A stretch of 64,000 nucleotides of DNA from Fimbriiglobus ruber (GTDB lineage: Bacteria; Planctomycetota; Planctomycetia; Gemmatales; Gemmataceae), in contig NZ_NIDE01000001.1 in NCBI RefSeq assembly GCF_002197845.1, forward strand, positions 930,001-994,000, written 5' to 3'. Position 1 is the stretch's first letter. Each line of letters begins with the position of its first letter. The notes beneath the pieces were generated by a model that was given only the letters and a program-made list of their open reading frames with translations, was not told the origin of the DNA and did not search any database. The translations under genes were made by a program, and so were the position numbers. Shown in pieces: positions 1-64,000 of the stretch.

Positions 1-2
1 TC

Positions 3-458
3 GTGATCGGCTTCAGCTACAGCTACTTCTGGTCCGCGGCGACAATGGTCTACCTGCTGATGCGGAAGAAGGTGGACGAGACGGAGATCGACGAGATTTA
101 CATCGAGGAAGATTTCCCCGAGGTGCCGATCGCGCCGCCCCCGGCCGGCACCCCGACTCACACCACGCCGCCCGCGACCGGGCCGTTCCCGATTCCCCTC
201 CCGACGGTCAGCGCGCCGGCGACACCGGCCGTCGTCCCGCCGGTCGTTGTCCCGCCGGTCGTGCCCCCGCCGCCGGCTATCAGTCCGCCCCCGGCGCCTT
301 CGGCCGTGACGCCGCCGGCGAACGGAACGCACCTGCCGCCGACCCTGCCCGCCCCCCCTCCGGCGGTGCATTCGGCGGACGACCACGCGGATCACAGTGC
401 CGGGGGCATCAGTATTGAAGACGAACCGAAGAAAGACGGCGGCTCGTCGCTCCGATAA
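3..458 (+). CDS. C-terminal part of a membrane protein with a proline-rich tail (5' end outside window)
   Basis: The frame is already open at the window edge and ends in TAA at 456-458, so only the last ~150 residues are visible. They begin with a hydrophobic, aromatic segment (about residues 1-20, GFSYSYFWSAATMVYLLMRK), which looks like the end of a transmembrane helix with positive residues on its cytoplasmic side. An acidic stretch follows (about 22-40), then a ~90-residue low-complexity tail dominated by Pro, Ala and Val, and an acidic/His-rich end. The tail looks disordered. The function cannot be named from this fragment. Confidence 0.7.
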   Translation: MIGFSYSYFWSAATMVYLLMRKKVDETEIDEIYIEEDFPEVPIAPPPAGTPTHTTPPATGPFPIPLPTVSAPATPAVVPPVVVPPVVPPPPAISPPPAPSAVTPPANGTHLPPTLPAPPPAVHSADDHADHSAGGISIEDEPKKDGGSSLR

Positions 459-468
459 CGGGTCGAAA

Positions 469-566
469 TTTCGCCGCGGATGAGCGCGGATCGCCGCGGA
501 TCAGAACAGAAAGCAATCTCTAATCTTGTTCTGATCCGCGGCGATCCGCGCTCATCCGCGGCGAAA
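469..566. repeat. Long perfect inverted repeat (40-bp arms, 18-nt loop)
   Basis: Arms 469-508 and 527-566 are exact reverse complements over 40 bp, starting 11 nt after the stop of the upstream gene. The arms contain degenerate internal repeats of the type CGCGGATnnnCGCGGAT. The transcript would form a very stable hairpin in either direction, so it may end transcription or protect a 3' end, although it has no U-tract. It shares text with the inverted repeat at 33435-33549, including the phrase CGCGGATCAGAA. Confidence 0.9.
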
Positions 567-604
567 CGGCTTTGGTCACTTCTTCGGACCACCGGACGGA
601 CCCG

Positions 605-1600
605 ATGCCCAGACCCATTCTGCTTTTCTCGGGCCCGTGGGCCGACGTTCCGCTCGAAGCCCTCGCGGCCAAGGCCGGCGGCGATTGGGGGTATCAAGGG
701 TTTGAACTCTGCTGCTGGGGCGACCATCTCGAAGTGCAACGGGGGCTGAGTGAGGACGGGTATTGCCCCGAACGGCTCGAGTTGCTCGCCCGCCACGACC
801 TCCAGGTGCCGGTCGTGGCTGCCCACAAAGTCGGGCACGCGGTTTCGGACGTGATCGACGCCCGGCACCAGGCACTGGTGCCGGATTACGTCTGGGGAGA
901 CGGCGACCCGGACCGCGTCCGCCACCGCGCGGCCGAAGAAATGATGGCGACGTTCCGCCTGGCGGAGAAACTCGGGGCGGCGGTTGTCAGTGGGTTCACC
1001 GGTTCGCCCGTCTGGTCGTATGTCGGCGGGTATCCGGCTCCCAAACCCGGGATCATTCAGGACGCCCTCCGGCAGTTCGCGGCCCAATGGAACCCGATTC
1101 TGGACGCCGCGGGTGAGTCCGGTGTTCGGTTCGCCTGTGAAGTCCACCCGGGCCAGTTGGCTTACGACCTGTACTCGGCCGAAGTGGTTCTCGACGCCTT
1201 GAACGGTCGCGAGGAATTTGGCTTCACCTTCGACCCGAGCCACCTGTTCTGGCAGGGCGTCGACCCGGTCGCTTTCTTGCGGCGGTATCCCGACCGGATT
1301 TATCACGTCCACATCAAGGACGCGATATTGTCTCTCGACGGGCGGGCGGGCGTCTTGGGCGGGTACTGGCCGAGCGGCGACTCGCGGCGGGGGTGGCAGT
1401 TCCGCTCGCCGGGGCGCGGCGGAATTGACTGGGATGCGATCATCCGCGCGCTCAACGAGATCGGGTACGACGGCCCGCTCTCCGTCGACTGGCACGACCC
1501 GGGGATGGATCGTGAATTCGGTGCGGCGGAAGCCCGGCAATTCGTCAAACAACTGGACTTCGACCCGCCGCCGCACGGCCCGCGGGCGTTTCGCGGATAG
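605..1600 (+). CDS. Sugar phosphate isomerase/epimerase, xylose-isomerase-like TIM barrel
   Basis: This 331-residue protein has the order and spacing of the AP-endonuclease-2/xylose isomerase-like TIM-barrel family. Metal-ligand candidates are the Glu in FACEVHPGQL, the Asp and His in FTFDPSHLFWQG, the His residues in IYHVHIKDA, and the late DWHDPG motif. Members isomerise or epimerise sugars or related polyols in the cytoplasm; the substrate cannot be read from the sequence. The frame is open from a TTG at 572, but the ATG at 605 (MPRPILLFSG) fits the family N-terminus, and the earlier codons lie just after the 469-566 hairpin. The gene stands alone, followed by a small hypothetical. Confidence 0.85.
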   Translation: MPRPILLFSGPWADVPLEALAAKAGGDWGYQGFELCCWGDHLEVQRGLSEDGYCPERLELLARHDLQVPVVAAHKVGHAVSDVIDARHQALVPDYVWGDGDPDRVRHRAAEEMMATFRLAEKLGAAVVSGFTGSPVWSYVGGYPAPKPGIIQDALRQFAAQWNPILDAAGESGVRFACEVHPGQLAYDLYSAEVVLDALNGREEFGFTFDPSHLFWQGVDPVAFLRRYPDRIYHVHIKDAILSLDGRAGVLGGYWPSGDSRRGWQFRSPGRGGIDWDAIIRALNEIGYDGPLSVDWHDPGMDREFGAAEARQFVKQLDFDPPPHGPRAFRG

Positions 1601-1669
1601 AATGGGATGCGGAGCGCTGGCTGTTTTGAGGCTATTAACTGCCTGCCGGATGTCCGGCCAGTGGAGGCG

Positions 1670-1984
1670 ATGGACGCGACGATGCCATTCCCCAATAAAC
1701 AAACCGTAGATGGGCTCAAGAGTGTCTGGTCGGGCCGCCTCGTAAGAGTGAAGGCCGGGGCCGCTGCCGAATTAACCCGGTTCGAGGGCAGGGTGGGTCG
1801 GGTCGTGACGGTGAACTACGACGGGCGGGCGATCGTCGACTTCGCGGACGGGAAGGGCGAATGCGGGTGGTACGACGTCGCCAACTTTGAAGCCGTATTG
1901 GAAGAAGTCACGGACGACGCCGAGAAAAAGAAATACGACCCGACGGCGTCCGCTGCACAGCGAGTGCCGGCCCGCCAGAGCTGA
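1670..1984 (+). CDS. Small hypothetical protein, beta-rich (KOW/SH3-like appearance)
   Basis: The protein has about 104 residues and no confident family. Its centre (LVRVKAGAAAELTRFEGRVGRV, then VTVNYDGRAIVDFADGKGECGWYDV) alternates short beta-type segments with glycine turns. This is typical of a small barrel that binds nucleic acid or peptide, but that is only an impression. The start is uncertain: the frame opens at 1607, and ATGs at 1670 and 1682 both lie downstream of a GGAGG at about 1661. The last ~25 residues are charged and probably disordered. The next gene, trpG, starts 47 nt downstream on the same strand, so co-transcription is possible. Confidence 0.6.
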   Translation: MDATMPFPNKQTVDGLKSVWSGRLVRVKAGAAAELTRFEGRVGRVVTVNYDGRAIVDFADGKGECGWYDVANFEAVLEEVTDDAEKKKYDPTASAAQRVPARQS

Positions 1985-2031
1985 TCCGAGACCTTTCAAC
2001 ACCACGTGCCGAGCCCGGACAGAAGCCAACC

Positions 2032-2616
2032 ATGATCCTGCTGATCGACAATTACGACTCGTTCACTTACAACCTCGTCCAGCGGTTCGGGGAGATCGAC
2101 CCGCACCTCCCGATGCAGGTCCACCGCAACGATCAGATCACCCCCGACCGGATCGGCGAACTCAAGCCGACGCACATCATCATTTCGCCCGGCCCGTGTA
2201 CGCCGAAAGAGGCGGGCGTGTCGAACGAGGTGCTGAAGCGGTACGCCGCCACGACGCCGATCCTCGGCGTCTGCCTGGGGCACCAGTGCATCGGGCACAC
2301 GTTCGGGGGCGAGGTGATTCGGAACACCCGGATCATGCACGGGAAGGTATCCCCGATTCACCACGACGGCCTGGGCGTGTTCGCCGGGATGTCGAACCCG
2401 TTCGAGGCGACGCGATATCACTCGCTCGTGATTAAGCGCGAGACGTGGACGAACCCGGATTTTGAAGTGACGGCGTGGACGGCCGAGGGCGAAATCATGG
2501 GCGTGCGGCACAAACAATGGCCGCTCCACGGCGTCCAGTTCCACCCGGAAAGCTTTCTCACCGTGGAAGGGCCGACGCTGCTCAAAAATTTCTTGAATTT
2601 GGCTGCGTGGAAGTAG
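2032..2616 (+). CDS. trpG: Anthranilate/aminodeoxychorismate synthase glutamine amidotransferase subunit
   Basis: This 194-residue class I glutamine amidotransferase releases ammonia from glutamine for a chorismate-using partner. The start MILLIDNYDSFTYNLVQRF is typical of TrpG/PabA. SPGPCTP, the nucleophile loop GVCLGHQCIGH (Cys in GVCLG), and the His/Glu pair in VQFHPES are all present, so the triad is intact. The length is normal for a free-standing subunit. No TrpE or PabB partner lies next to it here. In many bacteria one such subunit serves both tryptophan and folate synthesis, so trpG and pabA cannot be separated by sequence alone. It is followed by the 66-nt palindrome at 2673-2738. 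Confidence 0.92.
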   Translation: MILLIDNYDSFTYNLVQRFGEIDPHLPMQVHRNDQITPDRIGELKPTHIIISPGPCTPKEAGVSNEVLKRYAATTPILGVCLGHQCIGHTFGGEVIRNTRIMHGKVSPIHHDGLGVFAGMSNPFEATRYHSLVIKRETWTNPDFEVTAWTAEGEIMGVRHKQWPLHGVQFHPESFLTVEGPTLLKNFLNLAAWK

Positions 2617-2672
2617 GGAGAAACATTCACAAGTTGTTGGTTCGCAACTGTTTCCGAGCGGATGACGCGCAC

Positions 2673-2738
2673 AAATAACCGGTCCGCACAGCGGACCCTA
2701 CAAGATCTTGTAGGGTCCGCTGTGCGGACCGGTTATTT
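2673..2738. repeat. Perfect 66-nt palindrome with no loop
   Basis: Arms 2673-2705 and 2706-2738 are perfect reverse complements meeting at AAGATCTT. Each arm has its own smaller hairpin (GGTCCGC-ACA-GCGGACC), so the stretch can fold as one long stem or as a cruciform with side hairpins. It lies between trpG (plus) and the converging minus-strand gene at 2783-3394, which fits a two-way transcription barrier. Confidence 0.9.
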
Positions 2739-2782
2739 CCGAGCTTCACCCAATCGCGTGCGTGCAAACCAGCCGAATCGGC

Positions 2783-3394
2783 CTACCGCTCGGGCCGATA
2801 CAGCCCGGTGACGATCTCTTCCCAGGACGGCACGTTCCAGTTCGCGATGATGTCGCGTGTCATTTCCGGGGTGATTTCGTCTTCAAAACCAGCGGTCTGC
2901 GCGGGTTCTTCGGACTCCTCTTCCGCATATTCCTCTTGCGATTCTTCCTCAACCTCGACGGTTTCTTCCGACTCTTCCGTGAACGCGATATCCACGGCCG
3001 CGCCGTCCGCGTCCGCCGTTTCGCCAGCTGGCTGAGCGGCGCCGGCCTTACCTTTCTTCCGCCTGCGGCGCCGACGGCGGCGCTTCTTCTGCCCCGGTTC
3101 GCCGGGTTGCTCGTCGCCCGGAGTCCCTTCGGTCTCGCCGCCTTCGTCTTCCCCGGCGTCCGATTCGTATTCGCCGTCGGCTTCTTCCGACTCGGTGCCG
3201 GCGTCGAAATCGTCGCCCGCCTCCGTGTCCGGAGACTCCGGTTCGGCTTCGACCGGGTTACGACGACCCCGCTGCAACCGCGGTTCGGCAGGTTCTTGCG
3301 GGGCTTCGGGTTCTTTCGCGGCCGGGGCGTTCGTCGCCACGTCGAGATCGCGGTATAAATCGGCCCACGGGTCGTTATCGAGCGGGTCAGGCAT
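2783..3394 (-). CDS. Acidic disordered protein with a polyarginine block and a conserved-looking C-terminal tail
   Basis: This 203-residue protein starts MPDPLDNDPWADLYRDLDV. It then runs through long Glu/Asp/Pro-rich segments, a strongly basic patch (KKRRRRRRRRKKGK, about residues 103-116), and more acidic text. It ends in an ordered-looking segment of about 30 residues (EMTRDIIANWNVPSWEEIV, then TGLYRPER). Acidic arms around a polybasic block suggest binding to nucleic acid or ribonucleoprotein, and the folded end could dock a partner. No family is recognised. There is no signal peptide, so it is presumably cytoplasmic. A GC-rich inverted repeat containing CGGGACAACGTCCCG lies just upstream of the start (about 3440-3460). 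Confidence 0.75.
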   Translation of the reverse strand: MPDPLDNDPWADLYRDLDVATNAPAAKEPEAPQEPAEPRLQRGRRNPVEAEPESPDTEAGDDFDAGTESEEADGEYESDAGEDEGGETEGTPGDEQPGEPGQKKRRRRRRRRKKGKAGAAQPAGETADADGAAVDIAFTEESEETVEVEEESQEEYAEEESEEPAQTAGFEDEITPEMTRDIIANWNVPSWEEIVTGLYRPER

Positions 3395-3490
3395 GGTTGA
3401 TTTCTTCGGTCCGGCCTACGGTCCGGCAAGTCCCCGGCTCGGGACAACGTCCCGGGCTATCTAATGAAGACGACACTGCGTAAATCTAGT

Positions 3491-3832
3491 CTATCCGATT
3501 GCGCTTTCTTCGGACACACCCGAAGCGATTGCCCACCGTTTTACCTTCGGCGGCGCATGGCCCGAAGCCATTCCGACCTCGACGACAAGATCGCCCGGTT
3601 CGGCGCCGAAGCCGTCAATTAAATCGTGGCCAGTGTCGCCCGATCCCGGAAGATCCTCGCGGTGAATGAAAAACAGTTCGCTGGGCCGCGACTGCAACGC
3701 ACCGACTACATCGAGAATTCGCTCCAGCGTCGCCGACGGACTCGCTACGCCCGGAAGAATTCGGGCAATGAATTCCGCCGTCGCGTGTTCCAGGCACTCC
3801 CGGGGCGGGAGGAGGTAAAAGGTGGCCATCAC
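3491..3832 (-). CDS. Small hypothetical protein
   Basis: The protein has 113 residues, with the start at one of two adjacent Met codons (MMATFYLLPPRECLEHATAEF). It has a mixed hydrophobic/charged composition, with plausible helix (EHATAEFIARILPG) and strand (SELFFIHREDL, DLVVEVGMA) segments. There is no signal peptide or membrane segment. No family is recognised. Codon-position GC bias and globular composition argue for a real gene rather than a chance frame. It faces the 2783-3394 gene across a ~96-nt gap on the same strand. Confidence 0.6.
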   Translation of the reverse strand: MMATFYLLPPRECLEHATAEFIARILPGVASPSATLERILDVVGALQSRPSELFFIHREDLPGSGDTGHDLIDGFGAEPGDLVVEVGMASGHAPPKVKRWAIASGVSEESAIG

Positions 3833-4002
3833 GCTGTTCTCCGCGCTGCGAATGGGACGCGAGAAGTGATCGGCGGTGTGGGTACCCGGCCAAAGGTTTA
3901 CGTCGAGAGACGGGATGATGTTAGGGCAGGGCGGCCCGTAAGATCGGAACAGCCGGTGCGACTGGCAAGACGAGCGTAAATGTGGATGCGAACCCTGGGC
4001 TA

Positions 4003-4179
4003 CTACCCTGCATCTTCCTCGATCTCGGTAAAGTTCTCGGTGTGGTAACCCGAGTACACTCGACCGGTGTGGTGATCAGCGACGACGCAATGCCCCGGCA
4101 TGTTCGGGATTTCGCCGAAGAATACGTACACCCCTTCCGGATTGAACGGGTACTTGTCGTGGTACTCCGGAGGAGCTGA
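4003..4179 (-). pseudogene. C-terminal gene remnant beside a tRNA-like sequence
   Basis: The frame ending at 4003 carries a well-formed protein end: PPEYHDKYPFNPEGVYVFF, then GEIPNMPGHCVVADHHTGRV, then YSGYHTENFTEIEEDAG. Upstream of about 4180 the same frame degrades into composition unlike a protein. There it crosses text on the minus strand resembling a tRNA 3' half (GGTTCGATTCC). No convincing start with a ribosome binding site is seen. I read it as a truncated gene of unknown function, possibly a short real protein. The rest of 3833-4345 holds no other supported gene. Confidence 0.4.
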
Positions 4180-4345
4180 TCGAATCGGAATCGAACCAAG
4201 CTGTACTGTCAGGGCATGGCCGGCTCTTCCACCTGAAGCCTTCCGTGGACTAACACCACTTTTTAGCGCACCACCTGCGATTTCAGTCACGACAACAGCG
4301 AGAACTAAACATCGGGAACGAATCAAATGGCGGGGTTCTGGGCGG

Positions 4346-4858
4346 TCACTGCACGAACACTTCGGCCTCATGCTCGTATGTGGCCGCCTCGCCAGCTTGG
4401 AACTCGCCGCCCTGCCGAGTGTACGGCTGTGTGTACAGTAGGGTCCAATCGCTCCGGTGTTCCAACTTGACCCAGACCGTCGTCTGCGGTCCGGACGGGT
4501 GATCCCAGTCCGGTTCCACCTCGATCACGGCGGTCGCCACCACTTCCCCTAGCTCTGCGCGATGACGCAACCGGGCGACTACGGCCTCTTCCGCGTCGTC
4601 TTCATCCTCCACCGCGAGACACTCGGTTTCCGTGGCCGGTTCGGCGGTGGTTGCCCCTGTGACTTCCACCGTGCCAGGGAGGAGTGCGAGAATGAGTACG
4701 AAGTCCGCCTGGGTGGACGCTGTGCAAATGCACCCCCCGTCTGCTCGCAAGGCGACGGCGAAACACCCGAACGGCTCATGTCCCGCCCGCAACAAGCCGT
4801 TGGCGACCCGGAGGCTCGTGACGAGCAACCCCATCATCGTTTGCTTCACGTCGTTCAT
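4346..4858 (-). CDS. Hypothetical protein
   Basis: The protein has about 170 residues when started at MNDVKQTMMGLLVTSLRVAN; an upstream extension to 4924 is arginine-rich and overlaps the neighbour's end, so it was not chosen. A short hydrophobic stretch (VLILALLPGTVEVTG) sits after FGCFAVALRADGGCICTAS. An acidic middle (ECLAVEDEDDAEEAV) and a C-terminal part rich in beta-type segments (TTVWVKLEHRSDWTLLYTQ) follow. No family is recognised. It lies in a run of small minus-strand genes of accessory character, just downstream of the VOC-family gene. Confidence 0.6.
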   Translation of the reverse strand: MNDVKQTMMGLLVTSLRVANGLLRAGHEPFGCFAVALRADGGCICTASTQADFVLILALLPGTVEVTGATTAEPATETECLAVEDEDDAEEAVVARLRHRAELGEVVATAVIEVEPDWDHPSGPQTTVWVKLEHRSDWTLLYTQPYTRQGGEFQAGEAATYEHEAEVFVQ

Positions 4859-4920
4859 TGGGCCTCCGATACTGCATCTACTTCGGTCGCGACCTGCCAC
4901 GCTCTCCCGACCACGAACAG

Positions 4921-5337
4921 TCACGGGGCGATTTCTCCGAACGCGAGGCGATAGCCGTTGATATCCTCCACTACCATCTCCCGGATGCCGTGAGGGGCCA
5001 CGTGCGGTGGTTGAATGATTAACGCGCCGCGCTTCTGAAGCTCGGCATGCAGATCGTCGAGGTCTTCGACATAGAGATAAACGTCTCGCTCAAACGTCGC
5101 GCGTACACGCTTTGGCAGGCTCTCTCGCCGAATCTGGAAATGGACCCAGACACCGGACCGTTTGACGATCGCGTACACGCCACCGGGCTCCTCAGCCCTT
5201 GGCTGAAAAATGCCGTCAACGGGGTCCAGCGTGAATCCAAGAACATCGCGGTAATACTCTGCCGTCCGCCGAACGTCGTGGACGCCGAGGATCGGTGATA
5301 CGCGCCATTCGTTACTAGTCAAAGGCGATCCTCCCAT
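4921..5337 (-). CDS. VOC (glyoxalase/bleomycin-resistance fold) family protein
   Basis: The protein has 138 residues from the Met at 5337 (MGGSPLTSNEWRVSPILGV). It shows the vicinal-oxygen-chelate pattern: an opening strand then helix VHDVRRTAEYYRDVLGFTLD, a middle VHFQIRRES strand, and a closing half VYLYVEDLDDLHAELQKRGA then EMVVEDINGYRLAFGE. The final Glu is a usual metal-ligand position. The family includes glyoxalase I, dioxygenases and antibiotic-binding proteins. This sequence belongs to the small single-domain group whose substrates are mostly unknown, so no substrate is claimed. It is likely co-transcribed with the downstream hypothetical. Confidence 0.8.
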   Translation of the reverse strand: MGGSPLTSNEWRVSPILGVHDVRRTAEYYRDVLGFTLDPVDGIFQPRAEEPGGVYAIVKRSGVWVHFQIRRESLPKRVRATFERDVYLYVEDLDDLHAELQKRGALIIQPPHVAPHGIREMVVEDINGYRLAFGEIAP

Positions 5338-5423
5338 TGAACACCATTCCACAACTTGCAATCATCGAAGCTGACTATGACTAACACCCGTTCATGATCT
5401 TGCGATCAGACCTTCCCGTGAAT

Positions 5424-6707
5424 TCACGTCAGCGGCTTGATAAGCACCTGGCTCCGGCGCCCGTTCTTTTCGTAGATCTCGCGTCGCACCGGGGGCAGGT
5501 CGTCCGGGGTGCCGAGCTGGAAGCCGCCGCGCTGGATGAAGTAGTTAATGGCCTGGGTGGACAGGCAAAAGAGAACGCCGACCCCGCGTGATCGGGCGAG
5601 GCTTTCGGCGTAGGCGAGGAGTTTGCCGCCGATCCCCTGATTTTCGTACCGCGTGTCGACGTAAACCGAAGCGAGTTCGGCCTTGTTCTGGTCCGGGTAC
5701 ATGTGCAAGGCGCCGCACGCGACCGGGTTTCGGTCGACTTCGAAAACGAAGTATTCGCCGATTTGGCGCTCCAAATCCGTGCGCGTCCTTTTGACCAGCT
5801 CTTCGGCCTTGATTCCTTGCTGGATGAGCGTGAACACCGCCCGGACGTCTTTCTTTTGCGCGAGCCGGATCGCCTGGTATTCGTTCGTGTAGATCAGGGT
5901 GCCGATCCCTTCGTTGGAAAACACCTCCCCGAGTAAGCCTTCTTGTTCTCGGCCGTCGATGATGTGAATCCGCTCGACCCCTTCTTTGCCCGCGCGGACC
6001 GCGTGGCTGAGTTTGGTGACGGTGCCGGGGGGCATGGTCTGGCGGTTTTTTTTCAAAAACGACTCGGCTTCTTCGACCGTCATCTGGCGAATCATTTCGT
6101 CCTGAGTCCGGACGCCGCCTTCGACGCAAAGAAAAACCAGCTTCACGGCGTTCAAGGTTTTGGCGAGTTCGACGGCGACGGCGTCCGAATTAAGGCGGTA
6201 GCTGCGGCCGGCCCCGTCACAGCCGATCGGCGGGATGACCGGGATGATGTCGCGTTCGAGCAGCGTTTGGATCAGGAAGGCGTCCACCCGCTCGACGCGG
6301 CCGGTGAAGAGGTGGTCGACGCCGCCCAGGATGCCGGCCGGGTGGGCCACGAGGGCGTTCGGGCAGGCGCCGCGTAAGTCGTTCGCGGACAAGCCCTCCA
6401 GGATTTCGTGCGTGACCCGGTTGGCTGCTGTGATCGCGACCTGGAGTGTGGCCGCGTCCGTGACGCCGGTCCCGACGAGATCGGATGGCGTCACGTCGGT
6501 CATTTTGGCGTACCGCTCGATCTGGAACGCGGCCCCGTGGACCAGCGCGACGCGGACGCTCAGGCTGCGGAGCAACGCGATATCGAGGAGGAGGTTGTGA
6601 AAATTGTCGTCCTCGACGATCGCCCCGTCGATCGCGATGACGAACACGCGGTCGCGAAATCGGGGGACGTAGCGGAGAATTTCACGGAGGTCGGTTAAAC
6701 GGAACAT
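5424..6707 (-). CDS. argA: Amino-acid N-acetyltransferase (N-acetylglutamate synthase)
   Basis: This 427-residue protein matches bacterial ArgA in length and order. An amino-acid-kinase domain (about 1-280) begins MFRLTDLREILRYVPRFRDR and contains VALVHGAAFQIERYA and the NSDAVAVELAKTL region. A GNAT acetyltransferase domain (about 285-425) carries the acetyl-CoA loop YENQGIGGKLLAYAESLAR. It would acetylate glutamate with acetyl-CoA, the first step of arginine synthesis, in the cytoplasm; the kinase-like domain normally holds arginine feedback control. No other arg genes are adjacent. The start fits the conserved family opening. Confidence 0.9.
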   Translation of the reverse strand: MFRLTDLREILRYVPRFRDRVFVIAIDGAIVEDDNFHNLLLDIALLRSLSVRVALVHGAAFQIERYAKMTDVTPSDLVGTGVTDAATLQVAITAANRVTHEILEGLSANDLRGACPNALVAHPAGILGGVDHLFTGRVERVDAFLIQTLLERDIIPVIPPIGCDGAGRSYRLNSDAVAVELAKTLNAVKLVFLCVEGGVRTQDEMIRQMTVEEAESFLKKNRQTMPPGTVTKLSHAVRAGKEGVERIHIIDGREQEGLLGEVFSNEGIGTLIYTNEYQAIRLAQKKDVRAVFTLIQQGIKAEELVKRTRTDLERQIGEYFVFEVDRNPVACGALHMYPDQNKAELASVYVDTRYENQGIGGKLLAYAESLARSRGVGVLFCLSTQAINYFIQRGGFQLGTPDDLPPVRREIYEKNGRRSQVLIKPLT

Positions 6708-6864
6708 GGGCCGGCGCGTCTCCCGCGACTAGAACGTCAACTTAGAATACCGAGGTCGACTACGATGCCGAAGGGCGAATCCCCGGCCGCACTCGACCCC
6801 TCTAACTCGGACGATTGCAGTTTATGAAACCCGGGGCCGAATCCCCGCCGGAAGGAATACTCCT

Positions 6865-7932
6865 ATGCCCGAAAAAGTTGTCATCATCGGTTCCGGTCCG
6901 GCCGCGTGGACGGCAGCGATTTACGCGGCCCGGGCGAACCTCGAACCGCTCGTGTTCCAGGGCAACCCGTACGACAACAACAACAAAGCCAACGGCACGT
7001 TGCCGCTCGGCCAGCTCGCACTCACGACCGAAGTCGAAAACTTCCCCAGCTGGCCGGCCGGCGATACCAAGGCATATTTGAAATCCGCGCTCAAAGCCGA
7101 CGACGTGGACTTCCCGTACTGGGTGGCCAATGACAAAGACCAACCCACACACGGCATCAACGGGCCGGAGTTGATGGCGCTGATGCGGCAACAAGCGGTC
7201 AACGTCGGCACCCGTATCGAATCGAAAGACGTGGTGAAAGTCGACCTCAAGAAACGACCCTTCACCCTGACGATGCACGACGGCAGTTCCGTCGAAACGC
7301 ACACCATCGTCATCGCGACGGGCGCCCGGGCGAACTACCTCGACGCACCCGGCGTGAACGACTTCAAGAACAAGGGCGTGTCCGCCTGCGCGGTCTGCGA
7401 CGGGGCACTGCCGCGGTTCCGCAACAAGCCGATCGTCGTGGTCGGCGGTGGAGATTCGGCGTGCGAGGAAGCGGGCTATTTGACCAAGTTCAGCAGCGAT
7501 GTCCACATGCTCGTCCGCCGGGACGTGCTGCGGGCGAGCAAAATCATGGCCGACCGCGCGATCGCGAACCCGAAGATCAAACTGCACTGGTACACAGAAC
7601 TGGACGAGGTGACCGGCGACAAGACCGGCGTGACCGGCGTCCGTGTGAAAAATAACAAGTCGGGTGAATCGAAAGAAGTCCCGGCGAGCGGTCTGTTCTT
7701 CGCGATCGGCCACACGCCGAACGTCGGCTTCCTCGACGGCCAAGTCGAATTGACCGACATGGGCTACATCAAGTGGACCACCCTCGCCCGGACCTACACG
7801 AGTGTTGACGGCGTGTTCGCGGCCGGCGACGTGGCCGACGACTACTACCGACAGGCGATCAGCGCGGCCGGAACCGGGTGCATGGCGGCCCTGGACGCCG
7901 AGCGGTGGCTCGGCCACCACGGCCTGGTTTAA
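6865..7932 (+). CDS. trxB: Thioredoxin-disulfide reductase
   Basis: This 355-residue flavoprotein has an FAD-binding start ([20 protein letters not shown]), the redox pair CAVC at C176-C179, an NADPH-binding [10 protein letters not shown], and a late FAD contact [17 protein letters not shown]. It would reduce thioredoxin using NADPH in the cytoplasm. It is longer than the usual ~315-320 residues, mainly from an insert at about residues 73-100 (after [11 protein letters not shown]) before [18 protein letters not shown] ribosome-binding site precedes the ATG. The gene is monocistronic and is followed by the 104-nt hairpin at 7949-8052. Confidence 0.93.
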
Positions 7933-7948
7933 CGACGGAAAATCGAAC

Positions 7949-8052
7949 AAGAGATGGCCACAAAAAGGCACGAAAAGCCACAAAAATAAGAATAAAGATT
8001 GATTGTTATTCTTGTTTTTGTGGCTTTTCGTGCCTTTTTGTGGCCATCTCTT
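7949..8052. repeat. 104-nt near-perfect inverted repeat between converging genes
   Basis: Arms 7949-7986 and 8015-8052 match perfectly over 38 bp. After one mismatch they continue for 8 bp, leaving a 10-nt loop. The arm is built from phrases such as GGCCACAAAAAGGCACG. It begins 16 nt after the trxB stop and reaches into the stop codon of the converging NPCBM-domain gene, so it could end transcription from both sides. Confidence 0.92.
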
Positions 8053-9286
8053 ACTCCACCAATCGGGCGTCGCACCAATTCACGTCGTCCTGCACGTCGC
8101 CGCCCGGCCCGTAATCGACGATCAGTGTGAGTTCTTTCGCGCCGGACACGTCCACGGACACTTCCCGCGGAATTGCGGACGTGAGCGGGGCCAATCCTTC
8201 GACTGGCACATCTTTCCCGTCCACGACGACTCGCACGTCCGCCGCCCCGCGCCGGCCCGTTTCCGGGTCGAGCCCGATTTGGGCTTCAAACCGGCGGAAC
8301 TTACCGGCGAGGTCGTAGGTCAGTGTGGTCCGCGAGTGCGTGCCGAGCCCTCGATCGAACGTCTGTTCGCCGTGAGGACCGGCGAGGCGGAGCGGGTTTC
8401 CGCGCACCGTCCGGTTCGCGGCCCACGGCCACGTGACGCCGTTGTAGGCGTCAACGACTGCCCGCTTCGGCTTCAAATCGGACAGATACGTGGCCTTCGA
8501 CTGGAGCCAGTCCAGCGCAACGACTTCGTCCAGCGGCACGTCGACCGCGCCCCCGAACAATGTCGTTCCGCGGAGACGGGCTCCGTCGCAAGACGCCGCG
8601 GAAAGGCTGATTCGTGACCCATCGGTGGTAACGAGCCGAGCGTAGATCCCTTTAACTTTCCTCACGCGCGCGAGTTTCGGGTCGAACGCCACGGCCGCCG
8701 CCCGGTCCAGCGGAACGATGATCGTCGGTCCCGTTCCCCCTGCGGCGACGAGAATCGCGGCGGGCGAAGCCGCGAACGCCGTGACGGTCCCGCGGACGAC
8801 ATCGCCGTTGCGGAGCAGGACCGCGTCCCGTCGCTTTGGTCCCGCGGCCCAGAGGTAATCCATCGGATCAGGAGGTGTTTCTGCCGGCGCGCCGGTCGTC
8901 CAGATGGCGGCGAGCGTGGTGATGGGCACCGTCCACGCCGGCTTTCCCGTGCCGCGTGCGGCGGCCTCGAACCGCACGATATCAGCGTCGCCCCCGATCA
9001 CCGTTCCGCGAATCCGGTCCCCGTTCGCGAGAATCGCCAGGGCGTCTCGCGGCCAGGCCGGCAATGGCTGGTTGGCTCTCCGGATAGCAACCACGTTTGC
9101 TCCGGCTACGGTCACAGGGTTCTCGCCTCCGGTCGGCGAAACCAAAACGGACCAGTCCGGCCCGATCGTGCGGATCGTCCCGCGTGTCGGCGTGGGTTCG
9201 GTGGACGAAACGATGAACTGCGGCGGCAGCGTTCCGGACGGTTGCCCGGTTAGAGTTGCGGCAAAAACAAGTAATAGTGAGTGCAT
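8051..9286 (-). CDS. Exported NPCBM/NEW2-domain protein
   Basis: With the start at the second of two adjacent ATGs (9286) the protein has 411 residues and opens with a signal peptide (MHSLLLVFAATLTGQPSG). The middle repeats the pattern NGDRIRGTV / NGDVVRGTV / GARLRGTTLFGG, suggesting three related beta modules of ~70-80 residues. The C-terminal ~140 residues match the NPCBM/NEW2 carbohydrate-binding-like domain: RGLGTHSRTTLTYDLAGKF, then FEAQIGLDPE and DVRVVVDGKDV. It is probably secreted and binds glycans. The upstream frame to 9475 has no signal sequence and was dropped. The 299 bp to the divergent sod gene hold promoters but no gene. Confidence 0.85.
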   Translation of the reverse strand: MHSLLLVFAATLTGQPSGTLPPQFIVSSTEPTPTRGTIRTIGPDWSVLVSPTGGENPVTVAGANVVAIRRANQPLPAWPRDALAILANGDRIRGTVIGGDADIVRFEAAARGTGKPAWTVPITTLAAIWTTGAPAETPPDPMDYLWAAGPKRRDAVLLRNGDVVRGTVTAFAASPAAILVAAGGTGPTIIVPLDRAAAVAFDPKLARVRKVKGIYARLVTTDGSRISLSAASCDGARLRGTTLFGGAVDVPLDEVVALDWLQSKATYLSDLKPKRAVVDAYNGVTWPWAANRTVRGNPLRLAGPHGEQTFDRGLGTHSRTTLTYDLAGKFRRFEAQIGLDPETGRRGAADVRVVVDGKDVPVEGLAPLTSAIPREVSVDVSGAKELTLIVDYGPGGDVQDDVNWCDARLVE

Positions 9287-9585
9287 CATGAGCTGTATGT
9301 GTCGTCCGGCTCGTGTGATCATTAGCGGGTTGTGCGGCTCGTCGGTTAACGCTGCCGCGGTTGAGCCGATCATACACCGTCCTTCCCACCTCGTCACCCG
9401 CCCACGAATCACCCGTTCGCAGGTCGACCGGTGCGGGGGCCGTGGACTTCGCAGAGGCGTCCAAATTGGCGTCACTCTCCGTCGCCCCGTTTCCCCAATC
9501 GAGTCGGGCGCCTATTACTGCTAACGACGGCCGGGTGACCGCCCGCCCGTTGCCCTCCCCGTTTCCCTTCCCGGAGTTACCCGCC

Positions 9586-10317
9586 ATGTTCACCCGCCGA
9601 GAAGTGTTCCGCGTCGCCGCCGGCGCTGGGGCCGTGCTGGTTGCCGCCCCGACCGCGTTCGCCGCGCGCGCGGCCGACGAGAAGAAGGCCGCCGGGTTCA
9701 CGCTGCCGAAGTTGCCCTACGCCTATGACGCGCTCGAACCGAACATCGACGCCGAGACGATGACCATCCACCACGACAAGCACCACCAAGCGTATGTCGA
9801 CAACTTGAACAAGGCCCTGACCGCGGCCGCCCCGGAATGGCTGTCGAAGCCGATCGAGGAAGTCGTCACGCATCTGAAAGACCTGCCCGAGAAGGCCCGC
9901 ACCGCGGTCCGCAACAACGGCGGCGGGCACTGGAACCACACGTTCTTCTGGAACGTCATGGCCAAGCCCGGGACCGGCGGGGAGCCGAAGGGCGATCTGC
10001 TCAAGGCCATTGATTCGTCGTTCGGCACGCTGGACGGTTTCAAGAAAGAGTTCGCCGCGGCCGCCGCCACCCGGTTCGGCAGCGGGTGGGCGTGGCTCGT
10101 CCCGGGCAAGGAAAAGCCGCTCGCGGTCGTCAGCACGCCGAACCAGGACAACCCGCTGATGGACGGCGGCCCGGCCCCGATCCTTGGCATCGACGTGTGG
10201 GAACACGCCTATTACCTGAAGTACCGCAATCTGCGCCCGAAGTACGTTGAAGCGTGGCTCGGGGTGGTGAACTGGGACGCGGTCGCGGCCAATTTCAACG
10301 CCGCCAAGAAGAGCTAA
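9586..10317 (+). CDS. Superoxide dismutase (Fe/Mn family), exported by a Tat-type signal
   Basis: This 243-residue protein has an N-terminal twin-arginine signal ([20 protein letters not shown], cleavage near AFAARA) followed by a complete Fe/Mn superoxide dismutase. Metal-ligand motifs are [27 protein letters not shown] and [13 protein letters not shown], giving the usual His/His/Asp/His set. The first part of the frame (from 9361) is not coding-like, and a GGAG site precedes the ATG at 9586. The signal implies that it works outside the cytoplasmic membrane, presumably in the periplasm, against superoxide. Fe and Mn use cannot be told apart from the sequence. A 28-nt palindrome follows. Confidence 0.92.
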
Positions 10318-10343
10318 TGCCGTGTCCGGAAACGCTTGAGTAA

Positions 10344-10371
10344 CCCCGGCGGCCCATATGGGCCGCCGGGG
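10344..10371. terminator. 28-nt perfect GC-rich palindrome after the superoxide dismutase gene
   Basis: Positions 10344-10371 form a perfect palindrome centred on CCCATATGGG, 27 nt after the sod stop. It has no U-tract, so it is a probable RNA 3'-end hairpin rather than a classic intrinsic terminator. Confidence 0.65.
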
Positions 10372-10521
10372 ATACGATTCCGCCGACTTCGAACACATCC
10401 GCGTCCCGTCCGCTCGTCGCAATCCGTCCCGGCCAGCACATCGGCGTCCATCACACCGATTGTTTCGGAGGCCGACCCGCGCGTATGATGGCACGGGGTT
10501 TGGTGGGTCAGAGGTCGCATC

Positions 10522-10893
10522 ATGTTTCCGTCCGGTGTGTGGCGTGGCTTTTGGGAACAGGAAGGGTATGGTCGGCAGCCGATGGAGGCGTTCGAGCTGC
10601 ATTTCGCCGCCGACGGCGAAGTGCGGGGGCACGGTCGCGACGTCGTTGGCCGATTCACCTTCCACGGCACGTTCGACAAGTCCACCGGGCGGACACTTCT
10701 GGTCAAACAGTACCTCGGCAAACACCGGGTCGATTACGACGGCCGTCCGGACGGTGAGGGATCGATCCTCGGTATGTGGACAGTCCGAGTTCAGATCGGC
10801 GAACAGGAATGGGTCAATAAGGGGCCATTTTTGATGAAGCCGGATGTCGCCAATTTGGGCGAAAACGAGCCGATTTCTGAATACCGGAAATGA
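10522..10893 (+). CDS. Small hypothetical protein, beta-rich
   Basis: The protein has 123 residues and starts MFPSGVWRGFWEQEGYGRQP, with no signal peptide. Repeated beta-type segments (FELHFAADGEVRGHGRDVVG, FTFHGTFDKSTGRTLLVKQY) and a later GMWTVRVQIGEQEWVNKGPF suggest a small lipocalin-like or calycin-like barrel; this is a guess from the pattern. The family is unknown to me. Composition and codon usage match neighbouring genes. It converges on the HEAT-repeat gene with only 15 nt between stop codons. Confidence 0.7.
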   Translation: MFPSGVWRGFWEQEGYGRQPMEAFELHFAADGEVRGHGRDVVGRFTFHGTFDKSTGRTLLVKQYLGKHRVDYDGRPDGEGSILGMWTVRVQIGEQEWVNKGPFLMKPDVANLGENEPISEYRK

Positions 10894-10908
10894 CTCAACC
10901 TGCAGACG

Positions 10909-13104
10909 TCACTTCTTTGCCACGGGGATTAATTCCTGGAGTTTAGGGTCGATCGGCCGCCTGGCGAGATCGGCCAGGGCTGCCTGGATCGGTGCTGCCT
11001 GGCACCAGGAAACCGCCCGCAAAAAGTCGGCCGTCCGAACGCCGTTCCGGACTTCTCGCTTCATCCAGGCGTCGTTAGCCGTCGAAAACCCGACATCGAG
11101 CGACCGGAGGCGGGCGGCGACGACCGGAGCCATTTCGTCGGGGAAGTAGTAGAGGAGCCGCACGACTGCCTCGATCTGATAGCTGCTTCCTTTGTCCCAC
11201 CCGTCGAGCGACCGGCCGTTGAACTTCCCTTCCGTGGCGTAATCGATCAGCAGCGAATCCAGGAGTGCCCGCGCCGGGTCTGCACCCGACCATGCGGCCC
11301 GGAGGCGGGTTCGCATTGCGGGCGTCGCCGTCGGGCTGTTGATTGAGAAAATGTCCGATGGGATGTATTGGACGACCTGATAGCTCCGGCCGACGATCTG
11401 CCCAATTACGGCAAAGCAGACATCGCCGACCTTCACCGTGTATGTGCGGATCAAGCCCGAATCTTTCTCACTTTCCGTTTCAGCGAATTCCGTGGCGATC
11501 GCTCGGCTTTCTTTCGAATTGAGTGGGTTTCCGCGGAAATCGCCGCCTACACCCATGATGCCAGACGATGTCCGGACTTTCATTTTCGTCGAAGTCTTGT
11601 CGTCGAGTGCTTCCAGTAGGAACGGGAGGGCAGTTGGACCCATTGCGACAAGATCCCGGAACGCGTCGGAAGATTTAAATCCTTGATTCGGAAGAATTCC
11701 ACCGCCCCATCGGGTTTGATCAGGGAGCGGTGCGAATGCGTGTCCGGACATCGAAGCGGACAGGCCGTGGCCCGGTTGCCCGACCTTGGCAAGTTCCGCG
11801 ATCAAGGCTCGGATCTTCTCCTTCTGGTCCTCGGTCACAGCCGGGTGAGGTTTGAGGGTGACGGCCGCGAGCTTTCCCAGGCGGATGTTGAGGTAAGCGA
11901 GCGCCATCCCTTGTCGGGTCGCGAACTCCGGGTCGATCTTCTCGATGGCCTTGACCGCCGCCTCGCGGTCCCGTTCGTCGGCGTTCAGGTCGCGGGCGAG
12001 GGCAGCCAACTTCGGGAGAGCGGCCTTCGCCCCGGCTCCGTATCGCCCGAGTGAAGTCGCAGCCCGCCCGGTATCTTTGAGCCCGTTGAACGCATCGAGA
12101 ATGACAGGCACGGCGGATTTGGCCGACGGATCAATTTTGCTCAAAGCCTCGATCACGGTGTCCTGCATGGTCCCGACATCCTGGACCTTTGCCAGATGAA
12201 GGAGATTCGGGACTGCGGCAATGGCAGCAGGCCCGAACGAACCCAGCGCGTACGCGGCTGTTTCCCGGAGATCGTCGTCGTTTTCTGTTAGCGCGGCGAT
12301 CAGCGTGGGGACTGCCGAACCGGCTCGGATGCGACCGAGGGCGTCCACGACCGCCGTCCGGTTGGAGTCGTCAACGGGCCATTTGCGGAATGCCGCAATC
12401 AGAGCCGGGATCGCGGGGCTGGCTCCAGGGCCGACGCGGGCGAGAGCAATAGTCGCTTCTTCCCGGACCGAACGGTCTTTGTCGTTAAGGGCTGTCACGA
12501 GAGCCCCGACGGCCGGCTTCGCTTTACCCTCCAGGTCACCCAGCGACGTGGCCGCGGTGCTCCGAACCGTGTCGTCCGGGTCAGCGAGCAGCGCGATCAG
12601 TACGGGGACAGTTTTGTCGACCGACCGGCTCACTGCGCTGAGACTGCAAGCCGCGGCCCCGCGAACGGCCGGGTCCGTATCTTTTGTCGCTTGAATGAGC
12701 GCGGGAATGGCTTCTTTCGGTCGCGGCCGGATATTCCCGAGAATGTGAACCGCCATGATACGAATGTCAGGTTCGGGTCGCTTAAGCGCTTTGATCAGAT
12801 CGGGCACGGCAGCCGACCCATGATCTACGAGAATCGACTGTATTTCAAAGTTGAAAGTCTTTTTCGGATCGGCGAAGACATCGATTAGCGCCGGGACGGC
12901 TTTACTGCCGAACGAGCCGTCGGGACCCAAAGCATCCCTGGCTTTGGCTTGTTTTTCACGATCACGATTATCGCCTAATTCTGTGATCCACTGATCGATC
13001 GTCTTGGGTGGTTGATCTGGGTGCTTCGGACTTTGCGCGGCCGCCCGGGCGACGGGAAATACGAGAAGGACCGCGACAAGGACCATCTGGGGAATAAGTT
13101 TCAA
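10909..13104 (-). CDS. Exported HEAT-repeat protein
   Basis: The protein has 731 residues when started at the TTG at 13104, which has a GGAGGG site 6 nt upstream and yields a signal peptide (KLIPQMVLVAVLLVFPVARA). Residues about 50-400 are a run of ~35-37-residue alpha-helical HEAT units with repeated phrases such as AVPALIDVFADPKKTFNFE, AIPALIQATKDTDPAVRGAA and AVPTLIAALTENDDDLRETA. Such superhelices hold other proteins. The C-terminal ~300 residues are not repeats and contain a region ending in PIDPKLQELIPVAKK. It probably acts in the periplasm; a partner cannot be named. A 26-nt dispersed motif lies upstream at 13221-13246. Confidence 0.87.
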   Translation of the reverse strand: MKLIPQMVLVAVLLVFPVARAAAQSPKHPDQPPKTIDQWITELGDNRDREKQAKARDALGPDGSFGSKAVPALIDVFADPKKTFNFEIQSILVDHGSAAVPDLIKALKRPEPDIRIMAVHILGNIRPRPKEAIPALIQATKDTDPAVRGAAACSLSAVSRSVDKTVPVLIALLADPDDTVRSTAATSLGDLEGKAKPAVGALVTALNDKDRSVREEATIALARVGPGASPAIPALIAAFRKWPVDDSNRTAVVDALGRIRAGSAVPTLIAALTENDDDLRETAAYALGSFGPAAIAAVPNLLHLAKVQDVGTMQDTVIEALSKIDPSAKSAVPVILDAFNGLKDTGRAATSLGRYGAGAKAALPKLAALARDLNADERDREAAVKAIEKIDPEFATRQGMALAYLNIRLGKLAAVTLKPHPAVTEDQKEKIRALIAELAKVGQPGHGLSASMSGHAFAPLPDQTRWGGGILPNQGFKSSDAFRDLVAMGPTALPFLLEALDDKTSTKMKVRTSSGIMGVGGDFRGNPLNSKESRAIATEFAETESEKDSGLIRTYTVKVGDVCFAVIGQIVGRSYQVVQYIPSDIFSINSPTATPAMRTRLRAAWSGADPARALLDSLLIDYATEGKFNGRSLDGWDKGSSYQIEAVVRLLYYFPDEMAPVVAARLRSLDVGFSTANDAWMKREVRNGVRTADFLRAVSWCQAAPIQAALADLARRPIDPKLQELIPVAKK

Positions 13105-13473
13105 CGCGAGCCCTCCGTCACAGAATAATGCCAACACTCGCGGCTGACATATCAACGCTGGAGCCCTTGGGTTCGTTTGAGCGGATTCAGGATCGTCGCG
13201 GGCAATGGTGTGAGTTCTGGGGAGGATTATTTGCGCTTTTTGCGCCTATCTCCCGTGTTTTTCGTCCGAGCACTTACCAAGACACCACTGCAGGAACGAG
13301 GTTCTGCGAGACGACCGAGTCTCCGGGCCGTCCGTCCGGGGCGCAAAACAGGTGATTGTGAGCATGTGCCGGTCGTGAAATGCTTCATTTCCGACGTGTG
13401 AAGGCAAAATAGCACGGGGTGCGGTGGCACCTTCCGATGCTCCCGCCCCCGTCGTGACGTGGCCAGACGGTTA
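13105..13473. other. Intergenic region, 369 bp, no gene seen
   Basis: The region lies upstream of the HEAT-repeat gene and downstream of the DUF1508-like gene. No frame in it has coding character. It contains the 26-nt dispersed motif at 13221-13246 and presumably the HEAT gene promoter, which I could not define. Confidence 0.6.
13221..13246. repeat. Copy 1 of a 26-nt dispersed motif with a GCGC-hairpin core
   Basis: The motif consists of GGAGGATTATTTGC followed by GCTTTTTGCGCC. It matches 25 of 26 positions at 58938-58963 in the same orientation. The core can fold as GCGC-loop-GCGC. Both copies lie 5' of a minus-strand gene for a secreted protein (this one ~120-140 nt upstream). Confidence 0.6.
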
Positions 13474-13860
13474 CTATTTTTCCTTGGTATCCTTGTCGTC
13501 TTTCTTCGGGTACACGATCTTCGCGGTCGCGATCACTTCCTTCAGGTTTTCGGCGGCCTTGGCCGCTTCTTCCTTGGTGGAGTGTCCGGTCAGTGAGCCC
13601 GCGAGATATTTACCATCACCATCGCGAATCCCGATCCGATATTTGCCGTCCTTGCCTTCCTTGATCTCGATCGTTCCGCCGGTCGTCTTGGTATCTTTCT
13701 TGGTGTCTTTTTTCTTTGTCGTCTTGGTCTCTTTCGAATCGTCTTTCGTGTCGTCTTTCTTGGCGTCTTTCGTCGTTTGGGCGTCCGCGATGGAAATCAC
13801 GGTAGTTGTGACGCCGGCCATGGCGAGCATGAGGACGAGTGAGCGAATCAATTTCGACAC
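13474..13860 (-). CDS. Exported protein with a Lys/Thr/Asp-rich linker and a DUF1508 (YegP-like) domain
   Basis: The protein has 128 residues from the GTG at 13860, which has a GGAGG site 8 nt upstream. The frame is open further 5' but that part is polyarginine nonsense. A signal peptide (SKLIRSLVLMLAMAGVTTTV) is followed by a linker of alternating Lys, Thr and Asp (about residues 28-60, repeats like DTKKDTKTT). The C-terminal ~60 residues resemble DUF1508: GGTIEIKEGKDGKYRIGIRD, then SLTGHSTKEEAAKAAENLKE. The domain is small and of unknown role, and here it is apparently carried outside the cytoplasm. Confidence 0.78.
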   Translation of the reverse strand: MSKLIRSLVLMLAMAGVTTTVISIADAQTTKDAKKDDTKDDSKETKTTKKKDTKKDTKTTGGTIEIKEGKDGKYRIGIRDGDGKYLAGSLTGHSTKEEAAKAAENLKEVIATAKIVYPKKDDKDTKEK

Positions 13861-14040
13861 AGGCGGAACCTCCGAAGGGAGTTTGCGGAGAACGACTAGA
13901 TCGTCGCGGCGGCGCCGGACGACGCGGAAAATTATCACGCGCCGTTTCATGCGTCGCAACTCGTTTATTAGAAACGGTCATTTGTCGGCGACAGATCGGG
14001 TTCAGATGTGCGGGCGGGGGAAATGAGACCGCCGTATCAA

Positions 14041-14172
14041 TCAGTCGCGAGATTCGTACTCTTCACGCTTATCCCGGCTCGACCTGGATAGCAGCACAGT
14101 AATAACGATTACCGCCGGGACTACCGTGAGACAGCCGAGGAGCAATATCTCCTGCATTCCGATGCCGAACAT
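14041..14172 (-). CDS. 43-residue single-pass membrane protein
   Basis: This short frame has ATG at 14172-14170 with GAGGG about 8 nt upstream and ends in TGA at 14041-14043. The product is MFGIGMQEILLLGCLTVVPA, then VIVITVLLSRSSRDKREEYE, then SRD: a short N-terminus, one hydrophobic helix of ~22 residues, and a charged cytoplasmic tail. This architecture is common for tiny inner-membrane proteins. It sits 9 nt downstream of the Uma2 gene stop on the same strand, so the two could share a transcript. No family is assigned, and homologues would be needed to confirm it is translated. Confidence 0.55.
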   Translation of the reverse strand: MFGIGMQEILLLGCLTVVPAVIVITVLLSRSSRDKREEYESRD

Positions 14173-14181
14173 GGGCAACCC

Positions 14182-14781
14182 TCACTGATCGTCAAACAAA
14201 CTTGCGAGTGGTATAGAGAAATTCGGTAACAAGTCGGGGCATGTCAGGTCGTCGTCCAGACGAAAAACTTGAGCTGGCTGGTCGGCGCGATAAGCTACCA
14301 CGGCCTGATTTTTTGAATCAATAACCCAGACGACGATCACACCGGCGACAAGATACTCCGTAACTTTATCAGCGACGGTTGATGGAGATTCATATTTGTC
14401 CAAGATTTCGACGACTAATTCGGGAATCGTTCCGAGAAAGCCTTCCTCGGTTTCTCGCCGCGGGAGGGATTGAGCCAAAATGAAAGCCGCGTCGGTACAC
14501 ACGACCCGATCGGGGTTCCGCCGCAAAACGATCCCGACCCTTCCGAATCCTTCTCCGAGACCCCGTTCTTCGGCATCCGTGAGCAAAACAGCGATGATGT
14601 GGGCGTGCAAAGCGCCATGAACATCACCAGGCGGCGACGTAACCACAAGCTTACCATCGTCCAATTCGTAGCAAACATCCCCCGAAGGGAGGTTTGTCGG
14701 AAAGACAGCAAAATCCGCCACTGTCAGAAGACGCGGCATGGAAGGCAAAGGTAGACTGCGTGAAGACATCGGACTGTTCAT
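14182..14781 (-). CDS. Uma2 family (DUF820) restriction-endonuclease-fold protein
   Basis: This 199-residue protein shows the Uma2/DUF820 pattern: TVADFAVFPTN near the start, CYELDDGKLVVTSPPG (Glu of the PD-(D/E)xK-like core), HGALHAHIIAVLL, VVCTDAAFILA, then PELVVEILDKYESPSTVADK for the second acidic/catalytic segment and VTEYLVAGVIVVWVID. The family is very expanded in planctomycetes and cyanobacteria and its cellular role is unresolved. A second, divergent copy is at 26811-27563. The start could also be an internal Met (residue 5 or 15). The gatA gene ends 10 nt upstream on the same strand. Confidence 0.85.
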   Translation of the reverse strand: MNSPMSSRSLPLPSMPRLLTVADFAVFPTNLPSGDVCYELDDGKLVVTSPPGDVHGALHAHIIAVLLTDAEERGLGEGFGRVGIVLRRNPDRVVCTDAAFILAQSLPRRETEEGFLGTIPELVVEILDKYESPSTVADKVTEYLVAGVIVVWVIDSKNQAVVAYRADQPAQVFRLDDDLTCPDLLPNFSIPLASLFDDQ

Positions 14782-14790
14782 GCCCGCATT

Positions 14791-16248
14791 CTACACGGCC
14801 GGCCGCTTGGTGTGCCAGTCGGTCGCGGCCTCGTACATGCGGGCGACGCGGAACATCTTCTCCTCGTCGAACGGCGGGGAGAGGAGCTGGAGGCCGACCG
14901 GCAGGCCGCCCTTGGTGAAGCCGCACGGGATGCTCATCCCGGCGATGCCCGCGAGGTTGCACGAAATCGTGTAGATGTCGGACAAGTACATCGCCAGCGG
15001 GTTGTCGGACTTCTCACCGATCTTGAACGCCGCGCTCGGGGATGTCGGCCCCATCACTACGTCGCACTTCGCGAACGCATCCGTGAACTCGTTCAAGATC
15101 AGCCTGCGAACCTTCAACGCCTTGAGGTAATACGCGTCCTTGTACCCGCTCGACAGCGCGTACGAGCCGAGCATGATCCGCCGCTGGACTTCCTTGCCGA
15201 AACCTTCGCCCCGCGACTTGGCGTACGTGCCGATCAGGTCGGTCTTCTCGGCCGTGCGGTGGCCGTAGTGCATGCCGTCGAAGCGGGCCAGGTTGCTCGA
15301 CGCCTCGGCCGTGGCGACGATGTAGTAAACGGCGACCGCGTACTTCGCGCTGTGCGGCAGCGACACGTCCACGAGCGTCGCCCCGAGAGCCTGATACTCC
15401 TTGAGGGCGGCCCGGATCGAGGCTTCGACCTCGGCGTCCAGGCCAGCGTCAAAGAACTCGCGGGGGACGCCGATCTTCAGCCCCTTGATCGGCTCGCCGA
15501 GGGATTTCGTGTACGCGGGGACGGGCCGGTCGATGCTGGTGCTGTCCCGGCGGTCGTGCCCGGCGATCACTTCCATCAGCAAGGCTGCGTCAGTCACGTC
15601 GTGCGTGAACGGACCGACTTGATCGAGTGACGACGCGAACGCGATCAGTCCGTACCGGGAGACGCGACCGTAGGTAGGTTTGACGCCCACGATCCCACAC
15701 AACGCGGCCGGCTGTCGGATCGAGCCGCCGGTGTCGGTTCCGAGCGAGAGCGGCGCCTGGCACGCTGCCACGGCAGCCGCCGAACCGCCCGAGGAACCGC
15801 CCGGGATGCGCTCCGTGTCCCACGGGTTGCGCGTGGTCTGGACCGCGCTGTTTTCGGTGGACGAGCCCATCGCGAACTCGTCCATGTTCGTTTTGCCGAT
15901 CAGCACCGCGTCGGCCGCGCGGAGCTTTTCGACGACGTGGGCGTCGTAAGGCGGGACGAAGTTCTTGAGGATCTTGCTCGAACAGGTGGTCGGCGTGCCG
16001 CGTGTGCAAAGGACGTCCTTGATCGCGACCGGCACTCCCGCCAGTACCCCGAGCTGGCTGCCGGCTTTTCGCTTGGCGTCCACCGCCTCGGCTTGCCGGC
16101 GGACATCGGCTTCGTCGACGTGGACGAACGCCTTGACCTTCGGCTCTCTCGCGCGGACCGCCGCGAGGAACGCATCGGCGATCGACGCGGCGGTCGCTCC
16201 CCCGGACTTCTGAAGGGTGAGCAGCTCGGTGGCGGTCTTCTCGATCAT
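14791..16248 (-). CDS. gatA: Asp-tRNA(Asn)/Glu-tRNA(Gln) amidotransferase subunit A
   Basis: The 485-residue product starts [20 protein letters not shown] at 16248; the longer frame to 16326 lies in the repeat between gatC and gatA. The amidase signature is complete: [12 protein letters not shown] (catalytic Lys), then [20 protein letters not shown] and [12 protein letters not shown] (Ser-cisSer-Lys triad). GatA frees ammonia from glutamine so that GatB can amidate mischarged Asp- or Glu-tRNA. gatC lies upstream on the same strand, but gatB is not in this window. An inverted repeat separates gatC from gatA. Confidence 0.95.
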
Positions 16249-16273
16249 GGTGGAACCAAAAAGAGAAATATTT

Positions 16274-16387
16274 GCCACAGAGGGCACAGAGAACACAGAG
16301 AGATAGAGCGGACAAGCCGAGTACATGGGGCTCGGTTCTCGATTCTCTCTGTCTTCTCTCCTCTGTGGTCTCTGTGAACTCTGTGGC
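16274..16387. repeat. Imperfect inverted repeat of CCACAGAG-type phrases inside the gatC-gatA unit
   Basis: GCCACAGAG at 16274-16282 pairs with CTCTGTGGC at 16379-16387, and ACAGAGAGA near 16295-16303 pairs with TCTCTCTGT near 16344-16352. The text between is built from repeats of ACAGAG/CTCTGT. Unlike the other long repeats in the window it is imperfect and lies within a likely operon, where it could lower or separate gatA expression. Confidence 0.65.
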
Positions 16388-16402
16388 TAATTTGAATTGG
16401 AT

Positions 16403-16711
16403 TTAAGCAGTCATTTCGTCGGAGGCGTCGAAGACGGCCGGGACGCCGAAGTAGTCGCCGATGCGAGTCGGGGCGTTCTTGAGTGCTTCGTCGACCGGCA
16501 AGGACGGCACGGGTACGTCGTCCCGGAACACGTTCTGGACCGGGAGTGGGTGCGCGAGCGGTTCGATGCCGTCGGTGTTGACTTGCGTGAGCTGGTCGAC
16601 GTATTCGAGAATCCGGTTCAGTTGCTCGGCCATCTTGGTCAGGTCGGCCGGGGCCAAGTCGAGTCGCGCGAGCTTGGCGACTTTCTTCACTTCGTCGATG
16701 GTCAGCGACAC
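16403..16711 (-). CDS. gatC: Asp-tRNA(Asn)/Glu-tRNA(Gln) amidotransferase subunit C
   Basis: The protein has 102 residues. It shows the family opening MSLTIDEVKKVAKLARLDLA, the central ILEYVDQLTQVNTDGIEPLA region, and the C-terminal RDDVPVPSLPVDEALKNAP before DYFGVPAVFD. GatC is the small clamp that holds GatA and GatB together. It is the first gene of the gatC-gatA pair, with 154 nt (filled by the inverted repeat) before the gatA start. Confidence 0.93.
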   Translation of the reverse strand: MSLTIDEVKKVAKLARLDLAPADLTKMAEQLNRILEYVDQLTQVNTDGIEPLAHPLPVQNVFRDDVPVPSLPVDEALKNAPTRIGDYFGVPAVFDASDEMTA

Positions 16712-16834
16712 ACTCGAACCCTCGCACCGCCGGATTGCCGGGTTATAAACGCCGAAAGCCGCGGGACCGCGCTCCGGTCGACCGCGGCCCGCCCCACGCC
16801 TTGCGAACGAACGTCCACCAACCGAGCATTGGAG

Positions 16835-17095
16835 TTAGACGGATTGCATGCTGAAGGGTGCTTTCTTGAGCGGCCGCTGAACCTTGCCGCTACGGATGCA
16901 CTGGGTGCAAACCCGCAGGCGGGTGGTTTCGCCGTCCTTCACGACTTGGATGCGCTGGAGGTTCGGCTTGAACACCCGCTTGCTAATCCCGGTAATCTTT
17001 TTACCGACCCCGCCGAGGTATTTGGCTTTACCGCGGTAGGTCTTTTGGTTGCCTACGACCGGCTTCTTTTCACAAATCGCGCACTGCATGCCCAT
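16835..17095 (-). CDS. rpmB: Large ribosomal subunit protein bL28
   Basis: The protein has 86 residues (MGMQCAICEKKPVVGNQKTY...) with the basic core ITGISKRVFKPNLQRIQVVK and the end VCTQCIRSGKVQRPLKKAPF. The CxxC pairs CAIC and CTQC make this the zinc-binding form of bL28, an alternative to the cysteine-free paralogue that some bacteria induce under zinc limitation. The start could be either of two Met codons two residues apart. It lies 123 nt upstream of gatC on the same strand and may have its own promoter. Confidence 0.94.
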   Translation of the reverse strand: MGMQCAICEKKPVVGNQKTYRGKAKYLGGVGKKITGISKRVFKPNLQRIQVVKDGETTRLRVCTQCIRSGKVQRPLKKAPFSMQSV

Positions 17096-17232
17096 CGAAA
17101 TAACCCCTCAAAACCGGTCCATGTATGCGGCCCGGGACGTTCTCGGAACAATCACTATATCGGGCGGTCTCGGCGTGGCAAGCGGCCAACGCGTAGAGAA
17201 TTCGTCACGGAATGGGCTCGGCCGCAGCTCTA

Positions 17233-17937
17233 CTATTTCACCGATCGGATCTCGATGTCTTTGAACTGCACCTCTGCTCCCTCGGACTGGAGCGCGATGC
17301 GGCCCTTGGTCAGCGTACTGTTTTTGGCTTTGTTCACCTTCACGCCGTTGAGGACGAGCGTGATGTCGCCGCCGCGGCAGGTGATTTCGTACTGGTTCCA
17401 TTCACCGAACGGCTTTTCGACCGGTTGCTCGGTCTTGATGCGGAAGTAGTGCCGCTTGTTCGGGTCCGCGGCGTCGAACCGGGCCGGGTCGATGTCGAAC
17501 TTCGGGAGCTGCTTGTTCGCGTCGGCGTTCAGGAAAAAATCACCGGCACTGCCCGACAACATCTGCGCCTCAATCGAGTTCGGCCAGTACGTGTTCGGGC
17601 CGCTGACGTGCAGCAGCACGCCGGTGTTTCGCTTCGGCGGCCCGTCGACCGGGAATCGCCACTGCACGCGCAGGACGTAGTCCGCATGTTCCTTCTCCGT
17701 CTGAAGGTAGCCGTTCGGCTTGCCGGTACAGGTCAACATCCCTTCGCGCACCGCCCATGTGGCGGACGAGTCGCCAGCCGAGCCGTCCTTGTTCGGCTTC
17801 GCCACCGCTTTCCAGCCTGCGAGGGTCCGGCCATCGAAGAGAGGCGTAAACCCGTCGCGGTCCGCCGCGGACACCGGGCTCACGAACGGGAGCGCGAGCA
17901 ACGCCAATCCGAATACGCTTACGAAGCGGTACAACAT
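17233..17937 (-). CDS. Exported DUF1080 (3-keto-disaccharide hydrolase-like) protein
   Basis: The protein has 234 residues from the Met at 17937, with a signal peptide (MLYRFVSVFGLALLALPFVS, cleavage near SAADRDG). The DUF1080/concanavalin-like jelly roll follows: GFTPLFDGRTLAGWKAV, then YLQTEKEHADYVLRVQWRFP, NTGVLLHVSG, IEAQMLSGSAGDFF, WNQYEITCRGGDITLVLNGV and IALQSEGAEVQFKDIEIRSV. The domain acts on or binds sugar derivatives outside the cytoplasm; planctomycetes carry many copies. Its minus-strand neighbour upstream is the large kinase, 67 nt away, so the two might share a transcript. Confidence 0.88.
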   Translation of the reverse strand: MLYRFVSVFGLALLALPFVSPVSAADRDGFTPLFDGRTLAGWKAVAKPNKDGSAGDSSATWAVREGMLTCTGKPNGYLQTEKEHADYVLRVQWRFPVDGPPKRNTGVLLHVSGPNTYWPNSIEAQMLSGSAGDFFLNADANKQLPKFDIDPARFDAADPNKRHYFRIKTEQPVEKPFGEWNQYEITCRGGDITLVLNGVKVNKAKNSTLTKGRIALQSEGAEVQFKDIEIRSVK

Positions 17938-18004
17938 CCGAGTCTCCAGCGTGAGAAAAATCGAAGACGGGGAAATTGTAAGAACAACTGGGGCGAGACC
18001 GCCG

Positions 18005-21000
18005 TTATTCTTTCTTCTGTCCCGGGACACGTTCCGTGAGCGCGCGCACCCGAGCTACGAGTTCTTGTGCGGGCTCGTCGGTTACAGTCGGAGTGTTCCA
18101 GACGCGGATGTATCCGTCCTTACTGGCGGCCGCTATGGAGCGGCCGTCCAGAGCGAATTGGATCGTATGAATTGGTCCACCACACCATACTGTCGGTCCG
18201 ACCGGCCGTCCCGTGGGACCGTCCCACAACTGAACGTCGCCGCCGAAGCCACCAGTGGCGAGCCAGTGGTTCCGGGTCTCGGCCGCCACCGATCGGAAAT
18301 ACACCGACATCGGTAGCCGACCCCCAACCAATTCGCCCGTTCTCGGGTTCCAAAGTTGAACCGCCGTTTCTACTTGTGCCCTCGGACCCGATACCGAATA
18401 GACGGTCGATGAATTGCGAACGAATCCGACATCTTTGACGGAGTCCGCGCCGTGATTGATGACGGGGCCGAGGGGCATACCCGAGGCGATGTCCCAGAGC
18501 CTCACCGTACCATCGTCCCCTCCCGCCAGCACAGCCGATCCGTCCGGGCTGAACACGGCCGCGACGATCGGCCCACGCCCGGCCCGGAATTCGGTTTGCA
18601 CGGTTCCGTCGTGAGAACCGCAGAGTTGAACCATTCCGTTTTCTCGTCCGACAAGCACAGTTCTTCCATCCGGGCTGAATCGGGACGCGCGGACGGTGTT
18701 CGGGCCGGCACTCGACGATTTGTCCCAGACCGGTCGACCACTCTGCCACTCCCACAGTGCGCACACACCACACATATCCGAGACGAGTAAATGGAGTCCG
18801 TCCGGCGAGAAGGTCATCACGGTCGTGCCCCCGGGCCTGTCCCCAAGAGCGGGTGAAATCTGAGGCTGGACAAATTGTGGCCCCGACGGGTGACCGGTTT
18901 CCGCTTCCCAAACACGGACCGTTCCCCCGCGGGTCAGAGTCGTGTATGTCCGACCGTCTGGTGCAAACGCGATCGCTTCGACGCATTCAGTGTGTTCGAC
19001 CGGTCGGCCCACGGGGCGCCCCGTGGCAGCTTCGAGTACCTGACTCCGCCCTCGCGGCTTATCGTGGCTTCCTCCGCCGGCCGCCAACCATTTTCCGTCC
19101 GGGCTGTAAGCGATCGCGTATTGCGGGTCCGAAAGGCTTTGCTCGACGACCGGCCGCCAACGGCCCATTGACCAGAACCGCACCCGCCCGGCCGCATCCG
19201 AGGCCACCAGCGCCTGTCCGTCCGGGCGGATCGCCAGGCTCCAGATCATGCTGACGTGCGTGAACGGCCCGACGAGCGGCTTGCCCGTCAGAATGTCCCA
19301 GACCCGTATGGCGTCGAGTTCACTCCCGTGCTTTCGCACGTCCCCGCCGCCGGTCACCACGGCCTTCCCGTCCGGCGTAAACGCGGCCGCCGACACGGGG
19401 TAAGGGTGGATCATCGGACCACCCACTCGCTTCCCGGTCTGACGGTCCCACAGCTGGGCCGTGCAATCGTGGCTCGCGGTCAGGACGAGTTTCCCGTCCG
19501 GGCTGAACGCGACCGCCGACACGCGGGCCGAATGGATCATCGGTGGGCCGACCGGCTTCCCGGTGGCCACCTCCCATACCTGGGCCCGCCCGCCTTCGGG
19601 TAGGCTGTGGCATCCGGTCACGAGTGCGCGCCCGTCCGGGCTGTATGCGACGGCGTATAGGACGCCGGGATGGGGGATCGGCGGACAGATCAGGGTTGCG
19701 GTTTCCGCGTCTCGGATTCGAACCTCGCCTGGTCGATACGGCTTGCCGGTATTGCCCGCGACCGCGTATGTGCGACCGTCGGGGCTAAAGGCCACCGCCC
19801 GGACGAGGCTCAGTTCGTTGACCGCCGACCGGATCAGTCGGTTCGTGGCTGCGTCCCAAAGCCGGACGCTTCCGTCGTCCGCGCCGGTTACGATACGGGT
19901 GCCGGCCGGGTTGAACGCGACCGCGTTCACCGGCGCGCTGTGGGGAAGCTTCGGGCCGGCCGGTTCCCACTTATCGGGATCCCAAAGCTGGGCGAATCCG
20001 GGTTGCGGTTTGTTGGTGTTCCGGTCGACGGCGAGGCCGACGAGGAGGCGCCGGCCGTCCGGGCTGAAAGCGACGGACCGGACGACCGCCGGGAACGGTG
20101 GTGCTTCGCGGGGGATGTGAACCCGATCCGCCCAGCAGGTCAGGTTAGCCCGGAAGGCCGGCGCGAGGTCGTCCAAGCCAGCCGCCGTGACCCGCTCCAA
20201 CCCCTGAGCGAGATCCGCCAGACCGCGGCGAACGTCGCCTTTCTCACACGATTTCAATCCCTGATCGAGCAGTGCTTCCGCGGCCAACTGTTCGGCCCGG
20301 CGACGCGCCCGGGTCGCCGTCCCTTTCTCGTCATCGGCGGTCACGCGGGCAACTTTTTCGGAGACCGTCAATTGATCGGCCCGCTCGCGGGCCGCGCCCG
20401 CCGCCCACCACTGCCATGCCGCGAGAATACCCGCCGCGATCATCACGACGACCGAGGCGGTCACCACGGCTGCCATCACCGGTCGTCGCCGGAGCCACCG
20501 GAGCCCCCGCGCGGCGGGTCCGATCGGTCGGGCGGTGATGGGTCGGCCGTCGAGGAACCGGGCCAGGTCGTCGGCCAGGTCGTCGGCCCGGAGGTACCGC
20601 GTGGCCGGGTTCTTGTCCAGGCACTTGGCGGTGATGGTGGCCAGGTCGGTCGGACAGTCAGGCCGGAGGCGGGTGACGGGGGTGGGTTCGTGGTGGACGA
20701 CCAGGAAGAGGGTCTGGAACGGGGTGTCGGCCCGGAACGGGGGGCGTCCGGTGAGGAGTTCGAACAGGATGGCCCCGAGGGCGTACACGTCGGTCGGGGG
20801 GCCGACCCGGTCCGTTGACAGGTCGGCCTGTTCGGGGGCCATGTACGCGGGGGTGCCGAGGAGCATTCCAGATTCGGTGTGGGGTGCGGCCACGGTGTCG
20901 GCGTGGGCGATCACCTTGGCCAACCCGAAGTCGGACACCTTGACGGCGTTGGCGGCGTCCTCGGTGGGGGTGGCGGGGGGATGGTCGAGGAGGACGTTGG

Positions 21001-21736
21001 CTGGCTTGAGGTCGCGGTGGAGGACGCCGGCGGTGTGGGCGTACCCGACGGCGGCGGCGATGGTGCGGACGAGTGCGGCGGCGGTCCGGGCGGGGAGGGG
21101 GTTGCCATCGGTCCACCGGGCGAGGGTGGTGCCGTCGACCCATTCGAGGGAGAAGAAGGGTCGGCCGAGGTGTTCGCCGCTGTCGTACACGTGGACGATG
21201 TGGGGGTGGTGGAGTCGGGCGAGGGCTCGGGCCTCCTGGCGGAGTCGTTCACTCAGGTGCCCGCCGGGTGGTCCGGCGTGGAGCATCTTGAGGGCGACGA
21301 GTCGCCCGAGCCCGCGGTGGCGGGCCTGGTAGACGACGGCCATCCCGCCGCGGCCGAGTTCGCCCAGGATGTCGTACCCCGGAATCGCGGGCGGCGGATC
21401 AGTCGGTTTGAAGATCGGGAGGATGCTTGCGAAATGGGCGGGTGGTGGAAGAGGCGTGGCGGTTTGGGGGTAATCGAGCCGGGATTTAACGAGTTGTGAG
21501 CGCAGAAGGCGAACCACGGACTGAGCGGCTGCCGAATCGGCTTTCGTCAGGCGGTCGAGAACATCCTGACAAAGTGCGCAAGTCTCGATGTGAACCTCAA
21601 GGGCCGCCTGGTCTGCGCCCTGGCCCTCCAGAAAAAGCACCAAGATCGATTCGTCCGGGCACGACGAGCCCGGATCGGCAGACACCGGATCAACCGGCGT
21701 CTGAGCCGGCACCTTCGATTCGTGCGATCTCATCAC
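18005..21736 (-). CDS. Ser/Thr protein kinase with N-terminal zinc anti-sigma-like motif, membrane helix and C-terminal WD40 propeller
   Basis: The protein has 1243 residues. Residues ~45-60 (VHIETCALCQDVL) contain an H49-x3-C53-x2-C56 pattern like the zinc anti-sigma domain. A complete Hanks-type kinase spans ~121-390: glycine loop ELGRGGMAVVY, Lys150, HRDLKPANVLL (Asp242), DFGLAK (Asp269) and GTPAYMAPEQ. A hydrophobic helix follows (~415-435, AAVVTASVVVMIAAGILAAW) and then ~14 WD40 units to the end (phrases like AVAFSPDGRTYAVAGNTGKP). Its start lies inside the upstream ECF sigma gene (47-nt overlap), so the two are translationally linked. I infer that the kinase controls that sigma factor and senses signals through the extracytoplasmic propeller. 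Confidence 0.93.
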   Translation of the reverse strand: MMRSHESKVPAQTPVDPVSADPGSSCPDESILVLFLEGQGADQAALEVHIETCALCQDVLDRLTKADSAAAQSVVRLLRSQLVKSRLDYPQTATPLPPPAHFASILPIFKPTDPPPAIPGYDILGELGRGGMAVVYQARHRGLGRLVALKMLHAGPPGGHLSERLRQEARALARLHHPHIVHVYDSGEHLGRPFFSLEWVDGTTLARWTDGNPLPARTAAALVRTIAAAVGYAHTAGVLHRDLKPANVLLDHPPATPTEDAANAVKVSDFGLAKVIAHADTVAAPHTESGMLLGTPAYMAPEQADLSTDRVGPPTDVYALGAILFELLTGRPPFRADTPFQTLFLVVHHEPTPVTRLRPDCPTDLATITAKCLDKNPATRYLRADDLADDLARFLDGRPITARPIGPAARGLRWLRRRPVMAAVVTASVVVMIAAGILAAWQWWAAGAARERADQLTVSEKVARVTADDEKGTATRARRRAEQLAAEALLDQGLKSCEKGDVRRGLADLAQGLERVTAAGLDDLAPAFRANLTCWADRVHIPREAPPFPAVVRSVAFSPDGRRLLVGLAVDRNTNKPQPGFAQLWDPDKWEPAGPKLPHSAPVNAVAFNPAGTRIVTGADDGSVRLWDAATNRLIRSAVNELSLVRAVAFSPDGRTYAVAGNTGKPYRPGEVRIRDAETATLICPPIPHPGVLYAVAYSPDGRALVTGCHSLPEGGRAQVWEVATGKPVGPPMIHSARVSAVAFSPDGKLVLTASHDCTAQLWDRQTGKRVGGPMIHPYPVSAAAFTPDGKAVVTGGGDVRKHGSELDAIRVWDILTGKPLVGPFTHVSMIWSLAIRPDGQALVASDAAGRVRFWSMGRWRPVVEQSLSDPQYAIAYSPDGKWLAAGGGSHDKPRGRSQVLEAATGRPVGRPVEHTECVEAIAFAPDGRTYTTLTRGGTVRVWEAETGHPSGPQFVQPQISPALGDRPGGTTVMTFSPDGLHLLVSDMCGVCALWEWQSGRPVWDKSSSAGPNTVRASRFSPDGRTVLVGRENGMVQLCGSHDGTVQTEFRAGRGPIVAAVFSPDGSAVLAGGDDGTVRLWDIASGMPLGPVINHGADSVKDVGFVRNSSTVYSVSGPRAQVETAVQLWNPRTGELVGGRLPMSVYFRSVAAETRNHWLATGGFGGDVQLWDGPTGRPVGPTVWCGGPIHTIQFALDGRSIAAASKDGYIRVWNTPTVTDEPAQELVARVRALTERVPGQKKE

Positions 21737-22304
21737 GAAGCATCCGTTGAACTTTACTGCGGGCGACGAACACCGTCGCGGTTTTCATCCCGAGGTGCTG
21801 TGCGGCGGCCGCGCCGGACCAGTGTTCGACCGCGAGTAAATGAAATGCCTCCCACGTTCGCGGTTCGACGCGCAGCCGGACACGCTCCACTGCCAGTTGA
21901 AACAACTCCTGGTCGAACGCTTCGTCCAGGCACTCGGCCAGCGACTGACGGGCCTCGATCCGGTCGAGTAAGGACGCGACGACAGTGTCCCCGCTTCCCT
22001 GGCCGGGCCGTGCGTTCCGTTCGGCGTTATCCTGCCAGGCGTGGTGGGTAAGTGTTTTGAGCCACCCGCGGAAACTGCGGGTCGGGTCGTACTCGAAATC
22101 TTTGAGTTTGACCGTCAGCCGCAGAAGCACCGCTTGCGTCACGTCCTCGGCGTCGGCGGCCTGGAGTCCCCACCCGACCGCCCAGGCATGAATCTTGGGC
22201 TCGTAATGAGCCACAAATTCCGCCCACGCGATCGGGTCGTTAGGGTGCCCGCGTAAGCGACCGAGGAGCGACCGCGGGGTTTCCGAATTCGATGTCGCAC
22301 TCAT
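21690..22304 (-). CDS. ECF-family RNA polymerase sigma factor linked to the kinase gene
   Basis: The protein has 204 residues. Sigma region 2 is WAEFVAHYEPKIHAWAVGWG followed by LQAADAEDVTQAVLLRLTVK and the RSFRGWLKTLTHHAW segment. Region 4 is WEAFHLLAVEHWSGAAAAQH followed by LGMKTATVFVARSKVQRML, a helix-turn-helix for -35 recognition. The long linker between them (about residues 95-135) is typical of planctomycete ECF factors paired with kinases. The gene ends 47 nt inside the kinase reading frame. It would direct RNA polymerase to a small regulon when released or modified by the kinase. The target promoter is not known. Confidence 0.9.
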   Translation of the reverse strand: MSATSNSETPRSLLGRLRGHPNDPIAWAEFVAHYEPKIHAWAVGWGLQAADAEDVTQAVLLRLTVKLKDFEYDPTRSFRGWLKTLTHHAWQDNAERNARPGQGSGDTVVASLLDRIEARQSLAECLDEAFDQELFQLAVERVRLRVEPRTWEAFHLLAVEHWSGAAAAQHLGMKTATVFVARSKVQRMLRDEIARIEGAGSDAG

Positions 22305-23382
22305 GATTCATTACTCCCGAATTCGCCGCGACCTAATCCACCAAGGGAGAGCGGAACGGAATCCTCGTTCGAGAAACCGAAGACACCAAACGATAGCACT
22401 CGACAGCTATTTGCGGCGCGAGTAAAATTACCACCAAAAGCTAAATATTGCGACTGTGACATTAAAATAAAGCTCAGTTAGGGCAAAGAAAAGATGAAAT
22501 TGCTTTCACAAATCGCAATGGCTAGGTAGGATAGATAAAGATTGAGGCGGGAGGTAATTATAATAATGTATTATATGTTAGTTTAAATTTGTCTTATGAA
22601 ATACGTATAAATTGGCAGTGGATTTTCTTTGCGTTTAGGTCTACTTTACCGCTCGCTCTGATCTGTAGGCTGTCGTATTTCTCGCGTAGACCGTCGTTTG
22701 GTCGGCATTGATGTCTTGAAAAAGAGTTTTCCGGTGCCGAGGCCGAGACGCCATATTCATCGAGTCGGCTCGACCGAACAAATCGGGTGTGACGCTTGAT
22801 TGTCTGAATGAAAATCAAATTGTAATGAAATCGTTCGCGGCGTTTTATTCTCCGATAGCGAACACCTGAACGGGGAATTTCGCGAAGAACTTGTGACCCG
22901 TGCGTAGTCGTTGCCAGATTGCGACATGCGCGGGGCGTCCGTAGCCCGGGGACGCCCTGCTTTCGTTGAAACTTCAATGACCTCACAAATACGCAAACCC
23001 GGCCGTTAGGTTTTGGTCCCGGGAGCCGTAATAAGCGTGTAGGGAGCAAGAAGCCACGCCGACGTTTAGGTCTAAATTATTCAACAGGATATAATAGTAA
23101 TGTATATTATTGTACTGTGAGAAAATAATACTGTATAGTCATAAAATATGCTGATATAAATAATCATTTTAGGTTAGCACTGTTTGTCGTTTGATGCGTG
23201 TTTGCAAGTATATTGATAAATAATTCTAGATATTGTGATTTTTATTTACTCATTATCTGTGCGGTCGTCAGATTCCCGAACGATTGGTTTTCACCTCCCG
23301 TGGATCGGTTTTACGTGGACGGAATACCGACTTCTGGTTGAAGCGACCTTGAACCTCGTTGTTATGAGGATCGGGAGGATGT
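22305..23382. other. Gene-poor, AT-rich region of about 1.08 kb
   Basis: No frame here is convincingly coding. Two AT-rich flanks (about 22380-22620 and 23070-23270, with runs such as TATAATAATG and ATATAAATAATCATTTTAGG) enclose a more GC-balanced core (about 22640-23050). The 12-mer CGTTTAGGTCTA occurs in the same orientation near both inner edges (about 22632 and 23062). A small hairpin GGGCGTCC/GGACGCCC lies at 22933-22957. This could be an old mobile-element scar, a large regulatory region, or both. Confidence 0.6.
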
Positions 23383-23880
23383 GTGGGCATTTCCAGAGAA
23401 ACTGACCGGGAAACGCCCGGTCGGAACCGCCGGTCGCGTTCGGGCGTTGATCAAAGCGTGATCGAGACCAAAATTGATACACGTGTGCCGGGCGACAAAC
23501 AAACGATACTGCTAGTCGACGATGACGCCGCGGTTCGGGAGTTCTGTAGCTGTGTGCTGCGGGTCTGCGGTTTTTCCGTACTCGAAGCCGAAGACGGGCA
23601 GCACGCCCTACGACTAGCAAAGGAATACAGGGGCAGCATTCATCTTCTTGTGACGGATGTCATGATGCCGCGATTGTCCGGCAAGCGGTTGGCGGAGGCG
23701 ATATCGATTATTCGACCCGAGACGCCAGTTTTATTCATTTCGGGTAGCACGAGCGAAAGCTTAATGCGAGACGAGCTGATTCCGGTCGGTGTTTCCATTC
23801 TCGCAAAGCCATTTGCCCCTCAAGCATTGATGCAGCGTGTCCGCGGCGCGATCAGCGGCGCGCAATTGATGGCGATGTGA
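23383..23880 (+). CDS. Stand-alone response-regulator receiver protein
   Basis: The protein has 165 residues from the GTG at 23383, with GGGAGG 4 nt upstream. The first ~38 residues are charged and probably flexible. Then comes a full receiver domain: TILLVDDDAAVREFC (Asp46/Asp47), phosphoacceptor Asp92 in LVTDVMMPRLSG, Ser120 in VLFISGSTS and Lys142 in ILAKPF. There is no output domain, so it works by phosphoryl relay or protein contact. The sequence resembles the receiver end of hybrid histidine kinases (KRLAEAISIIRPETPVLFIS). No kinase gene is nearby, so its partner is encoded elsewhere. It is isolated between two gene-poor stretches. Confidence 0.85.
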   Translation: MGISRETDRETPGRNRRSRSGVDQSVIETKIDTRVPGDKQTILLVDDDAAVREFCSCVLRVCGFSVLEAEDGQHALRLAKEYRGSIHLLVTDVMMPRLSGKRLAEAISIIRPETPVLFISGSTSESLMRDELIPVGVSILAKPFAPQALMQRVRGAISGAQLMAM

Positions 23881-24069
23881 TTGATTCTGTTTCCTTATCG
23901 AACTCCTGATGACTTTGGAGTCGGATACCACGACGGTATCCGGTTCCTTCCGAACAAACGGCGGCGCCTCCGGTGCGGCGACTGGTCTACGACAACACCC
24001 CGAGAGCGGTACTTGCTGCGCAGGTTTTATCGAGCAAGAGGCGGTCTTTTCCGTTCCGGCGCGGTATCC

Positions 24070-24213
24070 GGTGGTGACCCGGTAATGTTGCACGGTTCGC
24101 GAAACCGTCGTACGGCCAAGAAGTTACGGCGGCGCGGATCATCCCGTGCAGCCGTCGTAACCGGCTACTGATTCGGGACTTCCGAGACTGCGCAACATTA
24201 CCGGGTCACCACC
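24070..24213. repeat. Inverted repeat with 22-bp arms around a 100-nt core
   Basis: Arms 24070-24091 and 24192-24213 are exact reverse complements (core phrase GTGACCCGGTAATGTTGC). The 9-mer GGTATCCGG occurs three times in the same orientation between about 23936 and 24225, bordering both arms. The enclosed 100 nt are GC-rich with smaller self-complementary parts. The remainder of 23881-24456 shows no gene; the far end should contain the promoter of the 24457 gene. Confidence 0.75.
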
Positions 24214-24456
24214 CGGTATCCGGGCCTTAGTTGACGATTCACGCAAAGCGCAAATCTCCTACATCCGATTCATTCCGCCCAAACCCAACCGGGTTTTCCA
24301 CCGATTTCCCGCCTGTTGGTTGAGATTCCCGATTGCGGGCGAGACTTCACCCTACCCTCACCCAATTACACTATAATTCGTTATCTGCCTTTCGCGGTCC
24401 GAGGCCGCGTCTGCGTCGGTTGACACACCGCTGACCGTGTCGGAGAAGATCGTTCA

Positions 24457-26790
24457 ATGCGCCGATCCATTCCCGCGTTCGTGCTTTTCGCCGTCGTCGC
24501 GGTTCCCGGGTTTGCGGCTGAACCGGCGAAAAGCGCACAGCCGTCGGCCGAGGCGATCGAATTCTTTGAAAAGAAGGTTCGGCCCGTCCTCGCGGAGCAT
24601 TGCTTGAAGTGTCACGGCGAAAAGAAGCAACAAGCCGGCTTACGACTCGACACGGCCGAGGGGATGAAAAAGGGAACGGACGAGGGGCCGGTTGTGGCTC
24701 CGGGCGACCCCGACAAGAGCAAGCTCGTCAAGTCCGTCCGCCGCCAGGGGGATTTCGCAATGCCTCCCGATAAGCCGATGCCGCCCGAGGCCGTTGCGGT
24801 GTTAAGCGATTGGGTCAAGATGGGCGCGCCATTTCCCCTCAGCGGGCCGAAAACGGACCCGACGGCCGCCAAATCGCACTGGGCGTTCCAGCCTGTGAAA
24901 GATCAAGCCGTACCCTCGACCAAAAGCGACCCGGGCTCAAAGAATCCGATCGACCGTTTCGTTCTCGCGAAACTCGAAGCTCGCGGGTTCGTACCGTCGC
25001 CCCGGACCGACCGACGGACCCTCATCCGCCGAACGTACCTCGATCTAACCGGTCTACCGCCGACCGTTGAAGAAGTCGATGCATTTGCGGGCGACAACTC
25101 GCCGGACGCGTTCGAGAAACTGGTCGACCGCCTTCTCGCTTCCCCGCACTACGGCGAGCGGTGGGCGCGGTACTGGCTCGACATCGCGCGGTATTCCGAC
25201 ACGAAGGGATATGTATTCCAGGAGGAACGGACGTTCCCTTACGCCTACACTTACCGCGACTACGTCATCCGCGCGTTCAACGAAGACAAGCCCTACGACC
25301 GATTCCTGATCGAGCAGCTGGCCGCGGACAAACTCGATCTCGGGAACGACCCGCGGCCGCTCGCGGCGATGGGATTCCTCACCCTCGGCCGGCGATTTCT
25401 GAACAGCACGCCGGATATCATCGACGACCGCATCGACGTCGTGGCCCGCGGGATGATGGGGCTCACCGTCGGCTGTGCCCGGTGTCACGACCACAAATTC
25501 GATCCCGTCCCGACCGCGGACTATTACTCGTTCTATGGCGTGTTCGCCAGCGCGACGGAGCCGAAAGAACTGCCGTTGATCGGCAAGGTGGAGCACACGA
25601 AGGAATACGAGGCGTTCGAGACCGAGTTAAATAAACGAGAGCAGGCGCTGGCCGACGCGCGGACCAAGCGGACGCAGGCCAAACTGACCGCCGTGGCCGC
25701 CCTGGCGGGGCCGCACGGGTTCCTGGTTAAGAGGCCGGAACGACTGCTGACCCGCCTGGATCGTAATGCGTTCACGGCTCTTCAAAAGCAAATCGACGCA
25801 TTCAAGACCAAGTCGCCGGTCGCCCCGCCCCGGGCGATGGTTCTGAATGACGGTGCGCCGTTCGAGCCTTACGTATTCTTGCGGGGGAACCAGGGCAGTC
25901 ATGGGCCGAAAGTGCCGCGCCAGTTCCTGCAGGTGGCGGCCGGCCCGGTGCGCAAACCGTTCAAGGATGGCAGCGGCCGGTTGGAGTTGGCTCGCGCGAT
26001 CGCCAGCCCGGACAACCCGCTCACCGCACGGGTATTCGTCAACCGCGTCTGGATGTACCACTTCGGCAAGCCGCTCGTGAGTACGCCGAGCGATTTCGGC
26101 ACCCGGAGCGACGCCCCGACGCATCCGGAACTGCTCGACTGGCTGGCCAAGCGATTCGTCGAGGACGGCTGGTCGATCAAGGCGTTGCACAAGCGGATGA
26201 TGTTGTCGGCCGCGTACCAGCGGGCGAGCGACGTCAGTCCCGCCCTGTTGGCCGCCGACCCGGAAAACCGCCTGCTCGGCCACGCGAACCGCCAGCGGGC
26301 GGATTTTGAAGCGCTTCGCGATAGCGTCCTCGTCGTTGCCCGCAAACTCGACCCGACTGCCTACGGTCACCCGGTCGACTTGTTCAAAGCGCCGTACACC
26401 GGCCGCCGGTCGGTCTACGGCTACGTCGACCGCCAGAACCTTCCGGGAACGTTCCGGGCCTTCGACTTCGCTTCGCCCGATCATCACAGCCCCCAGCGCT
26501 TCCAGACGACGGTTCCGCAACAGGCGCTGTTCCTCATGAACAGCCCGTTCATGGCCGAGCAAGCCAGGGCTGTTGCCGCGCGAGCCGATGTTGTGGGAGT
26601 GACCGAGCCAGGCGAGCGCGTGATACAGACCTACCGCGCGGTCCTCGGGCGGAATCCGACCGGCGAAGAAGTCAATCGGGCGAAGGCGTTCGTGGCCGCC
26701 GCGGAAAAGCCGGCGGCGGGCCAGCTCGGGCCGTGGGAGTTGTTGTCACAAGTACTTTTGATGAGCAACGAGTTCGCGTTCGTGGATTAG
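24457..26790 (+). CDS. PSCyt1/DUF1549/DUF1553 planctomycete cytochrome-type exported protein
   Basis: The protein has 777 residues with a signal peptide (MRRSIPAFVLFAVVAVPGFA). The planctomycete cytochrome C region follows (EFFEKKVRPVLAEHCLKCHG, heme CxxCH at CLKCH). DUF1549 begins at NPIDRFVLAKLEARGFVPSP with IRRTYLDLTGLPPTVEEVDA and a second CxxCH (CARCHDHKFDPV). DUF1553 begins near LELARAIASPDNPLTARVFV and ends with LLMSNEFAFVD. Such proteins are secreted, heme-binding, of unresolved enzymatic role, and are almost always next to a DUF1501 gene. That partner lies at 27675, here separated by a Uma2 gene. Confidence 0.92.
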   Translation: MRRSIPAFVLFAVVAVPGFAAEPAKSAQPSAEAIEFFEKKVRPVLAEHCLKCHGEKKQQAGLRLDTAEGMKKGTDEGPVVAPGDPDKSKLVKSVRRQGDFAMPPDKPMPPEAVAVLSDWVKMGAPFPLSGPKTDPTAAKSHWAFQPVKDQAVPSTKSDPGSKNPIDRFVLAKLEARGFVPSPRTDRRTLIRRTYLDLTGLPPTVEEVDAFAGDNSPDAFEKLVDRLLASPHYGERWARYWLDIARYSDTKGYVFQEERTFPYAYTYRDYVIRAFNEDKPYDRFLIEQLAADKLDLGNDPRPLAAMGFLTLGRRFLNSTPDIIDDRIDVVARGMMGLTVGCARCHDHKFDPVPTADYYSFYGVFASATEPKELPLIGKVEHTKEYEAFETELNKREQALADARTKRTQAKLTAVAALAGPHGFLVKRPERLLTRLDRNAFTALQKQIDAFKTKSPVAPPRAMVLNDGAPFEPYVFLRGNQGSHGPKVPRQFLQVAAGPVRKPFKDGSGRLELARAIASPDNPLTARVFVNRVWMYHFGKPLVSTPSDFGTRSDAPTHPELLDWLAKRFVEDGWSIKALHKRMMLSAAYQRASDVSPALLAADPENRLLGHANRQRADFEALRDSVLVVARKLDPTAYGHPVDLFKAPYTGRRSVYGYVDRQNLPGTFRAFDFASPDHHSPQRFQTTVPQQALFLMNSPFMAEQARAVAARADVVGVTEPGERVIQTYRAVLGRNPTGEEVNRAKAFVAAAEKPAAGQLGPWELLSQVLLMSNEFAFVD

Positions 26791-26810
26791 TCGCAGGCGG
26801 AGGGCTAACG

Positions 26811-27563
26811 ATGCACATGACATCCGCGAACCGCGTGAGCCGTCCGGACCGGCCGGTGATCCCGTTCCAGAACGGCGATCACATGGACCAGAAGACGTTC
26901 CACCGGCTCTATCTGCAAACGCCGGAGGGGTTCAAAGCCGAACTCATCGGGGGGATCGTTTACTTGGCCTCGCCCACCAAATTCTGGCACGGAGAGCCAC
27001 ACGCCCGAGCCGTTCACTGGCTCCATACCTACAAGGATCAAACCGAAGGTTTGAGAGTTTTTGACAACGCGACCAACATTTTGGCAGAGGATAGTGAACC
27101 GCAGCCGGACGTGTCGTTGCTCATTAACCCCGAATGTGGAGGACAAACAACCTTCAGTGACGAAGGCTACGTCATCGGACCGGCTGAGCTAGTAATCGAG
27201 ATCGCATTATCGTCCGCGAACATCGATCTGCACGCCAAGAAACGGGACTACGAGAAAGCGGGAGTGCGGGAATATCTTGTGATTCTTGTCGATTCCCAGT
27301 CGGTTGCCTGGTTCGTTCGGGGAAAAAAGGGCTTCACCGCTCTCAAGGCTGGGGCCGATGGCGTTTATCGTTCGCGTGTTTTCCCCGGGTTATGGCTCGA
27401 AGTCGCGACGATGTTCGAGGACTCGTCGCGCCGCATGATGGAAGTTTTGGGCAAGGGATTGACCTCGGACGAACACGCAACATTCGTGGAGAAAATCGCC
27501 GCGCGGGCGAAAAAGATAAAACGACGCCCGCCCACCGAAAACGGCTCTCACGCGGCGGACTAA
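26811..27563 (+). CDS. Uma2 family (DUF820) protein
   Basis: The protein has 250 residues from the ATG at 26811, with a GGAGGG site upstream. Motifs are TFHRLYLQTPEGFKAELIGG (the conserved Glu), EDSEPQPDVSLLINPE (DVSLL catalytic segment), GPAELVIEIALSSANIDLHA and KKRDYEKAGVREYLVILVDS (E-x-K-like plus the late helix). It is longer than the 14182-14781 copy, with an added charged C-terminal tail (KIAARAKKIKRRPP). It lies 20 nt after the DUF1553 gene and before the DUF1501 gene, so it interrupts a normally adjacent pair while staying on the same strand. Confidence 0.85.
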   Translation: MHMTSANRVSRPDRPVIPFQNGDHMDQKTFHRLYLQTPEGFKAELIGGIVYLASPTKFWHGEPHARAVHWLHTYKDQTEGLRVFDNATNILAEDSEPQPDVSLLINPECGGQTTFSDEGYVIGPAELVIEIALSSANIDLHAKKRDYEKAGVREYLVILVDSQSVAWFVRGKKGFTALKAGADGVYRSRVFPGLWLEVATMFEDSSRRMMEVLGKGLTSDEHATFVEKIAARAKKIKRRPPTENGSHAAD

Positions 27564-27674
27564 CTGCCGCCACCATACTGGGAGACCGGCGGCTTTAGCG
27601 CACGAGTTGCAAGGGTTGATAAGCCGCGTCCGGTATGCAACCGGGTACCGAAACTCAAGACTGGGCCGCTAACC

Positions 27675-29117
<1,443 letters not shown>

Positions 29118-29118
29118 C

Positions 29119-30477
29119 ATGGCACCGACTATCCGTTTCTCCGAAACAGTTCTCCGCGAACATGCCCTCGCCATCTGGTCCGCTGCAGTCGAAGCGGTGC
29201 GGCCGGAACCGCTCGTCGCGGCTGCGGTGCTCGATTTTCCGACCGCGTGGCAAGCCGCCCTACGGGCCGCGCCGCGAGTGCTCGTCGTCGGGTGCGGGAA
29301 AGCCGGCGCGGCGATGGCAGCGGGATTGGAAACCGGCTGCGAGCAGTACCTTCCCAAACTCAGTGGTCTGGTGAACGTGCCCGAAGGTTCCACACGACTG
29401 CTTCAACGACTTCGCCTCAACCCGGCTCGGCCGGCCGGCAGTAATCACCCGACCGCTGCCGGAGTCGCCGGTGCGGACGAGATGCTCGAATTGCTCGCGG
29501 GCGCGGGGCCGGACGATGTCGCGATCTGCCTGATTTCGGGCGGCGGTTCCGCCCTGCTTCCGGCACCGGCACATGGAATCACGCTCGAAGACAAACAGGC
29601 TGTTACGAAACTGCTCCACGCCAGCGGCGCGACGATCGCCGAAATGAACGCGGTCCGCAAACACCTCTCGCGTGTCAAAGGTGGCCGTCTCGCGGCGGCG
29701 TTTCGCGGCAAACTCCTCGTCAGCCTGATCATCTCGGACGTCGTGGGAGACCCACTCGACGTGATCGCGTCCGGCCCGACCGCGCCCGATCCCTCGACGT
29801 TCGCCGACGCACTCGGCGTGATCAAGAAGTACGGGTTGACGGGCAAAGTACCTGCATCTGTTAGCCGGTTGCTGGAGCGGAGCGGGGACAAAGGTGAACC
29901 AGAGACTCTGAAGGAGCAACCGCCCCACGTTCACAATCTGGTCATCGGCAACAACGCCGTCGCGTTGGCCGCGGCCGCCCGACGAGCCGGCGAACTCGGC
30001 TACGGCGTGTTGAACCTCGGAGCGTTTATCGAAGGCGAGACCCGCGAGGTGGCAGCCGTCGTGGTTGGGATTGTGCGATCGATTCGCTCTAATGGTCAGC
30101 CGTTAGCCATGGCCGCGTGTTTACTCATCGGCGGCGAGACGACGGTCGTACTCGGCGACCAACCGGGCCTCGGAGGGCGGAACCAGGAGTTCGTTCTCGC
30201 GGCCCTGAACCGACTCGGCACGGAACACATGCTTGGCGTCTGTGTGCTGAGCGGGGGAACGGACGGGGAAGATGGGCCGACCGACGCGGCCGGGGCCGTC
30301 GCGACGATCGAGACGCTAACGCGGGCCTCCGCACAAAGCCTATCCCCACGCGAATATCTGGACCGACACGACAGTTACTCGTTTTTTGACCGCGTGGACG
30401 GACTCATCCGTACCGGCCTGACCGACACGAACGTCACCGACATTCGCGTCGTGTTGGTGACGCAACTCGACGCTTGA
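29119..30477 (+). CDS. Glycerate 2-kinase (DUF4147/MOFRL type)
   Basis: The protein has 452 residues. N-terminal DUF4147: VLVVGCGKAGAAMAAGLE, then GSNHPTAAGVAGADEMLELL, CLISGGGSALLPAPAHGITL, MNAVRKHLSRVKGGRLAAAF, and VVGDPLDVIASGPTAPDPST. C-terminal MOFRL-type: CLLIGGETTVVLGDQPGLGG, RNQEFVLAALNR and CVLSGGTDGEDGPTDAAGAV. It would phosphorylate glycerate with ATP to 2-phosphoglycerate in the cytoplasm. The start is 2 nt after the DUF1501 stop. A glycerate kinase tied to a secreted DUF1501 gene suggests use of an acid or sugar product, but that is inference. Confidence 0.9.
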   Translation: MAPTIRFSETVLREHALAIWSAAVEAVRPEPLVAAAVLDFPTAWQAALRAAPRVLVVGCGKAGAAMAAGLETGCEQYLPKLSGLVNVPEGSTRLLQRLRLNPARPAGSNHPTAAGVAGADEMLELLAGAGPDDVAICLISGGGSALLPAPAHGITLEDKQAVTKLLHASGATIAEMNAVRKHLSRVKGGRLAAAFRGKLLVSLIISDVVGDPLDVIASGPTAPDPSTFADALGVIKKYGLTGKVPASVSRLLERSGDKGEPETLKEQPPHVHNLVIGNNAVALAAAARRAGELGYGVLNLGAFIEGETREVAAVVVGIVRSIRSNGQPLAMAACLLIGGETTVVLGDQPGLGGRNQEFVLAALNRLGTEHMLGVCVLSGGTDGEDGPTDAAGAVATIETLTRASAQSLSPREYLDRHDSYSFFDRVDGLIRTGLTDTNVTDIRVVLVTQLDA

Positions 30478-30567
30478 ACTTTTTGCACTCTCGGCCGTTT
30501 CTTGTAAAAACTTCGCTCACCTGCCGGTACTTTTTTCCCTCGGAACAAGCATGGGCGGGTAGCGAAA

Positions 30568-30591
30568 CGCAGAAAAATAGCCATTTCTGCG
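30568..30591. promoter_or_regulatory. Possible activator site: 8-bp inverted repeat upstream of the sigma-54 promoter
   Basis: CGCAGAAA (30568-30575) and TTTCTGCG (30584-30591) are exact reverse complements with 8 nt between them. The centre lies about 60 nt upstream of the predicted start of the 30640 transcript. Sigma-54 promoters need an upstream activator site, and this is the best dyad in the region. It is only a candidate and could instead be an unrelated hairpin after the glycerate kinase gene. Confidence 0.35.
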
Positions 30592-30608
30592 CGTTTTGGG
30601 TCGAAAAC

Positions 30609-30632
30609 AAAACTGGCACGCCGATTGCAAAT
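30609..30632 (+). promoter_or_regulatory. Consensus sigma-54 (-24/-12) promoter
   Basis: CTGGCACGCCGATTGCA at 30613-30629 fits the sigma-54 consensus YTGGCACG-N4-TTGCW at every position, and the flanking AAAA before it and AAT after it also agree. Taking the C of TTGC (30628) as -12 predicts a start near 30640. No plus-strand gene follows before a strong terminator at 30736-30775, so the promoter appears to serve an RNA. Confidence 0.8.
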
Positions 30633-30639
30633 TCAATCT

Positions 30640-30776
30640 TTCGTAGGATGCCGTCCATACCCACCGCGGCTTACGGTGTTGGGGCTGGAACGGAAGAGGC
30701 CCGGCGTGGCCCGGACAGTCCACGCCGGAATGATCGCCGACCGACTCGCACGCGAGTCGGTCGGCGGGCTTTTTTG
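30640..30776 (+). ncRNA. Candidate sigma-54-dependent small RNA (~137 nt)
   Basis: The element is bounded by a consensus sigma-54 promoter (predicted start about 30640) and an intrinsic terminator (30736-30775). There is no coding-like frame with a ribosome-binding site. A hairpin CCGGCGTGG/CCACGCCGG (30701-30709 with 30720-30728, 10-nt loop) lies just before the terminator stem, and the 5' ~60 nt look largely single-stranded. It does not match tmRNA, SRP RNA, 6S RNA or RNase P features I know. It lies between the converging glycerate kinase and ceramidase-like genes. Known sigma-54 small RNAs (GlmY/GlmZ, Qrr, CrcZ) act on mRNAs; the target here is unknown. Confidence 0.6.
30736..30775 (+). 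terminator. Intrinsic terminator
   Basis: A perfect 13-bp GC-rich stem (30736-30748 with 30753-30765, loop CACG) is followed by GGGC and six T residues (30770-30775). It is the clearest Rho-independent terminator in the window and defines the end of the candidate small RNA. Confidence 0.85.
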
Positions 30777-30826
30777 TAGGAACAGGTTCTACACGGATCG
30801 GTTTGACTCTTCCGTCGCGACGTCAC

Positions 30827-32263
30827 TCAGCCTTTCTTGACCGCGACTTTATCAAGCAGCTTGAGTACTGCCGGTACGATTTTCTCAGACGCACCCACTT
30901 CCAGGTAACTCGACCGCGCCCGCCACGTTTCGTACCCGCCGAGTTTGTGTTGGGCCGGGGTCGGCAGGTAGCCGTTGTAGCCGTTCGCCAGTTCGATCGT
31001 GAATGTCCGCTGGATCGGGCTCTTCTTTTTGATCTCCAGACCGATCTCGGTAAACACCTCACACGGTATGGCAACGATCCCAAGATCCCCGATACGCAAG
31101 GCCTGGAGTGGGACTTTCACCGTGTCCGGGTAGTTTGCGATCTTGATCGTCTCGCCGGCGTAGACCTCCTCGGCCGTCCGGGCCGGCTTGCCACCGAGTC
31201 GCGCCAGCACGCCGGTCGCCCGCTCGATCTCGGCGGCCGTAGGCTTGCGGACGCCGAGTTCCAGTTCCGCGACGGCTGCCGCAAGGGTCACATCCGCGTG
31301 GTAGGTCGCTCCGGTGGTTGCTTTCCCCACTGCCTTGACGACAGTCTCCGCCACGGTCCGGCACCGCTCGCCGGGTTGGCTTTTCAGCGGTGGCTTGCTG
31401 AAATCAATGTTGTTCACGTCGCCGCTCGTCCCGTTCGACAAGATGCCGACGAACTTCGGCTCCTTGTCGTCCGCCCCAACCGCTCCGCCGACGCGATCGC
31501 CGAACACGCCGAAGTAGTCGGCCGAAAGGGCCGGCAGGTCGCCGACGTAGTGGAGCGAGTAGTTCGCGAGCAGGGCGAGCGGCCGGCCGGCCGAGGAGCG
31601 GACGGCGAGGACCGAGACCTCTGGGTCGACGGTCCCGGCTTGTTCGAGGAGCCCAGGGTTTTGGTTCCCGGGGTTCATGCGAACCACGTCCGTGGTTCCG
31701 CCGAATGGGTCAAGGTTGACCGTCCCCGGCTTCATTTTCCATCGTCGATTGAACAACTCGGAGGACTCCTGGACCGACCCCCATGCGAGTTCGGCCGGTT
31801 CCAGATTCACGGCGGCTTTCTCGATCCCGGCCGCGATCTTCTCGGTCAGAAACGTCACGTATTCCGGGTTCGGGTCGCTGCCGAAGACCGACGTCAGGGT
31901 CGGGGCGGTGTGCGTGTGGGTGCCGGAGATGAGCATGTTGGTAGCCGGGATGCCGGTCTTGGCTTCGGCTTTCTTTTTAGCGGCATCGATCAGGTCGCGT
32001 GGGACGACGCAGCTATCCACGACGACGATCGCCAACTTGGTCTTGCCGTCGTCCAGCACGAGGCAGCGGGCGTGGAGTGGGTCGTTCGCCTTGGTCGCCT
32101 GCCGGTCTGAAAAGCCGCCGTTCACGGACACGGGAAACTTTTCCGGGGTCACGTCCATCGCGTAGGCGCCGGCGCGGACCGTTAATTTCGACCCGGCTGA
32201 CGCGACCGCGGTTGAGCAAATCAACACGATCAGCGCGGTGAAACCTCGCACGAAAGAAGACAT
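30827..32263 (-). CDS. Exported neutral/alkaline ceramidase-like protein
   Basis: The protein has 478 residues with a signal peptide (MSSFVRGFTALIVLICSTAV, cleavage near ASAGS). The neutral/alkaline ceramidase N-terminal pattern is clear: RAGAYAMDVTPEKFPVSVNG, then HARCLVLDDGKTKLAIVVVD, NMLISGTHTHTAPTLTSVFG (the THTH metal site), NRRWKMKPGTVNLDPFG, LLANYSLHYVGD and GILSNGTSGDVNNIDF. The C-terminal ceramidase domain is absent or reduced; the length is well below the ~650-750 of full ceramidases. Many such planctomycete proteins are annotated only by this domain, so amidase activity on ceramide is not certain. It acts outside the cytoplasm. Confidence 0.87.
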   Translation of the reverse strand: MSSFVRGFTALIVLICSTAVASAGSKLTVRAGAYAMDVTPEKFPVSVNGGFSDRQATKANDPLHARCLVLDDGKTKLAIVVVDSCVVPRDLIDAAKKKAEAKTGIPATNMLISGTHTHTAPTLTSVFGSDPNPEYVTFLTEKIAAGIEKAAVNLEPAELAWGSVQESSELFNRRWKMKPGTVNLDPFGGTTDVVRMNPGNQNPGLLEQAGTVDPEVSVLAVRSSAGRPLALLANYSLHYVGDLPALSADYFGVFGDRVGGAVGADDKEPKFVGILSNGTSGDVNNIDFSKPPLKSQPGERCRTVAETVVKAVGKATTGATYHADVTLAAAVAELELGVRKPTAAEIERATGVLARLGGKPARTAEEVYAGETIKIANYPDTVKVPLQALRIGDLGIVAIPCEVFTEIGLEIKKKSPIQRTFTIELANGYNGYLPTPAQHKLGGYETWRARSSYLEVGASEKIVPAVLKLLDKVAVKKG

Positions 32264-32658
32264 GGGAACCTCGCGTAAATGGCAGACGGTTCTGAAACGA
32301 GAGGGCAGGAGGAGAGAGTCGAGTCGGGTAGGTCGTCGGGCCTAACCCGCAACGGCGGGCGTGTTTGGCGGGAGCAACGTCGAGGCGGGTCTGTCTGCAA
32401 TTGTATCGGAACCCTTACTTTGCCAAGAGATCCGAGCAAATTCGGGGGAATCTTGGGCCGGCCTTCAGGTTCTGGCCGGGCAAGATCGGTCGACCTACGT
32501 CCGAACAGCTGGTTCTGCGCTTTCGCCGCAAATTCTCCTCTTGCATCAATGATTTTGCTTCCTGTAGACTCCTTCTCCGCTTCGCCCCGCCGCCTCTGGG
32601 GTTGACGGCGCCGCGGGGCATGACGCCCCGCCAGACACGATCCACGGAGGGAGACCGA
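32264..32658. other. Divergent intergenic region, 395 bp
   Basis: This is the divergent promoter region for the ceramidase-like gene (minus) and the C26-family gene (plus); no coding-like frame is seen. A hairpin GCGGGGC-loop-GCCCCGC lies at 32613-32631, 28 nt before the plus-strand start, inside its likely mRNA leader. Confidence 0.6.
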
Positions 32659-33423
32659 ATGGCCACCCGCGCCCCCGCCCCGCGTCCACTCATCGGCATC
32701 AACACCGACTTCTACGCCCCGAAAACCGGTGCCCCGTTCGCCAAGGTGAACGTTGGCTACTTCGACGCGGTTCTCACCGCCGGCGGGTTGCCGGTCGTCA
32801 TCCCGCCCCTCCGGAAGGACAACTTCGCCGAACTCGAAGCGCTGCTCGACATGGTCTCCGGGATGATCATGGTCGGCGGGATGGACCTGGACCCGCGGAA
32901 GATGGGCCAACCGCTCACGAACACCGTCCAGCCGATGCCCGCCCGGCGGGAAGACAGTGACCGTTACTTGCTCACCAAAATCGTCGAGCGGAAGATGCCC
33001 GTGCTCGGCATCGGCGTCGGCATGCAACTGATCAACGTCCACTTCGGCGGCACCCTGTTCGCCCACCTGCCGACCGACAACCCGAAGGCCATGCCGCACT
33101 TCGACCCGACCGGCGGCCCGCACCGGCACATGGTCAACGTCGAGTCGAACAGCTACCTGGAAGAAATGTACGGGGCGACCGAACTCCGCGTGAACAGTTC
33201 GCACCACCAGGCGGTGAACCAGGTCGGCAAGCGGTTGCGGGTTTGCGCGAAGGCTCCGGACGGCGTGATCGAGGCGATCGAGGCCACGGACGATACGTGG
33301 TTCTGTTTGGGCGTCCAGTGGCACCCCGAGTGCGACACCGCGTCCGCCCTCGACCGGCAAATCTTCGATTGCTTCGTCCAGTCCGCGATGAAGTTCGCCG
33401 AACCGGCCATGGCCGCCGCGTGA
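32659..33423 (+). CDS. Peptidase C26-family class I amidotransferase-like protein lacking the nucleophile cysteine
   Basis: The protein has 254 residues and begins ATG at 32659 after a GGAGGGAG site. It has the fold and order of gamma-glutamyl-GABA hydrolase (PuuD-like): PLIGINTDFYAP, FDAVLTAGGLPVVIPPL, GMIMVGGMDLDPRKMG, VNSSHHQAVNQVG and GVQWHPECDTAS (His222, Glu224). In the nucleophile elbow, normally GICRGxQ, the sequence is LGIGVGMQLINVHFGGTL with Gly119 (codon GGC at 33013) where the catalytic Cys belongs. It therefore should not hydrolyse gamma-glutamyl bonds by the usual route. It may bind a glutamyl compound or use another mechanism. Cytoplasmic, apparently monocistronic. Confidence 0.88.
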   Translation: MATRAPAPRPLIGINTDFYAPKTGAPFAKVNVGYFDAVLTAGGLPVVIPPLRKDNFAELEALLDMVSGMIMVGGMDLDPRKMGQPLTNTVQPMPARREDSDRYLLTKIVERKMPVLGIGVGMQLINVHFGGTLFAHLPTDNPKAMPHFDPTGGPHRHMVNVESNSYLEEMYGATELRVNSSHHQAVNQVGKRLRVCAKAPDGVIEAIEATDDTWFCLGVQWHPECDTASALDRQIFDCFVQSAMKFAEPAMAAA

Positions 33424-33434
33424 AGGTAAGATTA

Positions 33435-33549
33435 TTTTCGCCGCAGACTCACGCCGATCAACGCGGATCAGAAAAGAGATAAGAGAAAGATATTTAGATT
33501 CTTATCTCTTTTCTGATCCGCGTTGATCGGCGTGAGTCTGCGGCGAAAA
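33435..33549. repeat. Perfect inverted repeat with 50-bp arms and a 15-nt loop
   Basis: Arms 33435-33484 and 33500-33549 are exact reverse complements over 50 bp, beginning 11 nt after the C26-family stop. The outer arm text (TTTTCGCCGCAGACTC, then CGCGGATCAGAA) resembles the 469-566 repeat. This is the longest perfect stem in the window. The next gene starts 31 nt after it, so it separates two same-strand genes. Confidence 0.93.
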
Positions 33550-33580
33550 GCTTCTGTGTTCTTTTCGTTCACTCTTAATT

Positions 33581-34798
33581 ATGCCCCCGACCCGTTTGTT
33601 AATTGGGCTGTCCGTCGGATCCGGGTTCGAAGCCGCGGACGCGGTCGCGGTCCGCGCCGAGGGAGCCGGTCTGGGGCTCGTGCCACGACCCGCGCCGGCC
33701 GTTCGGGTGCCCTTCCCGGTCGAAATTCGCGACGCCGGCCGTCGGCTGACCCGGTACGCGGAACCGTGGTCGGCGACCTTCGCGCGGTCGGTCGGCGACG
33801 TGCTGGCGATGGCCGCGCGGCTGGCGGCTGGGCGCGCGGGACAGGACTTGCGGGCCGCCCTCATTGCCGGGTTGCTCAGCCGCGTTCCCGACGCGTGCGT
33901 GGGCACTGGTCCGGACCGCCCGTTCGCGTCCCCGGCCGACTGGGTCGCGGAGCAGACTGGACTGACGGTCGTGACCGGCTTCCGCGGCCGGGATGTCGCC
34001 GCGGGCGGGAGCGGCCACCCGATCACCGCCGCGGCCGACGCATTGCTGTTCCGCGATTCGATCGAAGAGCGATTGCTCGTCCACCTCGGGTCCGTCACGT
34101 CGGTTCTACTCATCCCGACCGGCGGTAAACTATCCGAACTCGTCGGCTTCGAGTGCGGGCCGGGTCATCGATTTCTGGACGATCTCACGGACCTGGGGAC
34201 GCGCGGCCGCGACGCGTTCGACCCCGGCGGGACGAAAGCCGTTCAGGGGCGATGTTTGGAAGACGTGCTGGCTGCGTGGTTGGCTCACCCGTTCCTATCC
34301 CGCCGGCCGCCCAAGGCCTGCCCCGGCGGCGCGTTCGGGGGTTCGTTTCTCACGTCCGCGTTCGACGCCGCGCGGGCGGCGGGCGGAACACTCAACGACT
34401 TGCTCTGCACGGCGACGCATTACATCGCGCGGTGCGTTGCGGTCGGGTGCGAGCGGTGGCTGCCGGCTCCCAAGGCGCGGCGGGTGATGTTTGCGAGTGG
34501 CGGGGGAACCCGCAACGGGTTCCTGTGCATGTTGCTGGAAAACCAATTCGCGGGTCAGACGCTCGAACGCCTGGACACGATCGGCGTTCCGGCCGGCGCC
34601 CGGACGGCTACCGGGGCCGCGATCCTGGCGGGGCTGGCCCTTGATGGCGTCTCGGCCAACCTGCCGCTCCTCACCGGCGCGTCGGGCAGCCGACTCGTCG
34701 GCCGGTTCGTTCCGGGCGACCAGCGGAACTGGGCCGCGTGTGCGACCTGGATGGCCGATCATCTGACGGACTACCCGGGATTCGGTCGGGCGGCGTAG
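33581..34798 (+). CDS. Degenerate anhydro-N-acetylmuramic acid kinase (AnmK)-like protein
   Basis: The protein has 405 residues. It keeps the AnmK middle motif GFRGRDVAAGGSGHPITAAA (normally DFRxxDxAAGGQGAP; Asp138 aligns with the catalytic Asp) and the later RRVMFASGGGTRNGFLCMLL and RTATGAAILAGLALDG regions. The N-terminal phosphate loop, normally GxMSGTSxDGxD, has become GLSVGSGFEAADAV, and the NIGGIAN loop has become HLGSVTSV. ATP binding and sugar phosphorylation are therefore doubtful. A true AnmK would recycle peptidoglycan anhydroMurNAc. This protein could be a divergent kinase with another substrate or a non-catalytic relative. Confidence 0.75.
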   Translation: MPPTRLLIGLSVGSGFEAADAVAVRAEGAGLGLVPRPAPAVRVPFPVEIRDAGRRLTRYAEPWSATFARSVGDVLAMAARLAAGRAGQDLRAALIAGLLSRVPDACVGTGPDRPFASPADWVAEQTGLTVVTGFRGRDVAAGGSGHPITAAADALLFRDSIEERLLVHLGSVTSVLLIPTGGKLSELVGFECGPGHRFLDDLTDLGTRGRDAFDPGGTKAVQGRCLEDVLAAWLAHPFLSRRPPKACPGGAFGGSFLTSAFDAARAAGGTLNDLLCTATHYIARCVAVGCERWLPAPKARRVMFASGGGTRNGFLCMLLENQFAGQTLERLDTIGVPAGARTATGAAILAGLALDGVSANLPLLTGASGSRLVGRFVPGDQRNWAACATWMADHLTDYPGFGRAA

Positions 34799-34800
34799 TG

Positions 34801-35247
34801 TTAAGATTTGGGGGCGGCGTCCGGATAAGCGTCCGGCAGGGCGTTGCGGCGGAGTGGCGTGCCGACGCCGGGGAGCTTTTCGGCACCGAGGTCGTCGTCC
34901 TCGCTCGTTTCGCGCATCGGTACCGCAACGTCCGGCGTTCCGGCCGCCGGCCGGTCGTCGGCCGTGTCGCCGAATTTCACTTTGTACTTAAAGGCCGCGA
35001 TGGCCAGATTGTCGTTCGGCAACAGAGCGGCCCGGCGAACGCGGAGGCCGTTGACGCGGGTACCGTTCGTGCTACCGAGGTCGCGGACCAGAATCAGACC
35101 GTCGGTTTTCACGAGAATGCAGTGGAGCTTGGAAATGCTCTTGTGGTCGATCCGGACGTCACAATCTTCGTTCCGGCCGACCAGAGTCAAATCTTTCGTC
35201 AACTCGATTTGAGGAGCCTTGTCGATCGGGACCAACCGGACACGCAT
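34801..35247 (-). CDS. FHA-domain protein
   Basis: The protein has 148 residues with a forkhead-associated domain over about residues 5-95: LTLVGRNEDCDVRIDHKSIS, KLHCILVKTDGLILVRDLGS and TNGTRVNGLRVRRAALLPND. Gly/Arg of GR, Ser/His of SKLH and the TNGTxVNG loop give the phosphothreonine pocket. The C-terminal ~50 residues are charged and disordered. It would bind phosphorylated partners of Ser/Thr kinases such as those at 18005-21736 and 42336-43832, but no direct link is shown. The stop codon faces the AnmK-like gene with 2 nt between them. Confidence 0.9.
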   Translation of the reverse strand: MRVRLVPIDKAPQIELTKDLTLVGRNEDCDVRIDHKSISKLHCILVKTDGLILVRDLGSTNGTRVNGLRVRRAALLPNDNLAIAAFKYKVKFGDTADDRPAAGTPDVAVPMRETSEDDDLGAEKLPGVGTPLRRNALPDAYPDAAPKS

Positions 35248-35469
35248 GCTCCGTCCTCGATCGCACTCGTTTGAGAAGGGGTACGAAAAAAGTTCGCCGA
35301 CCCGGCCTCAATATTATCCCTACCCCGAAATATTAACGGAGCCAATCAAAATCCCAAAATCTTGGCCCGTTCCCGTCTGGTCAGCGCCGGCGCAATGGCT
35401 CACACCGGATATCCGGCCTCGTCGGATTGCCAAACGAAGCTGGGCGACTCGGAACCGAGTCCCGGTCCG

Positions 35470-37482
35470 TTAGCGATGCGAAAGCTGGTCCGCCAGGTGG
35501 GTCGCGCGTTCGGCCAAAGCGTGGGCGTGGCTGCCGCGGCCGGGGAAGCGTTTCGATTGCTCGGCCGCGAACGGCTCGTACCGCACCCACCACCCCTTGG
35601 CTTCGGTCCACGCTTCGGCGGCTTTTGCCCTCGCGGCATCCGCCGCATCTTTATGAGTCGCATCGTCGACAATGCGTTCGTATCGGATTTGGGCGCGCTC
35701 GGCTTGTTCGTGAACGCAGAGCGCGAGCAGGTACGTGGACTCGGCCGCGCCGGCGTCGCACATCGCCACGTCGATCAGTGCGTCGATCGGACCGCCTTCC
35801 TGTTTCATGAAAGCGACCATGTTCTGCTGGGCGTTGAGATACCCCGCCGGGTCGGTCTTCTCCTTGTCCCGCGCCACGCTCGCCGCGACCGACAGGTCTT
35901 TGACTTTTTTGGCCCACTCGCGGATGACCTGTTCCTGGTTTCGGTCGGTACGCACCCGTTCCTGGGCCGCGGTAAAGAGCTTGCGCTTCTGGACCAGCCG
36001 CGGGGTCACGTCGAAAAATTGGCCGCGCTCGATCTGCTCGCGGGGGTAGGGCGGCACCACGAACGACGCGACGAACACCGCGATCGCGCGACCGCCGATG
36101 AGCCGGATGATTTCCGGTGCCCCGAGGTCGAGTTCACTTTTCGGCAGCAAGTCGGGGATCAACGGGGCGATACTCGGTGGCGCGATACCGTTCCGGGCAG
36201 TCGCGAGCAGGTCTGCCGGCAGGGTACTCTCTTCGTAAGCCCGGAAGACGTTTGCCCCGATTCCGGTCCCGCCCTGATCGACCGGCAGATACGACTCAAG
36301 CACCCGCGTGTACCCGAACAGGTCGCCGACGGGGTTCCAAAATCGAACGTCGCCGAGTTTGGATTCGTCGGCGAACCGCTGCCGGAGCCCCACGGGATCA
36401 ATGGCGAGTCGGACCGGGTTGTCCGCCGCCATCTCCCGCTCGAAGCGGTTCCATCGCGGGGCGGCGGCACTCAACGGGACGGTGAGATACGGGGTCGCGT
36501 CTTTGATCGCGGCCGGGGGGATGTTCCACGGGCGGACTTTGTCTTCGAGCCACGGCTTGAGCAGGTCCGGGTTGCCCTTCAACTGGGCGAATGTCGCGAT
36601 GCCCTGGCCATTCGGGCCGGGAACCGATTCGCCGCGCCCGGGGGCGAACAACAACACGTCCGCGCCGACCCGGACGCCGACCGCCCAGAACGGGTCGGCC
36701 GGCCGCGGGGCACGGGGGTCGTTCTCGACCCGCCAGGCCGTATCGCCCGCCTCCGGCCCCCCGATCAGGCACGCATCCAGGTTCAACTGCTGAAGGGCGG
36801 CCAGGAACACGTACGCCCGTTCCAGGGAACTGCCCGACCCCCGGCGGAGGATTTGGGTAACGGGGACGGGAGGATTCGAGAGCGTCTTTTCGACCGTCTG
36901 GCTTCCTTCGCGGGTTTGGAGCGTCGTCACCCACGGGCTGAGAACGACCTGCCGACAAACCCAGGCGAAGACGATCCCGGCTTGCCGGGCGGGGGGCAGC
37001 CCCTCCACGTCGAGAGACCGGACGACGTCGCGGAGGAAGAGGCATTCGGTCAGGTAGTTGGGGTCCAGGTTGGTGTAGGCTGGCTGGCGGATTTCGCGGA
37101 CGTCGTTTTCATTCATCTCGGCCAACCGCCGAAGTTCGGCGTCGGTCGCGTTCGACCGCTTGGCATAAGCCCGCAGACTATCGTCGTCGAGCGAGAGAAG
37201 CTTCCGTACGACAGGCTCGGCCGCGGCGCTGAGGCCCTCCGGCTGGTATTTGGCGTCGGCGGCGACGGACAAGTCATTTTTCAATTGCCCGAGAACCCGG
37301 CGGCACCCGGCCCCGTCCGGTTCCTTGCGGATTTGAAGGGCGACCCGCGGCCACGGGTCTTCGGATTCTTTCTTGGCGTCGGTCGTGTTGACGACCGCGG
37401 GCCTGGTCGAACATCCGGCCGTGGCGATGACGCCGGCCGCGACCAGGAAAATCAGGCCCGAAACAACGGGAGGGAGTTTCAT
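35470..37482 (-). CDS. Lipoprotein with a transglutaminase-like domain
   Basis: The protein has 670 residues from the Met at 37482, with signal and lipobox MKLPPVVSGLIFLVAAGVIA then TAGC. The upstream frame into kdsA was dropped. The middle (LPPARQAGIVFAWVCRQVVL, then ILRRGSGSSLERAYVFLAAL and LNLDACLIGGPE) has a transglutaminase-like layout. However, the usual GxCxxxA nucleophile Cys is replaced in SGSSLERAYVF, so cross-linking or protease activity is questionable. The C-terminal half is helical (YAERIRA-type helices) with many Lys/Glu. It is probably anchored to the inner face of the outer layer or the cytoplasmic membrane. kdsA lies 8 nt upstream on the same strand. Confidence 0.75.
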   Translation of the reverse strand: MKLPPVVSGLIFLVAAGVIATAGCSTRPAVVNTTDAKKESEDPWPRVALQIRKEPDGAGCRRVLGQLKNDLSVAADAKYQPEGLSAAAEPVVRKLLSLDDDSLRAYAKRSNATDAELRRLAEMNENDVREIRQPAYTNLDPNYLTECLFLRDVVRSLDVEGLPPARQAGIVFAWVCRQVVLSPWVTTLQTREGSQTVEKTLSNPPVPVTQILRRGSGSSLERAYVFLAALQQLNLDACLIGGPEAGDTAWRVENDPRAPRPADPFWAVGVRVGADVLLFAPGRGESVPGPNGQGIATFAQLKGNPDLLKPWLEDKVRPWNIPPAAIKDATPYLTVPLSAAAPRWNRFEREMAADNPVRLAIDPVGLRQRFADESKLGDVRFWNPVGDLFGYTRVLESYLPVDQGGTGIGANVFRAYEESTLPADLLATARNGIAPPSIAPLIPDLLPKSELDLGAPEIIRLIGGRAIAVFVASFVVPPYPREQIERGQFFDVTPRLVQKRKLFTAAQERVRTDRNQEQVIREWAKKVKDLSVAASVARDKEKTDPAGYLNAQQNMVAFMKQEGGPIDALIDVAMCDAGAAESTYLLALCVHEQAERAQIRYERIVDDATHKDAADAARAKAAEAWTEAKGWWVRYEPFAAEQSKRFPGRGSHAHALAERATHLADQLSHR

Positions 37483-37490
37483 CGCGGGTC

Positions 37491-38324
37491 TCAAGTCACC
37501 GGCTCGGGTAGCGCGGCCCGGATTCGGAGGCAGGTCTGAATCAGAGCCGGAAGGTCGTCCAGGGGAATCATGTTCGGGCCGTCGCTCGGCGCGCGGTCCG
37601 GGTCCGGGTGGGTCTCGATGAAGACTCCGTTGCACCCGGCCGCGACGGCCGCGCGAGCCAGGTAGGGAACCATCTTGCGGTCCCCACCCGTCCGGTCGCC
37701 GAGCGCGCCCGGAGTCTGTACGCTGTGCGTGGCGTCAAAGATCACCGGCGCCCCGGTTTCCTGCATCCAGGGAATCGCCCGCATGTCGTTGACCAGCGTG
37801 CCGTAGCCGAAGGTCGTCCCGCGCTCGGTCAGTAACACTTGCCGGTTGCCGACTTCCGCCAACTTCGAGACCACGTTTTTCATGTCCCACGGGGCCATGA
37901 ACTGCCCCTTCTTCACGTTCACGATGCGGCCCGTTTGTCCCGCCGCCACGATCAGGTCCGTTTGGCGGGCGAGGAACGCGGGAATTTGAAGAATGTCACA
38001 CACTTCGGCGACCGGCACGGCCTGAGCCGTCTCGTGCAAGTCCGTCGTGACGGGGAGGCCGGTCGCGTCCTTGACCGCGGCCAGGATCTTCAACCCTTCC
38101 TCCATCCCGACGCCCCGGAACGATTTTCCGGACGTCCGGTTCGCCTTGTCGAACGACGCCTTGAATACAAGCGGGATGGCGAGTTCGTCCGCGGTGCGGC
38201 GGAGGACGTCCGCGACGCGGAGTGTAAACTCGCGGGACTCGATCACGCACGGCCCGGCGATCCACAACAGTGGCGAGCCCGTGCCGACCGTCCACCGGCC
38301 GATGTTAACGATACTGGGAGTCAT
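37491..38324 (-). CDS. kdsA: 3-deoxy-8-phosphooctulonate synthase
   Basis: The protein has 277 residues with the DAHP/KDO-8-P synthase pattern: [100 protein letters not shown] and [20 protein letters not shown], with [20 protein letters not shown] near the end. It condenses phosphoenolpyruvate with arabinose-5-phosphate to KDO-8-phosphate for lipopolysaccharide core synthesis. The gene implies an LPS-type outer membrane. The downstream gene (35470-37482) starts 8 nt after its stop, so they form an operon. Confidence 0.95.
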
Positions 38325-38343
38325 AAGAGTTTGCCGTGGTGGC

Positions 38344-38700
38344 TCACGTTTTGGGTTTCGGTTGCGGCAGCGCGTCGATCTTCGCGGCCAGGATAAAGTC
38401 GTTCTCGGTCAACCCGCCGACCGCGTGGGTCGTGATCTCGATCGTGACGGACCGGTAATTGACGAGGTGCAGGTCCGGGTGATGATCTTCCTCCCGGGCG
38501 ACGGGCGCGATGCGGTTGAAGAAGTCCAACGCTTCATCGAAATCTTTCACCTGCCACCGGCGCGATAGTCGTATCCCCTCGTCCGCCAGTTGCCACGCGG
38601 AAACGGCCGGGAGGAGTTGGCTGATCTCATCCGCAGACAGAAGGGGCAGGCCACCCCGACAACTCTTGCACTTCATCCGGCGCAAGTGGTCCGCGGTCAT
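38344..38700 (-). CDS. phhB: Pterin-4a-carbinolamine dehydratase
   Basis: The protein has 118 residues from the Met at 38700 ([20 protein letters not shown]); an earlier Met at 38754 adds a stretch without family character. The CxxC-GG-P start is usual in bacterial members. The catalytic signature is [20 protein letters not shown] followed by [20 protein letters not shown], giving the HHP/Y/TH/GLT residues. It dehydrates 4a-hydroxytetrahydrobiopterin to recycle pterin cofactor. No phenylalanine hydroxylase gene is nearby. kdsA starts 19 nt downstream, so the two could be co-transcribed. Confidence 0.9.
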
Positions 38701-38913
38701 GGCCGTACTCGGTGAAAACGGATTCGCGCCCGAGGTGAAGGATACGAAGACCATCGCGGGGCCACAACACGAACGAGAATCGTCGTGACACGGTGGCTGA
38801 GGCCCGTTGGCGGGTTTCGCCGATCCGATCCGTCAACCCGGATAAGGCTTTACCGCGGGACCGGGCAACGCGACACTGGGCGAAACTTCGTTCTCCATTC
38901 TCCCGGAGTGGTC

Positions 38914-40008
38914 ATGGACCGTCGCACGTTTCTTGCCGCCTCCCTCACGCTTCCTCTCGCCGCAACAGCACGAGCCGAGGCTCGCGTCTCACGATTCCTG
39001 TACGTCGTTTGCCCCGGCATCCGCGACTATCTGGAATTCGGCGGGGCCGGCATCCTCGTCTTCGACATCGACGACGGGCACAAGTTCGTGAAGCGGATCG
39101 CCACGGACGCGAGCAAGGTCGGCAAGCCGCGAAACATCAAGGGCGTTGTCGCCAATGCGGCCACCAGGAAACTCCATTTCACCACGCCGGAATCGCTCTA
39201 CTGTGTCGATCTGTTGACCGAAAAAACGGACTGGGGGACGGAACTGCCGAAGGGCTGCGACCGCGTGGCGTCGACTCCCGACGGGAAAATGTTGTACGTG
39301 CCGTCCTTCGAGAAAGACATTTGGAACGTGGTCGAGACCGCGACCGGAAAGGTCGTCACGGACATCGAGACCAAGAGCGGGTCGCACAACACGATTTGCG
39401 GGCTCGACGGCAAGAAGGTTTATCTCGCGGGGTTGAAGTCGCCCTTCCTTTCGATCGCGGACACCAAGACGAACAAGGTGGTCGAAAAGGTTGGACCTTT
39501 CGCGGCCGCGATTCGCCCGTTTACCGTGAACGGCTCCCAGACCTTGTGCTTTGTGAACGTAAACGAACTGCTCGGTTTCGAGATCGGCGACTTGAAGACG
39601 GGCAAGAAATTGCACCGGGTCGAAGTGCCGGAGTTTAAACAAGGACCAGTCAAGCGACACGGCTGCCCCAGCCACGGAATCGGTTTGACGCCGGACGAGA
39701 GAGAAGTGTGGGTCGTCGACGGCTTCAACGAGCGAGTTCACGTGTTCGACACGACCGCGATGCCGCCGACATGGACAAGGAGCATCAAACTCCGCGAACA
39801 GCCGGGTTGGGTGACGTTCAGTCTCGATGGCAAATACGCCTATCCATCGACGGGCGAGGTGATCGACACCACCACGAAGAAAATCGTGACGGCACTGAGC
39901 GACGAAAAGGGCGGCCCGGTTCACAGCGAAAAGATGGTCGAGATCCACTTCAAAGATGGCGTGCCGGTCGCGACCGGAGACCAGTTCGGACTCGGGAGAA
40001 AAGTGTGA
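38914..40008 (+). CDS. Exported YncE-like beta-propeller protein
   Basis: The protein has 364 residues from the ATG at 38914 (GGAG site 5 nt upstream) with an export signal (MDRRTFLAASLTLPLAATAR, RR near the start and cleavage near ARAEA). Repeated beta units carry phrases such as ILVFDIDDGHKFVKRIATDA, RVASTPDGKMLYVPSFEKDI and IGLTPDEREVWVVDGFNERV, typical of seven-bladed YVTN/YncE-type propellers. The role is binding or scaffolding outside the cytoplasm; no enzyme motif is seen. Its last 59 nt overlap the converging endonuclease-fold gene. Confidence 0.85.
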   Translation: MDRRTFLAASLTLPLAATARAEARVSRFLYVVCPGIRDYLEFGGAGILVFDIDDGHKFVKRIATDASKVGKPRNIKGVVANAATRKLHFTTPESLYCVDLLTEKTDWGTELPKGCDRVASTPDGKMLYVPSFEKDIWNVVETATGKVVTDIETKSGSHNTICGLDGKKVYLAGLKSPFLSIADTKTNKVVEKVGPFAAAIRPFTVNGSQTLCFVNVNELLGFEIGDLKTGKKLHRVEVPEFKQGPVKRHGCPSHGIGLTPDEREVWVVDGFNERVHVFDTTAMPPTWTRSIKLREQPGWVTFSLDGKYAYPSTGEVIDTTTKKIVTALSDEKGGPVHSEKMVEIHFKDGVPVATGDQFGLGRKV

Positions 40009-41014
40009 TTGGGCGCCGTGCGTAAAAGGTCTTGTCTTGTGGGACCGATGTGCCGCCGGTTTCTGAGCGCTTTGGTACCGATCTCGGGGCAGCGAGCGAG
40101 AAGTCGAATACCTGATACCGGTGGTCGCTATTGCCACCCATTCCGCCGAGCCGGTAAGACGCGGGAACGACCCGCGGCCCGTGTAGGGTGTGGTCGAGGG
40201 CGTAGACCGGGACCGGAACCGGCCAGGTATAGCCCCACCCACCTCCGGCGGTGTGGTAAGCGTGATGGTAGCCCTCCGGCAACTCGACCAGCCCCCAGGA
40301 TCGTCGCGGGGCGTTGAAGTCCCCGACGACCAGGTCCGGCGAGTGCTGCGAGATCAATTCGTTGACCTCCCTCAGCAACGGGTTCCGCGCAATCCAAACT
40401 TCGGACGGCAGATCGACCACGAACACGGAGATCTGTTTGCCATCAAGCGTCCACGTCACCGCCTGAACCTCGAACCCGTCGCTATTCCTCAACCATCCGT
40501 TGGCTCGGATTTCCCCTCGCCCGATCACAGCCAGGTTGGCAAACGTAATCGCCTGGTATCCCACACCGAGTTGATCGCGGAGAACCCCGACGTGGGCGGC
40601 ATTAGCGATGTCCGTCAGGACGTACAGGTCAGCCCGCTCGTTAACCATGTACTCGCCTATGCCCGGCCGACCGGGTCGTCCTCCGGTGTTCCAGTGGATG
40701 AGCCGAAACTCTCCCTGTGACTTATCCTTCCCAAGTCCGAAGTGATTCTCGACCAGTCCGACGAACAGCAGGGGCGGAAGAGCGAACCCGAGGGCCATGA
40801 GGGCCGGCCGTCGGTGGTTCATCACGGCGCTCAGGCCGGCGATGGCGACCAACACGACGACCATGACGACAGACGGGATGTAGAAGCAGAGGCCGGTAAT
40901 CCAGGTCGCGTCGCGTGCGAGTTGACCGACCACCCAGGCGACGAAGAGAGCCGAAGCTCCAAAAGACATGATTACTCGAAGTCGAGCGGCGCGGGGCATC
41001 GCGGGCAATGACAT
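39950..41014 (-). CDS. Membrane-anchored endonuclease/exonuclease/phosphatase (EEP) family protein
   Basis: The protein has 354 residues from the Met at 41014 (MSLPAMPRAARLRVIMSFGA). The first ~100 residues hold three hydrophobic helices (ASALFVAWVVGQLARDATWI, FYIPSVVMVVVLVAIAGLSA, ALMALGFALPPLLFVGLVEN). The EEP fold follows: RLIHWNTGGRPGRPG (reduced first motif), ADLYVLTDIANAA, QISVFVVDLPSEVW, LVVGDFNAPRRSWGLVELPE and GNSDHRYQVFDFSLA, with late GDFN and SDH motifs. The family contains nucleases and phosphodiesterases. The stop codon lies 59 nt inside the converging beta-propeller gene. Confidence 0.85.
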   Translation of the reverse strand: MSLPAMPRAARLRVIMSFGASALFVAWVVGQLARDATWITGLCFYIPSVVMVVVLVAIAGLSAVMNHRRPALMALGFALPPLLFVGLVENHFGLGKDKSQGEFRLIHWNTGGRPGRPGIGEYMVNERADLYVLTDIANAAHVGVLRDQLGVGYQAITFANLAVIGRGEIRANGWLRNSDGFEVQAVTWTLDGKQISVFVVDLPSEVWIARNPLLREVNELISQHSPDLVVGDFNAPRRSWGLVELPEGYHHAYHTAGGGWGYTWPVPVPVYALDHTLHGPRVVPASYRLGGMGGNSDHRYQVFDFSLAAPRSVPKRSETGGTSVPQDKTFYARRPITLFSRVRTGLRSRPARHL

Positions 41015-41138
41015 GTCGGTGCCCAAAGCAGCCAAGAGTTTACTCAGATTTCTCCGCTGGAGTAGCGAGCTTATGGGCGGTTGGGGTCTGGGTCGACCCC
41101 AACGCCTTCCCGTTATGGGACGGATCTTTTCAGGCCGC

Positions 41139-42035
41139 CTACTTGATTGACAGCGCGGTGTGGATTTCGCGGATCGCGGCGTGGACGTTGGTCGCGGCGT
41201 TATGGCTGGCCGGGATCTCGCCCATGACGCCGGACAGGATCTGAGAGGCTTGCGTCAGGTGGGCGTCGGACGCAGCCTGGTTCATTTTCCCACCTTGACC
41301 GCCTTGATTGTTGCCTGCCGCCCCTTGGGCGTTATTGGCCCCGGCTTGGTTGTTGCCTGCCGCCCCTTGGGCGTTATTGGCCCCGGCCTGGTTATTCCGG
41401 GCGACGCCTTGCCCGTTCTTCGCGCCACCCTGGTTGTTGCCGGCCACACCCTGAGCGTTTTTCGCCCCGGTTTGGTTGGCGCCCGACGACCCGTTGTGGT
41501 TGTTTATGTTCGAGAGGTGGTGAAGAGCGGTCGCCACCTCGTGAGCGGCTTTCGCGCGGTGCCCGTGGTAGTCGTGGTCGGCGTTCATGAGCAGCGCGTG
41601 GGCGTTCTTCAGCGCGGCTATCGCCTTTGCGTTCGCCGAGTTTCCCGAAGAGTTATTGGTGTTGTTGTGGTGTGACAGGCTCGTCGTGTTCGCCGTCGTC
41701 CCGTTGTGGTGGGTGGACGTCAGGGTTCCCGTGGTGCCCGTCCCGTTGTGGTGGGTAGACGTCAGGGTTCCCGTGGTGCCCGTCCCCGTGGTGCCCGTCC
41801 CCGTGGTGCCCGTCCCCGTGGTGCCCGTCCCGCTGTGGTGGTGGGTCGATGTCAGGGTTCCCGTCCCCTGGACCTGGGTGGACGGTGCCACCGTCGTTGT
41901 GCCGGCCGTGTTATGCTGGGATGAGTGACCATGCGAATGGCCCCCCACCGGCGCGGCCGAAAGTGTCAGGGTGGAGACCGCGGCCAAACTGGCCGCGACC
42001 GCCAACCGACCGGTAGTAACGCTAAACACAGACAC
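41139..42035 (-). CDS. Exported low-complexity protein with Gly-Thr, His and Asn-Gln repeats
   Basis: The protein has 298 residues with a signal peptide (about residues 1-28, MSVFSVTTGRLAVAASLAAV). The rest is repetitive: GTGTT pentads (15-nt units around 41776-41835), the phrase LTSTHHNGT repeated, His/Asn-rich text, and four copies of a 14-residue unit like NNQAGANNAQGAAG (42-nt units, about 41299-41470). Ordered-looking segments remain at about 135-170 (IAALKNAHALLMNADHDYHG) and at the end (SQILSGVMGEIPASHNAATN, VHAAIREIHTAL). It is probably a secreted or surface protein. The DNA repeats allow copy-number change. Confidence 0.8.
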   Translation of the reverse strand: MSVFSVTTGRLAVAASLAAVSTLTLSAAPVGGHSHGHSSQHNTAGTTTVAPSTQVQGTGTLTSTHHHSGTGTTGTGTTGTGTTGTGTTGTLTSTHHNGTGTTGTLTSTHHNGTTANTTSLSHHNNTNNSSGNSANAKAIAALKNAHALLMNADHDYHGHRAKAAHEVATALHHLSNINNHNGSSGANQTGAKNAQGVAGNNQGGAKNGQGVARNNQAGANNAQGAAGNNQAGANNAQGAAGNNQGGQGGKMNQAASDAHLTQASQILSGVMGEIPASHNAATNVHAAIREIHTALSIK

Positions 42036-42335
42036 GATGAGCCTCCCGGAAGTGAGTTTTCAGCGTCGCGTGGGTGTTGAGGGCAAACAAGCTGAGGGTC
42101 TGGTATTTCGAAAAGTGCAAGAACGGCCGCACCCACTACAACCTTATAACACGTCCGACCAAGTCGGGTTCTGTGGTTTATGCGACTTGCGACACTATGA
42201 GAAGTGCTTCCGACTCGACTCGTTCAGCTTAGTTATCGTGATGTGCGGGAGCGTTCCGTTCTCGGCAATAAAGTCGTCTCGCGGACACAACCTGAGCCGC
42301 GATCGGGTGGCCTGGTCGATGATGAATTGTGGTCT
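42036..42335. other. Intergenic region, 300 bp
   Basis: The region lies between the low-complexity gene's start and the kinase gene's stop, both on the minus strand. No coding-like frame is seen. It should contain the promoter of the exported repeat protein; TTATAAGG near 42142-42149 on the minus strand is a weak -10 candidate. Confidence 0.5.
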
Positions 42336-43832
42336 TTATTCGCCTTCGTCGTGATCGCTGGGCTTAATCTCGGGGAGGGCTTCCCGGTAGTGGGCCGCGA
42401 GCTGTTTCATCGTGACGGGGCGGATCAGTACCGATCCGCCGGGCAGCCCGCGGACCTCGTTTTCCCACCCGGCCTGGTCTTCGTTCAACATTAACGCCCC
42501 GGCCAAATCCAGCCGCATGCTGGCGGCCTCGCGCAAAACTTTGCGGTACGCCTCAACCCCGTCGCGGCCGGCCGTCCCGCCGTCCACAAGGAGGGCGTGG
42601 AACGGGGCGGACTGGTAGCGCTTGAGCGCCTGGTTCGCGTCGACGGAAATGAGTACCCGGAACCCGAGCTTCTTGAACTTGTCCCGGAACACGTCCTGCA
42701 GCTTGACGTGCTGTTCGACGATGTAAATGGTCAACGCCCCGGCTGCCCGGCGGCTCGCTTCGGCGTTTCCGCTCAGCTCCGCCCGGGTCGCCCGGATCGT
42801 TTCCAGAAACTGCGCGGGGGTTTGGTACCGCGAGGAAGGCTCGAACGACACCGCCCGGGCGATGAGCCGCTGGAGGGACGGGTGCATGCCGACCTCGGGC
42901 GCCTTCATGGCCAGCGTGCTTTCCACCTGCTCGTACCGCCGCCGCTGCAGTTTCGTGGCCCGGTCCTTGGTCACCGGCATGAGCGGTTCGCCGATGACCA
43001 TTTCGTACAGCACGTGGCCGAGGAAATAGATGTCGCTGCGGACGTCGCCGCGGGTGATGTTGGTCGCCTTTTCCAGACCGGCGTAGTCGATGGTCCGGTC
43101 GATCGCCACGTCTTCGTCCTTGTCGCTCGCCCGCCCGATTTCCATGTGCCCGGCATTTTGGATACTCATTTCCGCGAGCCCGAAGTCGACCAGTTTGGTC
43201 GTCTTGTCCGTGGAAATGAGGATGTTCGAGGCCTTGATGTCGCGGTGGGTCAAGCCGCGCGACCAGGCGTAAGCCAGTCCGGCGGCGCACTCCTCCATCA
43301 TCCGCAGCGCCTCGTCCACTTCGAGCTTCTTGCGGATCGTCAGAATGTCCCGCAGGTTCCCGCCTTCGACGAATTCCATCACGATGTAATACTGGCCGGT
43401 CACCTTGTCCTGGTTGACGGCCAGCATGCCGACGATGTTCGGGTGCTGGAGGGTCAGCCCGATGCGGCCTTCGCGCATGAACTGGTCGACCTTTTGCGGG
43501 TCGTCCGTCCACTTTCGGCGGAGGACTTTGATGGCGACGACCTGGCCCGATCGCGGGTCGTCGCCGCGGTATACGCGGCCGAACGTCCCGGACGAGATTT
43601 TGTACAGCACCCGGTAGCCGCCGAGGATGAACCCGTCCTTGTCGCCCTTCAGGAGCTTCGACCCCTGCAAGGGGGTGAGCATGCTTTTGCGCTGCAGGTA
43701 CTGAACGAGGTCCGAGGCGGAAGCGGACTTGCCGCCCACCTCGTAGACGCACTCCCGAGCGGTGTTCTCTTCGAGGAGTCCGATCCGGACGATCAGGTTC
43801 GCCATTGTGCCGGCGTCGACAGCTTCTTCCAT
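42336..43832 (-). CDS. Ser/Thr protein kinase fused to a degraded receiver domain
   Basis: The protein has 498 residues. An N-terminal ~70-residue region is followed by a kinase (about 72-350): YKISSGTFGRVYRG, Lys102, HRDIKASNIL (Asp198, Asn203) and DFGLAEMS (Asp216). The activation-loop landmark APE is absent; the sequence there is RTIDYAGLEKATNITRG. Residues ~365-485 look like a receiver (LTIYIVEQHVKLQDVFRDKF, FHALLVDGGTAGRDGVEAYR, GGSVLIRPVTMKQLAAHY). Asp417 fits the phosphoacceptor, but the acidic pair at the start is reduced to one Glu and the conserved Lys is Arg471. There is no membrane helix. It could link kinase signalling to a pseudo-receiver. Confidence 0.9.
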   Translation of the reverse strand: MEEAVDAGTMANLIVRIGLLEENTARECVYEVGGKSASASDLVQYLQRKSMLTPLQGSKLLKGDKDGFILGGYRVLYKISSGTFGRVYRGDDPRSGQVVAIKVLRRKWTDDPQKVDQFMREGRIGLTLQHPNIVGMLAVNQDKVTGQYYIVMEFVEGGNLRDILTIRKKLEVDEALRMMEECAAGLAYAWSRGLTHRDIKASNILISTDKTTKLVDFGLAEMSIQNAGHMEIGRASDKDEDVAIDRTIDYAGLEKATNITRGDVRSDIYFLGHVLYEMVIGEPLMPVTKDRATKLQRRRYEQVESTLAMKAPEVGMHPSLQRLIARAVSFEPSSRYQTPAQFLETIRATRAELSGNAEASRRAAGALTIYIVEQHVKLQDVFRDKFKKLGFRVLISVDANQALKRYQSAPFHALLVDGGTAGRDGVEAYRKVLREAASMRLDLAGALMLNEDQAGWENEVRGLPGGSVLIRPVTMKQLAAHYREALPEIKPSDHDEGE

Positions 43833-44354
43833 ATGACGGATCGCGGATGGAGTCTACGGGCGCGGACTTGGATGAAGACCACCGAGTGGCCCGATAATTT
43901 AAAATAAACGCAACCGGCCCCGAGTGCAACGAAATGGCCGCATTCGCCCGGGCGGAACCAAGGATATTCGTGGCACTTTACAATCTACCATGCCGCGCGA
44001 GGCCAGGCGCCGGAACGACACGGTTATTGCTGACGCATGAAAACCCGTCGATCCGTCGATGATGTTCCTTGGCCGTGTGAAGCAGGCGAGTCAGGCCACT
44101 TCATCGCGCGCCATCCCCGGGGGAGCGAGCAACGTCAACGATACCATGATGGGAGCCGCAAAAAACCGTCTTGTGAATACGGATGAGAAGGCGGCTATCC
44201 GAACCCGCCTGAACAATCGTTATGGCCCCTTCAAGTCCTCAACCGTGGAGATCATCGCTCGGTCGCTGAGCTTTATGGGGTGTGCGTTGGTGAATCGTTA
44301 TACTCGGCAAAATTGATGAGATCACACCGCCGGAAACTTCCGCTGGATCTTTCG
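43833..44354. other. Intergenic region, 522 bp, no supported gene
   Basis: The region lies upstream of the kinase gene and downstream of the phosphatase-like/SUI1 fusion gene. A plus-strand frame at 44059-44316 (85 codons) has no ribosome-binding site and odd composition, so it was not called. The base composition is a little lower in GC than the neighbours. Confidence 0.5.
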
Positions 44355-45122
44355 TCAGCCGCCTGCCCGCTTTACTTTGTACCCGAGCTTTTCCAATTCG
44401 ACTGTCAGCCGGTCTCGCTGGTCGCCCTGGATTTCGATTACGCCGTCCTTGACCGTGCCCCCCGTGCCGCACTTCGATTTGAGCATGGTAACTAATTCCT
44501 GAAGGGCGGCTTCGTTCAAGGGCAGGTCTTGGACGAGGGTGACGCCTTTCCCGCCGCGGCCCTTGGTTTCTCGCGCGAGGCGGGCGACCGTCCCCTTTTT
44601 GGGCGGACTGCCCGCGAGCGGTACGGGCGGCGGGGCAGGGGGGGCGTCCGAGAACCCGGCCGGCGGCGCGGGAACAGGACCGGCGCCGGCCCGCATCACC
44701 CGCGCGAACAGGTCGCTGACACGCCGCTCGATCAACGCGACCTGGACAGTGCTTTCGGGAACCGTTGCGATGTTCCAATACTCAATTGCCGCGGCTCGAT
44801 CGGGGAACTGCCGTTCCAAAAATGGTGCGTGTTCCACACGGTGGATTGCGACCACGTGAGCCGCCCCGGCAAAATCATCGACCACGACGGTTTTGGGCGA
44901 ACGCGCGTCGTCACCCCGAACGCCTTGCGAACGCAGCACGGTGGCGAGTGCCGGATTCATGCCCGTTTTGGTATTGGGGCTGACCGCCAGTCCGCGCGAG
45001 GTGGGAGCCCACGTTAGCCCCATCTTTGCCGCGAGGGAGGCGAACAACAACTCAGCCGCCCGGCACCGGGAGAAGTTGGCAGACCCAAGAAACAGCACGA
45101 TTTTCGGCCCGCGCGGCGGCAT
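44355..45122 (-). CDS. Fusion: LMW protein-tyrosine-phosphatase-like domain + SUI1/eIF1-like (YciH) domain
   Basis: The protein has 255 residues from the Met at 45122 (MPPRGPKIVLFLGSANFSRC). The N-terminal ~140 residues follow low-molecular-weight tyrosine phosphatases: FLGSANFSRCRAAELLFASL, then LATVLRSQGVRGDDARSPKT. In the CX5R loop, Gly13 replaces the nucleophilic Cys while Arg19 stays. A Pro/Ala linker (about 145-174) leads to a SUI1/YciH-type domain (175-255): KGTVARLARETKGRGGKGVT, TMLKSKCGTGGTVKDGVIEI and LTVELEKLGYKVKR. SUI1 domains act on ribosomal initiation; the phosphatase half is probably a non-catalytic binding module. The frame is continuous across the join. It follows folA by 11 nt. 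Confidence 0.82.
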   Translation of the reverse strand: MPPRGPKIVLFLGSANFSRCRAAELLFASLAAKMGLTWAPTSRGLAVSPNTKTGMNPALATVLRSQGVRGDDARSPKTVVVDDFAGAAHVVAIHRVEHAPFLERQFPDRAAAIEYWNIATVPESTVQVALIERRVSDLFARVMRAGAGPVPAPPAGFSDAPPAPPPVPLAGSPPKKGTVARLARETKGRGGKGVTLVQDLPLNEAALQELVTMLKSKCGTGGTVKDGVIEIQGDQRDRLTVELEKLGYKVKRAGG

Positions 45123-45133
45123 GAGACGTGACC

Positions 45134-45736
45134 TCAAGTAGTCCCGTTTTGAATCGATTCCCACGTCCACGCAGGACCGCTTTCCGTGCGGTCCAATATC
45201 AAAATGCGGCAGGCGTGGGCGTTTTTTTCGTCCGCCGGGAAAACAGTTTCGGACGTAGCCGTGAACGGGTAGTGTGCGAACTTTTCGGTCGGGAATCGGG
45301 TCGTTCCCGCGAATTCGCCGTCCACAAGAGTTAGGTAGACGCGGTCCGCGCGGGGGAAGAAGACCCGGTAAATCTCGGCCCCGCCGATGACCATGACTTC
45401 GTTCCCACCGGTCCGCTTAAGCTCTTCTACCGCCTGAGTGATCGCGGCTGCTGGCGTGTTCACGACGCAAGTATCGTCCGCCCGGTAATCGGGGTTGTGG
45501 GTGAGGACGATGTTGAATCGGCCGGGCAGCGCGCGGCCGATGCTGTCTCGCGTTTTCCGGCCCATGACGATCGGTTTACCCATCGTGACCGCCCGGAACC
45601 GCCGCAAATCTCCGGGCAGGTGCCAGGGGAGCCCGGTGTCGGTGCCGATCAACCCGGTCCGGTCCGAAGCCACGATTAGTGAAACTCGGAGCGCCGGATC
45701 GATCCGTCCCGCATCGAAAATGGCGGACTCGTTCAA
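45134..45736 (-). CDS. folA: Dihydrofolate reductase
   Basis: The protein has 200 residues with the DHFR pattern VSLIVASDRTGLIGTDTGLP WHLPGDLRRFRAVTMGKP (substrate and NADPH sites; W-H-L-P-G-D with the catalytic Asp), VMGRKTRDSIGRALPGRF, NEVMVIGGAEIYRVFFPRAD and LTLVDGEFAGTTRFP. It reduces dihydrofolate with NADPH. The start overlaps the thyA stop by 4 nt (ATGA), so the two are translated together. ThyA produces the dihydrofolate that this enzyme recycles. The N-terminus is ~15 residues longer than in short DHFRs, and the C-terminus has an extra ~20 residues. Confidence 0.94.
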   Translation of the reverse strand: MNESAIFDAGRIDPALRVSLIVASDRTGLIGTDTGLPWHLPGDLRRFRAVTMGKPIVMGRKTRDSIGRALPGRFNIVLTHNPDYRADDTCVVNTPAAAITQAVEELKRTGGNEVMVIGGAEIYRVFFPRADRVYLTLVDGEFAGTTRFPTEKFAHYPFTATSETVFPADEKNAHACRILILDRTESGPAWTWESIQNGTT

Positions 45737-46602
45737 ACCGCCACCTCACCACGCAACGCGGGGTGTGGCTCATAGCCTTCCACACGGATCTGTTCCGCCC
45801 GGATGAGTTTGACTTGTTCGACATCCAGGCTGGTAATCGCCGGATCAAGGACTAGCTTCGGCCGCGGGCGGTGTGCGCGGGTGAGCTGTTCCTCGACCTG
45901 CGGGATGTGGTTCTCGTAAATGTGGGCGTCGCCGATCGAGTGAACGAAGTCGCCGACGCCGAGACCGGTGACTTGTCCGACGAGATGGGTGAGTAATGCG
46001 TATGAGGCGATGTTGAACGGGACGCCGAGGAACATGTCGGCCGACCGCTGGTACATCTGGCACGAGAGCCGGCCGGCGGTGACGTTGAACTGGGCGAGCG
46101 TGTGGCACGCGCTCGGACCGCGGAGCCGTTCGACGTCGGCCGGGTTCCACGCGCTGACGATGAGCCGGCGGGCGGCGTGGTGCTGGGGGTTCGCAACGAC
46201 CGCCCGGATATCGTTGACAAGTTTGGCGATCTGGTCGATCGTGCGAATGCCGTTAGCCGAGGGATCGGCCGTCTGCCAGTTTCGCCACTGTTGACCGTAG
46301 ATCGGCCCGAGTTCACCGGTTGCGGGGTCGGCCCATTCGTTCCAGATGGTAACGCCCTGGGCGGTCAGCTCGTTGTTGTTCGTCGACCCGCTCAAGAACC
46401 AGAGCAGTTCGACGGCGACGGCCCGGAACGGGACGCGCTTCGTGGTGACGAGGGGAAACCCGGCCCGGAGGTCGTACCGGGCCTGCATTCCGAAGAGGCT
46501 TTTGATCCGTGGCCGCGTCCCGGTTGATTGCAAAACCGCTCGCTGATCCTTCCAGTCGCCGTGATCGAGGATCTGCCGGAGCTGGGCGTGGTACGCGTCC
46601 AT
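45733..46602 (-). CDS. thyA: Thymidylate synthase
   Basis: The protein has 289 residues with the ThyA motifs: RTGTRPRIKSLFGMQARYDL, VAVELLWFLSGSTNNNELTA, WNEWADPATGELGPIYGQQW, GPSACHTLAQFNVTAGRLSC (nucleophile Cys before His), QMYQRSADMFLGVPFNIASY and DFVHSIGDAHIYENHIPQVE. It methylates dUMP with methylene-tetrahydrofolate, yielding dTMP and dihydrofolate. It is the first gene of a folate unit with folA (4-nt overlap) and probably the fusion gene at 44355. The start MDAYHAQLRQILDHGDWKDQ fits the family. Confidence 0.96.
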   Translation of the reverse strand: MDAYHAQLRQILDHGDWKDQRAVLQSTGTRPRIKSLFGMQARYDLRAGFPLVTTKRVPFRAVAVELLWFLSGSTNNNELTAQGVTIWNEWADPATGELGPIYGQQWRNWQTADPSANGIRTIDQIAKLVNDIRAVVANPQHHAARRLIVSAWNPADVERLRGPSACHTLAQFNVTAGRLSCQMYQRSADMFLGVPFNIASYALLTHLVGQVTGLGVGDFVHSIGDAHIYENHIPQVEEQLTRAHRPRPKLVLDPAITSLDVEQVKLIRAEQIRVEGYEPHPALRGEVAV

Positions 46603-46670
46603 AGGGGAACCATAAGCGGATCAAATGCCGGTCAAAAGGACATCGGAGCGGTCGGCCGCGCGATTCGCGA

Positions 46671-47021
46671 TCAGCCGGTCACCTTCGCCAAGGCTTCGCT
46701 CAAGGCCGATCCGGTAGCCGGCGTGGTTGCCGTCACGACCGCCAGCCAGCCCTTCAAGCGCCCGGCATTGGGCTTGGCCTGAGTCAGTTCGTCGCGGATC
46801 TCGTTGAGCGCGTTCGCCACGCACTTTACTTCCCGTTCGGGCAAGTTCGCCGAAGTCAGCGCGGAAAGGCCGGTCGACAGGGCGGTTTTGTAATCCGCGG
46901 CGAGCGGGGATTTTTCGATCGAAGCCGTCAGGATGGACACGATTTGTGTTGTCGTTAAGACCGGGCGACCGCCCGTAGTCGCGGTTACCTGGCCGGAAAG
47001 ACTATGGATGTTTTCGTTCAT
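46671..47021 (-). CDS. Small hypothetical protein, mostly helical
   Basis: The protein has 116 residues from the Met at 47021 (MNENIHSLSGQVTATTGGRP); the frame opens earlier but that part lacks coding character. The pattern is helical with conserved-looking turns (LTTTQIVSILTASIEKSPLA, NLPEREVKCVANALNEIRDE, SALSEALAKVTG). There is no signal or membrane segment. I do not recognise a family. It lies between thyA and tRNA-Gly and may be transcribed with the folate genes, as the thyA start is 68 nt downstream of its stop. Confidence 0.6.
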   Translation of the reverse strand: MNENIHSLSGQVTATTGGRPVLTTTQIVSILTASIEKSPLAADYKTALSTGLSALTSANLPEREVKCVANALNEIRDELTQAKPNAGRLKGWLAVVTATTPATGSALSEALAKVTG

Positions 47022-47160
47022 CGTCTGCTCCACGGTTAAGTCGTTACCGGCGGGCGAGGTGGCTCCGAGTCGGCACAATTGTTTGTATTCGAGAACCGGC
47101 GGCTTGTAACCCGAAACTTCCCCTTGTGTTCGCTGCGGCCGGCATTAAAATCGTGAACGT

Positions 47161-47231
47161 GCGGGATTGGTATATCGGCTGTGCCCAGCCTTCCCAAGGC
47201 TGTGAGACGAGTTCGACTCTCGTATCCCGCT
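47161..47231 (+). tRNA. tRNA-Gly (anticodon CCC)
   Basis: The 71-nt sequence folds well. Acceptor stem GCGGGAT (47161-47167) pairs with ATCCCGC (47224-47230), with T47231 as discriminator. The anticodon stem CAGCC/GGCTG holds loop TTCCCAA, giving anticodon CCC. The T arm is ACGAG-TTCGACT-CTCGT. The D arm is short (3 bp, GTA/TGC), with GG in its loop. The CCA end is not encoded. It reads GGG codons. The only tRNA seen in the window. Confidence 0.94.
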
Positions 47232-47473
47232 CTCTTAAAGCCTTACAGAACAAGTATTTACGGCAAGCATATCTACGTGTCAATTTTGCGGGCTCAATCG
47301 GGAATAAGTGCGGGACAAAAAGCCGCTGAAAAATACCGACCTCAAATCTTCCGGTTCACAGTCCGACCAATCAACGCCTGAGTTGCCTGTACTTCTTGGC
47401 GATGTCTTTTTGCGACTCGCCCGACAAGGTTGTCGAATTGCTGGCGACAAAACCAAAGGAGTGAAGTTGTCCG

Positions 47474-47521
47474 TCCCGAACGGCTGTGAGATCATGTGAA
47501 GAAGAACACAGCCGTTCGGGA
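47474..47521. repeat. 15-bp inverted repeat overlapping the ribosome-binding site of the LRR gene
   Basis: Arms 47474-47488 and 47507-47521 are exact reverse complements with an 18-nt loop. The downstream arm ends in CGGGA, and the GGGAGG site (47518-47523) for the ATG at 47529 lies partly in it. Folding would hide the ribosome-binding site. It may be a translational control or the terminator of an upstream transcript that reads through the tRNA. The rest of 47232-47473 has no supported gene. Confidence 0.65.
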
Positions 47522-47528
47522 GGTCGTC

Positions 47529-48827
47529 ATGCGTCTACTTGTGGTCGCCCTCTGCGTCCTCATCGTAGTGTCTGTCGTCCGGGCTGACGATGCCGAAGAT
47601 GCTGCTGTGAAAGCAGTGCAACGGCATGGAGGAAAGGTCGAACAGGGTGGGAAAGTTGTGTCGTTTCACTGGTCAAATGTGTGCGACACTGATCTTAATG
47701 AATTGGTCGCTCTCAAGAGGCTGGCCGTCCTCGACCTCAGTTTCACGCCGGTGACCGACGGTGCGGTGAAGGAACTGGTCGCTCTCAAGGGGCTGACCAG
47801 CCTCAACCTTGCACACACGAAAGTGACGGACGCCGGGGTGAAGGAATTGGTCGCACTCAAGGGACTGACCAACCTCAACCTCGCAAACACGCAATTTCCG
47901 GTGACGGACGCCGGGGTGAAGGAACTGATCGCTCTCAAGGGACTGACCAGCCTCAACCTTGCACACACGAAGGTGACGAACGTCGGGGTGAAGGAACTGG
48001 TCGCTCTCAAGGGGTTGACCAGCCTCTCCCTTGCACACACGAAGGTGACGAACGCCGGGGTGAAGGAACTGACGGCTCTCAAGGGGCTGACCAGCCTCGA
48101 CCTTGGTTACACGGAGGTGACGGACGCCGGGGTGAAGGAATTGGTCGCTCTCAAGGGACTGACCAACCTCGACCTCGGTTTCACGCCGGTGACGGACGCT
48201 GCGGTGAAAGAACTGTCGGCTCTCAAGGGACTGACCAACCTCAATTTTTTGTTCACGAAGATAACAGACGCCGGGGTCAAGGAACTGACCGCTCTCAAGG
48301 GACTGACGAACCTTAATCTCGGTTTCACGCCGGTGACGGACGGTGGGGTGAAGGAACTGACCGCTCTCAACGAGCTGACCAACCTCAACCTTTCGGGCGC
48401 GAAGATAACGGACGCCGGGGTCAAGGAACTGGCCGCTCTCAAGGGACTGACCGACCTCGATCTAGGGGGCACGGGAGTGACAGACGCCGGGGTCAAGGAA
48501 CTGGCCACTCTCAAGAGGCTGACCAGCCTTGGCCTTCGTTCCACAGCCGTGACGGATGCCGGGGCGAAGGAACTGGCCGCTCTCAAGGGACTGACCGACC
48601 TCGATCTTCGTTTCACGGAGGTAACGGACGCCGGGGTGAAGGAACTGGCCGCTCTCAAGGGACTGACCAACCTCAACCTTGCACACACAAGGGTGACGGA
48701 TGCCGGGGCCAAGCAATTGGTATCTATCAATAGCTTAACTGAACTTGATGTTAGAAACACAAAAGTAACAGTCGAATTAAAGGCCATATTTCTGCAAGCA
48801 CTTCCAACGTGCAGAGTCCATCGTTAA
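47529..48827 (+). CDS. Exported leucine-rich-repeat protein
   Basis: The protein has 432 residues from the ATG at 47529 (GGGAGG upstream), with a signal peptide (MRLLVVALCVLIVVSVVRA). After a short N-terminal region come 15 LRR units of 24 residues with the consensus LVALKGLTSLNLAHTKVTDA then GVKE. Unit 3 has a 2-residue (6-nt) insertion. The last unit is divergent and caps the fold before TCRVHR. The repeats are so similar in DNA that expansion by recombination is likely. Such proteins bind other proteins; a partner or target is not shown. The start overlaps the 47474-47521 hairpin region. Confidence 0.9.
   Translation: MRLLVVALCVLIVVSVVRADDAEDAAVKAVQRHGGKVEQGGKVVSFHWSNVCDTDLNELVALKRLAVLDLSFTPVTDGAVKELVALKGLTSLNLAHTKVTDAGVKELVALKGLTNLNLANTQFPVTDAGVKELIALKGLTSLNLAHTKVTNVGVKELVALKGLTSLSLAHTKVTNAGVKELTALKGLTSLDLGYTEVTDAGVKELVALKGLTNLDLGFTPVTDAAVKELSALKGLTNLNFLFTKITDAGVKELTALKGLTNLNLGFTPVTDGGVKELTALNELTNLNLSGAKITDAGVKELAALKGLTDLDLGGTGVTDAGVKELATLKRLTSLGLRSTAVTDAGAKELAALKGLTDLDLRFTEVTDAGVKELAALKGLTNLNLAHTRVTDAGAKQLVSINSLTELDVRNTKVTVELKAIFLQALPTCRVHR
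47703..48770 (+). repeat. Tandem 72-nt coding repeats (15 copies)
   Basis: Each 72-nt unit encodes one 24-residue LRR. Blocks such as GGTCGCTCTCAAGGGACTGA and GACGGACGCCGGGGTGAAGG recur almost unchanged; one unit carries a 6-nt insertion. The similarity suggests recent unit duplication or gene conversion. Confidence 0.85.
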
Positions 48828-48947
48828 ACGAACATTTTCCATTCAGGCTTTATGCTAAAAGCCTCTCAACTATACACCTGATCCTCACGAGAACCGGACT
48901 CCTGCGGATTTTTTGTTCTCACACGGCTACATATCGCTATTTGCCAA

Positions 48948-49574
48948 TCAGCCTGGCACGCCGTTGATTTGTCGTTCCCTCGCGGCTGGTCTTACGCGTT
49001 CGCCGGTGGTGCCGGAGGAGACGCCGGCACAGTAAACGATTAGCATCTCGATTGGGTACGGGTTCGGATTGTCGAACCGGTGCGGCACCGTCCCGTCGAA
49101 GTAGACGCTGTCTCCCGTCTCTAACCGAAGGTGCTGGTCCCCGTAGTGGAAGTCGACGCAGCCGTTTAGGACCAGGAGAAATTCTTCCCCCTCGTGTCCC
49201 AGCGCTTCCGCCCGCGGGTTGCCTGGGGGCACCTCGACGACGAAGGGCTCCATTAACTTGCCCGGACGCTTGTGAGCCAGTGAATGGTAAATGAACTTTG
49301 AACCGGGACCGTCGCGGCGGACCGCCTTCCGCTCGCTCGGGCGGACGTGAACGAGGGGCGGTTGCTCGTCGAGCCCCCGGACGAGGTCGCTTAACGTCGT
49401 CCCCAACGCCACCGCGATCCGTTCGAGTGCCGGCAGGGACGGAGTGACACGAAAGTTCTCAACTTTGGAAAGTTGACTCCGGGTTAACCTGGCCTGGGTG
49501 GCGACTTCTTCCAGGGTCATGCGTCGGTCAGTCCGTAAGCGCTGGATTCGCTGGCCGAGTTCGACAAGGTTCAT
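48948..49574 (-). CDS. XRE-type transcription regulator with a C-terminal cupin domain
   Basis: The protein has 208 residues from the Met at 49574 (MNLVELGQRIQRLRTDRRMT). The N-terminal helix-turn-helix (about 1-65) shows LEEVATQARLTRSQLSKVEN, then PSLPALERIAVALGTTLSDL. A cupin barrel follows (about 110-190): LMEPFVVEVPPGNPRAEALG, HEGEEFLLVLNGCVDFHYGD and SVYFDGTVPHRFDNPNPYPI, with His/Glu/His ligand positions. Such proteins repress or activate genes in response to a small molecule bound in the cupin. No obvious operator was found, and its regulon may be elsewhere; the adjacent pseudopilin gene is divergent and is a candidate target. Confidence 0.9.
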   Translation of the reverse strand: MNLVELGQRIQRLRTDRRMTLEEVATQARLTRSQLSKVENFRVTPSLPALERIAVALGTTLSDLVRGLDEQPPLVHVRPSERKAVRRDGPGSKFIYHSLAHKRPGKLMEPFVVEVPPGNPRAEALGHEGEEFLLVLNGCVDFHYGDQHLRLETGDSVYFDGTVPHRFDNPNPYPIEMLIVYCAGVSSGTTGERVRPAARERQINGVPG

Positions 49575-49800
49575 CGTGAAGTGGGGATTTTTTGGAATAA
49601 AGAGACGCTTTGACGCTCCCATGAAGTCTAAGTCAAAACGAACCGCCCGCCAATGCGGGACAGTCAAGTTGTTGTTGCCCACGTCGTATCTTCACACCAA
49701 CTTAACATAAACTTTGTTGCGTACCGCTCAACAAAGCGTCATCATGTGGCCATGCCCGGCGCAGTGTTTGCGCCGCGCCCACTGTTCGGAGGAGTAGGCC

Positions 49801-50817
49801 GTGTTTTTCACAGGTGCCGTCCGCCGCGGATTTACGCTCATCGAACTGTTGGTCGTGATCGCGATCATCGCCATTTTGATCGGGCTCTTGCTGCCCGCCG
49901 TGCAGAAAGTCCGTGAGGCCGCTGCCCGGGCCAAGTGCCAGAACAACCTCAAGCAACTCGCTCTCGGGTTGCACAACTACCACTCGGCTATGAGCATGTT
50001 CCCGGCCGGGACGATTAACACCAGTCCGGCCGCTCCACCAGTCGCCGCGGGCGACGACCCCAACGGCCGCAACGGCGACGGCGCCCCCGGCATCGGTGGA
50101 CCGTGGATCTGTTACATCCTGCCGCATATCGAACAACCGGCTCTGTACTCTAACTTTATGTTAATCGTGAGTCAACGACCGGAGGTGGTCGATTGGTTCG
50201 GGAATGCGACCTACGCGGCGACCCCGATCGGGAACACGCACCTCAAAGCGATGGACTGCCCGTCTCACCCGTATACCGATGAGTTGATGGCCAACGGCAC
50301 CGGGATGGAAGACCTGGCGCGCGGTAACTACGCGGCTTGCTACGGGAAGGGCGGGTACGGGACGGCGCAGACGAGCGATCCGACGATTGGTGGGATTTTC
50401 GGCAACAACTCGAAGGTTCGGATCGAGGACATCGCCGACGGCAGTTCTCAGACGCTCATGTTGAGCGAGCTGAAGTATCGTCAGCCGAGCACCAACGGGC
50501 CGTCGTCTCAGGACTCGCGTGGGTGCTGGGGGTACGGCACGATGGGCGGCGATACCTTCAGTGCCGAGACTGGCCCAGACTCGACGGTCGGCGACGGCGT
50601 TTGGGGCTGCCGGTCGATGCCGTCGGAAGGGATGCCGTGTACTCAGGTCGGTTCGCCGTATTCGGGCATGTTCGCGGCCGCCCGGAGCTACCACAACGGC
50701 GGGGTGATCGTCGCGATGGGTGACGGGAGTGTCCGCTTCGTCGCCGATAGCATCGCTCTGACCACGTGGCAGGCGATGGGGACGCGCGGCGGGGGCGAGG
50801 TCATCTCGGACCAGTAA
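49801..50817 (+). CDS. DUF1559 type II secretion-like pseudopilin
   Basis: The protein has 338 residues with a prepilin signal ([20 protein letters not shown]; cleavage before Phe, Glu5 present) and the planctomycete DUF1559 domain: [40 protein letters not shown], then [35 protein letters not shown] and the end [20 protein letters not shown]. It would be processed by a prepilin peptidase and assembled in a secretion or surface filament. The start is GTG with GGAGGAG upstream. A putative lipoprotein gene follows 86 nt downstream. Confidence 0.92.
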
Positions 50818-50902
50818 CCGTCTTTCGTCGCGCTCGACTCACTAAAGTCGGGCGCGCTCACTCGAACCTGTTACCCATCGCTGACACCCGGGAGTGATTG
50901 AA

Positions 50903-51421
50903 ATGGCGCGTTTGATCCGTTGGCGGTGTTGGGCGGTCGGAGCCGCGATTGTGGGGCTTTTGCTTCCCTCGGGATGTGGCGATTCCATCAAGGTCTATCC
51001 CGTCCGGGGGAAGGTGACATTTGAAGGGAAGCCACTCGTTGGCGGCGGATCGATCGCCCTCGTTCCGATCGGAACACAACGCGGCAAAACGGCGGGCGGC
51101 GAGATCGGCCCCGACGGCTCGTTTGAACTCATGACGCACAAGCCGGGCGACGGGTCGATGACCGGTGAATTTCGCGTCGTCGTGATCCAACAGGGCGACA
51201 AGGAGCCGTCGATTTCGCAAGACGGCGAGAAAGCCAAGAAGGTGATTTCGACCGTCGCGAAGGAAGACCGAATCCCGGCGATTTACTCGGACCACTACAA
51301 GACGCCTTTGACCGCCACGGTCGAGGCCAAGTCGGTCAACGAATTGAATATCGACCTCAAGCGGAGTGCAACGGGGGCGACCGGCGAAGATTTCGGCCCC
51401 AAACGAAGTGGCGGGGCGTAG
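50903..51421 (+). CDS. Putative lipoprotein, transthyretin/carboxypeptidase-regulatory-like
   Basis: The protein has 172 residues from the ATG at 50903 (GGGAG 8 nt upstream). It has an N-terminal signal with a lipobox-like end (LIRWRCWAVGAAIVGLLLPS then GCGDS). The mature part begins VYPVRGKVTFEGKPLVGGGS and has a short Greek-key layout (GEIGPDGSFELMTHKPGDGS, EFRVVVIQQGDKEPS), as in small planctomycete lipoproteins that accompany DUF1559 genes. The end is charged (KRSATGATGEDFGPKRSGG). The role is unknown. It is likely in one transcript with the upstream pseudopilin. Confidence 0.8.
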   Translation: MARLIRWRCWAVGAAIVGLLLPSGCGDSIKVYPVRGKVTFEGKPLVGGGSIALVPIGTQRGKTAGGEIGPDGSFELMTHKPGDGSMTGEFRVVVIQQGDKEPSISQDGEKAKKVISTVAKEDRIPAIYSDHYKTPLTATVEAKSVNELNIDLKRSATGATGEDFGPKRSGGA

Positions 51422-51469
51422 CCTTCATTTCCGTTGGACCACGCTGTCCAAGGTGGAACCATCGCAGCC

Positions 51470-52456
51470 GTGTCCGCCACCCTCACTCAGAACAAGCCCG
51501 CGGCCACCGCTCCCAGATCGGCGACCCGCGGGTGGCTCTTCGGACCGTGGTTCGATTTGCTTTTCGTCGCGAACCTGGCCTGGCCGCTTATCGCATTCGC
51601 ACAAGTGGGCGACGATTTCGGCGGCCGACCGGGCGTCCAGTTTTGGCAACTCTACTACGTCACGACGCCCCACCGTTGGATCACACTGTTCATCGTTTTT
51701 TTCGACCGCGAACGATTTGCCCAGAAGCGGTGGACATTCCTGGTGCTACTGGTCGGAGTGACTGTTGGATGTATCGGCGTTCGGATTACGACCGGTGCTT
51801 TAACCTGTTTGTTAACGATCGACTACATCTGGAACGCCTGGCATTTTGCGGCGCAACACCACGGGGTCTATCGGCTTTATCAGCGCCTCGGTGGTGTGCG
51901 ACCGACGGCCGGTGTCGCGGTCGAAAAGTGGGTGATGCGGCTGTTCTTGCTGTACGTCGCCGTGCGGGTCGCCCTCGCGACACGGCCGGACGCGGGCCTC
52001 GAAGAAACATTGTGGGTGGTTGATTGGATCGCGGCCGCACTCCCCGGTTGGCTCATATTTCGGGCGGTGACCCGGCAGTGGTCGGGAGCCCGGGGCGGGC
52101 TCGTTTACTTGTTGAGCGTCAGCGGGCTTTACCTCGGCTTGTTGTGGGCCGTCCATGAACGGCGATTAGGGCTCGCCCTCTCACTCGCGACCGCGTCCGC
52201 CCTGTTCCACGCGATCGAATACCTGTCCCTCGTGACCTGGATGGTCCGGCGCCGACACGCGTCTGGTGGGACGGGATTGCTCGCCTATTTCGTGCCGCGT
52301 TGGGGGGCCACGCTAGTCATCTTTATGACCATGCTCGGAGCCGTCGGTTGGCTCATGGACCAGCGACTCGTCGAACTCTGGCTCCTCGTTAATGTCGTGA
52401 TCGCGTTCCTGCACTATGCCTACGACGGCTTGATTTGGCGGCGGTCCTCTCTGTGA
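51470..52456 (+). CDS. Multi-pass membrane protein of unknown function
   Basis: The product has about 328 residues if the GTG at 51470 is used; a TTG at 51434 is an alternative. About eight hydrophobic helices are visible, among them WFDLLFVANLAWPLIAFAQV, LLVGVTVGCIGVRITTGALT, LVYLLSVSGLYLGLLWAVHE and VNVVIAFLHYAYDGLI. Histidines near membrane faces (WHFAAQHHGVYRLY, FHAIEYLSLVTW, FLHYAYDG) could bind metal or heme. I do not recognise the family. It lies between the lipoprotein gene and a TPR membrane-protein gene on the same strand. Confidence 0.75.
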   Translation: MSATLTQNKPAATAPRSATRGWLFGPWFDLLFVANLAWPLIAFAQVGDDFGGRPGVQFWQLYYVTTPHRWITLFIVFFDRERFAQKRWTFLVLLVGVTVGCIGVRITTGALTCLLTIDYIWNAWHFAAQHHGVYRLYQRLGGVRPTAGVAVEKWVMRLFLLYVAVRVALATRPDAGLEETLWVVDWIAAALPGWLIFRAVTRQWSGARGGLVYLLSVSGLYLGLLWAVHERRLGLALSLATASALFHAIEYLSLVTWMVRRRHASGGTGLLAYFVPRWGATLVIFMTMLGAVGWLMDQRLVELWLLVNVVIAFLHYAYDGLIWRRSSL

Positions 52457-52489
52457 GACCTCGAACCCGGATACCAAACAGGCTCCGTG

Positions 52490-53767
52490 ATGGATAAGTC
52501 GCTTCCGGCAGATTCGCCCCCGATGCTCTCGCGGGTTCTGACCGCGGCAGTCGCCACGGCGCTCATACTTGCCTTCGTCGTCTACTGCTCCGAGCCCTGG
52601 AATAACGGACGCGCGCCGATGCCGTATGTCTGGCGCGACGTTGCCCTTGTCCATTTGCTGGCTGCCGTCCCGCTCGCTTTGGGGCTCACTCTCCTATTCG
52701 GCCGGCGACTTCCAGCGATTCCGTGTGCCGTACTCTCGGTGGTGATCTTTGGTGTGAGTCTGGCCGTATCAAACGACCCGGATCGTGCGGTTGACGAGCC
52801 CCGGACGAGTTGGTTCGCACTCACGATTTTTCGTGCGGCTCCGGCTCTCGGGATCACCGTTTCGATCGGGTTGGCGTGTGTGGCATCGATCGGCGTCGGT
52901 TGGCTTTTAGATCTGTTTGCCGGATGGTCTACGAGGGCCGTGATGGGAATGGGATTGGCGGTGCTGCTGATCGTTCCTCCGACCTACGTTGCCGGCCGCT
53001 GTCGGCACGACATTAAGCAGATAGCCGAGTTGTTGCAACAATCCCGATTCGGGGAAGCACGGACGGCCTGCCGCGCTGTATTGGCGCTCGACCCCGCAGC
53101 CAGTGTGAACGGTCGACCCCTGCATCAAGTCGTGCCGAATCTCGATCGGACCGTTCGCGACCTCGAATCTCGCATAGCCACACCACTACCGGCCGGGGCC
53201 ACCGCCGAGAACCGGCTCGCACGAGGCCGACAGCTCGCCATACTCGGGCGTACGGAAGAAGCACTGGCGGTATTAGAACCGTTAACCGGCCCGGGTTTCC
53301 AAACATTGGTGGATGCCGAGATTTTGAGAGGCACGATTTACGAGAACGGCGGTGAATGGGAGCAGGCTGCCCGGTTCTACCAATCTGCTCTCTCAATATG
53401 GGAAGCGCGACCGACTACGCCAGCGCGGAACGCCGGGATGGTTCGTGCCCTGACGGGGGTTGCATACAGCGAACGAAAAATGGGCCGGTACGCCGAGGCG
53501 GAAGCCGCGTACCGGCGTGTCTTGGATTTGGCTCCCACGGCCGACTCGCACTTTCTGCTGGCCCAGTTTTACGAAGATGCCCAACAGGCAGAACCGGCTC
53601 GCGCTCACGCCCGGCAAGCGATGGCAATGGCCCCCGAACGATATCAGAAGCCCGGGACCGAACTCATCAACAAACTGGCGACATACCATTTCGGGTGCCT
53701 GGGCGTATACGCGGCCGAGAACTCCCAAACGGAGACTGTCGAAACGAAAAGCGTGAAGCAGCCGTAA
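52490..53767 (+). CDS. Membrane protein with C-terminal TPR repeats
   Basis: The protein has 425 residues. The first ~170 contain four or five transmembrane helices (LTAAVATALILAFVVYCSEP, LVHLLAAVPLALGLTLLFGR, AIPCAVLSVVIFGVSLAVSN, APALGITVSIGLACVASIGV, MGMGLAVLLIVPPTYVAGR). The rest is helical TPR-like text: ARGRQLAILGRTEEALAVLE, RGTIYENGGEWEQAARFYQS and VAYSERKMGRYAEAEAAYRR. It follows the other membrane gene by 33 nt on the same strand, so the two may act together. The binding partner is unknown. Confidence 0.82.
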   Translation: MDKSLPADSPPMLSRVLTAAVATALILAFVVYCSEPWNNGRAPMPYVWRDVALVHLLAAVPLALGLTLLFGRRLPAIPCAVLSVVIFGVSLAVSNDPDRAVDEPRTSWFALTIFRAAPALGITVSIGLACVASIGVGWLLDLFAGWSTRAVMGMGLAVLLIVPPTYVAGRCRHDIKQIAELLQQSRFGEARTACRAVLALDPAASVNGRPLHQVVPNLDRTVRDLESRIATPLPAGATAENRLARGRQLAILGRTEEALAVLEPLTGPGFQTLVDAEILRGTIYENGGEWEQAARFYQSALSIWEARPTTPARNAGMVRALTGVAYSERKMGRYAEAEAAYRRVLDLAPTADSHFLLAQFYEDAQQAEPARAHARQAMAMAPERYQKPGTELINKLATYHFGCLGVYAAENSQTETVETKSVKQP

Positions 53768-53792
53768 TGGCTTGATCGTTTCGCGGTGACAC

Positions 53793-54674
53793 TCATGGCA
53801 GGTCGTCGCCGTCGTTTTTGTTCGGCGAGATGTGTGCCGCGATGACCTTGGTCGGCGTGTCGTATTTGAATAGCCGGGCGTGTCCGTCGCAGAACAGGAA
53901 CCAGACGCCTTCGGGGTCCGGCGAGCCCCAGTTGTCGGCCACTTCCTCGATCAACTTGGGGGCGTCACGCATGAGCCGGTCGCCCTTGCGGCCGGTACCG
54001 CCGCTGCCGCCCAAGACGATCGGTTCGTCCCAGTACCAACCGCCTGTCTTCACCGCGTCGGCGTCCATTGCCTTTTCGCCGATGAGGAAGGTCTCGGCCA
54101 ACCCGTCCTTCACCTGATCCGGTCGCATCACGTTGCCCATCCCGCCACGGACGACCTGGTCGTTAGCCGCGTAGTCGACCCGCCCCCACGGTCCGAGCCC
54201 GGCGTCCATGTAAGTCCACTTGGCGTAAACCGGATCGGCTTTGGGAACTTGCTGAGGCTTCGCCTCGCGTCGGGTACCGGTGTAGTACGCCGGGACAGTC
54301 CGGGTGTGGTCTACCGTCCGGAACGCTTCCCCTTCGCCGATATAAGGAAGGATCGAATACGCCCAACATCCCGTCTGAAGCCGGCCGGCGCGCTTCGGGT
54401 CGGCATAGCCCCAACGGAAGGCTTCGCTGTCCGGAAAACCGGTGCGGACGTCCGGGGTGGTCACGACCTCCATCGGCGGACCGCCGTTTCCGGGAAAGAA
54501 TCCGTAGGTCTCGACGAACGCATGCATGCCCCCTGCGACAACGCGGAGGTTATTCTTCGAGTGGTTCCGGGCAGCCTCGGCCCGAACCTTCGCGATGGCT
54601 GGGAGGACCAACCCGATTGCCAGCCCGAAAACCAGGCCAAAGCCGATCACGTCTATCCGGCGAACCTGTGTCAC
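53793..54674 (-). CDS. DUF1559-like pseudopilin relative lacking the prepilin cleavage motif
   Basis: The protein has 293 residues from the GTG at 54674, which overlaps the stop of the upstream gene by 4 nt. The N-terminus MTQVRRIDVIGFGLVFGLAI then GLVLPAIAKVRAEAARNHSK NNLRVVAGGMHAF follows the DUF1559 pattern. However, the GFTLIE cleavage site is absent, so a prepilin peptidase should not process it. The body has GYADPKRAGRLQTGCWAYSI, LPYIGEGEAF and an end with VWFLFCDGHARLFKYDTPT, matching the DUF1559 C-terminal DG region. It is the last gene of the four-gene operon and probably stays anchored by its N-terminal helix. Confidence 0.82.
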   Translation of the reverse strand: MTQVRRIDVIGFGLVFGLAIGLVLPAIAKVRAEAARNHSKNNLRVVAGGMHAFVETYGFFPGNGGPPMEVVTTPDVRTGFPDSEAFRWGYADPKRAGRLQTGCWAYSILPYIGEGEAFRTVDHTRTVPAYYTGTRREAKPQQVPKADPVYAKWTYMDAGLGPWGRVDYAANDQVVRGGMGNVMRPDQVKDGLAETFLIGEKAMDADAVKTGGWYWDEPIVLGGSGGTGRKGDRLMRDAPKLIEEVADNWGSPDPEGVWFLFCDGHARLFKYDTPTKVIAAHISPNKNDGDDLP

Positions 54675-55786
54675 GACTTGCTCCCATGTTCTTGCTTGAG
54701 CTTCCGGTCTCCGGCATCCGCTTCGTCCGCGGAAATCAGCCCGTCGCCGTTGGCGTCGTAGAAGCGAAATCGCTCGGCCGTCCCGACAAACTCGCGGCGC
54801 GAGACGTCGCCATCGCCGTTGCGGTCGAGGGCACGGAACCAGTCCGGTCCGCGGGCAGGCAGGGGCGCTTTGGTCAGCCGCGCGGGCGGCCGTGTTGCGA
54901 CGCCCGGGGCAAGCGTCAGGCTGACCACGGGGGTAGCGAAATCTGGTGTTGGGATAAAAGCGGCCTTCAGTTCCGACTGGTCTGCCAAGAGCATCCATGC
55001 GACTCGAAGCTCGCGGGCGGAGAGTTGGCCGTCGCCGTCGGCGTCGAGCAACTCGAACCAACCGCGGGCTTGCGGTCGAACGGTCAGGGTGACGACTTCC
55101 GCCGCCACAACCTTGAACCGCTCGTGTTCTTTTTCCCGACCCGGCCGCAACAACGGACGGGGAATCTCCGGCCGTGCGACAACGCCAGTCACTCGCGAGT
55201 CAATCATCCCGCCGATGAATTGACTGACCGATCGTGAGCCATCGATCCGAAGCGTCACGCTCGTTTCACGTTTACCAGCGAAACCTGACGGGAGAGGCCG
55301 GCCGGCTCTGACGACATTGATCGTCAGGTCCGATTCCGCGGCTGTCGGTTTGGCGGTCAGTAGGTCGGGCACGATCTCCAACGGCGTGACACACCCGTCG
55401 CCGTCGGCATCAAAGCGCGTCAGGAGAATCTTCTCCGCGTTGTCGAGTTCGGACCGCGAGAGTGTTCCGTCTCCATTGGTATCGAGCGCGGTCGCGATCG
55501 CTCGGGTGAGTGGCTCGGCGTAAGGTGACGGGGCGGCGGTCTCGATGCGAAGAAGATGGCCGTCCGAGAGGAGGTGTTCGAGCGGATCGCTCCCCTCCGC
55601 CGTTGGCGACCAGCCTTTGAGAAGAATGGCTTCTCGCTTGGCCAACGGTCCGGTCGGCGTTTCGACCACCACGGCAATCCGCGCCGTTCGATTGCCGTTG
55701 CGGACCAGAATCTCGTCCGTCGTCGCGACAGGCGCGTGAGGGACGACGGTCGCGACGAGTAACGCGCAAAGGGTGGCCGGGCTCAC
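54671..55786 (-). CDS. Exported EF-hand calcium-binding protein
   Basis: The protein has 371 residues from the GTG at 55786, overlapping the DUF1501 stop by 4 nt. It has a signal peptide (SPATLCALLVATVVPHAPVA). Five EF-hand loops are visible: DTNGDGTLSRSE, DADGDGCVTPLE, DADGDGQLSARE, DRNGDGDVSRRE and DANGDGLISADE, spread in pairs with a long beta-rich middle region between the second and third. It probably binds calcium outside the cytoplasm and may stabilise or sense the partner DUF1501/DUF1549 proteins made from the same transcript. It also overlaps the next gene (GTGA), so production is coupled. Confidence 0.88.
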   Translation of the reverse strand: MSPATLCALLVATVVPHAPVATTDEILVRNGNRTARIAVVVETPTGPLAKREAILLKGWSPTAEGSDPLEHLLSDGHLLRIETAAPSPYAEPLTRAIATALDTNGDGTLSRSELDNAEKILLTRFDADGDGCVTPLEIVPDLLTAKPTAAESDLTINVVRAGRPLPSGFAGKRETSVTLRIDGSRSVSQFIGGMIDSRVTGVVARPEIPRPLLRPGREKEHERFKVVAAEVVTLTVRPQARGWFELLDADGDGQLSARELRVAWMLLADQSELKAAFIPTPDFATPVVSLTLAPGVATRPPARLTKAPLPARGPDWFRALDRNGDGDVSRREFVGTAERFRFYDANGDGLISADEADAGDRKLKQEHGSKS

Positions 55787-57120
55787 GCGACCACCCCCGC
55801 GATCGGCTTGGCGTTCTTCTCCACGACCCGGATCGGGCGGCCAATGTTGGACAAGTGTTGCTTCGTCGGATCGACCCCAATGGCAGCACACACGGTTGCC
55901 AATAGGTCAGGCCCGGCGACCGGCCGGTCTTCGACCGTGCCGCCGGTCTTGTCCGTCTTTCCGACGACCTGGCCACCCTTGATCCCGCCGCCGCCCAACA
56001 CCACACTCCAGGCGGTCGGGTAGTGGTCACGGCCGGAGCCACCGTTGATTCGTGGCGTCCGCCCGAACTCGCCCATCCAGACGACCGCCGTGGTGTCGAT
56101 CAGGCCGCGGTCCGTCAGGTCCGCCATCAGGGTGCCCCAGGCCGGGTCGAGAATGCCGCATAGAGCTTTAAGGGCGTCGAAGTTCTTCGCGTGTGTGTCC
56201 CACCCGCCGAACGCCCCGGGCACGCGGCCGAGGAACACTTCGATGAACGGAACGTTCCGTTCAACCAGACGGCGGGCGAGCAGGCACCCCTGGCCAAACA
56301 GATTCCGCCCGTATCGGTCGCGGAGGGCGGCCGGTTCGTCGTCCAGGTCGAAGGCGGCGCGGGCCGGGCTCTTCATCAGCCTGACGGCCCGGTCGTAGGC
56401 CGCGCTCACTCCGCTCACGGCAGCACTGGCGTACTCCTCGGCAAACCCGGCGTTTTGCTCGCCCAACAGGGTGAGCCGCGCTTCGGCCTGACCGAGGCTG
56501 ACGCCCGGCCCTGGCTTGAGGTCGGGCACCGCGAGTGCCCGTGCGGTGGGGGTCGGGACGTAAGGGTCGTTGTCCGAGTTGCCGATCAGCAGTGGGGCGT
56601 AGTTCGCTCCCAAATATCCGGCCCCGAAGCCACCGTCGTTTAGTCCGCGGCGTGAGGCGATGCTGACGAAGCCTGGCAGTTCGGCCGCGGGGTCACCCAG
56701 TTCTTTCGACACGAGCGACCCGAGAGTCGGATACTGAAGGGGTTCTTGTTGGGCGTATCCGGTCCGGAGTTGGTAGGTCGCCCGGCCGTGGTCGCCCTCC
56801 TTGGTCGCCATTGACCGGACGACGGTCAGGTGCTTCATCTGACCGGCCACCGTCGGCAGGAGTTCGGTGACACGGATACCCGGAACGGCGGTATCGATCG
56901 CCTTGAACGGGCCGCCGGTGTCGGTGCCGGGTTTCGGGTCGAAGGTGTCAATCTGGCTGGGGCCGCCGCTCATCCAAAGTAAGATGCACGACCGCTTCCG
57001 CTTCGGATCGTGGGCGGCGGTCGAAGCGAGGGCGGGTAGCCACCCGGAAGCGGATGCTCCCAGGGCGCCGGCGGCGGTCAGCCGGAGCCAGTCGCGGCGG
57101 GTCAGCATCGGGGTCTCCAT
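55783..57120 (-). CDS. Exported DUF1501 (sulfatase-like) protein
   Basis: The protein has 445 residues with a Tat-type signal (MLTRRDWLRLTAAGALGASA). The DUF1501 core follows: ILLWMSGGPSQIDTFDPKPG, MKHLTVVRSMATKEGDHGRA, LPGFVSIASRRGL, GCLLARRLVERNVPFIEVFL, TTAVVWMGEFGRTPRINGGS, GRDHYPTAWSVVLGGGGIKG and LLATVCAAIGVDPTKQHLSN. It is a distant paralogue of the 27675-29117 gene. It is second in the operon after the DUF1549/DUF1553 gene (15 nt gap) and overlaps the EF-hand gene. The pair acts outside the cytoplasm in an undefined process. Confidence 0.92.
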   Translation of the reverse strand: METPMLTRRDWLRLTAAGALGASASGWLPALASTAAHDPKRKRSCILLWMSGGPSQIDTFDPKPGTDTGGPFKAIDTAVPGIRVTELLPTVAGQMKHLTVVRSMATKEGDHGRATYQLRTGYAQQEPLQYPTLGSLVSKELGDPAAELPGFVSIASRRGLNDGGFGAGYLGANYAPLLIGNSDNDPYVPTPTARALAVPDLKPGPGVSLGQAEARLTLLGEQNAGFAEEYASAAVSGVSAAYDRAVRLMKSPARAAFDLDDEPAALRDRYGRNLFGQGCLLARRLVERNVPFIEVFLGRVPGAFGGWDTHAKNFDALKALCGILDPAWGTLMADLTDRGLIDTTAVVWMGEFGRTPRINGGSGRDHYPTAWSVVLGGGGIKGGQVVGKTDKTGGTVEDRPVAGPDLLATVCAAIGVDPTKQHLSNIGRPIRVVEKNAKPIAGVVA

Positions 57121-57135
57121 TCGCTTCTATCACTT

Positions 57136-58707
57136 CTAGTGGTTGACCAGGAATTCGTGGCTGTTCACCAATACCCACAGGATGTCGCTCGTGGCGCGGG
57201 CCTTGTCGTCGGCCCCCGTCAGGAAGGGGAGGTAGCGGTCGGCTTCGGTTTTGGTGGGTCTTCGCGACAGGGTACTCAGGAAGAGGACTTCGACTCGGCC
57301 GGCGTCGTCGAGGAAGGGGACCGACGCGATTGCCTTGACCGCGGCCCCCTTGGTCGGGTTGGTCTGGTCGGCGAGCCAGTCGCCATTCATGAGGGAGAGA
57401 GCCTGGAGGATCGACACCTGCATGTCCGTCCGCCCGGCCCCGCCGCCGAACTTGGCGATGAACAGGCCGCGGGGCGATCGGGCCGGCCACCCGAACGCCA
57501 GGTCCGCGGTGGCGGGTGCTGGGTCGCGGTGTCCGGTGGCCAAAGCAAGGCTATCAAACAACTGCTCGGCCGACAGTCCTTTCACATTCATGCGGGCGAA
57601 CCGCCGCGGGTCGGACTGCGTGGGATGCGTCAGGTGGCTCGTTCGCTGGTAGGCGTCGCTCAGCACGATTGCCCGGATCAGAGTCTTCGGATCGAATCCG
57701 CTGGCGGAGTATGCAGCGGCCAGATCGTCGAGCAGTTGGGGGTGGCTCGGGACGTTGTGCGGGCCCCAGTCGTCGACGGGATCGACCAACCCGACTCCGA
57801 ACAGCGAGGCCCAGACCCGGTTCGCCATGACGCGGGCAAAGTACGGGTTGTCCTTACGGACGAGCCATGCCGCGAGGGCTTTCCGCGGGTCGGAGTCGAC
57901 GGCCCAATTGGGCGAAACGCCGTCGAGGAAACGGGAGGACGCGATCGACGCGGTATCGTTGATCTTCAATTCGCGACGGTTCACCAAGCCGGACGCTGGC
58001 TTGATCTCGGGTTCAAGTGGGGCGACGCCGGCGAAGAACGCGGCCGTCTCCCACGCTTGCTTTTGGGTCCACTTGTCGAAGGGGTGGTCGTGGCAGAGGG
58101 CGCATTCGAGCTTGAGGCCAAGGAACGTTCGGGCGACCGCCGAGCCGACCGTTTCCGGCTTTAGGTCGTTCGCCTGGTAGAAACCGACCGGGGAAAGTCC
58201 CGGGGCCGGGTTCGCTTTGCGATCCGGCGTCCAGTCGAGGTAATCGAGCCGGGCGGTGAGTAGATCGCGAACGGTCATGTCGTCCGTTGCCCCGGTCCGC
58301 AAGCGGTCGCGGACCCACGCCTCGACGCTTACGCCGAGGTATTGGGTCTGCGGGTTGGTCGTGGCCTGGGGGACGAGGATGGATCGCCACAACCGGGCCG
58401 CGTTCGCGGTGTATTCCGGCGACGCGAGCAAGCGGTCGACCAACTTCGCGCGTTTGTCGGTCGAGATGTCGTCCAGAAATTCACGAGCTTCTGCGACCGT
58501 CGGAATGCGGCCCACGAGATCGAGGCTTAATCGCCGAAGGAATTCCGCGTCATTTGCGCGGGCTGCGGCAACTCGGCCGCCCGCTTTCAGTGATTCGGCG
58601 ATTCGCGTGTCGATCTGTTGGGTTAGCTTTATGGCGTGAACATCGCTGGCCGTTGCCCAGGGAGCGGCTGCGAATAACAGAACGAACGCGCGCAATTCCA
58701 GACGCAT
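57136..58707 (-). CDS. Exported DUF1549/DUF1553 protein
   Basis: The protein has 523 residues from the Met at 58707 (MRLELRAFVLLFAAAPWATA signal). DUF1549 starts at LTQQIDTRIAESLKAGGRVA with FLRRLSLDLVGRIPTVAEAR; a single CxxCH occurs in LECALCHDHPFDKWTQKQ. DUF1553 begins near ALAAWLVRKDNPYFARVMAN and contains SHPQLLDDLAAAYSASGFDP, ending DILWVLVNSHEFLVNH. The N-terminal PSCyt1 domain of the 24457 paralogue is missing, so this version is shorter. It opens the four-gene operon. The dispersed 26-nt motif (58938-58963) lies ~230 nt upstream. Confidence 0.9.
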   Translation of the reverse strand: MRLELRAFVLLFAAAPWATASDVHAIKLTQQIDTRIAESLKAGGRVAAARANDAEFLRRLSLDLVGRIPTVAEAREFLDDISTDKRAKLVDRLLASPEYTANAARLWRSILVPQATTNPQTQYLGVSVEAWVRDRLRTGATDDMTVRDLLTARLDYLDWTPDRKANPAPGLSPVGFYQANDLKPETVGSAVARTFLGLKLECALCHDHPFDKWTQKQAWETAAFFAGVAPLEPEIKPASGLVNRRELKINDTASIASSRFLDGVSPNWAVDSDPRKALAAWLVRKDNPYFARVMANRVWASLFGVGLVDPVDDWGPHNVPSHPQLLDDLAAAYSASGFDPKTLIRAIVLSDAYQRTSHLTHPTQSDPRRFARMNVKGLSAEQLFDSLALATGHRDPAPATADLAFGWPARSPRGLFIAKFGGGAGRTDMQVSILQALSLMNGDWLADQTNPTKGAAVKAIASVPFLDDAGRVEVLFLSTLSRRPTKTEADRYLPFLTGADDKARATSDILWVLVNSHEFLVNH

Positions 58708-58937
58708 CGTACACCCCGCCACGCCTTGATTTATGCCCTGCTGTTAAACTATTAGACGTGGCGCGGCGAGCAACTCCACACGTTTCACGACTGGCGGACG
58801 CCGGCTTCGATGCCACCGGGGCCGGCGGTCGCTGTCTCCACCGGCGTCAGTATGTACCTCACCAAAGACGCAGTCGCGGCCACGCTACGTCAGGTCGTGG
58901 CGCTCGCTCCGAGACCTACGATCGCTGTGGCTTTACT

Positions 58938-58963
58938 GGAGGATTTTTTGCGCTTTTTGCGCC
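58938..58963. repeat. Copy 2 of the 26-nt dispersed motif
   Basis: The motif consists of GGAGGATTTTTTGC followed by GCTTTTTGCGCC, 25 of 26 identical to 13221-13246 and in the same orientation relative to the downstream minus-strand secreted-protein gene. Confidence 0.6.
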
Positions 58964-59038
58964 GAAAACGCTGTTTTTTGAAAGAGTGCAGACAATGACA
59001 GACGTGCATGCGAGAAAATGTAAGTTTTCTTCCGGTAA

Positions 59039-59127
59039 TGCGCCCATTTGGAGTGCGGCGCTTTACCGCCGCTTTTGCTTTTTAAAAACCAAAGCGGCGG
59101 TAAAGCGCCGCACTCCAAATGGGCGCA
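59039..59127. repeat. Perfect inverted repeat with 37-bp arms and a 15-nt loop
   Basis: Arms 59039-59075 and 59091-59127 are exact reverse complements, containing TGCGCCCATTTGGAGTGC and GCGCTTTACCGCCGC. It lies between two minus-strand genes, 130 nt after the stop side of the nitroreductase gene and upstream of the DUF1549 operon. Confidence 0.92.
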
Positions 59128-59256
59128 ATCGAGGATGAACGTAAAGAAGGATTCTGGGACAGATTGTTGCCGCTGCGTAATATGTTAAAAATTACTATAT
59201 GATAATAGTGTTTTTTTTAGATCAATTAATTGTATGCGTTCGTCTGGTTCCGATAT

Positions 59257-59862
59257 TTACAGCACGACACACGCCTCATCGAATGCGAGCCGCGGAGCCC
59301 GCGGGTAGAGTTTCGTCGCGTCGCCGTAGCCAAGGTTGCAGAGGAAGTTCGCCCGCCACTTGCCGTCGGGGAAGAATTCGGCGTTGGTCTTCGCGGGGTC
59401 GAAGCCGGACATGGGGCCGCAATCGAGGCCGAGAGCCCGTGCCGCGAGAATCAGGTATGCTCCTTCGAGGCTGCTGTTACGTGCCGCGGTGTCCGCGATG
59501 AACCCGTCGTTCCCGGCGAACCAACTCCGGGCGTCGGCGAATGGAAAGAGCTTCGGAAGATTTTCGTAAAACTCCATATCCTGGGCGATGATGACCGTGA
59601 CCGGGGCCGAGCGGGTTTTCTCGACGTTGCCCGGCATCAGGGCGGGAACCAGGCGCTCTTTCGCGGCCGGGGTGGTCAGGAAGACGAACCGCCCGGGCGA
59701 ACTGTTCGCGCTGGTCGGGGCCAGCCTCACCAGGTCGAAGAGTTCGTGGAGTAGCGCGGTGGGAACGGGCTCGGGCAGCCACGCGGTGTGGGTCCGGGCC
59801 GAGTGGAACAGCACATCCAGAGCGGCTGCGTCCAACCGGGCGAGGTGAGCGTTAGCCGACAT
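59257..59862 (-). CDS. Nitroreductase-family flavoprotein (RutE/HadB-like)
   Basis: The protein has 201 residues from the Met at 59862 ([20 protein letters not shown]). The RutE-type nitroreductase pattern is [20 protein letters not shown], then [80 protein letters not shown] and [20 protein letters not shown]. The relatives reduce 3-hydroxypropenal-type aldehydes or nitro compounds with FMN and NAD(P)H. It follows the MarR gene by 62 nt on the same strand and is therefore a likely MarR target for detoxification. Confidence 0.9.
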
Positions 59863-59924
59863 GCGAACTCCTCCATAAAAGTTAACGAGCGGACGGTACA
59901 CCAGTTGACCAATTGTGTAAAAAA

Positions 59925-60401
59925 CTATTCGTTGTGACACAACTTTTCAAACCGTTCCAGAGCGGCATGAATCTGCGTCAGTTCTGCCTCGGAGGAACTG
60001 CCGAAAATCGTCTGAACCAGCTGCCCTTGTTCGGGCTGGGCCTTGGTTGCGAGTTTTCGCCCCGCGGGGGTCAGGAAAATGCGATTGGCCCGGCGGTCGT
60101 CCGGGTCGGCGCGCCGCTCGACCCACCCGGCCGCACTCACGCGGTCGATCAGACCGACCACGTTCGCCTTGGTGACGAGCAACCGCTCGGCCAATTCTTG
60201 CTGGGTAATCCCGTCCCCGTGGCAGAGAGTCATCAAGAGATCGAATTGCGCGAGGGTCAGTCCGTGGTCCGCCAGGGCCGCAGACATCCGACGCTCCAGA
60301 CTGCCGTGCAAACGCAAGAACGCGACGGCGACCTTGTGCGGCCAACCGAACGGGGCATCGGGCAACACCGGCAAGGGCGTCGTTTTGCGTGCGCGGCTCA
60401 T
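59925..60401 (-). CDS. MarR-family transcription regulator
   Basis: The protein has 158 residues with a winged helix (about 35-140): [40 protein letters not shown] and [20 protein letters not shown] then [11 protein letters not shown] (the wing). The N-terminal ~25 residues are flexible. It would bind a palindrome as a dimer and be released by a phenolic or oxidant ligand. The 30-bp palindrome at 60397-60426 covers its start codon, so self-repression is likely. It is first in an operon with the nitroreductase gene. Confidence 0.92.
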
Positions 60402-60426
60402 TTGGTTAATATATTAACCAAATGAG
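60397..60426. promoter_or_regulatory. 30-bp perfect palindrome over the marR start codon (putative MarR operator)
   Basis: Positions 60397-60426 form a perfect dyad around TTGGTTAATATATTAACCAA, AT-rich in an otherwise GC-rich region. The marR ATG (60399-60401 on the minus strand) is inside it. MarR proteins usually bind such palindromes near their own promoter, so a bound dimer would block transcription or translation start. Confidence 0.75.
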
Positions 60427-60449
60427 TAGATTCGTCAAGGGTCGCCAAA

Positions 60450-60502
60450 AGAGAAACCGATTTCACCGCTTCCGCTTCGCCTGCGGTGAAATCGGTTTCT
60501 CT
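60450..60502. repeat. Perfect 20-bp inverted repeat, 13-nt loop
   Basis: Arms 60450-60469 (AGAGAAACCGATTTCACCGC) and 60483-60502 (its reverse complement) lie just beyond the stop of the DUF362-fusion gene (60512) and before the marR start region. It may end transcripts coming from the DUF362 gene. Confidence 0.85.
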
Positions 60503-60511
60503 TCGCCTGTT

Positions 60512-62491
60512 TTATTTTCCGCCGACCGCACCAGCGGGCTGCGGCTCGGGCAGCAATTGCTTCTCGATGCCCGGCGGCCATTCAAAGGCTGTCGCGAGTG
60601 CGTCGATCGGCTCGCCGAGTTGTGGGATCAAGTCTTCGCGCATATTTCCGAGCCGTTTGCGGGTGGCGAGAACGAGTGTCGGGATGCGGTCCACCGGCAG
60701 TTTCATCAGTCGGCAGCAGGTCGCATCCACGGCCACGAGGTCCGCTCCCATGACCAAGGCGCCGACCGGCTTTGCCGTACCGTTCAGGGGTCCGTCGCCC
60801 TCCATGCCGATGATGCCGTCCACGATCGCCAGGTGCGGCGTGTGCGTGCAGGCGATGTCCACGATGCTGTTCGTGATCCCCCGCCAGTGGAGTTCGTTCT
60901 TCGGCCACCCGTAGCAGATCCCCGGGAGCGTGCCGAACAGGTTCTTGAGCGAGAGAGTCGCACCGGCCCAATGGTGCGTCTTTAATTTCGGTAGCGAGAC
61001 GAACACGTCGGCTTCGACGATCGTTCGCGAGAGGTAGAGGTATTCCAGTCCGGTCGCCCGGCCGAGGTTGGGCGTCTTCACCGGTTCGTCGTGGTTGACG
61101 TCCACGAAGCGAACACCGTGGTGCCGCAGGACGTCGCCCAGTCCGCTCTCGTTGACCAGAAACTGAACGTTCCGCCAGTGCCCCGGCCCTTCGGCCACGA
61201 TGATTTCCGCCGCCCCCTCGCGCTTGAATAACTCGATCACCGCGGATACGAATCGGGGGTCGGTGTTGATGACCTTGTTGCGGTGGTATTCGACCAGATT
61301 CGGCTTCAACACAACCCGCTTCCCTGCCACCGGGACGGCCGCGCGGAAGTGTTCGTACTGCTTCTGGAGGACGTCCGCGAGCGGGCCGTCGTAGTCGGCC
61401 GCGCGGGCGATGTGGACGGCGGATGTCGGGGGCAACGGTTTGAGGGCGGCGAGCCCGTTGATGAGGAACCCCCGGAACTTCGACGCGATCCGCTCGGTGA
61501 GCGGACGCCGCGGGCCGGTGGGGAGTGTGGACCAATCGGTTGGCCGGTCGGCCCCGAGGACTGCGCCGGGAGCCACCTTCGGGGTATCGGTGAGGCGGAA
61601 GGGGTTGCGGTTGATGGTGTCCAAAGCGAGGGCTGCCAGGGCGAGTCGGAGCGGGCCGGCTCCGAGTCCCGCGCCGGCGGCCGTCTCGATCGCGAGCGAT
61701 TCTCTTAGGCGGGCGTCGAGGACTGGAAGCGCGGCTCGTGTGGCGGCGTCGTTCGCGTGACACGCCAGGGCGAGTTTGATCCAGGCCAGGTGTTCGACGT
61801 CGGTCGTTTTCTCGCCGTGGACGCGGAGGTAGCCCTTGGCTGCCTCGACCCGCGGTTCGTCGGTCACGCCCTGGAGCGCGAGTAGCATGACGGCCGTCGG
61901 GCCGGGGATCGGCTCGGTCGGCTTCCCGAGAACGACGCGGTTCCCGTAGTTGGCGCCGCCCGAATCGAACGCCCGGTCGAGCAGCAGCCGAAGTCCCTCG
62001 CTGACTCGCGGGTGGTCGCCCGCTCCCGCGGCGCGCAGCGCGAGACAGGCCCATGCGGTCGGCTCGACCCAGGAAAACGTGTCTTCCGCCCACGGCCAGC
62101 CGAGCAACTTCAAATCAATGTCCAGCATGTCGTCGACTTCGGGGTCGGCTTTGACCACACGACCTTCGAGCGCGAGCAGTCGGTCGGCGACGGGCTTCAG
62201 GTCTGCTGGTGGGTGGCCGAGTCCGGCGCGGGCGAACAGCACGAGCGCGGTCGTCCAGGCTGCCTGCGGGCGGCCGCGAGTGAGGCGATAGCTGCCGTCC
62301 GGGAGGCGGTGGACGTCCAGGGCGCGGAGTGCGGCCGTGACTCGGTCGGCGTACTTCGCGTCGCCGCCCAGCGCGAGCGCTGAAAGGCAGGTCGGCTCCA
62401 GGTGGGTCGGCTGGTTGGGCTGATATCCCCAACCGCCGTCGGCGTTAGTGAGCCCGGTGAGGCGGTCGAGGACGGAAGTCGAGTCGGACAT
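60512..62491 (-). CDS. Fusion: squalene-cyclase-like alpha/alpha repeats + DUF362
   Basis: The protein has 659 residues. About 1-310 are helical repeats like the prenyl/squalene cyclase toroid: RLTGLTNADGGWGYQPNQPT, DRVTAALRALDVHRLPDGSY, SEGLRLLLDRAFDSGGANYG and VRVHGEKTTDVEHLAWIKLA-type units, but without the cyclase DxDD acid motif. Residues ~345-610 match DUF362: VVLKPNLVEYHRNKVINTDP, AEIIVAEGPGHWRNVQFLVN, KLKTHHWAGATLSLKNLFGT, NELHWRGITNSIVDIACTHT and VDGIIGMEGDGPLNGTAKPV. No iron-sulfur motif is seen, unlike many DUF362 proteins. Its activity is unknown. It is divergent from larC (152-nt gap). Confidence 0.85.
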   Translation of the reverse strand: MSDSTSVLDRLTGLTNADGGWGYQPNQPTHLEPTCLSALALGGDAKYADRVTAALRALDVHRLPDGSYRLTRGRPQAAWTTALVLFARAGLGHPPADLKPVADRLLALEGRVVKADPEVDDMLDIDLKLLGWPWAEDTFSWVEPTAWACLALRAAGAGDHPRVSEGLRLLLDRAFDSGGANYGNRVVLGKPTEPIPGPTAVMLLALQGVTDEPRVEAAKGYLRVHGEKTTDVEHLAWIKLALACHANDAATRAALPVLDARLRESLAIETAAGAGLGAGPLRLALAALALDTINRNPFRLTDTPKVAPGAVLGADRPTDWSTLPTGPRRPLTERIASKFRGFLINGLAALKPLPPTSAVHIARAADYDGPLADVLQKQYEHFRAAVPVAGKRVVLKPNLVEYHRNKVINTDPRFVSAVIELFKREGAAEIIVAEGPGHWRNVQFLVNESGLGDVLRHHGVRFVDVNHDEPVKTPNLGRATGLEYLYLSRTIVEADVFVSLPKLKTHHWAGATLSLKNLFGTLPGICYGWPKNELHWRGITNSIVDIACTHTPHLAIVDGIIGMEGDGPLNGTAKPVGALVMGADLVAVDATCCRLMKLPVDRIPTLVLATRKRLGNMREDLIPQLGEPIDALATAFEWPPGIEKQLLPEPQPAGAVGGK

Positions 62492-62643
62492 GAGGCTGCC
62501 CCCGGGGCACGAGATCGGGCCAGAGTTTTCCGTTCAGCATAGAACACAAAGATGCGGCGCGGGCCACGCCTGCCGCCGTCGAGCCATCTATAGACCCATG
62601 CGGACCGGCCCGCGGTCGATAATCGCTACAAGGAGAACAACTG

Positions 62644-63813
62644 GTGCGGGTGGCCCATTTCGACTGCTTTAGCGGGATCAGCGGGGACATGGTTCTTGGG
62701 GCGGCGATCGGCGCCGGTGCCGATGCGACGGCCGTCCGCGCGGCACTCGACTCGCTCGGCTTACCGATCGCCCTGGAAATCGAGTCGGTCAAGCGGTGCG
62801 GGTTTGCCGCCACCAAGGTGAATGTGGAGGCGAAGGACCAGGAAGATTACCGCTTCTTGCCGGACGTCGAAGCGATCATCGCGCGGGGGGCGCTGACCGA
62901 CCGCCAGCGGACCCTCGCGCGGGCGATCTTCCAGAAGGTCGCCGTCGCCGAATCGGCCGCCCACGGCATGCCACTCGAACGGGTCCACTTCCACGAAGTC
63001 GGTGCGCTGGATAGCATCGCGGACATCGTCGGCGCGGCCGTCGCCCTCGACCTGCTCGGAGTCGAGAAGTTCACATCCTCGTCGGTTCCGACCGGCAGTG
63101 GAACGGTGAAGTGCGCCCACGGGATCATGCCCGTGCCGACGCCGGGAACGCTGGAATTGTTGAAGGGCGTTCCGCTGGCCAAGTCCGCGGTGAAGGGGGA
63201 ACTCACCACGCCGACCGGCGCGGCCATTCTGCGAACCGTCGTGACCGAATTTATCGACACGCCGACCATGACCGTCGAGCGGGTCGGGACCGGGGCGGGG
63301 ACCAAGGATTTCATCGAGCAGCCCAACATTCTTCGCCTCTTCGTCGGTACGGTGGCAGCCTCCGCGGTTGATGCGGGCGGCGAGTCGGACATGGTCTGGG
63401 TTCTCGAAACAAACCTGGACGACATCCCTTCGGAAGTGATCGGGTTTTGCGTGGACGAGTTGTTCGCGGCCGGCGCACTGGACGTGTTCACCGTCCCGAT
63501 TCAGATGAAGAAAAATCGCCCGGGCGTGCTGCTCAGCGCGATCGCCGACGACGAAGTTGTGGCGAAGTTGGAAACCATTTTCTTCCGCGAGACGGCCACG
63601 TTCGGCGTGCGGAAATACTGGGCGGTACGAGCCAAACTCCAACGGGAAACGGTGTCTGCTCTGACGCAATGGGGACCGATCCGGGCGAAGCGCGGGTGGC
63701 GGGGCGATTTTGTCGTCATTACGCCGGAGTACGACGATTGTGCCCGTGTCGCCCGCGAGCAGGGCATCCCGCTGCGCGACGTCTATACGGCCGTGCGGCG
63801 GGCTACTGCGTGA
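62644..63813 (+). CDS. larC: Nickel-pincer cofactor biosynthesis protein LarC
   Basis: The protein has 389 residues from the GTG at 62644 (AAGGAGAA upstream). The LarC/DUF111 opening VAHFDCFSGISGDMVLGAAI is followed by ARAIFQKVAVAESAAHGMPL, VHFHEVGALDSIADIVGAAV, CAHGIMPVPTPGTLELLKGV, LTTPTGAAILRTVVTEFIDT, METNLDD-type VWVLETNLDDIPSEVIGFCV and VFTVPIQMKKNRPGVLLSAI. LarC inserts nickel into the pyridinium bis-thiocarboxylate cofactor of lactate racemase and related enzymes. larB, larE and larA are not in the window. The stop overlaps the converging last gene by 11 nt. Confidence 0.93.
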   Translation: MRVAHFDCFSGISGDMVLGAAIGAGADATAVRAALDSLGLPIALEIESVKRCGFAATKVNVEAKDQEDYRFLPDVEAIIARGALTDRQRTLARAIFQKVAVAESAAHGMPLERVHFHEVGALDSIADIVGAAVALDLLGVEKFTSSSVPTGSGTVKCAHGIMPVPTPGTLELLKGVPLAKSAVKGELTTPTGAAILRTVVTEFIDTPTMTVERVGTGAGTKDFIEQPNILRLFVGTVAASAVDAGGESDMVWVLETNLDDIPSEVIGFCVDELFAAGALDVFTVPIQMKKNRPGVLLSAIADDEVVAKLETIFFRETATFGVRKYWAVRAKLQRETVSALTQWGPIRAKRGWRGDFVVITPEYDDCARVAREQGIPLRDVYTAVRRATA

Positions 63814-64000
63814 GCTCGTGCGGGGCGAGGAGAGTCAGGGGGTAGACGGGGATATTGCGAAGAACCGCGTACACGACCATGACGACGACCGATGTCCACC
63901 CGAGCCACTTGGGGAAGATCGAGGTTTGCGGCTGCTCGCCCCAGAACTGAAACCAGACCGCCCGCAAAACCGCGAAGGCAAGATAGGGTGAGACCGCGAC
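63803..64000 (-). CDS. C-terminal end of a small membrane protein (start outside window)
   Basis: The minus frame is open from the window edge to TAG at 63803-63805, giving ~65 residues: VAVSPYLAFAVLRAVWFQFW, then GEQPQTSIFPKWLGWTSVVV, MVVYAVLRNIPVYPLTLLAP, HELTQ. A transmembrane helix (TSVVVMVVYAVLR) and the RNIP-YP-TLLAP ending resemble the end of DUF2752-type membrane proteins, though I am not certain. It overlaps larC by 11 nt at converging ends. Confidence 0.6.
   Translation of the reverse strand, partial: VAVSPYLAFAVLRAVWFQFWGEQPQTSIFPKWLGWTSVVVMVVYAVLRNIPVYPLTLLAPHELTQ

Follow-up and report, generated by a model that had tools for sequence, protein, structure and literature searches.

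A promoter that fits the full sigma-54 consensus lies in a gap between two converging genes, which raises the question of what it transcribes. The first-pass annotation of the window (the whole 64-kb stretch of DNA that was analysed) had proposed a sigma-54-controlled small RNA at this position. Comparison with relatives in the order Gemmatales supported this proposal well. It also suggested a function. We put a probability of about 0.75 on the reading that the sigma-54 RNA is an RpoN-induced anti-sRNA (sponge), which would titrate a second small RNA, here called X.

The locus and its promoter

The features of the locus are listed in Table 1. The -24/-12 promoter was an exact consensus, as had been claimed, and it was the sole perfect match to TGGCACN5TTGCW within the window. 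When one mismatch was allowed, two sites were found compared to 1.33 expected by chance, and a single promoter site alone is therefore weak evidence. The other site, TGGCACGGGGTTTGGT at 10489-10504 (+), had one mismatch and was within the chance expectation. The promoter and the RNA of the window stood above chance because they were conserved in relatives. The sigma factor itself was present in the window genome, where Sigma54_DBD was located on contig C19, and this domain was detected in 94 of the 102 Gemmatales genomes, a set that included drafts of varying completeness.

The sigma-54 spacing suggested that the RNA starts near 30640. The predicted RNA (30640-30776) folded better than 200/200 shuffled sequences, with a z of -4.5. 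Both structures of the first-pass annotation, the hairpin at 30701-30728 and the terminator, were present. The terminator consisted of a 15-bp stem (30734-30767) followed by GCTTTTTT, with the T6 at 30770-30775. The most conserved part of the element was the core at 30681-30699. The loop of hairpin 1 was similar to the CCGGAAC loop of relatives, which is a second site complementary to X. The window RNA gave no match to the covariance models of Rfam release 15, including those of GlmY/GlmZ, Qrr and CrcZ, and X did not match any Rfam family. Matches of the window and of X at the gathering and permissive thresholds were at chance level only and were rejected. The neighbouring genes converged on the gap, with the kinase gene ending at 30477 (+) and the Ceramidase_alk gene ending at 30827 (-).

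Table 1. Coordinates of the window element, its neighbours and the partner RNA X of the same genome
Feature	Position	Strand	Basis
Glycerate 2-kinase gene (DUF4147 + MOFRL)	29119-30477	+	Pfam; conserved upstream neighbour
Sigma-54 (-24/-12) promoter TGGCACGCCGATTGCA	30614-30629	+	exact consensus
5' leader (variable) of the predicted RNA	30640-30680	+	promoter geometry; length and sequence differ between relatives
Core GGGGCTGGAACGGAAGAGG (antisense to the X seed)	30681-30699	+	conserved in Gemmatales; pairing energy
Hairpin 1, loop CCCGGACAGT	30701-30728	+	predicted fold
Hairpin 2 and T6, predicted intrinsic terminator	30734-30775	+	terminator scan
Neutral/alkaline ceramidase-like gene (Ceramidase_alk)	30827-32263	-	Pfam, synteny; convergent neighbour
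Candidate sRNA X of the window genome (loci L194, L217)	G000:C4:173002-173075	+	TTGACA promoter, CU-rich seed, covarying terminator

Conservation of the element in Gemmatales

A DNA search of relatives gave a short common stretch, which was narrowed down to the core GGGGCTGGAACRGAAGAGG, located downstream of the sigma-54 site. In a pattern search with at most one mismatch, the core was found in 33 of the 102 Gemmatales genomes, and the reversed control pattern gave 0. The promoter was upstream of the core in all of these genomes (33/33). The first-pass annotation had expected a real RNA to keep its promoter and hairpins with variable sequence between them. This was what the comparison gave, since promoter, core, hairpin 1 and a GC-rich second hairpin co-occurred across Gemmatales and the intervening sequence varied. 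The exact core was found on 21 contigs of the named-genome collection, mostly of planctomycetes with the promoter. Five exact-core matches without the promoter (L061, L072, L075, L079 and L081) came from other or unplaced genomes, with records of bacterium RHO3 and RHO1, Azonexus, Cytophagales and Eisenbergiella.

Of the 41 loci examined, about 33 had the glycerate 2-kinase gene as their immediate upstream neighbour in the same orientation. A downstream ceramidase gene was confined to genus g17 and the clade of the window. The kinase gene was used as an anchor in core-negative genomes, and extra members were obtained that carried a sigma-54 site and altered cores, among them GGGGCCGGAATCGAGAAGAGG, GGGGCCGGTTGAGAAGAGG and GGGGCCGGCAGAAAAGAGG. 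These cores retained the halves GGGGCYGG and AAGAGG, and the middle differed in length. Core length was variable, mostly 18-23 nt, and the differences were not multiples of three. The combination of this promoter, the core and the covarying hairpin was present in 55 Gemmatales genomes, with the usual place directly 3' of the kinase gene. The promoter was perfect in 25/55 members and had at most one mismatch in 51/55, compared to 0 and 0.36 in shuffled upstream sequence. The observed count was partly selected, because the compilation of the 55 members required a promoter with at most two mismatches; the 33 core-found genomes were the unselected test.

Covariation was observed in hairpin 1. Among 24 distinct CCGGAAC-loop hairpins of relatives, the stem was 88% paired, and in 8 of the 9 pairs both sides had changed. 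Covariation scored 0.893 compared to 0.197 for shuffled sequences, and 0/500 shuffles reached this value. At the place of hairpin 2, other members had a GC-rich hairpin, often without the T-run. Two drafts of the window genus (G001 and G002, 86-87% complete) had no such element 3' of the kinase gene, and it was also missing downstream of this gene in several other Gemmataceae. Loss of the promoter in close relatives, which the first-pass annotation had named as contrary evidence, was therefore found only locally, at the site 3' of the kinase gene in the two same-genus drafts. Strong matches to the class-wide core model R1 were confined to the order Gemmatales, and those outside it were weak.

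The candidate small RNA X

A relaxed two-half pattern led to the 21-mer GGGGCCGGAACAGAGAAGAGG, which was ultraconserved and occurred in most Gemmatales as well as in several further families of Planctomycetia. It usually had 1-2 copies per genome, and the copy of the window genome was at G000:C4:173016-173036. The opposite strand of the 21-mer had the anatomy of a small gene, with TTGACA, a -10-like element, the seed CCTCTTCTCTGTTCCGGCCCC, a hairpin CCCCACCG...CGGTGGGG and a T-run. TTGAC[ACG] was located 27-49 nt upstream of the 21-mer, read on this strand, in 56/66 loci compared to 2.7 expected, and a T-run followed in 61/66 loci. The terminator helix covaried, with 95% paired, 6/10 pairs two-sided and 0/500 shuffles as good. 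The seed was more single-stranded than the remainder of X in 47/47 genomes. In the window genome, X was located between glycerophosphodiester phosphodiesterase-like and metallophosphoesterase-like genes, which were named from sequence only. When other long X complements were searched for in the own genome as candidate targets, 26 matches were found compared to 20 control matches, with no clear excess. In family f3 (L300-L303), X was without TTGACA at the usual place and an extra hairpin was located immediately before the seed. The promoter of these copies may lie further upstream.

By covariance model, X was present in 87 of the 102 Gemmatales genomes, and in the phylum sample strong matches were confined to the class Planctomycetia. 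X also occurred in Gemmatales genomes and in other families where no sigma-54 RNA was seen, and there X would have to act without the sigma-54 RNA. Since X was more widespread than its partner, it is probably the older of the two and probably acts without it. If so, the presence of X in families without the sponge is expected. The sigma-54 RNA was accompanied by X in 51/55 genomes. X was not found in the other four (G017, G036, G106 and G116), all of which were drafts. Pattern matches in G017 and G036 were rejected as X, as they were the opposite strand of the sponge itself.

Complementarity between the core and X

The core was the reverse complement of the 21-nt X seed CCUCUUCUCUGUUCCGGCCCC apart from a small central bulge, in which two X nucleotides were bulged out. 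Duplex energies were computed with the X seed alone; those with whole X were uninformative, because the GC-rich terminator stem dominated them. The best X-seed duplex fell on the core in 47/47 testable genomes, with a mean of -40.8 kcal/mol compared to a genomic null mean of -22.6 kcal/mol, and 8/9400 shuffles were as good. The window core with its own X gave -37.7 kcal/mol, and 0/200 shuffles were as good. When the window RNA and X were folded jointly, about 21 kcal/mol was gained relative to the separate folds.

The raw complementarity was partly given by construction, because the core had served as the query that led to X. Several independent points nevertheless supported the predicted pairing, namely the promoter and terminator of X, the members found by synteny, matching changes, and flank position +2. 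The members located by kinase synteny and promoter, not by the core, also carried X complements. Matching changes were observed in G016, where X has CCTCTTT with AAAGAGG, and in G028, where X has CCTCTTTT with AAAAGAGG. Flank position +2 was paired in 0.74 of the genomes compared to 0.50 with X and partner permuted, although this permutation ignores kinship. Outside the core, 51 X-complementary 7-mers were found compared to 11.1 +/- 3.5 in shuffles, again with kinship ignored. They were mostly CCGGAAC in the hairpin-1 loop, and many members had this second X site. In a swap test among variant X sequences, own partners were not favoured by energy. When the window RNA was folded alone, just 20% of the core was predicted to be unpaired, which counted against the sponge reading. 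In the 47-genome comparison, the sponge core was only slightly more open than the remainder of the sponge RNA.

Some members carried further X-complementary stretches. Locus L305 (G062:C146:13500-17500) had two sigma-54 promoters about 440 bases apart, at about 914 and 1352, with an X-complementary core after each. These are apparently tandem sponges in one genome. Locus L188 of G031, located 3' of the kinase gene, had a sigma-54 site of the TGGTAC type followed by a 21-nt stretch perfectly complementary to X, and its leader contained the X complement again as a partial copy, CCTGGAACAGAGGGC. In genus g17 (L165, L167 and L170), GAAGAGG in the hairpin-2 region was a third possible X site.

Proposed mechanism and alternative readings

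Comparison between genomes supported the promoter, the conservation of the element, the covariation of the hairpin, the existence and anatomy of X, and the complementarity. From these we infer that both RNAs are transcribed and that the window RNA depends on sigma-54/RpoN. The core was antisense to a second conserved sRNA, and this pointed away from direct regulation of mRNAs and towards a sponge. In the proposed mechanism, the window would encode at 30640-30775 a short non-coding RNA transcribed from the sigma-54 promoter. It would be made when RpoN and an enhancer-binding activator are active, and it would end at its own terminator. X would be transcribed at another place in the genome, from a promoter of the TTGACA type. 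In the cell, the core GGGGCUGGAACGGAAGAGG would form a duplex with the single-stranded X seed CCUCUUCUCUGUUCCGGCCCC, interrupted by a small central bulge, and in many relatives CCGGAAC in the hairpin-1 loop would provide a second site. The sigma-54 RNA would thereby occupy the seed and invade the base of the terminator stem of X. X would be titrated or marked for decay, and any repression of mRNAs by X would be relieved. Target mimics bind without being cut, and the variable central bulge of the core resembles such mimics. With somewhat better than even confidence, we favour a wider history in which X is an ancient, near-universal Planctomycetia sRNA with an ultraconserved 21-nt seed, for which Gemmatales evolved a dedicated RpoN-controlled decoy, combining a bulged target mimic with a hairpin-loop site.

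Other readings of the pair were weighed. Complementarity is symmetric, and the sigma-54 RNA has structured hairpins and a conserved second loop. It might thus be the main regulator of mRNAs or a protein, with X as its constitutive antagonist. However, X was the broader of the two, being present in Gemmatales and other families without the sigma-54 RNA, and the conserved unpaired motifs of the sigma-54 RNA were X complements. This reversal of roles is unlikely. An ordinary sigma-54 sRNA might also act directly on mRNAs, as known sigma-54 sRNAs often do. X would then share its targets, or the match would have another cause, and the pairing with X is predicted here from sequence and energy. However, the conserved part was a near-complete antisense of the 21-nt X seed, with the matching changes in G016 and G028. 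We consider it quite improbable.

In many members, core and CCGGAAC loop contained the sequence GGA, as might a decoy for a protein such as CsrA/RsmA, for which conserved A(N)GGA motifs in loops are characteristic. Such a role is very improbable, however, since several cores had no GGA (GGCAG, GGTTG) and kept both X-complementary halves, and since the motifs reached well beyond GGA and matched X. A coding element, an mRNA leader, or a chance combination of promoter and terminator is hardly credible. A 43-codon ATG frame does start at about 30649, inside a longer open frame. However, the non-triplet core indels across the family disfavoured coding, and the small ORF was rejected because of these indels and the lack of a shared frame. 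The earlier statement that the segment is non-coding held in the sense that no frame was conserved across the family. A leader was rejected for the window because the neighbouring genes converge, and chance was opposed by the recurrence of the core with the promoter in 55 genomes.

The sponge reading has consequences beyond this locus. A published count gave 8 sRNA families for the PVC group (PMC9029176). The present results apparently add two new, interacting RNA families in one phylum, one of which is almost universal in its order. If the reading is true, one regulatory RNA is controlled by another in a phylum from which hardly any sRNA has been characterised, and the two form a switch that couples RpoN signals to a global post-transcriptional regulator. 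It would give a direct handle on the role of RpoN in large-genome planctomycetes and on a conserved post-transcriptional regulator. Regulator and decoy co-evolving across dozens of genomes would be a natural experiment, and the sponge hypothesis makes simple base-level predictions that are testable in cultured Gemmataceae.

Comparison with known systems

GlmY/GlmZ, Qrr and CrcZ are sigma-54-dependent small RNAs. They have protein or mRNA targets, whereas the target of the window RNA would be an sRNA. Nothing was found in the literature on sigma-54 sRNAs in planctomycetes. The Rhodopirellula-1 motif is a candidate structured RNA of Planctomycetes and Proteobacteria, described without an Rfam accession (Weinberg et al. 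2010, PMC2864571). It resembles X and the window RNA at the level of this description. Two other systems involve pairing between sRNAs, and no sequence relation to the planctomycete RNAs was found for either. SroC is a sponge of GcvB in Enterobacteriaceae, and its parent operon gltIJKL has promoters for both sigma-70 and sigma-54 (PMC9731577). Like the RNA proposed here, SroC is a small RNA that pairs with a second sRNA and thereby lifts the effect of that sRNA. However, SroC is cut from the 3' region of an mRNA by RNase E, whereas the window RNA would start from a sigma-54 promoter of its own within an intergenic gap. In Campylobacter jejuni, the GA-rich CjNC110 and the CU-rich CjNC140 bind each other, and sigma-54 control has been suggested for CjNC110 (PMC10470494). 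This pair is from a different phylum and makes contact between stem-loop 1 regions, unlike the planctomycete pair with its long antisense core and bulge. Together, SroC and CjNC110/CjNC140 show that such a kind of RNA pair exists.
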